NCBI GenBank assembly: GCA_018715225.1 | Contig: DVMB01000079.1 | Span: forward strand, 1-33,458 | Length of the DNA: 33,458 nucleotides | Reading direction: 5' to 3' | From: Candidatus Onthoplasma faecigallinarum | Lineage (GTDB): Bacteria; Bacillota; Clostridia; Christensenellales; UBA1242 | Shown: positions 1-33,458 of the stretch, one piece after another | Position numbering within the stretch: the first letter of the stretch is position 1 | How the letters are laid out: each line of letters opens with the position of its first letter | The notes under the pieces: model-generated | What the model saw: only the letters and a program-made list of their open reading frames with translations | What the model was told of the DNA's origin: nothing | The model's database searches: none | Made by a program: the position numbers and the translations under genes

Positions 1-70
1 TCGTGTGGCTGCTTGTATGTCAGGGGCAAAAAGCATTCTAAATTATAGATTTTAAAAATATAAATATGTT

Positions 71-1975
71 ATGAAGAAATTTTTATCTTTTTATAATATC
101 TATTCCATACAAAAACGCTTTGTAGCGACACTATTAATTGTGGCTATATTGTTTGTTGCTTTGCTGATGCGTGTGTTCTATTTGCAGATTATTGATGGAA
201 GAAATCTACAAGTTTTAGCCGCTGAAGAATGGCTAAGAGATCTGCCACTTTCAAGCAAACGTGGAGAAATTTTAGATAGTTCGGGTGTCAGCCTAGCTAC
301 GACTATTACGACGTATGATGTCTATGTTCGAGCACGGAATGTAACTGAACCCGCTAAGTTAGCACGAGCGTTGAGTGATTCATTAAACATTGATTATGAA
401 AAGGCTTACACAAAGGTGACGAATACCAGTTTGAGCGAAATCCTAATAAAGATGCAAGTAGATGAAGATGTTGCACTATCCTTGACTCAATATGATGGTG
501 TATATCTATCTCAAAATGTGGCAAGAGTGTATCCATATTCAAGCTTATTAACCCAGGTGTTAGGGTATTGCACTATTGATAACATTGGGCAGGCGGGCTT
601 GGAATCATATTATGATAAATATTTGAAAGGGGTGGATGGCAAAAGTCTCACTCAAACCAATGCCCAAGGAAAAGAGATTGAAAATTCGCTAAGTTATTAT
701 ATCCCAAGTGTTGCCGGTGCGGACATTAATACCACGATTGACGTGCAAATGCAGTCGATATTGGAGCGAGAGTTGCAAGTTGCATATGAAGAGAATCAAG
801 CACTTGGCGTCAGCGGAATAATTTTAGACGCTCAAACTGGAGGAATAAAGGCCATGACTTGTCTGCCCGGATTTGACTTAAACAATGTGCCACGTGATGA
901 TATTTCAAGTTTGCAAGAGATGACGAAAAATTCAACAGTAGTAGACGTATATGAGCCAGGTAGTACATTTAAGTTGATCACTTTGGCTGCGGCTTTGAAT
1001 GAAGGATTGACGAGCATAGACGAACATTTTTATTGCGGTGGTAGATGTACAGTAGATGGTGAGACCATCAAATGTTGGAAAACAGTTGGACATGGCAGTT
1101 TGACTTTGCTAGATGCTTTTAAAAATAGTTGTAACTGTGTGTTTGTTCAACTTGCTTTGAGATTGGGGGTAGATAAATATTATGAATACCTAGAATATTT
1201 TGGGCTAGGAGAAAAGACGGGCGTGGATATAGCCAGCGAATCAAGTGGCATCATCATGCCGAAAGAAAATGTCAGGAATGTAGATCTAGCACGTATAGGG
1301 TTTGGTCATGCGATTGCGGTAACTCAATTGCAAATGGCTACAGTCTACGCAAAGATAACGACAGGTTATGAAATTACACCACACTTATTGGAGAGCATAA
1401 CCAGTAACGGAGAGGTTTTGTATCAAACCAATTCTTCAAAAAATGAAATAAAATTGTCAAAAAGCACCATAGAAACGGTCAATATGATGCTGGCAAATAA
1501 TGTAAACAGTGAAGGGAATTATACTTTCATAGCAGGTTATGATGTTGGGGGAAAGACTGGAACGGCTCAAAAATATGGGGAAGATGGGCAGATAGCAACA
1601 GGAAAATATATCTCCAGTTTTATAGGAACATACCCAGCAACGAATCCAGAATACATAATAATAATTTGTATAAACGAGCCGTCAGCGGGAGCGTATTATG
1701 GTGGAGTCGTGGCAAAACCTGTAGGGGAGCGAGTGTTGAAATCAATTTTTGAAACGAAAGCGATAGCACCTACCGACGCTTCTCAATTAGATAATACGCC
1801 AAATATTTTGATGCCATATATAGTAGGTAAAAGTTTGGCTGACGCTTGTAGTGAATTGAAGAAATTGGGACTAAATGTTTTGTTTGACGGAGAAGGAGAA
1901 TACGTTGTTGAACAGTTGCCTCCAGAGGGGACACTTTTATATCTGGGAGAAGTGGTATATATAATTACGAATTAA
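71..1975 (+). CDS. spoVD: Class B penicillin-binding protein, SpoVD/PBP2-like transpeptidase with one C-terminal PASTA domain
   Basis: N-terminal TM segment; transpeptidase motifs EPGSTFK (SxxK), SCN (SxN), GGKTGTAQ (KTG); C-terminal PASTA-like 'MPYIVGKSLADACSELKKLGLNV'; first gene of a mur/fts cluster. Confidence 0.9.
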   Translation: MKKFLSFYNIYSIQKRFVATLLIVAILFVALLMRVFYLQIIDGRNLQVLAAEEWLRDLPLSSKRGEILDSSGVSLATTITTYDVYVRARNVTEPAKLARALSDSLNIDYEKAYTKVTNTSLSEILIKMQVDEDVALSLTQYDGVYLSQNVARVYPYSSLLTQVLGYCTIDNIGQAGLESYYDKYLKGVDGKSLTQTNAQGKEIENSLSYYIPSVAGADINTTIDVQMQSILERELQVAYEENQALGVSGIILDAQTGGIKAMTCLPGFDLNNVPRDDISSLQEMTKNSTVVDVYEPGSTFKLITLAAALNEGLTSIDEHFYCGGRCTVDGETIKCWKTVGHGSLTLLDAFKNSCNCVFVQLALRLGVDKYYEYLEYFGLGEKTGVDIASESSGIIMPKENVRNVDLARIGFGHAIAVTQLQMATVYAKITTGYEITPHLLESITSNGEVLYQTNSSKNEIKLSKSTIETVNMMLANNVNSEGNYTFIAGYDVGGKTGTAQKYGEDGQIATGKYISSFIGTYPATNPEYIIIICINEPSAGAYYGGVVAKPVGERVLKSIFETKAIAPTDASQLDNTPNILMPYIVGKSLADACSELKKLGLNVLFDGEGEYVVEQLPPEGTLLYLGEVVYIITN

Positions 1976-2236
1976 ATAATTGATAAAAGTCTTTTGATTT
2001 GAATCTTTAAGTCTTTTTGGTTCTGTTTTTGGTAATTCAAATCAAGTTTATATTTAATTTACAGCGATTATTTGTAAATTTGTCGCCAAATGAATAATAT
2101 TTAAAAAATTAGTGAAAAATTAATGATTTTATGAGATATATGTAAAAATTTTTATACAAATAGAATTTTTTGTCTTATTTTAGTGGTCGAGAAAAATTGC
2201 ATATTTAATATGCTACATTATGGTGGAGAGGTGATT

Positions 2237-3697
2237 ATGAAACTATATGATATAATTTCCAATTTAAAATTCGTGGGTATAAAGAACTATCAAGAACTAG
2301 ATATTGATGCATTGACTTGCAATAGCAATGAGAAAACGCAAAATGGTATTTATTTTTGTATCAAAGGCTTGAATAATGATGGGCACGATCATGCAGTAGA
2401 CGCAATAAAAAATGGTGCGGTATGTCTGGTCGTTGAAAGATTTTTAGAGATACCCGTATGCCAAATATTAGTGGAAAACAGTAGGGCATGTATGTCGTAT
2501 ATAAGCTCAATATTTTACGAGACATACAAGTCAAAGATGAGATTTATAGGCATTACAGGCACCAATGGTAAAACTACCACTACATTTTTAATAAGAGAAA
2601 TTTTGACAAAATTAAATAGAAAGGTTGGAATGATAGGGACCGAGGGGGTGTATATAAATAATCTTTTGTTGCCTCCAACATTGACGACGCCAGACCCAAT
2701 CGTTTTGCATAGACTATTGCATGATATGGATAATAATGGATGTGAATTTTGTGTGATGGAAGTGAGTGCACACGCCATAGCTCTAAATAAAATAGATAAT
2801 ATTTATTACGATGTGGTGGGACTGACAAATATTACGAAAGACCATTTGGACTTTTTCGTAAATATGGATAATTATATCAAATGTAAAGCAAGCCTGTTTG
2901 ATTATAGGCACGCTAAGGCTGGAGTGATCAACACAGATGCAAAATATGGAAAAGAAATTGCAAAAAGATCAAACATAGAGATTACGACTGTGGGAAGAGA
3001 CGGCGAGATAAAAATAATCAACACAGTAAATACCTTGAAGGGCACAACAATCACATTTGAATATAAGGGCAAGGAATATACCACTAATACTAATCTAATA
3101 GGTGATTATAATGTGGCGAATGTGATGATGGCGATAGCCTGTCTAACTGATGTCAATATTGACATAAAAGATATATGCAATGCATTGAAAAATATAGATA
3201 TTGTAGTGCCAGGGAGATTCAATTTTTTGGACATAGACGCCAATTTTAATGTGGTAATAGATTACGCACATACTCCAGATGGTATCAAGAATATCTTATC
3301 TACGATAAAACAATTACCGATAGCACGACTGATAACTGTGTTCGGCTGTGGAGGGAATAGAGACAAGACAAAACGAAGTGAGATGGGAGACATGGCTTGT
3401 GGGCTAAGTGATTATGTTATCGTAACGAGTGATAATCCACGCTTCGAAAATCCTGAACTCATCATAGATGATATATTGCGAGATAACACCAGTAAGAATG
3501 TAGTAAAGATTACGGATAGGAAATCGGCAATAGAGTATGCCCTGTCTATAGCGAGAGATAACGATGTGGTGGCGATCCTCGGGAAAGGGGCAGAAAATTA
3601 TCAAGAAATAAAGGGCGTAAAATTTCCATACAGCGATTATGATGTTGTAGATAATTATTTCAAATATCAAAATAAGAGTGTACTAAGACATGATTAG
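2237..3697 (+). CDS. murE: UDP-N-acetylmuramoyl-tripeptide synthetase MurE; start moved to the ATG at 2237, preceded by GGAGAGGTG
   Basis: ATP-binding ITGTNGKTTTT, Mur ligase motifs, DNPR motif; the ORF-track start at 2183 (GTG) lacks an SD. Confidence 0.92.
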   Translation: MKLYDIISNLKFVGIKNYQELDIDALTCNSNEKTQNGIYFCIKGLNNDGHDHAVDAIKNGAVCLVVERFLEIPVCQILVENSRACMSYISSIFYETYKSKMRFIGITGTNGKTTTTFLIREILTKLNRKVGMIGTEGVYINNLLLPPTLTTPDPIVLHRLLHDMDNNGCEFCVMEVSAHAIALNKIDNIYYDVVGLTNITKDHLDFFVNMDNYIKCKASLFDYRHAKAGVINTDAKYGKEIAKRSNIEITTVGRDGEIKIINTVNTLKGTTITFEYKGKEYTTNTNLIGDYNVANVMMAIACLTDVNIDIKDICNALKNIDIVVPGRFNFLDIDANFNVVIDYAHTPDGIKNILSTIKQLPIARLITVFGCGGNRDKTKRSEMGDMACGLSDYVIVTSDNPRFENPELIIDDILRDNTSKNVVKITDRKSAIEYALSIARDNDVVAILGKGAENYQEIKGVKFPYSDYDVVDNYFKYQNKSVLRHD

Positions 3698-4685
3698 ATT
3701 GTTGATAGCATTTTTGTTAAGTTTTGCTTTGTCAGTCATACTGATGCCGTTGGTCATAAAATTTTTTAAGAAAAAGAGCGCTAACCAAACCATTCTGGGC
3801 TATGTCGAAAATCATAAAGAAAAAAACGGGACAACAACAATGGGTGGTGTAATATTTATTATTAATACACTATTGCTGGCGTTCGTGTTTTTGAGATATG
3901 ATACGACTTGGTTCATGACATTGATGATAAGTGTCTTTTTTGGCGTGCTCGGTTTGATGGATGATTATCTAAAGGTTAAATACAGGCAAAACTTGGGACT
4001 TCGTCCTTATCAAAAGATCATTGGACAACTTGGCATTTCAATAATATTTGCATTATTTGTCTACTTTTCGTATCAAGGAGGGAATATTTTTATTCCGTTT
4101 ACAGAAAACTCTTTTGATATAAAATTTTGGGTCATTCCGCTTGTTGTGGTTGTGTTGATTGCATCATCAAATAGTGTAAATTTGACTGACGGCTTAGACG
4201 GCTTGGCAGGGAAAGTCAGTTTGATATATTTGGTGATGTTTACAATAATCACTTCCTTGGTGTCAAATCACTTGTATCAGTCAGGGGAGACTGGACAGAT
4301 ACTTTCAAATATACAAAACATAAACATTTTATCCATGTTGTTCGCTGGGGCGATACTTGGTTTTTTGATGTTCAATACATCAAAGGCGTCAATATTTATG
4401 GGAGATGTGGGCTCTCTTTGTCTTGGGGGATATATTGGTGCGGCTGCTTGCGTGTTGGGTATGGAATTAATATTGCCGATATTGGGTTTCTGTTTTGTGT
4501 TCAGTGCCATTTCTGTAATATTACAAGTGGCAGTATTCAAACTGAAAAAACGACGTGTTTTTAAAATGGCACCTTTTCATCATCATTTGCAGATGTCGGG
4601 TCTAAGCGAACCAAAGATAGTAGCAATATATTCAGCAATAACTCTATGCATTGGCATAATATGTATTATTTTTTACCTTTTGTAA
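3690..4685 (+). CDS. mraY: Phospho-N-acetylmuramoyl-pentapeptide-transferase MraY
   Basis: Polytopic; motifs GLMDDYLK, NLTDGLDGLAG, FMGDVGSLCLGG, MAPFHHHLQ. Confidence 0.95.
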   Translation: MIRLLIAFLLSFALSVILMPLVIKFFKKKSANQTILGYVENHKEKNGTTTMGGVIFIINTLLLAFVFLRYDTTWFMTLMISVFFGVLGLMDDYLKVKYRQNLGLRPYQKIIGQLGISIIFALFVYFSYQGGNIFIPFTENSFDIKFWVIPLVVVVLIASSNSVNLTDGLDGLAGKVSLIYLVMFTIITSLVSNHLYQSGETGQILSNIQNINILSMLFAGAILGFLMFNTSKASIFMGDVGSLCLGGYIGAAACVLGMELILPILGFCFVFSAISVILQVAVFKLKKRRVFKMAPFHHHLQMSGLSEPKIVAIYSAITLCIGIICIIFYLL

Positions 4686-4727
4686 TATATTGCATTAATA
4701 AAAATACAATTATTATAAAGGTGAAAT

Positions 4728-6038
4728 ATGAATATAAAAAATAAAAATGTATTGGTCTATGGGTTGTCGTCATCAGGGGAATGGGCGACTAAATTGCTAT
4801 TGAAATTAAAAGCAAATGTATTTTTGTATGATGACAATTTGGACAAACTTAAAACTAAGTCGTTCAAAAATTGTTTTTTGATACAAGAATTAAATGAAAA
4901 TTTGATCAGCCAATTTGATTTTTTGATAGTCTCTCCTGCGATAGAAAAAGAAAATAAATATTTGTTGCTGGCAAAAAAGTTGGACAAAAAAATATATAGC
5001 GAACTTGAGTTTGCTTCATTGTTTGCTAAAAATATTGTCGCAGTAACAGGTACGAATGGAAAGACTACTACAGTGGAATTGATTACATCCATACTAAACA
5101 AAAAATATAAAGCCATAGCGTGTGGCAATATAGGCTATCCAATGTCCAGAGCAGTGCTAGAGAAAAAACGATATATAAAAGTGGCAGAGGTCAGCAGCTT
5201 TATGCTCGAAAATGCCGATAGTTTTTCGCCACATGTGGCGACAGTTTTAAATATAGAACCTGATCATTTGATAAGACACAAGACAATGGAGGAGTATTCA
5301 AGTCTAAAATTGAGTATCTTTAAAAATTTAAAACCACGTGATTATGCCGTGATTAATCTGGATCTAAATATACACCCTACAATAAATTGTATGACTATCA
5401 CATATTCGTATAAGCATATGGCGGATGTGTATATAAAGGACGGCTGTATTTATCTGCATCAACACAAAATAGTTGCAATAAACGAATTGAGGCTAAAGGG
5501 CAAACACAATATCTACAATGTCATGTGTGCCATCTGTTACGCCTACATATACAAAGTTCAGCCTAAATTGATTAGGGAAGCGTTGCTTGATTTTAAGGGC
5601 GAAAGATACCGCATTGAATGGGTTGGAAAAACAAATGAAATCAATTTTGTCAATGATAGTAAGTCGACAAATATCTCTTCCACTTTGGCCAGCGTAGAGA
5701 CGATAAAAGGGGCAGTTATCCTTTTGCTTGGAGGCTCAAAAAAAGGACTCGATTATACAAAACTATTTGACAAATTAAATAAAAGAGTGCGTCAGGTCGT
5801 GGTGTTTGGCGAGACGGCAGATGACTTTGTGCTGGCAAACGCTGATAGGTTTAATATAGAAAAGTTTTCTACTTTGTCGTCGGCTTTTGACTATGCTGTC
5901 AGCATCGCTAAACCGCATGATACAATATTGCTTTCGCCCGCAACAGCGAGTTATGACCAATATGCCAATTTCATAGAACGAGGCAGAGATTTTGACAAGA
6001 AGGTGAAAGAGTATGAAACTAAGACAAAGAAAGAATAG
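4728..6038 (+). CDS. murD: UDP-N-acetylmuramoylalanine--D-glutamate ligase MurD
   Basis: AVTGTNGKTTT, EVSSFML, FVNDSKSTN motifs; position after mraY. Confidence 0.93.
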   Translation: MNIKNKNVLVYGLSSSGEWATKLLLKLKANVFLYDDNLDKLKTKSFKNCFLIQELNENLISQFDFLIVSPAIEKENKYLLLAKKLDKKIYSELEFASLFAKNIVAVTGTNGKTTTVELITSILNKKYKAIACGNIGYPMSRAVLEKKRYIKVAEVSSFMLENADSFSPHVATVLNIEPDHLIRHKTMEEYSSLKLSIFKNLKPRDYAVINLDLNIHPTINCMTITYSYKHMADVYIKDGCIYLHQHKIVAINELRLKGKHNIYNVMCAICYAYIYKVQPKLIREALLDFKGERYRIEWVGKTNEINFVNDSKSTNISSTLASVETIKGAVILLLGGSKKGLDYTKLFDKLNKRVRQVVVFGETADDFVLANADRFNIEKFSTLSSAFDYAVSIAKPHDTILLSPATASYDQYANFIERGRDFDKKVKEYETKTKKE

Positions 6039-7131
6039 TGTCATCATCATTGTCTGCACGCTAGGGCTTGCCATATTTGGCTGTCTCATGGTGTATAGTG
6101 CCAGTAAATATTCTGCTTCAGTAAACTATGGAGATCAATTTTTCTATCTAAAAAAGCAAATCATTGGCGTGGTAATAGGTGCAATAGGATTAATTGTATG
6201 CAGTTTTATCAACAATAAATTCTATAAGAAATTTTATTGGATATTTTATATTGTTGGATTGATCGCATTGATTTTGGTGTTTGTTCCTGGGTTAAGTAGG
6301 ACAAGTTATGGGGCGACAAGATGGATAGGGATAGGCAGTTTTACAATTCAACCGAGTGAGATAGCAAAGTTCTGTCTTGTGTTTTTCTTGGCAGGATATC
6401 TGGCAGACGGAGACAAACTCTCGAAATTCAAACATATTTTGATTACGCTCAGTTTGGGCGGGATCTATTGCGTGTTGATCATGCTAGAGCCGAATATGTC
6501 CATAACAATGTGTGTCGCATTTACTTTGATATTCATGCTATTTATAGGTGGTATGCGACTAAAAGTTTTTGGTGCAATGATTGTGCCAGCCATAGCATTG
6601 GTGGTGGTATTGATTTTGGTAGAGCCGTATAGGTTGAGTAGAATAGTCGCATTCATCAACCCGTGGAGCAATCCGCTTGACGAAGGGTATCAGTTGATTC
6701 AATCTTTGTATGCTATAGGCAGTGGAGGCTTGTGGGGAGTGGGTCTATTCAACAGCAGGCAAGCCGAGTTGTTTTTGCCGTTTAGTGAATCCGATTTTAT
6801 TTTCTCGATAATAGCGGAAGAGTTGGGCTTCATAGGGTGTCTCGCTGTCTGTATTGTATTCTTGGTGCTGATTGTCTACATATTCAAAGTGGGAATGCGG
6901 GCGAACAACAAGTTTTCTGCGTTTTTATGTTTCGGCATAGGGGCAATTATCAGCATTCAAGTGATATTAAACATCGCTGTGGTGACAGGATCAATACCGC
7001 CAACTGGACTTCCGCTTCCTTTCATTAGTGCAGGGTCAACTTCACTATTTGTGTTTATGTCGGCGATAGGGGTGGTAGTCAATGTCGACAAACAGACGGC
7101 AAAAGAAAAACTATCATCTTTTAATTTATAA
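6013..7131 (+). CDS. ftsW: SEDS-family peptidoglycan glycosyltransferase FtsW/SpoVE
   Basis: About 10 TM segments; GATRWIGIGSFTIQPSEIAKF and TGLPLPFISAGSTS motifs; 26-nt overlap with murD. Confidence 0.93.
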   Translation: MKLRQRKNSVIIIVCTLGLAIFGCLMVYSASKYSASVNYGDQFFYLKKQIIGVVIGAIGLIVCSFINNKFYKKFYWIFYIVGLIALILVFVPGLSRTSYGATRWIGIGSFTIQPSEIAKFCLVFFLAGYLADGDKLSKFKHILITLSLGGIYCVLIMLEPNMSITMCVAFTLIFMLFIGGMRLKVFGAMIVPAIALVVVLILVEPYRLSRIVAFINPWSNPLDEGYQLIQSLYAIGSGGLWGVGLFNSRQAELFLPFSESDFIFSIIAEELGFIGCLAVCIVFLVLIVYIFKVGMRANNKFSAFLCFGIGAIISIQVILNIAVVTGSIPPTGLPLPFISAGSTSLFVFMSAIGVVVNVDKQTAKEKLSSFNL

Positions 7132-7145
7132 TCATACATAAATAT

Positions 7146-8408
7146 ATGAAAAATAAATTAGATAATTATATTATAAAGGGAGGCAAGAAATTGTTTGGAG
7201 AAGTATATGTCCAGACATCAAAAAATGCAAGCCTCCCAATCATTTCTGCCAGTTTGCTCACGACGGATAAGGTCAGGATAAAAGATTGTCCAGACATTTT
7301 GGATGTCAAAAATATGATATTGATGCTACAAAAATTGGGCGTCAAAATAAACAACGACGACAAGGACATCATCATAGACAGTTCAAACTTAAACAATGTT
7401 AATCTTGATTGCAAATTGACCAAGACCATGCGCTCATCAATATTTTTGCTCGGTTCACTTTTGCATAGATTTGGTACTATTATGATAAATACACCAGGTG
7501 GGTGCAAGATAGGAGCAAGACCTATTGATATTCATGTTGACGCCTTCAAAAAACTTGGGGTCAAAGTAGTCTGCATGGGCGACTGCCTGTTCTTTGACGC
7601 ATCAAAAGCAAGAGCGGGCAAAATTCATCTCAAATTACCCAGCGTTGGTGCCACAGAAAACATAGTCCAATTTGCTTGCCTGCTGAAAGGTGAGACACAG
7701 ATCTTCAATGCCGCCAAAGAGCCAGAGGTAGTTGACCTATGTAATTTCCTGTCGTTGATGGGAGCAAAAATATTTGGAGCAGGTACGAATAAAATCACTA
7801 TATATGGTGTAGATAGATTGCACGGAGTAGAATATAGCCCTATTGGAGATAGGATAGTGGCGGGTACATTGATGGTGGCTGTGGCACTGACAGGTGGGAA
7901 ACTAGCACTTAAAAATGTCAACGCACATCAAAATGAAAAATTAATCGACATTTTGCGTCGAATGGGTTGTCAAATAAATATCAAACATGGTATAATAAAA
8001 ATATCAAATAGCAATAGATTATCTTCAATTGATGTTTCAACAGGGTATTATCCAGATTTTCCTACGGATTTGCAATCTATGCTTTTGGTGATGATGTGTC
8101 TAGCGGACGGCGAATCTAGGCTACGTGAAAACGTCTTTGAAAATCGCTTCTTGATCAAAGACGAATTGATAAAAATGGGAGCCAAAATTCAACAAATAGA
8201 CAACCGCAATGTCTTAGTCGAGGGGCAACCTGAATTGACAGGCTGTACTGTTCGAGCCAAAGATTTGCGAGGGGGTGCGAGTTTGGTTCTAGCGGGTTTG
8301 GTGGCTCAAGGGGAGACAAGAGTTGCGGACATTCATTACATAGACAGGGGATATGATCATCTAGAAAATGTCTTGAGTTCGCTTGGAGCAGACATAAAAC
8401 GAAAATGA
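7146..8408 (+). CDS. murA: UDP-N-acetylglucosamine 1-carboxyvinyltransferase MurA
   Basis: TSKNASLP; catalytic loop TPGGCKIGARPIDIH; RGGASLVLAGL near the C-terminus. Confidence 0.93.
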   Translation: MKNKLDNYIIKGGKKLFGEVYVQTSKNASLPIISASLLTTDKVRIKDCPDILDVKNMILMLQKLGVKINNDDKDIIIDSSNLNNVNLDCKLTKTMRSSIFLLGSLLHRFGTIMINTPGGCKIGARPIDIHVDAFKKLGVKVVCMGDCLFFDASKARAGKIHLKLPSVGATENIVQFACLLKGETQIFNAAKEPEVVDLCNFLSLMGAKIFGAGTNKITIYGVDRLHGVEYSPIGDRIVAGTLMVAVALTGGKLALKNVNAHQNEKLIDILRRMGCQINIKHGIIKISNSNRLSSIDVSTGYYPDFPTDLQSMLLVMMCLADGESRLRENVFENRFLIKDELIKMGAKIQQIDNRNVLVEGQPELTGCTVRAKDLRGGASLVLAGLVAQGETRVADIHYIDRGYDHLENVLSSLGADIKRK

Positions 8409-8412
8409 TAGT

Positions 8413-9261
8413 ATGTCAAAAAAACGTATAATTATTATCTCAATAGTGGTATTTGTTTTAGCACTGATTTTGGTTTTGTTTTGTGCTGTTTTTTGCGTGA
8501 GACGTCAGCAAGTTACGTTTACAGGCGAACGAACGGAAAATACAATAAATATAACGGATGAAAGTATTATTCAAAGTGCAAATATTAGGAATGGCAGTTC
8601 AATATTTTCCCTAGATAGAGATAAAGTCATTCAAAACATAGAGACAACCTTTCCATATATAAAAGTCATTCAGGTCAATTTGGTTAGTGCGATTAGAGTA
8701 GAGATCACAGTTAGAGAAAGATATGAAATGTACTACACCGAATTTAGCGGAAGATATTATATTGTAGACGAAGAGTTGAAGGTATTAAATATTGTTGACA
8801 CTATTCCAACGGGGCTATCATATTTATATTCAAATATGCTAGACGATGCTACTAACACAAATATTTTAGGTATAACTAGCAATACGAATGTGTGTGATTT
8901 TTTAGGAAGTGAAAATATACAGAATATTACGAACGACCTGTATTTATCTATGTGTAGAACAGTTATGGTAGATACAGATGATGGCAAAGAATATGTCACA
9001 AGGGACGATATAAAAAATATAGTCAATTCTGTTCAATTTGGTTATGACTATACTATCCAAGATGGGAGGTATGATCGGGTTATCATCAGTACAAGCTATG
9101 GCTTCACAGTAGATATCGGCATGCCACAAAACAATTTGGATCAAAAAGTGAATGTGTGTTTCAGTACCATTGACACGCTAATGGATCAGGGTACGAGTTC
9201 AGGAACTATAATTTACGGTTATGATGTGAATGGCAATGAGGATATAAGATTTGTCCCATAG
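8413..9261 (+). CDS. ftsQ: Cell division protein FtsQ/DivIB (POTRA domain)
   Basis: Single N-terminal TM, POTRA-like region; position after murA in the division cluster. Confidence 0.8.
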   Translation: MSKKRIIIISIVVFVLALILVLFCAVFCVRRQQVTFTGERTENTINITDESIIQSANIRNGSSIFSLDRDKVIQNIETTFPYIKVIQVNLVSAIRVEITVRERYEMYYTEFSGRYYIVDEELKVLNIVDTIPTGLSYLYSNMLDDATNTNILGITSNTNVCDFLGSENIQNITNDLYLSMCRTVMVDTDDGKEYVTRDDIKNIVNSVQFGYDYTIQDGRYDRVIISTSYGFTVDIGMPQNNLDQKVNVCFSTIDTLMDQGTSSGTIIYGYDVNGNEDIRFVP

Positions 9262-9263
9262 AT

Positions 9264-9300
9264 AGAAAACTTAAAGTCCAGTTTAAGTTTTCTTTTTTTT
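9264..9300 (+). terminator. Rho-independent terminator after ftsQ
   Basis: AGAAAACTTAAA-gtccag-TTTAAGTTTTCT followed by a T run. Confidence 0.88.
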
Positions 9301-9413
9301 CACTTTTCAAGACAATAAAGGGTACATACATAATAGATACCACAAGATGTTGTGGTGTTATAAATTTTTTCTAAATTTTATTAATAAATTTTAATATTTA
9401 TATATTAAAATAT

Positions 9414-9442
9414 TTGACTCTTGAAATCACATTTTGTATAAT
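9414..9442 (+). promoter_or_regulatory. Sigma-A-type promoter for ftsA-ftsZ
   Basis: TTGACT - 17 nt - TATAAT, preceded by an almost pure A/T tract (UP-element-like). Confidence 0.75.
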
Positions 9443-9472
9443 TATTTAGATTTTAAGATATTTGAGGGGCTT

Positions 9473-10582
9473 ATGCTAAATAAAATTAAGTATATCTTAG
9501 ATATTGGTTCTTCCTGCCTTAGGTTACTAGCTGAGGCTAAACTTATGGGCAAGGCACATATTGTGGCTGAGGAAGATGAGCTGTATGACGGATATATGGA
9601 CGGAGAATTTTTATCTCCAGATGAATTACCTGAAAATTTGTCACAATTAGTAGGAAATTTGTCGACTAAATTGAGAAAACAGATCAGTTCAATTATTGTT
9701 GGTGTCCCTAGCGAATTTTGTATATGTGTTTGCAAAAGAATTTCCAGAAAGTTTGTAGATTTACATAAAATTACGAATAACGATTTAATAGAGATGTATG
9801 AGAATAATTCTTCGTTTGGAGACAGCGAAGAGTATACAGTGATCAATTATAGCCCTATGCAGTTTGTGCTAGATGATGACATGAAGACCATGTCTCCAGT
9901 CGGCAAAAGGACTTCGTCCTTGACTATGGATGTAAGTTTTATCCTGGCGAAAAAATCTTTTGTTGAATTGATGATCAAGACATTGAATTCGGTAGGAGTG
10001 AAGAATGTGGACTTTATCTCTACAGCACTTGGTCAAGCCATGAATTGCAAACTAGATACTGACAAAAATCAACCTATTGCAATAGTCGATGTCGGGCACA
10101 TTTCTACAAGCGTCTGTGTCTATAAAGGAGAGGGTCTAGCACTTTTGAGTTCGTTCTCAATGGGAGGAGGACATATATCTTCGGACTTGATGCAGGTTTT
10201 GGGTATGAATTTCAAGGAAGCAGAACTCATCAAACGAAAGGTGATCTTGACAATAGACTCAAACCGAAACGAGTATTACGAAATTGCTTCAAAAGGTAGT
10301 TTGATCAAAGCACCAATAAACATAACAAATCAAATAGTGAAAAGTCGTATTGAAATGATAGCGAAAATCATTGCAGAGATTCTGGATGTTGACAAGGTGT
10401 TTAAAGATATTGACATATACTTGACTGGAGATGGTATATCGCATTTCAAGGGGGTAAAAAACATTTTGAAAGACATCACAGGAAAGAATGTGTATGAATA
10501 TGCGAATCCGTTTGACAATTCAAAAGATAAATATCAAACATCGAAAACGGGCTTGGCATCGCTTGCCGAAATTGTTGTGTAG
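9473..10582 (+). CDS. ftsA: FtsA-like actin-fold cell division protein, divergent and without an evident C-terminal membrane helix
   Basis: ILDIGSS phosphate-1 motif, IAIVDVGHISTSV phosphate-2 motif, YLTGDGISHFKG adenosine motif; directly upstream of ftsZ; SD GAGGGG before ATG 9473. Confidence 0.82.
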   Translation: MLNKIKYILDIGSSCLRLLAEAKLMGKAHIVAEEDELYDGYMDGEFLSPDELPENLSQLVGNLSTKLRKQISSIIVGVPSEFCICVCKRISRKFVDLHKITNNDLIEMYENNSSFGDSEEYTVINYSPMQFVLDDDMKTMSPVGKRTSSLTMDVSFILAKKSFVELMIKTLNSVGVKNVDFISTALGQAMNCKLDTDKNQPIAIVDVGHISTSVCVYKGEGLALLSSFSMGGGHISSDLMQVLGMNFKEAELIKRKVILTIDSNRNEYYEIASKGSLIKAPINITNQIVKSRIEMIAKIIAEILDVDKVFKDIDIYLTGDGISHFKGVKNILKDITGKNVYEYANPFDNSKDKYQTSKTGLASLAEIVV

Positions 10583-10599
10583 GATAAGGAGATGAAATT

Positions 10600-11775
10600 A
10601 TGGATTTTGACATGACAAGTACAATATGTAACATCAAAGTAGTTGGCGTAGGAGGTGGCGGAAACAATGCTGTCAACAGAATGATCGCCGCAGGGATTAC
10701 TGGCGTACATTTTATAGCCGTAAATACTGACAAACAAGACCTCATGATGTCAAACGCTGACGAGATTATCCAAATAGGAAAAGAGTTGACCAAGGGACTT
10801 GGTGCTGGGGCGAACCCAGAAGTAGGTAGAGCCGCTGCTGAAGAGAGCAAAGACGAGTTGATCAAGGCATTGCAGGGAACCAACCTTCTTTTCATAACGA
10901 CAGGTATGGGCGGAGGCACAGGTAGTGGGGCTGCTCCATATATTGCAAAACTCGCTCACGATATGGGTATTTTGACTATAGGTGTCGTTACAAAGCCATT
11001 CAAGTTCGAGGCACCAAAGAGAGCAGCAAATGCGGACAATGCGATTGAAGAGATGAAAAAATATGTAGATTCTCTAGTCATCATTCCTAATGAAAAACTT
11101 TATACTATTTTGAAAAAGGACGTTACCTTTGTAGATTCATTTAGATATGCCGACGATGTCTTGCGTCAAGCGATTCAAGGGGTCAGCGATTTGATAGCCG
11201 TTCCTGGACTGATCAACCTAGATTTTGCTGATGTGTCCACTATCATGAAAGGAAAAGGTATTGCCCACATGGGTATAGGTAAAGGTAGAGGAGCCAACAA
11301 AACTATTGAGGCAGTTAGACAAGCGGTTACAAGTCAGTTGTTAGAGACCAGCATAGAGGGAGCAACTGGTATATTGATCAACATTACAGGTGGGCGTGAT
11401 CTAACATTGTCCGAAGTATACGAAGCGGTCGATTTAGTTAGAGACGTAGCGGATAAAGATTGTAACATTATTTTCGGGGCTAAGATCAACAATGATTCTA
11501 GCGGAGAGACCGAGATTACAGTTATTGCCACAGGGTTTGAGCATTACAACAAAGCGTCCGCACCAGACCAAACGCCTAGTTTTAAAGAAAATAGTGCCAA
11601 TTTCACTCCTTTTGTAGAAGCTGAGAAAGAAGCTGAAACTAGCGAGCACGAAGAAGAGTCAAAAGAGGACGACGAAGTTGAAAAAGATAAGGTGGAAGAT
11701 ATCTCAATCTCCACTAAAAAACCTGTCGTAGACGATGATGATATTCCACCATTCTTACGAAAATTGAGAAGATAA
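10600..11775 (+). CDS. ftsZ: Cell division GTPase FtsZ
   Basis: GGGGNNAVNRM, tubulin signature GMGGGTGSGAAP, C-terminal peptide DDIPPFLRKLRR. Confidence 0.98.
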   Translation: MDFDMTSTICNIKVVGVGGGGNNAVNRMIAAGITGVHFIAVNTDKQDLMMSNADEIIQIGKELTKGLGAGANPEVGRAAAEESKDELIKALQGTNLLFITTGMGGGTGSGAAPYIAKLAHDMGILTIGVVTKPFKFEAPKRAANADNAIEEMKKYVDSLVIIPNEKLYTILKKDVTFVDSFRYADDVLRQAIQGVSDLIAVPGLINLDFADVSTIMKGKGIAHMGIGKGRGANKTIEAVRQAVTSQLLETSIEGATGILINITGGRDLTLSEVYEAVDLVRDVADKDCNIIFGAKINNDSSGETEITVIATGFEHYNKASAPDQTPSFKENSANFTPFVEAEKEAETSEHEEESKEDDEVEKDKVEDISISTKKPVVDDDDIPPFLRKLRR

Positions 11776-11870
11776 TAGGATTTGACATAAAATTTGTGTA
11801 TTGTGTACAAGATTATTCAATAAAATTTTCAATAAAGTTACTTAAGAGAAAACAATTATTTAATAAAAAA

Positions 11871-11891
11871 GAGACCGATATATTCGGTCTC
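11871..11891. terminator. Bidirectional terminator between convergent ftsZ and ABC transporter operon
   Basis: GAGACCGA-tatat-TCGGTCTC; A run upstream, T-rich downstream. Confidence 0.75.
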
Positions 11892-11919
11892 TATATATTT
11901 TCATGTGAATTTTCACAGA

Positions 11920-12732
11920 TTAAGAGTGATAATATTTGTTCATCAATTTTTCAAACAACGCTACGGCAAAATACATCACGCACGCTAGCACGCATAGGAC
12001 CACTGTAGATGTCATGACGAGATTTAGATTGAAAACCTGCCCGCCATATATCAACAAATAGCCTAGGCCTGCTTTACTTACCAAATATTCGCCCATAATA
12101 GCACCAATCCAACTCAATCCTACATTGATTTTTAGAGTGGCTACAATATCTTTTAGCGAGTTTGGTAAAATCAGTTTGAAAAATATTTGAAATTTATTTG
12201 CACCTAATGACTTAGATAGAGCAATCAATTGCTTATCGCAGCCTATAAATGAGTTCATAATATTCATAATTGTAACAATAATTACAATAAGAATACACAT
12301 AAATATTATGGCTTTACTGCCAGCACCAAACCAAATGATGATAATTGGTCCAAGGGCAATTTTTGGTAGCGAATTCAACACGACTAAATATGGCTCTAGT
12401 ACACGTCTTAGAAAATCACTATACCATAATATAAACGCTACAATAAAGCCAATTCCCGTCGCAATAGCAAAGCCTATCAACGTTTCATACAAGGTTATCT
12501 TTGAGTGATAGATAAGTTCACCGCTTCTAAACATTTCTCCAATAGTCTCTGCTATTTTTGAAGGGCTTGAAAAGAAGAAAGAACTTATGATTTCATATTT
12601 TGTCAGCAGTTCCCACAAAAGTAGGAAAGCGACCAAAATAATTATTTGCGTTAAAAGTATTAGTATTTTTTTTGTTCTGTACTTTTTTAAATAGTCGTAA
12701 TGCGACTTGCTAAATTTTCTTTTGTTTTTCAT
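11920..12732 (-). CDS. ABC transporter permease, NitT/TauT (SsuC/TauC) type
   Basis: Six-TM permease with EAA-like loop 'ALSKSLGANKFQIFFKLILPNSLKDI' and 'GLSWIGAIMGEYLVSKAGLGYLL'. Confidence 0.88.
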   Translation of the reverse strand: MKNKRKFSKSHYDYLKKYRTKKILILLTQIIILVAFLLLWELLTKYEIISSFFFSSPSKIAETIGEMFRSGELIYHSKITLYETLIGFAIATGIGFIVAFILWYSDFLRRVLEPYLVVLNSLPKIALGPIIIIWFGAGSKAIIFMCILIVIIVTIMNIMNSFIGCDKQLIALSKSLGANKFQIFFKLILPNSLKDIVATLKINVGLSWIGAIMGEYLVSKAGLGYLLIYGGQVFNLNLVMTSTVVLCVLACVMYFAVALFEKLMNKYYHS

Positions 12733-13486
12733 TTTGTATTTCCTGCCAGATTATGTCGAACAACTTTTTTGCCTTGTCAGTTTTCCTGCGTTCAAAAGGT
12801 GTCATCGAAGTTGGGAATTTCGTCTCATGAATCGCTTTTATTGTGCCTGGTCTTGACGTTAGGACAACGATTCTGTCTGCCATGCTGATGGCTTCTTGAA
12901 TGTCGTGCGTTACCAAGATGGCTGTCTTTTTTTCTTTCTTTATGATGTCGAAGATGTGATCACACAATTCCAAGCGAGTTTGATAATCTAACGCACTGAA
13001 CGGCTCATCTAAGAGTAGAAGTTCAGGTTTTAACGCCAATGTTCTAATCAATGCGACCCGTTGACGCATACCGCCACTTAACTCGCTAGGGTGTTTTTTC
13101 AAAAAATCTTTTAATCCATATTTTTCGGCAAGCGAGAGGGCGTAATCTTTTCTCTCTTTTGTATTCAAATGTTTGATTTCCAAGCCAAAATAAATGTTTT
13201 TCTCAATATTTCTCCATGGCAAAAGATTATCTCTTTGGAACATATATCCACATACATTATCTTTTGGATTTGGGGTCTTCTTTGCCACCAATACGCTTCC
13301 TGAACTTGCTTTGAGAAGTCCAGCGATTATAGATAATATAGTGGTTTTTCCACAGCCGGATGGACCGACTATGGCAATAAATTCTTGATTTGATATGGTC
13401 AAATTAATATCTTGTAATGCGTTTGTTTCATAATCGATGCTTTGATATATTAAATTTAGATTTTTTATTTCAACAAGTTCATTCAT
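12710..13486 (-). CDS. ABC transporter ATP-binding protein, NitT/TauT (SsuB/TauB) type
   Basis: Walker A GPSGCGKTT, signature LSGGMRQRVAL, Walker B LLLLDEPFSALD. Confidence 0.93.
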   Translation of the reverse strand: MNELVEIKNLNLIYQSIDYETNALQDINLTISNQEFIAIVGPSGCGKTTILSIIAGLLKASSGSVLVAKKTPNPKDNVCGYMFQRDNLLPWRNIEKNIYFGLEIKHLNTKERKDYALSLAEKYGLKDFLKKHPSELSGGMRQRVALIRTLALKPELLLLDEPFSALDYQTRLELCDHIFDIIKKEKKTAILVTHDIQEAISMADRIVVLTSRPGTIKAIHETKFPTSMTPFERRKTDKAKKLFDIIWQEIQNEKQKKI

Positions 13487-13487
13487 T

Positions 13488-14495
13488 TTACATAACTTTT
13501 GTAGCGAAACTTGTGTTTACTGCCTCGTTCCAAGCAACACGGTTTGTCAGTTCGCCTGCATTGTCAATGATATCTAGCATATTGTTCCAAGACGATTCTT
13601 TCAATACGAAACTTGAAGCGTAAGCACCGATGCTGATGTAATTTTTCACTGATGCCAATATCAACTCATTAGATGTCGTGCTGAATGATGGCTTTAGAGA
13701 AGATATGATTTGAGAGTCATCTGCGCTCATCAAATAATCATAGCCTTTTTTCAATGCACGCATAAATTTATCCAATTTTTCCCCATTGTTGTTCAAGTAA
13801 TCACTTGTTGCCGTGAAAACGGTATAAGGAATATCGCTCACTTCGTCTCCAAGTGCAGCCACAATGTAGCCCGTGCCATCAATTTCGCATTGGCTAGCGG
13901 TAGGGTCGAACATTGTGCAATAATCTCCAGTCCCAGCGACAAAAGATGATGCGGTCAAGTTGAACGCTATTGATGTGTCCAAGATGGTGTCCACATCTGC
14001 ACTCAATTCGTCTCCAGGGTGCAAGCCGTGCTGTTCGAGGATATATTGAAGAGTCATTGCAGGCATGCCACCTTTTCTTCCGCCAATGATGTGAGAGCCT
14101 TTTAGATTTTCCCAACTAAAATTCTCGCCTTCATCTGTCCTGCCCACCAAGAATGAGCCATCACACGCCGTCAGTTGAGCAAAGATGATTGGGGCATTGG
14201 TCATACCATTGTTCCTAACGTAAACTACAGATTCTGGACCCATCAGTCCAATATCTGCACTGTTAGAGATCAAAGAGGACATGACTGTGTCGCTACCACC
14301 GGCATTTGTCAGTTCTATTTCTAATCCTTCGTCTTCAAAGTATCCATTGTTCATGGCTACGTACAAAGGGGCATAGAAGATAGAATGAGTAACTTCACTG
14401 ATTCTAATTTTGTTGTCGTCTTTGTTTCCACAACCGGTTAGAACGAGAGAAAATACTCCAACAAAAAGTACTAATAAAATTGAAATTTTTTTCAT
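13488..14495 (-). CDS. ABC transporter substrate-binding lipoprotein, SsuA/THI5-like; substrate unknown
   Basis: Lipobox LVLTGC; 'YAPLYVAMNNGYFEDEGLEIEL' NMT1/THI5-like motif; first gene of a - strand operon. Confidence 0.87.
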   Translation of the reverse strand: MKKISILLVLFVGVFSLVLTGCGNKDDNKIRISEVTHSIFYAPLYVAMNNGYFEDEGLEIELTNAGGSDTVMSSLISNSADIGLMGPESVVYVRNNGMTNAPIIFAQLTACDGSFLVGRTDEGENFSWENLKGSHIIGGRKGGMPAMTLQYILEQHGLHPGDELSADVDTILDTSIAFNLTASSFVAGTGDYCTMFDPTASQCEIDGTGYIVAALGDEVSDIPYTVFTATSDYLNNNGEKLDKFMRALKKGYDYLMSADDSQIISSLKPSFSTTSNELILASVKNYISIGAYASSFVLKESSWNNMLDIIDNAGELTNRVAWNEAVNTSFATKVM

Positions 14496-14599
14496 TCATT
14501 CTCCTTATTTGGAAGGTTTATAGTGGTTTAATTCTTCCATATCTCATAGTATGAAATTGTTTAATTTTTGTTAAAATGAAATTTGTATTGAAAAATACT

Positions 14600-14628
14600 T
14601 GGCAAAATTTTGTGATTTTGCTAAAATA
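14600..14628 (+). promoter_or_regulatory. Extended -10 promoter for the 14646 gene
   Basis: TTGGCA - 17 nt - TAAAAT with TGC immediately before the -10. Confidence 0.55.
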
Positions 14629-14645
14629 CAATAGAGGTTTTTATT

Positions 14646-15185
14646 ATGACTAGAAATGATGCTTTATATAAGGTTCTTTTTGCAATTGAAATTGCCTTGT
14701 TACCTATGGTAATATTTGCATATCTATATTTGCCTGAATGGTCTATGGGCTTATTTATAGCGGGCATTTTGCTCGCAAAAATCTGGCTAGAACTATTCAA
14801 GGACAAAATCAATTATTCGCATATCATTATAGACGCAGTGGGTAGCATATTAGTTTTTGCTACTTTGCTCATATTCTTTATGGTAATTGACTTGATAAAC
14901 ATAGCATTGGGCGTTGTAACTCTTGTACTGATTGTTATTATGAATGTCTTCAATATCCTATATTTCAAGAAAAATTTACCCGAATATGTCGATGCTGTAG
15001 ATTACTGCTATATTTTGTTTGAATGTTTGACGCTGATTGCGTTTACATTCTTAACATATTATTCATTGATTTCTAATATTGGTTTATTTGCGTTGATTAT
15101 GACGTGCGCAGTGTCTATCATGTATAAGATTTATTACGCCTTCAAATACACAAAACTTGGAAATATTTTTAGACGTAAAAAATAA
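14646..15185 (+). CDS. Polytopic membrane protein of unknown function
   Basis: Multiple hydrophobic segments; AGAGG SD; no family recognised. Confidence 0.7.
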   Translation: MTRNDALYKVLFAIEIALLPMVIFAYLYLPEWSMGLFIAGILLAKIWLELFKDKINYSHIIIDAVGSILVFATLLIFFMVIDLINIALGVVTLVLIVIMNVFNILYFKKNLPEYVDAVDYCYILFECLTLIAFTFLTYYSLISNIGLFALIMTCAVSIMYKIYYAFKYTKLGNIFRRKK

Positions 15186-15192
15186 TTCACTA

Positions 15193-15221
15193 TTGACAAA
15201 TGCAAAGCAACATGATATTAT
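15193..15221 (+). promoter_or_regulatory. Extended -10 promoter for the 15239 gene
   Basis: TTGACA - 17 nt - TATTAT with TGA before the -10. Confidence 0.7.
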
Positions 15222-15238
15222 ATAGGCAGGAGTAGGTT

Positions 15239-15499
15239 ATGGGAATGTTTTTATCATTTGAAAGTCCATTAGAATTTTTACTAAGATATACGGTTATCAC
15301 AGGAGTTATCTTCGCTATTATTGGTGTTGCCATTATGATGATGGCTAAACGTATTACTATGGCTAAGAGACAGCAGGACGAAATCAGCAAAAATGACAAA
15401 CTTTATCTAGGATTGATGATCACGGGGATTTGCTTTATCTTGATAGGCATGATAATTATAGCTCTACCTATAGAAGAGACTTTCTATACGGCAGGTTAA
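15239..15499 (+). CDS. Small two-TM membrane protein, unknown function
   Basis: 86 codons, SD AGGAG, own promoter and terminator. Confidence 0.7.
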   Translation: MGMFLSFESPLEFLLRYTVITGVIFAIIGVAIMMMAKRITMAKRQQDEISKNDKLYLGLMITGICFILIGMIIIALPIEETFYTAG

Positions 15500-15523
15500 G
15501 AAATTTGTATTGAAAAGAATGAG

Positions 15524-15557
15524 GGTTATGTATTTTTAGTGGCATAACCTTTTTTAT
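15524..15557 (+). terminator. Rho-independent terminator
   Basis: GGTTATG ... CATAACC followed by T run. Confidence 0.7.
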
Positions 15558-15788
15558 ATTATTCTCTCATAATTTTTAGTACATTAATTATTTTTTAGCA
15601 TTTGTTTTGTCAAAAGACATAGATGTAATCAAATTTTATAGAGATAAAGACATTATTTTACCTATTATTGATTTCACAAAAAGATATTTTTATATATAAA
15701 ATATAATTATTCGTCAAATTAGTTGACTAAAACTTATTATTTTGTAATAATAATTATATTAAAGAAGGGAGGTTTTATAAAAAATTTT

Positions 15789-16409
15789 TTGAAAAAGATG
15801 CCAGTGATGATCGTGTTCGTGGCATTGGCAGTGATCGGCTTGCTTGTGTACATACCTATGCTTGCTAGACCAGTTAGTTATGGTATGACCTATGTCTATT
15901 CTCACACCGTTACGGAAGAAGAGTCAACATCAATGGGCGAAGCAGCAGGTACAGAAATTTCTATGAAAATTCAAATTAAAAGCGATGAAAAGGCTGATAT
16001 GACTTATTCTACGAATGGAGTAGGGGAAAAACTTGAAGTTTGGATTATTCGTAATGGTAATCAATTTATTTTGATTCCAGAAACTATGACTGAAGAAGAA
16101 TATAATCAATTGATTGATGCATTGAAGGCAGATGAAGAGGCATGGAACGCTTTGTGGAATGACACAGAAGGTCAAATTCCCATGTTTAGAATCAATGCAT
16201 TCAAAATAACTCCTAGTGAATTCCTAGCACAATATGGTTATGGAGAGATGACTTGTAATGGTGCTATCATATTCACAGTATTGTGGGGCGTGTTGGAAGT
16301 AGCACTAATTGTGTTCGCTAGTTTGTCTGTAGTATTCTTTGTAAAAGGCAAAAAGACTGCTCTTAATACAACAGAAGAACAAACATCTAATGAAGCCACA
16401 GCAGAATAA
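15789..16409 (+). CDS. Membrane protein with two TM segments flanking an extracytoplasmic domain; start uncertain (TTG 15789 proposed)
   Basis: ORF 15723-16409, but the 15723 TTG lies in a candidate -35 box and the only strong SD (GGGAGG) is at 15767-15772. Confidence 0.65.
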   Translation: MKKMPVMIVFVALAVIGLLVYIPMLARPVSYGMTYVYSHTVTEEESTSMGEAAGTEISMKIQIKSDEKADMTYSTNGVGEKLEVWIIRNGNQFILIPETMTEEEYNQLIDALKADEEAWNALWNDTEGQIPMFRINAFKITPSEFLAQYGYGEMTCNGAIIFTVLWGVLEVALIVFASLSVVFFVKGKKTALNTTEEQTSNEATAE

Positions 16410-16425
16410 TTTAAAAACAAAAAAA

Positions 16426-16478
16426 CCTATTTTGAAGTGAACCCTGCGGGGTTTATTTCATTTTAATAGGCTTTTTTA
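16426..16478 (+). terminator. Rho-independent terminator
   Basis: CCTATTTTGAAGTGAACCC-tgcg-GGGTTTATTTCATTTTAATAGG followed by T run. Confidence 0.85.
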
Positions 16479-16757
16479 TTTTTTTAAAAGAAGCAAAATA
16501 TATTGCAGGTACAAATATTTTGACAACATGTACGTGCGGATAGAGGTATAGATAGATTGCTTATTCTAACACAATCACAATTTCCAGTTCTATAATAAAA
16601 GTAATACATATTTGAAATTCCTTTTTAATATGATAGTTTATACACTTTATGAACGAGTGCTTGTTTTTGTGTGTTATAGGAAATTTAACTACCAAAATAT
16701 GCTATTTTTTTTAAGAGTAAAAACATACTTTCTGCATAGAATACAATAGAGGTATTT

Positions 16758-17510
16758 ATGAGAGAAATTGCCCTCGCTACAAAAGTGGGGAATAAAGAGA
16801 TAATAGAATTTTTGCACGCTAATATAAAGTCAAAGATAGATTTTTGCAAAACTATCACAACGTGTTATAGCGACAATAATTTTTGTTATCTTTTGTTTGC
16901 CTGTGAAGATTCTTTCATTGAGCCATGCGAGGCAATATTAAGAGACATAATCATCGACTATATTGAATCAATATATAAATTAAACTATTTGAAGAAAAGG
17001 ATAAAAAATCCATTATGCAATACACTGGCTTTCAATGCATATGTGAAAGTTTTGTCCCTGTTCGATAAGACTACGGACGTTTCGGCTCTATCTAAAATCA
17101 TACTTTTCAATCAAACATTTTTTATAGATAGTTTTTTGGAATTTCGCCTGTCTCCTTTGAAATATCATTGGGACAATTTGGCGGAACTCAGTAGTGACAA
17201 CTTAGTCTTATTCAATTCGGGAACTTTTCTAGATTTGATAAGGTTTTTGATAAACACGATGGATAATCTAGTTTACAAGGTCAAAGTGATATGCAAAGGA
17301 GAAAATTATAGCATATACAACATGAAGAATAAGAACGCCAAGATAAAGAAAGTGGCAGAATGTCAGTCCTCGCTAGATTTGATTTCAAATATCCTCAATT
17401 CTTGTCCTAGTTATATAGATATTTATATCAGTGAAGACAAACCATACGAAGCAGTCAGTTTCCTTAGCGACGTATTTGCCAACAGGCTAAAGATATACTT
17501 GAAAAATTGA
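16758..17510 (+). CDS. ytxC: YtxC-like protein (putative sporulation-associated family)
   Basis: 'FIDSFLEFRLSPLKYHWDNLAELSSDNLVL' resembles the YtxC FRL/YxxxL region; directly upstream of thrS, as ytxC is in Bacillus. Confidence 0.5.
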   Translation: MREIALATKVGNKEIIEFLHANIKSKIDFCKTITTCYSDNNFCYLLFACEDSFIEPCEAILRDIIIDYIESIYKLNYLKKRIKNPLCNTLAFNAYVKVLSLFDKTTDVSALSKIILFNQTFFIDSFLEFRLSPLKYHWDNLAELSSDNLVLFNSGTFLDLIRFLINTMDNLVYKVKVICKGENYSIYNMKNKNAKIKKVAECQSSLDLISNILNSCPSYIDIYISEDKPYEAVSFLSDVFANRLKIYLKN

Positions 17511-17571
17511 ATTATGAGTATGGTTGATTATAGAAAATCTTTAATAAATTATAAATTTTACCCCTAATGAT

Positions 17572-17600
17572 TTGACAAATGAAGTCCATTGTGATAATAT
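17572..17600 (+). promoter_or_regulatory. Extended -10 promoter for the thrS leader
   Basis: TTGACA - 17 nt - TAATAT with TGA before the -10. Confidence 0.78.
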
Positions 17601-17606
17601 AAAACA

Positions 17607-17820
17607 AACTAAATAGACTATTGATTAGACAAGTAGGATAGTAGTCAATTTTTACAGAGAGTGCCTGCCGGCTGAGATTGGCACAAAACACTACTAAACG
17701 AAACCACTAATTAGGTCAAAGGCGAGTGTTTCTCGCAAAACGAGTGGGTGCTTAGGCACCAATTTGGGTGGAACCACGGTAAAATATCGTCCCATGCTAG
17801 TGCATGGTTTTTTTATTTTT
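17607..17820 (+). ncRNA. T-box riboswitch leader of thrS
   Basis: T-box GGGTGGAACCACGG at 17766-17779 pairing with CGTCCC; terminator CCATGC-tagt-GCATGG plus T run; helix TAGTAG/CTACTA; immediately upstream of thrS. Confidence 0.88.
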
Positions 17821-17832
17821 AGGAGGTTTTTT

Positions 17833-19581
17833 ATGAACGACGAGCAAAAACAAGAGATGTATAGACATAGCATGAGTCATGTCATGGCAAAGGCTATAAA
17901 GCAGTTGTATCCTGGGGTAAAATTGGCTATAGGTCCGGCTATAGACAATGGTTTTTACTATGATTTTGACAATTTGAACATCACTCAGGCAGATTTTGAC
18001 AAGATTGAAGCGAAGATGCGTGATATCATTGCCAACAATGAAGATTTCGTTCGCAAGGAGGTCTCAAAGACAGAGGCTCTTGAGATGTTCATTGACGAGC
18101 CATACAAGACAGAGTTGATAAACGAATTGCCGTTAGGCGAAAAGATTACAGTATATTACACTGGCGAAGATTTCTACGACCTTTGCCGTGGTCCGCATGT
18201 AGAGAACACAAAATTTTTGCGTGGCTTTTCATTCAAGATCAATAGGGTAAACGGGGCATATTGGCGAGGCAGTGAGAAGAATAAAATGCTCACAAGGATA
18301 TATGTATATGGTTTCCTTAATAAAGATGACCTAAAAGAATGTATAAGGCTAGAAGAGGAAGCAAAACAACGAGACCACAGAAAGATCGGTAAAGAAATGG
18401 GCATATTTATGTTCAACGATTTGGTAGGTAAAGGTCTACCTATGTGGCTTCCTAAAGGGTACATTTTGCGTAGAGAACTTAGCGATTATATCATAGACAA
18501 GGAGTTGGCATTGGGCTATCAGCATGTCATGACTCCATCTCTTGGCAACATCAATTTGTACAAGACGTCTGGACACTGGGAGCACTACAAAGAGGACATG
18601 TTCCCAGCAATGGAAGTTGACGACGAGGGATATGTGTTGCGTCCTATGAACTGCCCACATCATATGGTTATCTATAAAAATTTCATGCATTCATATAGAG
18701 ATCTACCTTTGCGACTTGCTGAGATTGCTAACGATTTTAGGTTCGAAGCGAGCGGTTCACTTTGCGGGATAGAGCGTACACGTGCCTTTACGCAAAACGA
18801 TTCACATATTTTCTGCCGTCCGGATCAAATAAAAGACGAAATCGAAGGCGTCATCAAATTGATTTTAGATGTCTACAAAGATTTTGGTTTCAAAAATTAT
18901 AAACTTAGATTGTCCTTAAGAGACAAACAAAATACGGACAAATATTTTGGCAATGATGAACTTTGGGAAAAGAGCGAAGCCGCTTTGCGAGAGATATTGA
19001 AAAACAGCGGAGCCGATTACTACGAAGCGGTCGGCGAAGCAGCATTTTATGGACCTAAAATCGACGTTCAAGTCAAATCTGCCATTGGGCATGACATAAC
19101 TCTTTCCACAGTTCAACTTGATTATCAACTGCCAGAGAGATTTGAACTAGAATATATTGATGAAAACAACGATAGACAACGTCCAGTAGTTATCCATAGG
19201 GCGATTTTGGGTTCATTGGATAGATTCATTGCCTTTATTTTGGAAGAGACAAAAGGACTATTGCCTGCATGGTTAAGTCCAGTGCAAGTTCAAATAATTA
19301 CAGTCAATGAAAATGTCATTCCATACGCTCAAGATGTTGAAAACAAATTAAAATCTTTAAAAGTTAGAGTAGAGACAGACTTTTCAAACGAGTCAGTGGG
19401 CAAAAAGATTCGTTCAGCCGTGCTATCAAAATCTCCATTTATTTTAGTCCTAGGAGACAAAGAGAAAGCAGACGGCACGGTCGCAGTCCGCAAACGTGGT
19501 AGCAAAGATACCGAGACAATGCCATATAAGCAATTTGAAGAAATGCTAATAGACAGTATAGCAAATAAAGCGTTGAATTAA
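17833..19581 (+). CDS. thrS: Threonyl-tRNA synthetase lacking the N-terminal TGS domain
   Basis: SD AGGAGG before ATG 17833; N2 editing motifs HSMSH and CRGPH; class II core RPMNCPHH. Confidence 0.95.
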   Translation: MNDEQKQEMYRHSMSHVMAKAIKQLYPGVKLAIGPAIDNGFYYDFDNLNITQADFDKIEAKMRDIIANNEDFVRKEVSKTEALEMFIDEPYKTELINELPLGEKITVYYTGEDFYDLCRGPHVENTKFLRGFSFKINRVNGAYWRGSEKNKMLTRIYVYGFLNKDDLKECIRLEEEAKQRDHRKIGKEMGIFMFNDLVGKGLPMWLPKGYILRRELSDYIIDKELALGYQHVMTPSLGNINLYKTSGHWEHYKEDMFPAMEVDDEGYVLRPMNCPHHMVIYKNFMHSYRDLPLRLAEIANDFRFEASGSLCGIERTRAFTQNDSHIFCRPDQIKDEIEGVIKLILDVYKDFGFKNYKLRLSLRDKQNTDKYFGNDELWEKSEAALREILKNSGADYYEAVGEAAFYGPKIDVQVKSAIGHDITLSTVQLDYQLPERFELEYIDENNDRQRPVVIHRAILGSLDRFIAFILEETKGLLPAWLSPVQVQIITVNENVIPYAQDVENKLKSLKVRVETDFSNESVGKKIRSAVLSKSPFILVLGDKEKADGTVAVRKRGSKDTETMPYKQFEEMLIDSIANKALN

Positions 19582-19608
19582 AGTGCAGTTTTGACTGCAC
19601 TTTTTTAT
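19581..19608 (+). terminator. Rho-independent terminator after thrS
   Basis: AAGTGCAGT-tttg-ACTGCACTT followed by T run. Confidence 0.88.
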
Positions 19609-19748
19609 TGTGTTAACAACAAAACATATTTTCGTAAGAAAATTGTTTTCTTCCTTTGTACGAAATATGATATTCTCAACAAAATTTTGTGTTGTGTCTA
19701 AATTTGATTTTATTTTAAGAGCAATTTGTAAATTTTGAAATTTTTCGT

Positions 19749-19804
19749 TTGACTTGTTGTGTAGATAAGTATAAAATTCAAAATAAAGTTTAGACACTTG
19801 TCTA
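19749..19804 (+). promoter_or_regulatory. Putative promoter and palindromic operator of the ADH/ALDH/lysoplasmalogenase operon
   Basis: TTGACT - 17 nt - TAAAAT (19749-19777), then perfect inverted repeat TAGACA-ct-TGTCTA at 19791-19804. Confidence 0.5.
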
Positions 19805-19825
19805 TTTTTGTAAGGAGAAAATTAG

Positions 19826-21028
19826 ATGAATATATTTAAAAAATTGTATTGTAGAACATTTCAAGTAATATTTAGAATGGCGATGCCTCTTCTTCCGTAT
19901 AGAGAACCAAAACTATTGAAAGACAATGATGAATTGATCGCATTGTTGCAAGAAAAACAAGTAAAAAGTGTTTTGCTAGTTACGGATAAGGGGATAAGAG
20001 GTCTGGGTCTAACCGAGACGCTAGAAAATCAAATTAAATCTAACGACATAAAATTGGCTGTCTATGATGATACAGTAGCCAATCCTACCACGAAGAATGT
20101 TGCTGAAGCGTTGGATATGTATAAATCAAATGATTGTGAAGCTATCATCGCTTTTGGCGGTGGGTCTGCCATGGATTGTGCAAAGGCAACGGGGGCAAGA
20201 GTTGTCCGTCCTAAAAAGCCGTTAAGTAAGATGAAAGGTATTTTGAAGGTAAATAAAAAATTACCTTTGTTGATTGCTATTCCTACAACTGCTGGGACGG
20301 GTAGTGAGACGACGCTTGCGGCAGTCATCACAGATAGCGAGACACGACACAAATATGCCATCAACGATTTTCCGCTCATTCCTGAGTATGCTTTGTTGGA
20401 CGCAAATCTAACTGTAGGGTTGCCAAAGTTCGTTACCGCAACTACTGGAATGGACGCCCTAACTCATGCGGTCGAGGCATATATTGGACGCAGTACAACC
20501 AAGCAGACACGTGATTACGCCTTGCGTGCAGTCAAATTGATTTTTGAAAATCTTGAGACAGCGTACACCGATGGAACGAACTTGGAAGCACGACAAAACA
20601 TGCTCCAGGCTGCATACCTAGCGGGGCTGGCTTTCACTAAATCATATGTAGGATATATCCACGCAATTGCTCACTCTTTGGGAGGAAAATATAATGTCGC
20701 TCACGGGCTAGCCAATGCTATAATTATGCCATATGTATTGAAAAAATATGGAAAGAAAATTTTCAAAAAATTGTGGGAATTAGGGGTATATGCCAATTTG
20801 TTTGACGAGTCCACGCCTATAGAAGTTGGAGCGAAATATTTTATTGAAAAGATAGAAAATATGAACGCAAATATGGGTATAGGCACACGAATCGACGAGA
20901 TAAAGACAGAAGATATACCTTTCCTTGCCATGACGGCAGAAAAGGAAGCAAACCCATTGTATCCTGTACCTGTACTTTATACAGCACAGCAGTTAGAAGA
21001 AATATATTTTGAGGTAAAAAATGGATAA
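19826..21028 (+). CDS. Iron-containing (group III) alcohol dehydrogenase
   Basis: GGGSAMDCAK cofactor motif, PTTAGTGSE, TGMDALTHAVEAY, HAIAHSLGGKYNVAHGLAN metal-binding region. Confidence 0.92.
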   Translation: MNIFKKLYCRTFQVIFRMAMPLLPYREPKLLKDNDELIALLQEKQVKSVLLVTDKGIRGLGLTETLENQIKSNDIKLAVYDDTVANPTTKNVAEALDMYKSNDCEAIIAFGGGSAMDCAKATGARVVRPKKPLSKMKGILKVNKKLPLLIAIPTTAGTGSETTLAAVITDSETRHKYAINDFPLIPEYALLDANLTVGLPKFVTATTGMDALTHAVEAYIGRSTTKQTRDYALRAVKLIFENLETAYTDGTNLEARQNMLQAAYLAGLAFTKSYVGYIHAIAHSLGGKYNVAHGLANAIIMPYVLKKYGKKIFKKLWELGVYANLFDESTPIEVGAKYFIEKIENMNANMGIGTRIDEIKTEDIPFLAMTAEKEANPLYPVPVLYTAQQLEEIYFEVKNG

Positions 21029-22397
21029 TCAATCAATATTAGAAAAAATAGACAATCAAAGAAAATTTTTAGATGAAAATCCAATGCTTGATTACAAAAA
21101 GAGGATTGAGGCATTGAAATTGCTATACAAAAACATCAAATTGATGTCAGTTGATATATATGACGCCCTGAAAAAAGATTTGAACAAGAGCGAGACAGAG
21201 ACCTATATGGTCGAAATTGGCATGGTACTTAATGAAATCAGTTATATGATAAAACATATCCGCTCTTTTTCACGTCCAAAAAGGGTAGCCACTCCGCTCG
21301 CACAATTTCATTCAAAGAGTTATAAAATGCCATGTGCGTATGGAATGGTGCTCATTATAAGCCCATGGAATTATCCTTTCATGCTGGCACTTGAGCCAAT
21401 GGTTGACGCTATAGCAGCAGGAAATTCGGTGATAGTAAAACCTAGCGAAATTTCACCTAATGTAAGCGATGTTATAGCGAAATTGATATCCAAAACTTTT
21501 GATAAAGGTCATGTTGACACTGTGTTAGGTGGGGTGGAAGAATGTACTTTCCTTCTTGACCAAGATTTTGACTACATCTTCTATACAGGTAGCACGAGAG
21601 TGGGCGAGATAGTCATGAAGAAGGCGGCAGAACATTTCACGCCAGTAACACTTGAAATGGGCGGGAAAAGTCCGTGTATTGTTGACAAAACGGCAAATAT
21701 ACCACTTGCTGCGAAACGTATAGTGTTTGGGAAATTTTTGAACGCAGGACAGACATGCGTAGCCCCTGACTACATACTCTGCGACAAAAAGATCAAGGAT
21801 AAATTGATTGACGAATTGGAGCGTCAAATAGTGTTGCAATATACTGTAGATCCTATCAAAAACGACGCTTATCCAAAGATGATCAACAAGAAACAATTCG
21901 ATGCTATGAGTAAGTTCATAACAGATGAAAATCTAATTTTTGGTGGCAAGAAAGATGAAGAGTCCTTGAAAATTGAGCCGACTCTATTGAACAGCACTTT
22001 TGATGACGACGTGATGCAGATTGAAATATTCGGGCCAATTTTACCAATCATTACATTTGACGACATTGATGAAGCGATTGCAAAGATCAATTCGCTATCA
22101 AAACCGCTAGCGTTATACATATTTTCATCATCAAAGACGAATCAAAACAAAGTATTGAATAGATGCCAATTCGGTGGCGGTTGTATAAATGATACAATCA
22201 TTCACATAGCGACGCCAAACCTTGGCTTTGGCGGATTGAAGCAGAGTGGAATAGGAGCATATCACGGAAAGATTGGTTTTGATACTTTCACGCACTACAA
22301 AAGCATAGTAGACAAAAAGACGTGGCTAGATTTACCAATGAGATATCAACCTTATAATAAGTTCAAACAATTCTTGATTAAGATGTTTTTAAGATAA
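21021..22397 (+). CDS. Aldehyde dehydrogenase, class-3/YwdH-like
   Basis: SPWNYPF, LEMGGKSPCIV, catalytic NAGQTCVAPDY; start overlaps end of ADH. Confidence 0.93.
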   Translation: MDNQSILEKIDNQRKFLDENPMLDYKKRIEALKLLYKNIKLMSVDIYDALKKDLNKSETETYMVEIGMVLNEISYMIKHIRSFSRPKRVATPLAQFHSKSYKMPCAYGMVLIISPWNYPFMLALEPMVDAIAAGNSVIVKPSEISPNVSDVIAKLISKTFDKGHVDTVLGGVEECTFLLDQDFDYIFYTGSTRVGEIVMKKAAEHFTPVTLEMGGKSPCIVDKTANIPLAAKRIVFGKFLNAGQTCVAPDYILCDKKIKDKLIDELERQIVLQYTVDPIKNDAYPKMINKKQFDAMSKFITDENLIFGGKKDEESLKIEPTLLNSTFDDDVMQIEIFGPILPIITFDDIDEAIAKINSLSKPLALYIFSSSKTNQNKVLNRCQFGGGCINDTIIHIATPNLGFGGLKQSGIGAYHGKIGFDTFTHYKSIVDKKTWLDLPMRYQPYNKFKQFLIKMFLR

Positions 22398-22421
22398 TAT
22401 AAATTTATTCAAAGGAGAATT

Positions 22422-23105
22422 ATGAATAAGAAATTTGTCATCATTTTAAACTGTATCCTTTTAGCATTGATCTTGGCGGGCGACGTGCTGTATATTGTAT
22501 TTGGAGATCTATGGCTAAAAGGGCTTACAAGTGCATTTTTTGTGCTTCTTGGCGTGATAAATTTGATCTATGCCACGAAACTCAAGTCTAGCAAACAAAA
22601 GTTTTCTTTCATTTTAGTGATAGGGCTAATATTTGCCATGCTAGGCGACATTATTTTAAACATTCATTTTATCAGCGGGGCAATTCTCTTTGCTGTTGGG
22701 CACGTGTTTTTCTTTATATCATATTGCTTTTTGCAAAAATTTTCATGGAAAGATTTGCTTTTCGGTGCGATAATTTTCATCCCGTCCGTACTGGTCATCA
22801 CTTTGGTGCCAATATTCGATTTTGGAGGGGTGTTGATGGAAATTGTGTGCGTCGTATACGCACTAATAATTTCACTGATGGTAGGCAAGGCTATTTCAAA
22901 TTTGATACGAGAAAGAAACCTGCTAAATCTCATCATAGTTTTAGGAAGTGTGTTGTTTTTCTTCAGCGACTTGATGTTGCTGTTAGATGTGTTTGGTAAT
23001 CTTTCAGTGGTCGGCATACTTTGTCTTGCGACCTACTATCCGGCAGAGTTTTTGTTGGCTCACTCAATTTATATAGGAGCAGGAGAAAATCATGATACGA
23101 AATAG
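22422..23105 (+). CDS. Lysoplasmalogenase, YhhN/TMEM86 family
   Basis: YhhN-family pattern: 'AMLGDIILN...GAILFAVGHVFFFISY' and 'GSVLFFFSDLMLL...ATYYPAEFLLAHS'. Confidence 0.8.
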   Translation: MNKKFVIILNCILLALILAGDVLYIVFGDLWLKGLTSAFFVLLGVINLIYATKLKSSKQKFSFILVIGLIFAMLGDIILNIHFISGAILFAVGHVFFFISYCFLQKFSWKDLLFGAIIFIPSVLVITLVPIFDFGGVLMEIVCVVYALIISLMVGKAISNLIRERNLLNLIIVLGSVLFFFSDLMLLLDVFGNLSVVGILCLATYYPAEFLLAHSIYIGAGENHDTK

Positions 23106-23766
23106 GACAACTCAGTTAGTATTTCAGTCAGTTTATTGCACTTTGGCGATATTTGGCATTATTGGCAGTCTAGGTTATTTTGATGTAAAATTCAACACAG
23201 AATTTTATCTATTCTATACGAATTTAAGCAATTATATTTGCATAGGTTTGATGTTCGCTAGTTTAATTGCTACAATCAAAAATGCGAACAAAAAGCAGGA
23301 CGGATATGTAACCACAGCACCGAAATTCAAATTCATGTGCAACATTATGATTTTGGTTACATTTTTGGTGTACAACATATTGCTGGCAAAGGAGAATACA
23401 GTGCTAGAATATTTCACATCTACGTCCAATCTGCTCATGCATGTGATTTTACCCGTAATGTTTATTTTGGACTGGATATTGTTTTACGAACATGGGAAAA
23501 CGAAATGGTATTATCCACTTCTTTGTTTGATTATGCCACTTATTTATGTCGTGTTCATTTTGATACGTGCACCTTTCGTTCAAGGGCTAGATGTAACGGT
23601 GTATCCATACTTCTTTTTGGATCTAAACACACTCGGGTGGGGCGGATTTTTAGGCTGGGTTTTTGCTCTAATTGTTATCTTTGTCGCCATTGGTTACATT
23701 TTCTATCTATTCGACAATATAAAGAAGATAAAAGTATATTTCAACAGGAAAAAACAACATAATTAA
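23092..23766 (+). CDS. Pr6Pr / AIG1(FAR-17a)-like integral membrane protein
   Basis: Six TM segments; 'FYTNLSNYICIGLM' and 'TSNLLMHVILPVMFILDWIL' match the Thr- and His-containing motifs of the Pr6Pr family. Confidence 0.65.
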   Translation: MIRNRTTQLVFQSVYCTLAIFGIIGSLGYFDVKFNTEFYLFYTNLSNYICIGLMFASLIATIKNANKKQDGYVTTAPKFKFMCNIMILVTFLVYNILLAKENTVLEYFTSTSNLLMHVILPVMFILDWILFYEHGKTKWYYPLLCLIMPLIYVVFILIRAPFVQGLDVTVYPYFFLDLNTLGWGGFLGWVFALIVIFVAIGYIFYLFDNIKKIKVYFNRKKQHN

Positions 23767-23897
23767 TTCAAGTTATCTCGTTTTATCTTTAAATATAAAA
23801 TGGCGATAGAAAGTGCGTCTCATAGGAAAAACTCAATATTGTTCAATTTATTTGACTTGAGAATATATAAAAATAAATAAAATTATAGAAAAAATCA

Positions 23898-23926
23898 TTG
23901 ACAAACAAAAAAATATCTGTTAGTAT
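23898..23926 (+). promoter_or_regulatory. Extended -10 promoter of the infC operon
   Basis: TTGACA - 17 nt - TAGTAT with TGT before the -10. Confidence 0.75.
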
Positions 23927-23934
23927 AAAAGCGT

Positions 23935-24050
23935 AAAAGTAGAAGTCCACTTCTCACCTTGAAGCCAAAGGCGACAATGGTTTTAAATTACTGACAATAT
24001 TGTAATTTTGTGTAGAGTGGGTTCTTTTACGTAAAGAAACCCTTTTTTTA
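23935..24050 (+). ncRNA. Ribosomal protein L20-type leader of infC-rpmI-rplT
   Basis: 'AGTCCACTTCTCACCTTGAAGCCAAAGGCGACAATGG' core plus terminator GGGTTCTTTTACGTAAAGAAACCC and T run just upstream of infC. Confidence 0.72.
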
Positions 24051-24065
24051 TGGGTAGGAGGAAAT

Positions 24066-24581
24066 TTGAAAGAATCACTAAAAAATGAACAAATTGTTTT
24101 AGCAGAAGTTAGGTTAATTGGGCCGAATGCAGAACAACTGGGGCTCATGAGCAGTGAAAAAGCGCTCGAGATCGCTGAAAGTTATGATTTAGATTTAGTC
24201 CTAATTGCACCAGATGCAAAACCGCCTGTATGCAAGATCATGGACTATGGGAAATTCAAATTTGATGAGTTGAAAAAATTGAAGGACCAAAGGAAAAAAC
24301 AAAAAGTCGAAGAAAACAAAGAGATGAGACTATCCATGACGATTGACGACCATGACTTAGAGATCAAGGCTAAACAAGTTTGCAAATTTTTGAAAGATGG
24401 TAGCAAGGTCAAAGTAAGGATCATGATGAAAGGTAGATTGCAAGTCCGTCCGCAGATTGGACTTGAGATCATGGACCGCTTTGCTGAACTGGTATCTAGT
24501 GTCGGTCAAGTTGAGAAAAAACCTGTGATTGAAGGACGTAACATCTTTATGGTATTAGCGCCTATTTCTAGCAAGAAGTAA
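24066..24581 (+). CDS. infC: Translation initiation factor IF-3 (TTG start)
   Basis: [34 protein letters not shown] upstream; followed by rpmI-rplT. Confidence 0.95.
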
Positions 24582-24661
24582 TTTTATTTACTTTTACAAT
24601 TAATTTCTTGCGAAGAAATCAAGAGATTTCTTACAAAATATATTATATAAGGAGTACAGTT

Positions 24662-24850
24662 ATGCCAAAAATGAAAACAAGGAAAGCCGTTGCTAAACGT
24701 TTCAGCGAAACTGGTACAGGCAAAATCAAACGCATGCACGACGGCAAAGGTCATATTTTGACCAAAAAATCAAGAAAGAGAAAAAGAAATTTGAGAAAAA
24801 CCGGTTATGTTTCTAAACAATATGAAAAGAACATAAAGGGTATGATGTAG
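24662..24850 (+). CDS. rpmI: 50S ribosomal protein L35
   Basis: [24 protein letters not shown]...[16 protein letters not shown]. Confidence 0.96.
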
Positions 24851-24860
24851 GAGGGCGAAC

Positions 24861-25211
24861 ATGAGAATTAAACGTGGAGTTAATGCTAATAAAAAACGTA
24901 AAGCTATCCTAAAACAAGCAAAGGGCTATCGTGGAGCAAAGTCAAAATTGTATAGAGTTGCTCGTGAAGCAGTGATGAAATCTGGTCAATATGCTTATGT
25001 TGGTCGCAAGTTGAAGAAACGTGATATGCGTTCACTTTGGATCACTCGTATCAACGCAGCATGCCATGAAAACGGCGTTTCATATAGCGTATTTATCAAT
25101 GGGCTAAAGAAAGCCAACATTGACCTAAATCGTAAAGTGCTAGCTGACCTTGCTGTTACAGACAAAGTAGCATTCGCAAAACTTGTAGAGACAGCAAAGA
25201 AAGCTATATAA
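24861..25211 (+). CDS. rplT: 50S ribosomal protein L20
   Basis: [31 protein letters not shown]...[24 protein letters not shown]. Confidence 0.97.
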
Positions 25212-25235
25212 TCTAAATAGACTTTATAATCAATC

Positions 25236-25262
25236 AAAAATCACGGTTCAACCGTGATTTTT
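25236..25262. terminator. Bidirectional terminator, repeat copy 1
   Basis: AAAAATCACGGT-tca-ACCGTGATTTTT between convergent rplT and xre. Confidence 0.85.
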
Positions 25263-25330
25263 ACTTTTTATAATGATTAAAATAAAAATAATAATGCCAA
25301 TATCTTTAGAATTTTTGATATTACTCGAAT

Positions 25331-25534
25331 TTATTTGTTTTTAAATTCATGCCCAGTTATTAGGTAATCAATGGATACATTAAAATATTTCGACATTGAG
25401 ATTAAAAGTTTTAGACTAGGCTCACGTTTGCCATTTTCATAGTAAGATAACGCTTCACGTGAAATATTCAAATCAATCGCTACTTTTTGTTGATTTAATC
25501 CTTTTAATTTTCGTATTTCTTTCAATCCTTTCAA
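25331..25534 (-). CDS. XRE-family HTH transcriptional regulator
   Basis: KEIRKLKGLNQQKVAIDLNISREALSYYENGKREPSLKLLISMSKYFNVSIDYLI; TTG start with AAGGA SD. Confidence 0.9.
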   Translation of the reverse strand: MKGLKEIRKLKGLNQQKVAIDLNISREALSYYENGKREPSLKLLISMSKYFNVSIDYLITGHEFKNK

Positions 25535-25561
25535 TAATATCCTTAAATCATTAAATATCTG

Positions 25562-25613
25562 TTGACATTATTGTAACATTTTGTTAATATTTAAAATGTA
25601 ACAATGTGTTACA
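25562..25613 (+). promoter_or_regulatory. Promoter with two putative operators between xre and the divergent membrane protein gene
   Basis: TTGACA - 17 nt - TAATAT; TAACA-ttt-TGTTA (25574-25586) in the spacer; TGTAAC-aatgt-GTTACA (25597-25613) at the predicted TSS; centres 25 bp apart. Confidence 0.65.
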
Positions 25614-25624
25614 TAGGAGATGTT

Positions 25625-26293
25625 ATGCAAAAGAAAATTTTCGATAAAAGAGAAAAGGTATTTGTAGTTATATTATCAGCACTTATTTCAATTTTATGCT
25701 TCGTTGCGTATATTATCAATTTTGTAGACATAACTGATGCAATTAAACTTATCCAAGACTATATTGATTTAACAAACATAAATTATATTAAGTTTATTTC
25801 AATATTTGTCTTGATTATGTGTATGATTATGTTTTTGGTATCATTCGTATTCCTATTTATTAAGGACGTTGGTTTAAAAAGGTCAATTTTACTAATAATC
25901 ATCTTATTTTCTGGAATATGCTTTATCACCTACTATATTATGTTGTTTTCTGTTCAAGGGATGGATGGTACAGATTTAACAATAGCAAATTTATTTTTAA
26001 CGAGTTTTGTGTATATAAATAATGTAATCATTTTTACCAATGTTCAGTCATATTTTAATTTTAGTTTGTCCAATCAAATCTATGTACATGATGAGAAAAA
26101 AGATGTTAACAATGAGCATTCCAAAAAGATAATTATTAGACCTAAAGATACTGGCTCAACTGGCCAGGTGTTGAGTGAAGAACAAATTCAGGAAAACGCT
26201 CTGGCAGAATCTATTGAAAAATTAAGAAGTCAGTTGCGCATAAAAGATTTGGAAAAACAATATTTAGATTTGAAGCGAAAACTAGATGAATAA
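25625..26293 (+). CDS. Multi-TM membrane protein with C-terminal charged helical tail, unknown function
   Basis: SD AGGAGATG before ATG 25625; about four hydrophobic segments; tail 'ESIEKLRSQLRIKDLEKQYLDLKRKLDE'. Confidence 0.75.
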   Translation: MQKKIFDKREKVFVVILSALISILCFVAYIINFVDITDAIKLIQDYIDLTNINYIKFISIFVLIMCMIMFLVSFVFLFIKDVGLKRSILLIIILFSGICFITYYIMLFSVQGMDGTDLTIANLFLTSFVYINNVIIFTNVQSYFNFSLSNQIYVHDEKKDVNNEHSKKIIIRPKDTGSTGQVLSEEQIQENALAESIEKLRSQLRIKDLEKQYLDLKRKLDE

Positions 26294-26374
26294 AAAATTG
26301 TCAATTTTACTTCTAAATAAAATATTTTAAACTATAAATTTTTATCAATAGCTTTATATGTAAACAGATATTAT

Positions 26375-26404
26375 AAAAAAATCACGGTTCAACCGTGATT
26401 TTTT
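26375..26404 (+). terminator. Terminator, repeat copy 2
   Basis: AAAAAAATCACGGT-tca-ACCGTGATTTTTT; core identical to 25236-25262. Confidence 0.85.
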
Positions 26405-26460
26405 GATTTTATATTATGATTTTATTATAGGCTAAAATTTTGTCAAGGTACATACTAAGT

Positions 26461-26489
26461 TTGACAAGGGCTTGATTATTTGGTATATA
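26461..26489 (+). promoter_or_regulatory. Extended -10 promoter of the SpoU methyltransferase gene
   Basis: TTGACA - 17 nt - TATATA with TGG before the -10; 6 nt separate it from the ATG. Confidence 0.68.
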
Positions 26490-26495
26490 TATTAT

Positions 26496-27221
26496 ATGGA
26501 ATTGACGAAACAGGATATCAAAAATCTAAAGGATAAAAGATATAGGCGTGAGCATGGCATTTTTCTAGTAGAGGGAGAGAAATTTTGTCATGATTTGCTA
26601 GATGCAAATGTTGAAATTTTGGCAACTATCACAACAGATAAAGAATTAAAAGGTTTCCCAAATACAATCGTTGTAAACGAGAAAGTCTTATCAAGCATTG
26701 CCACCACCAAGACAAATCAAGATATAGTCTGCGTGGCGAAGATAAAAGAGTTTGATTTGACGGCGAGGGGAAATTCGCTCATCTTGGATAGGTTACAAGA
26801 CCCGGGGAATGTAGGCACCCTCATTCGCTCGGCGAAAGCGTTTGGTTTTGACGATGTATATTTGATAGATTGTGCGGACTCATACAGCGAAAAAGTTGTA
26901 CGCAGTTCGGCAGGCACCGCCTTGAGCATAAGACTACATCAGGTGAGCCTAGAGAATGTAGAGCGTAACAAACCAAAAATTGCAGATGTTTTCATGGTGG
27001 CGGACATGTTTGGTGAGAGTATCACCAAAATTCGTTTGCCAAAAGGACGAATTGCTGTTATAATTGGTAATGAAGGGCAAGGAGTATGTGATGAGCTAAA
27101 ATTTCTTGCCGATCTAACTATAAGTATACCTATGTGCGCTGGCGTTGAGAGCTTGAATGCTGGAGTGGCAGGTAGTATAATTATGCAAAAAATTAGCGAG
27201 GTGAATTGTGTCAGGACATAG
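26496..27221 (+). CDS. SpoU/TrmH-family RNA 2'-O-methyltransferase
   Basis: LDRLQDPGNVGTLIRSAKAFGF, VIIGNEGQGV, ESLNAGVAGSI motifs. Confidence 0.92.
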   Translation: MELTKQDIKNLKDKRYRREHGIFLVEGEKFCHDLLDANVEILATITTDKELKGFPNTIVVNEKVLSSIATTKTNQDIVCVAKIKEFDLTARGNSLILDRLQDPGNVGTLIRSAKAFGFDDVYLIDCADSYSEKVVRSSAGTALSIRLHQVSLENVERNKPKIADVFMVADMFGESITKIRLPKGRIAVIIGNEGQGVCDELKFLADLTISIPMCAGVESLNAGVAGSIIMQKISEVNCVRT

Positions 27222-27942
27222 TAAATGGAATAATATAAAAGGTAGAAAAGAGAAATCGGACGCTGAACGTAGCAAGATATTTACAAAAGTTGGGCGTGAG
27301 ATTATGGTGGCTGTCAAAGAGGGCGGAGCCAACATTGATTCGAATAGCAAACTGAAAATGGCTATAGCGAAAGCAAGGCAATACAACATGCCAAATGATA
27401 GAATCAACAATATAATCAAGAAAAACAGCGAAGTGGATAATTCCAATTTTGTTGAACAGACATACGAAGGATATGGAGTAGGCGGAGTGGCTGTCGTTGT
27501 CAAATGCTTCACTGACAACAAGAATAGGACAAGCAGTGATGTGAGATATGCTTTTGATAAATACGGCGGATCTCTTGGCTCCTCTGGGTGCGTAAGTTAC
27601 ATGTTTGATAACAAAGGCGTGATCGTAGTAGAAAAGAATGAGAAATTTGATGCGGACGCCGCTATGGAACTAGCGATCATGCAGAACGCTATTGATTGTG
27701 AAGATGATGATATATTCACAATCTATACCGAGCCTAGTGCCAACAGCGTGAATGACATGGTGTCGGCTTTTGAGAATGCGGGCTATACAATTTTGTCATC
27801 AGGAGTTGAGATGATACCACAGAATTATGTATCTCTCAGTGCCAGTCAGCGTGAGACGTTTAACAAGATGTTAGACAAATTGAACGAAAATGATGATGTC
27901 ATTGATGTAATATACAATTTAGAGGAAGAAGATGGAAACTAA
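27208..27942 (+). CDS. yebC: YebC/PmpR-family protein (GTG start)
   Basis: MSGHSKWNNIKGRKEKSDAERSKIFTKVGREIMVAVKEGG. Confidence 0.95.
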   Translation: MSGHSKWNNIKGRKEKSDAERSKIFTKVGREIMVAVKEGGANIDSNSKLKMAIAKARQYNMPNDRINNIIKKNSEVDNSNFVEQTYEGYGVGGVAVVVKCFTDNKNRTSSDVRYAFDKYGGSLGSSGCVSYMFDNKGVIVVEKNEKFDADAAMELAIMQNAIDCEDDDIFTIYTEPSANSVNDMVSAFENAGYTILSSGVEMIPQNYVSLSASQRETFNKMLDKLNENDDVIDVIYNLEEEDGN

Positions 27943-28528
27943 TGAATTAGAATTGACGAACATTATTAAAAAATTGAATGACAATAGGAGCAAGTTGTCT
28001 GCATTGTTTTCACTGTACAACAGTTCACTTTTGACGGCGGAAGATGACAGGGCGACGCTTAGTACATATTATGAACAGATGGTAGATTTCAAAAATGACC
28101 TAAATATGATATCTAATGTCATTTACACATCAAAAAAAGATGAACGTCAGGAAGTTTTTTCAAAGAACAAATCAAAGATAAAAAGTTTAGGTAATGAGAT
28201 CAGCAACCTAAATGTGAACTTCAAAGACTCTTGCAATAAATACAAATTGGCTTTGCAAGAATGTGGCTCACTAAAGACTGAATACAAGCACGAAGTCAGC
28301 GAATTGTGCAAGAAATTCAAGTCAAGCATTGATGAAAACACTTCCCCTATAATTATAAAAGGCTTTAAACAACAGGTGAAGATTATCAAAGCGATTTTGG
28401 AAAGGATAGAGATGTTGATAGCAGACTACAATGTGAAGAAAAACAAAGTAGATGAAGACAACGAGCGATTTACCATGTTGTATGAAAGCGTCAATTCTAT
28501 GCTGTCTAGATTGAAAACTATAGCGTAA
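27932..28528 (+). CDS. Uncharacterised coiled-coil protein in the yebC-ruvC interval
   Basis: 198 codons overlapping the end of yebC; Lys/Glu/Asn-rich helical composition; no recognised domain. Confidence 0.75.
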   Translation: METNELELTNIIKKLNDNRSKLSALFSLYNSSLLTAEDDRATLSTYYEQMVDFKNDLNMISNVIYTSKKDERQEVFSKNKSKIKSLGNEISNLNVNFKDSCNKYKLALQECGSLKTEYKHEVSELCKKFKSSIDENTSPIIIKGFKQQVKIIKAILERIEMLIADYNVKKNKVDEDNERFTMLYESVNSMLSRLKTIA

Positions 28529-28535
28529 GGTGGAT

Positions 28536-29021
28536 ATGAAAGTTTTAGGTATTGACCCAGGATATAATATCATTGGATATGGCGTGATAGAGACAGAGGG
28601 TTGCAAGGTCATTGACTATGGTGTGATTACGACCCCAAAGACCATGTCTATCAGCACAAGACTCTATACTATTTATCAAGCGACTTGCGAATTGATGGAC
28701 ACTTTTAGTCCAGAGCAGGTCGCTTTTGAAGAGTTGTTTTTCAACACTAACAATACGACCGCTATTCCAGTTGCTGAAGCGAGAGGGGTGCTGATTGTTG
28801 CGTGCAAGCAGTATACGGACAAATTGTTTGAATATACACCTCTGCAGATAAAACAAGCCCTGACAGGCAACGGGCGAGCAGAGAAAAAGCAGGTACAGTT
28901 TATGGTCAAAAACATTTTAGGCTTAAAGGCTGTACCTAAGCCAGATGATGCAGCAGACGCACTGGCTGTCGCACTCACGCATATGCAGACAAATAGTATA
29001 ATGAGTGACAATTCGATTTAG
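28536..29021 (+). CDS. ruvC: Holliday junction resolvase RuvC
   Basis: LGIDPGYNIIGYGVIE, VAFEELFF, GNGRAEKKQVQ, DDAADALAVALTH. Confidence 0.95.
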   Translation: MKVLGIDPGYNIIGYGVIETEGCKVIDYGVITTPKTMSISTRLYTIYQATCELMDTFSPEQVAFEELFFNTNNTTAIPVAEARGVLIVACKQYTDKLFEYTPLQIKQALTGNGRAEKKQVQFMVKNILGLKAVPKPDDAADALAVALTHMQTNSIMSDNSI

Positions 29022-29055
29022 TTTCATCAATGGTTTTTAAATAAAAGAGAGAATT

Positions 29056-29646
29056 ATGATTGGTTATATACAAGGAATTTTGAAAGAAAAAGATTACAAT
29101 AATGTTACGGTTGATTGCAATGGTATTGGTTATCAAATTATGGTAACTAATAGTTGCATGGCGAATATGCCTGACCTAGAGCAAGAGGTTAAAATTTACA
29201 CATATTTGCATGTTAGAGAAGACGAGATGAGTCTATATGGCTTTGTCAGTCCAGAAGAAAAACGTCTGTTTTTGCAACTCATTACGGTCAGTGGTGTAGG
29301 CAGCAAGACTGCTCTGCAGATTTTGTCGGCAGAACGTATGGGGGCAATCATTAATAGCATAATAAACGAGGACTCGTCAGTGATCGCTTCATGCAAGGGA
29401 ATTGGCAAAAAGGTGGCGGAAAAGATTATTGTTGAATTGAAAGACAAGATTCGTCCACTTGACTATATTTTACCTAATGAATCAATATTTACTCAATCTA
29501 ACGAATTTATTGAAGATGCGGTGGTTGTATTAACTAGTCTAGGGCTTAGCAAAAATCAGGCTAGCAAAATGGCTAGAGAAGTGGCAAAAGAAAATGACAC
29601 TGCTGAAGATATAGTCGCAAAAGTTTTGCACAATATGGGTGAATAG
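29056..29646 (+). CDS. ruvA: Holliday junction DNA helicase subunit RuvA
   Basis: MIGYIQG, YTYLHVREDEMSLYGF, VSGVGSKTALQIL, GIGKKVAEKIIVELKDK. Confidence 0.95.
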   Translation: MIGYIQGILKEKDYNNVTVDCNGIGYQIMVTNSCMANMPDLEQEVKIYTYLHVREDEMSLYGFVSPEEKRLFLQLITVSGVGSKTALQILSAERMGAIINSIINEDSSVIASCKGIGKKVAEKIIVELKDKIRPLDYILPNESIFTQSNEFIEDAVVVLTSLGLSKNQASKMAREVAKENDTAEDIVAKVLHNMGE

Positions 29647-30699
29647 ATGGAAGAGAGAGAAAGATTTATTTCAAGTACAAAGAACATGAGCGATGTAGAG
29701 GTCGAAAATAAATTGCGACCTATGTCTTTCGATGAGTATGTAGGGCAAGAGAAGATAAAATCAAATCTAAAAATCTATATATCAGCAGCGAAGAAAAGGC
29801 ATGAAGCACTTGACCATGTGCTTTTGTATGGTCCACCTGGTTTAGGAAAAACCACCCTGAGCCATATCATAGCCAACGAAATAGGTAGCCAAATCAAAAT
29901 CACCAGTGGTCCAAGTATAGAAAACGCCGCTGACTTGGCTGCAATTTTGACCAATCTAAACGCCAACGATGTGCTGTTCATAGATGAAATTCATAGAATA
30001 TCTAAATCAGTAGAAGAAATTTTGTATCCTGCTATGGAAGATTACGCTCTGGATTTTATTGTTGGGAAAGGCCCTAGTGCTAGAAGTATGCGTCTAAAAA
30101 TTCAACCTTTCACTCTAATTGGTGCGACGACAAAGGCGGGAAACCTTTCTAGTCCGCTTAGAGATAGATTTGGCGTGGTGTGTAGACTCGAGTTGTATTC
30201 AGTGGAAGAGATTGCAACTATCATCAAACGTTCGGCAAAAATCTTGGGAGTGAACATAGATGAAGATGCTACGATCGAGATAGCAAAGCGTAGTCGTGGT
30301 ACGCCAAGGATAGCCAACAGGCTTTTGAAACGAGTGCGAGATTATGTCCAAGTGGAAGATAAGGATACGATTTCGGCTACCGACGCTGTTAAGGCATTGA
30401 CACTCATGGATATTGATGATTTAGGACTCGACTTTACGGACAAACGTGTCTTGTTCTCCATGATAGAAAAATTTGGCGGCGGACCAGTTGGTCTAGAGAC
30501 ATTATCTGCTACGACTAATGAAGAAGTCTCCACTATTGAAGATGTGGTCGAACCATATTTGTTACAATTAGGTTTCATAGTTAGGACAAATAGGGGGCGA
30601 ATGGTTACAAAACTTGCGTATGAGCATTTCAACTTGCCCGTTCCAAAATCCTTACAGACAGAGATAGACGACAATCAAGAAGGGGAAAAAGATGATTGA
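29647..30699 (+). CDS. ruvB: Holliday junction DNA helicase RuvB
   Basis: [55 protein letters not shown]. Confidence 0.97.
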
Positions 30700-31723
30700 T
30701 TACAAAAAATTGTCAACCTATGATTACTATTTACCAGAAAATTTGATTGCTCAAACACCGTTAGAAAAGAGAGATGAAAGTCGCTTGCTTGTCTTTGATA
30801 GAAAGACAAAGGACATTTATCATAGACATTTCAAAGATATTACATCTTTTTTAAAGAAAGGAGATGTATTGGTACTAAACAATACGAGGGTGCTTCCCGC
30901 ACGTTTGGTAGGCAAAAAGGACACTGGAGCCAGCGTAGAAATCCTACTTCTAAAGAGAAGAAATATGACCGATTGGGAAGTGTTGTTGAAGCCCGCCAAA
31001 AGAGTAAAAATCGGCACAATTTTGACCATTAGCGACGAGTTGAAATGCGAATTGCTAGAAGTGTTAGATGACGGAAACAGAATGGTTAGATTTATCTTTG
31101 ATGGTGTATTTGAAGATATTTTAGATAGAGTTGGCAGTATGCCACTTCCTCATTATATTCATGAAAAATTGAAAGACAAAGAAAGATACCAGACCGTATA
31201 CAACAAGGTAGAAGGCAGTGCGGCAGCACCAACTGCAGGATTGCATTTTACAAATGAATTATTACAAAAGATACGAGATATGGGGGTTGAGATATTAGAA
31301 CTTACTCTAGATGTAGGGCTAGGTACTTTTCGCCCATGCAAAGAAGATGACATCACAAAACACGTCATGCATACTGAACATTATAGACTAAGTCAGGAAG
31401 TCGCAGATAAAATCAACAAGGCAAAAATTGAAAACAGACGAGTGATAGCCGTAGGCACGACAAGCGTTAGGACGTTGGAGACAGTGGCACAAAAGGGTAT
31501 GCCGCTAGAAGCGAGTGAAGGAGACACTAGCATATTTATTTACCCGCCATACAAATTCAAGGTTGTAGACGCATTGATCACAAATTTCCATTTGCCAAAG
31601 AGCACGCTTATAATGCTTGTGAGTGCGTTCGCAGGATACGAAAATACTATGAATATATATGAGACTGCAGTCGAAAATCAGTATAGATTTTTTAGCTTTG
31701 GCGATGCGATGTTTATTGAATAG
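30692..31723 (+). CDS. queA: S-adenosylmethionine:tRNA ribosyltransferase-isomerase QueA
   Basis: [65 protein letters not shown]. Confidence 0.96.
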
Positions 31724-31740
31724 GACAAAATATTATTTAA

Positions 31741-32877
<1,137 letters not shown>

Positions 32878-32979
32878 ATAAATTTTAATAATTTAATGAT
32901 TTTATTGCTTATTTTTTAAAATTTGACAAAATTGTTGTTTTTTAGCATTATTTTTCTTCAAAATAAAATATAAAATAAA

Positions 32980-33008
32980 TTGACTTAATATTTTTGCTTT
33001 GATATAAT
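32980..33008 (+). promoter_or_regulatory. Extended -10 promoter of yajC
   Basis: TTGACT - 17 nt - TATAAT with TGA before the -10. Confidence 0.75.
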
Positions 33009-33031
33009 AAAACAAAATATAGGGGAGAATT

Positions 33032-33458
33032 ATGGAAATAGTTTTATTGATTATACTTATAGTTTTAGTTGTTGCATTGTTCATTGTAAGTTATATGAAA
33101 AAGAAAAAATATAATAATGAACTTGGGCAAATGCGTGAAGAGTTGAAAGTCGGCGACAAGGTTATGACTGATACTGGAGTTGTTGGCGAAGTTGTTGATT
33201 CTTATATTGAAGACGAATATAAATATTTTGTGCTAAAATCAGGCAAGGGTAACAATGTGGGCTATTTTACAGTACATGCCAATGCTATCTATTATGTTTT
33301 TGGTAAAGAAGAACAACAGGCTCAAGAAAAGAAAGTTTCAATAAAAGTGAATACACCTGAAACAGCAGAAAAACCTGCAACAGAGCAAAAAGCAAATGAA
33401 GCAGAACAAACTGAAGAGAAAAAAGAAGAGAAAAAAGAGAATAGCGAAAAGACAGCAA
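33032..33458 (+). CDS. yajC: Preprotein translocase subunit YajC, truncated by window end
   Basis: Translated by hand: MEIVLLIILIVLVVALFIVSYMKKKKYNNELGQMREELKVGDKVMTDTGVVGEVVDSYIED...; open to the last base; position after tgt. Confidence 0.88.
   Translation, partial: MEIVLLIILIVLVVALFIVSYMKKKKYNNELGQMREELKVGDKVMTDTGVVGEVVDSYIEDEYKYFVLKSGKGNNVGYFTVHANAIYYVFGKEEQQAQEKKVSIKVNTPETAEKPATEQKANEAEQTEEKKEEKKENSEKTA

Follow-up and report, generated by a model that had tools for sequence, protein, structure and literature searches.

A regulator/membrane-protein module bracketed by copies of a host terminator hairpin in Candidatus Onthoplasma faecigallinarum

Introduction

IS1272 and TnSha1 of Staphylococcus (IS1182 family) target hairpins, often terminators, without primary-sequence specificity, and TnSha1 takes a passenger gene to terminators (PMC5678879, PMC4923244). 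They use a transposase and terminal inverted repeats, and the target hairpin is deleted upon insertion, with no duplication left (PMC5678879, PMC4923244). As a theoretical alternative, the IS1272 model includes a "pathway b" (Fig. 13), in which the stem-loop is attacked at its 5' feet and may thereby become duplicated (PMC5678879). Here, we describe a two-gene module that likewise sits at terminator hairpins of unrelated sequence, at five sites. It differs from IS1272/TnSha1 in that the hairpin is present on both sides in two genomes (G000 and G007) instead of being deleted, and in that the module has neither a transposase nor terminal inverted repeats. By this comparison, IS1272/TnSha1 appears to be the closest known system, and the arrangement of the module fits the "pathway b" outcome.

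The pdif modules of Acinetobacter plasmids are described as small gene sets with dif-like, conserved XerCD sites (PMC6449649, PMC13141974). They resemble our module as small gene sets between short palindromes that are mobile without a recombinase of their own. The bracketing sequence of our module, in contrast, is the local host terminator and varies by site.

Group IIC introns insert at intrinsic terminators using intron RNA and a reverse transcriptase, and they do not duplicate the hairpin. The module has terminator insertion in common with them, but no intron RNA or reverse transcriptase. In Cas1/casposase-type integration (CRISPR), a palindromic repeat is attacked in a staggered manner at its two ends and is thereby duplicated in full. 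Duplication of a whole palindrome is the likeness here, whereas the insert of the module, at ~1 kb, is the difference. Pairs of an XRE and a membrane protein, of toxin-antitoxin or phage-repressor-like type, likewise have a small XRE repressor that is transcribed away from the gene it probably controls; the membrane partner in our module, however, belongs to no known family. The HTH domain of the module resembles RstR and PHROG repressors, with matches below the full-length cut-offs. In the open-access literature, we found no report of terminator duplication around inserted genes.

Results

Two identical hairpins bracket a divergent gene pair

The window is the whole stretch of DNA that was analysed, 33,458 nucleotides of contig DVMB01000079.1 (genome G000). 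As described in the initial annotation, it holds a divergent regulator/membrane-protein pair between rplT and a SpoU methyltransferase gene, in the order hairpin, XRE (−), mem (+), hairpin (Table 1). The reported 27-nt repeat was found at both positions as an exact match with 0 mismatches, and the number of 27-mer pairs expected by chance was 0.00 (100 dinucleotide shuffles). Identity between the left and right copy is 27/27, loop included. The initial annotation had proposed a genome-wide count of the 27-mer, since a common terminator would speak against its reading. A scan of the assembly (1.01 Mb, 79 contigs, 76% complete) gave these two copies only, with up to three mismatches allowed; the hairpin is therefore not a common terminator. 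Both copies fold into strong hairpins with T-tracts (−14.3 and −16.1 kcal/mol, z ~ −5.8), and the right one folds on the opposite strand too, i.e., they are intrinsic terminators of bidirectional form.

Table 1 Features of the module and its host neighbours in the window
Feature	Position	Strand	Remarks
rplT, host gene upstream	24861..25211	+	Left hairpin is its terminator; orthologue in 31/34 genus genomes
Left hairpin, AAAAATCACGG-TTCAA-CCGTGATTTTT	25236..25262	.	rplT terminator; also 3' of XRE on the − strand
XRE-family (HTH_3) repressor, 67 aa	25331..25534	−	Pfam HTH_3, E = 3.4e-17
Predicted mem promoter	25562..25590	+	−35 TTGACA (25562–25567), 17-bp spacer, −10 TAATAT (25585–25590)
Operator-like O1, TGTAACATTTTGTTAAT	25572–25588		Overlaps the predicted promoter, in its spacer
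Operator-like palindrome O2, TGTAACAATGTGTTACA	25597..25613	.	Between −10 and RBS
Membrane protein (mem), 222 aa	25625..26293	+	Four TM-length helices and a helical cytoplasmic tail
Right hairpin, second 27-nt copy	26377..26403	.	~83 nt past the mem stop
SpoU-type rRNA/tRNA methyltransferase, host gene downstream	26496..27221	+	

Genes and control region of the module

XRE and mem are the only genes inside the module, and no recombinase is among them. Terminal inverted repeats are absent as well, as the left and right ends of four modules are no more alike than shuffles.

The XRE protein is 80–91% identical in the remaining carrier genomes. The membrane protein, with the tail consensus ..KLKxQLRIKDLEKEYLKLKxKLDE, has no credible-score match in Pfam, NCBIfam, PADLOC, or PHROGs. 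Its AlphaFold model (pLDDT 76) has four TM-length helices plus the tail, and a structure search with this model was uninformative (best PDB match E = 0.54). The membrane profile also matched G protein-coupled receptor chains weakly (E 0.004), which we took for generic helical TM similarity.

The control region was read from the sequence and an alignment of the eight intergenic regions. We predict a near-consensus promoter for mem, with one operator-like sequence in its spacer and another downstream of the −10 element. The full palindrome TGTAACANNNTGTTACA between the −10 element and the RBS is unique in the G000 assembly, and the operator is exact in seven of the eight modules and degenerate in G017. 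The pair has the features of an XRE-regulated divergent module: the regulator has an HTH domain, and the promoter region common to the two genes holds conserved palindromes of operator type. The XRE protein would repress mem through twin TGTAACA-N3-TGTTACA-like operators. Between G000 and G020, mem diverges far faster (45–47% protein identity) than XRE (91%). XRE is most likely the repressor of mem, and mem most likely a tightly controlled, fast-diverging membrane effector, either toxin-like or an immunity/exclusion protein.

The module is accessory and occupies five chromosomal sites

The pair occurs in 8 of 34 genus genomes, as one copy each and with both genes together. Four genomes carry it between rplT and the SpoU gene (G000, G004, G043, and G044); the other positions are between rplS and comM (G020), after a GNAT gene (G017), after gapdh (G007), and between a pflA-like gene and rpiB (G016). 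The insertion of a small accessory module, as suggested initially, is supported by this distribution: the pair is at the rplT site in 4/34 genomes and elsewhere in four more, and the proposed search at other loci yielded four further chromosomal sites. A scan of the named genomes returned seven loci, which agree in match position with the genus carriers. An order-wide sample of 396 genomes gave G000 and G007 and, otherwise, only four weak partial matches. The pair is thus, as far as searched, an accessory two-gene module restricted to the genus. A phage origin was rejected, as the membrane protein had no relative in viral contigs in a pattern-based scan.

A tree of four genes places G000 and G020 as sisters, with G016 next to them (support 0.80), yet each of the three genomes carries the pair at a different site. 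The pair after rplS in G020 is absent from G000 within the 282 bp that the contig holds there. Three core proteins encoded in the window region, those of infC and rplT and a YebC-like one, are 98–99% identical between G000 and G020. Set against these core proteins, the low identity of the two membrane proteins indicates that the copies were acquired separately or exchanged. We infer only six acquisitions in total (G000; G020; G016; G017; G007; and the group of G004, G043, and G044). Those genomes that have a named record are all metagenome assemblies.

G004 and G043 share a stretch of 97–99.5% identity from the end of infC to the middle of the SpoU gene, with the pair included (L052 about 1700–4150 and the matching L053). 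The blocks flanking this stretch are mostly 89–96% identical, and the two genomes are not sisters in the tree, at a node of weak support. The simplest reading of the shared block is that it was transferred recently, by homologous recombination within the core genes on either side.

Filled and empty sites

On the left of the module, G000 and G020 are 95% identical at the DNA level, and this homology runs through the first hairpin to about 25278. On the right, it restarts at 26407, directly past the second hairpin. Replacement of the right flank of G000 by recombination was rejected for lack of a sharp identity step. The rplT-SpoU interval of G020 has one hairpin with the same stem and the loop TCTAT; after it come a gene for an HA-domain helicase and one for a protein of 80 aa. 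As both copies in G000 have the loop TTCAA instead of that of the sister, they share a recent origin. The interval was compared in the relatives, as the initial annotation had proposed, and empty intervals with a single hairpin were found in G005, G006, G007, G013, G045, G047, and G049. None of the empty sites among the genomes compared has the same stem, and G020 has the other module there.

The gapdh site of G007 is a second, independent case of duplication with an unrelated hairpin sequence. Here, two near-identical hairpins bracket the pair, AAACTAGC-GGTT-GCTAGTTTT on the left and AAACTAGC-TGTT-GCTAGTTTT on the right. The gapdh locus of G010 and G049 holds only one CTAGC..GCTAG hairpin and no pair, and a conserved gene follows downstream. 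The outer flanks of G007 match these relatives on both sides, and its right hairpin runs straight on into the downstream sequence that they have. The loops of the G010 and G049 hairpins differ from those of G007. The initial annotation had offered two routes, and insertion with terminator duplication is strengthened by this case with another hairpin and single-hairpin relatives.

On its left, the pair lies next to a terminator-like hairpin of the host at each of the five sites. The reading frame of XRE in G017 ends within the hairpin stem of the neighbouring gene's terminator (AAA AAT CGC TAA; L005 ~1195–1240), and its stop codon abuts the hairpin stem in G007 and G016, which indicates that the module ends at the terminator. 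The genus has no close orthologue of the GNAT gene of G017 at which an empty site could be read.

The duplicated stretch is about 27–33 bp long in G000 and about 28–30 bp in G007; no clear one is present in the other four acquisitions. Duplication upstream of the hairpin in G000 is suggestive but not significant (28/500 shuffles reach it), and there is none downstream of the hairpin.

Matching neighbouring terminators are rare in the genus

We collected 189 intergenic terminators from 15 stretches of the genus (~0.83 Mb); among them, 144 pairs of neighbours are separated by less than 3.5 kb. The brackets of G000 (Smith-Waterman score 31, 51-bp windows) and G007 (29) are the top two of these pairs, followed by a pair of partial similarity in G040 (22). 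Among 17,292 unrelated terminator pairs, one scores at least 31 and two reach 29, which corresponds to background rates of about 6e-5 (G000) and 1e-4 (G007) per pair. The sole pair of this set that reaches 31 consists of the orthologous rplT hairpins of G011 and G018. A general habit of terminator copying in the genus was therefore rejected, as the module brackets rank first among the 144 neighbouring pairs.

The remaining brackets lie within the background: 4.5% of unrelated pairs score as high as that of G017, 16% as high as that of G016, and 54% as high as that of G004. The module after rplS in G020 has no right hairpin copy. A clear duplication is thus seen in two of the six inferred acquisitions, with G017 weak, G016 and G004 negative, and G020 without a second hairpin. 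The rplT terminator is almost wholly different in sequence between most species, at a gene that is itself about 77–99% identical (loci L009–L038); older duplicates could therefore have decayed. The duplication is derived from the target and linked to the module, though not visible in every copy, and it is neither a repeat nor a habit of the genus.

Discussion

We consider it probable that the module settles at intrinsic terminators and that, in G000, the target hairpin ended as a direct copy on each side. The module would have entered at the rplT terminator, with the hairpin copied to both sides. Each outward-facing module gene and its host neighbour would then keep a bidirectional terminator. 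The duplication would have arisen during insertion with enzymes supplied in trans. Staggered joins at either foot of the hairpin, filled in afterwards, could account for it, as could template switching through the A/T tracts. A more specific version is a tentative proposal: a non-autonomous element may join extruded terminator hairpins, staggered at the feet of the cruciform, and so duplicate the whole hairpin, the "pathway b" outcome (PMC5678879). Once at a site, the module would also spread between species by homologous recombination via flanking core genes.

The other readings differ mainly in where the second hairpin came from. The module could have inserted beside a terminator without duplication, and the second hairpin could have been copied from the first at a later time, through template switching or through recombination of palindromes lying close together; the need of mem for a terminator would have favoured this. 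Insertions without a second matching hairpin, among them the G020 module, agree with such later copying, as does the fast turnover of terminators in the genus, where rplT hairpins differ between species. But no other neighbouring genes in the ~0.83 Mb were copied to a like degree, which would make the copying special to the module, and the right hairpin of G007 runs into the native downstream sequence of the single-hairpin relatives; we regard this reading as unlikely. In a Campbell-type event, a DNA circle or donor fragment bearing both the module and the target terminator would have recombined with the one hairpin present. This would give the direct repeats at both ends that a single crossover produces, and homologous recombination of flanks is active in G004/G043. 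The donor, however, must already carry the same hairpin, a matching one for each of the two sites since their hairpins differ, and the shared stretch of about 27–33 bp is short for RecA recombination. This origin seems to us quite improbable.

Strong terminators also share an architecture of A-tract, stem, and T-tract, and the third-ranked pair (G040) is partly similar. Coincidence or convergence would nevertheless have to account for identity that includes the loop, at the background rates given above, and for both extreme cases bracketing the same module, and we give it very little weight. Least credible of all is a dif/Xer-type or other site-specific module. The size and palindromic layout would suit it (11+5+11 for the 27 bp, against 11+6+11 for dif), and the pdif modules of Acinetobacter carry small gene sets between dif-like sites (PMC6449649). 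The bracketing sequence is, however, wholly different by site (ATCACGG at rplT, CTAGC at gapdh), and each hairpin is the host gene's own terminator in relatives, not a fixed recombination site. A dif/Xer site was rejected, as the module ends have no conserved core sequence. CRISPR/casposase integration was rejected as well, since neither G000, at 76% completeness, nor G007, at 99%, has Cas1 (PF01867); it is present in G020, G044, and G015.

Our preferred reading, settlement at a terminator with copying of the hairpin, bears on how accessory genes enter operon ends. Such genes often lie there, and entry without harm to termination is rarely seen. Two independent insertions of one module have the host terminator at both ends, which would solve the termination problem in one step. 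The direct repeats left by the hairpin copies could also let the module excise cleanly. Should the duplication belong to the integration process itself, it would represent a mode of target duplication set by structure and not by sequence or a fixed length. The two cases point to a small mobile module with terminators as its landing sites, which become duplicated. Its signature, identical neighbouring terminators around small gene sets, can be used to scan other genomes.

Other observations at the rplT and rplS loci

The rplT-SpoU interval (window 25212–26495; L049, L051, L055, L056, L066–L068) is an insertion hot spot in the genus. Its content was named by eye from the sequences, except for the G020 helicase. 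Helicase modules are found in G011, G018, and G020, a large repeat protein together with a lipoprotein-like one in G017, an ArsR-like regulator and a P-type ATPase-like protein in G012, a methyltransferase-like protein in G048, and small membrane proteins in G002 and G040. The small gene in G002 (L030/L072) lies between hairpins sharing the 6-bp stem AGGACT, a similarity within the background (6.8% of unrelated pairs are as high).

At the end of the rplS-comM interval, many genus genomes have the conserved motif TTCAAACATTTGTTCGA.AA or near-variants before comM (L118, L120, L121, L124, and others). This motif may be a LexA-like box.
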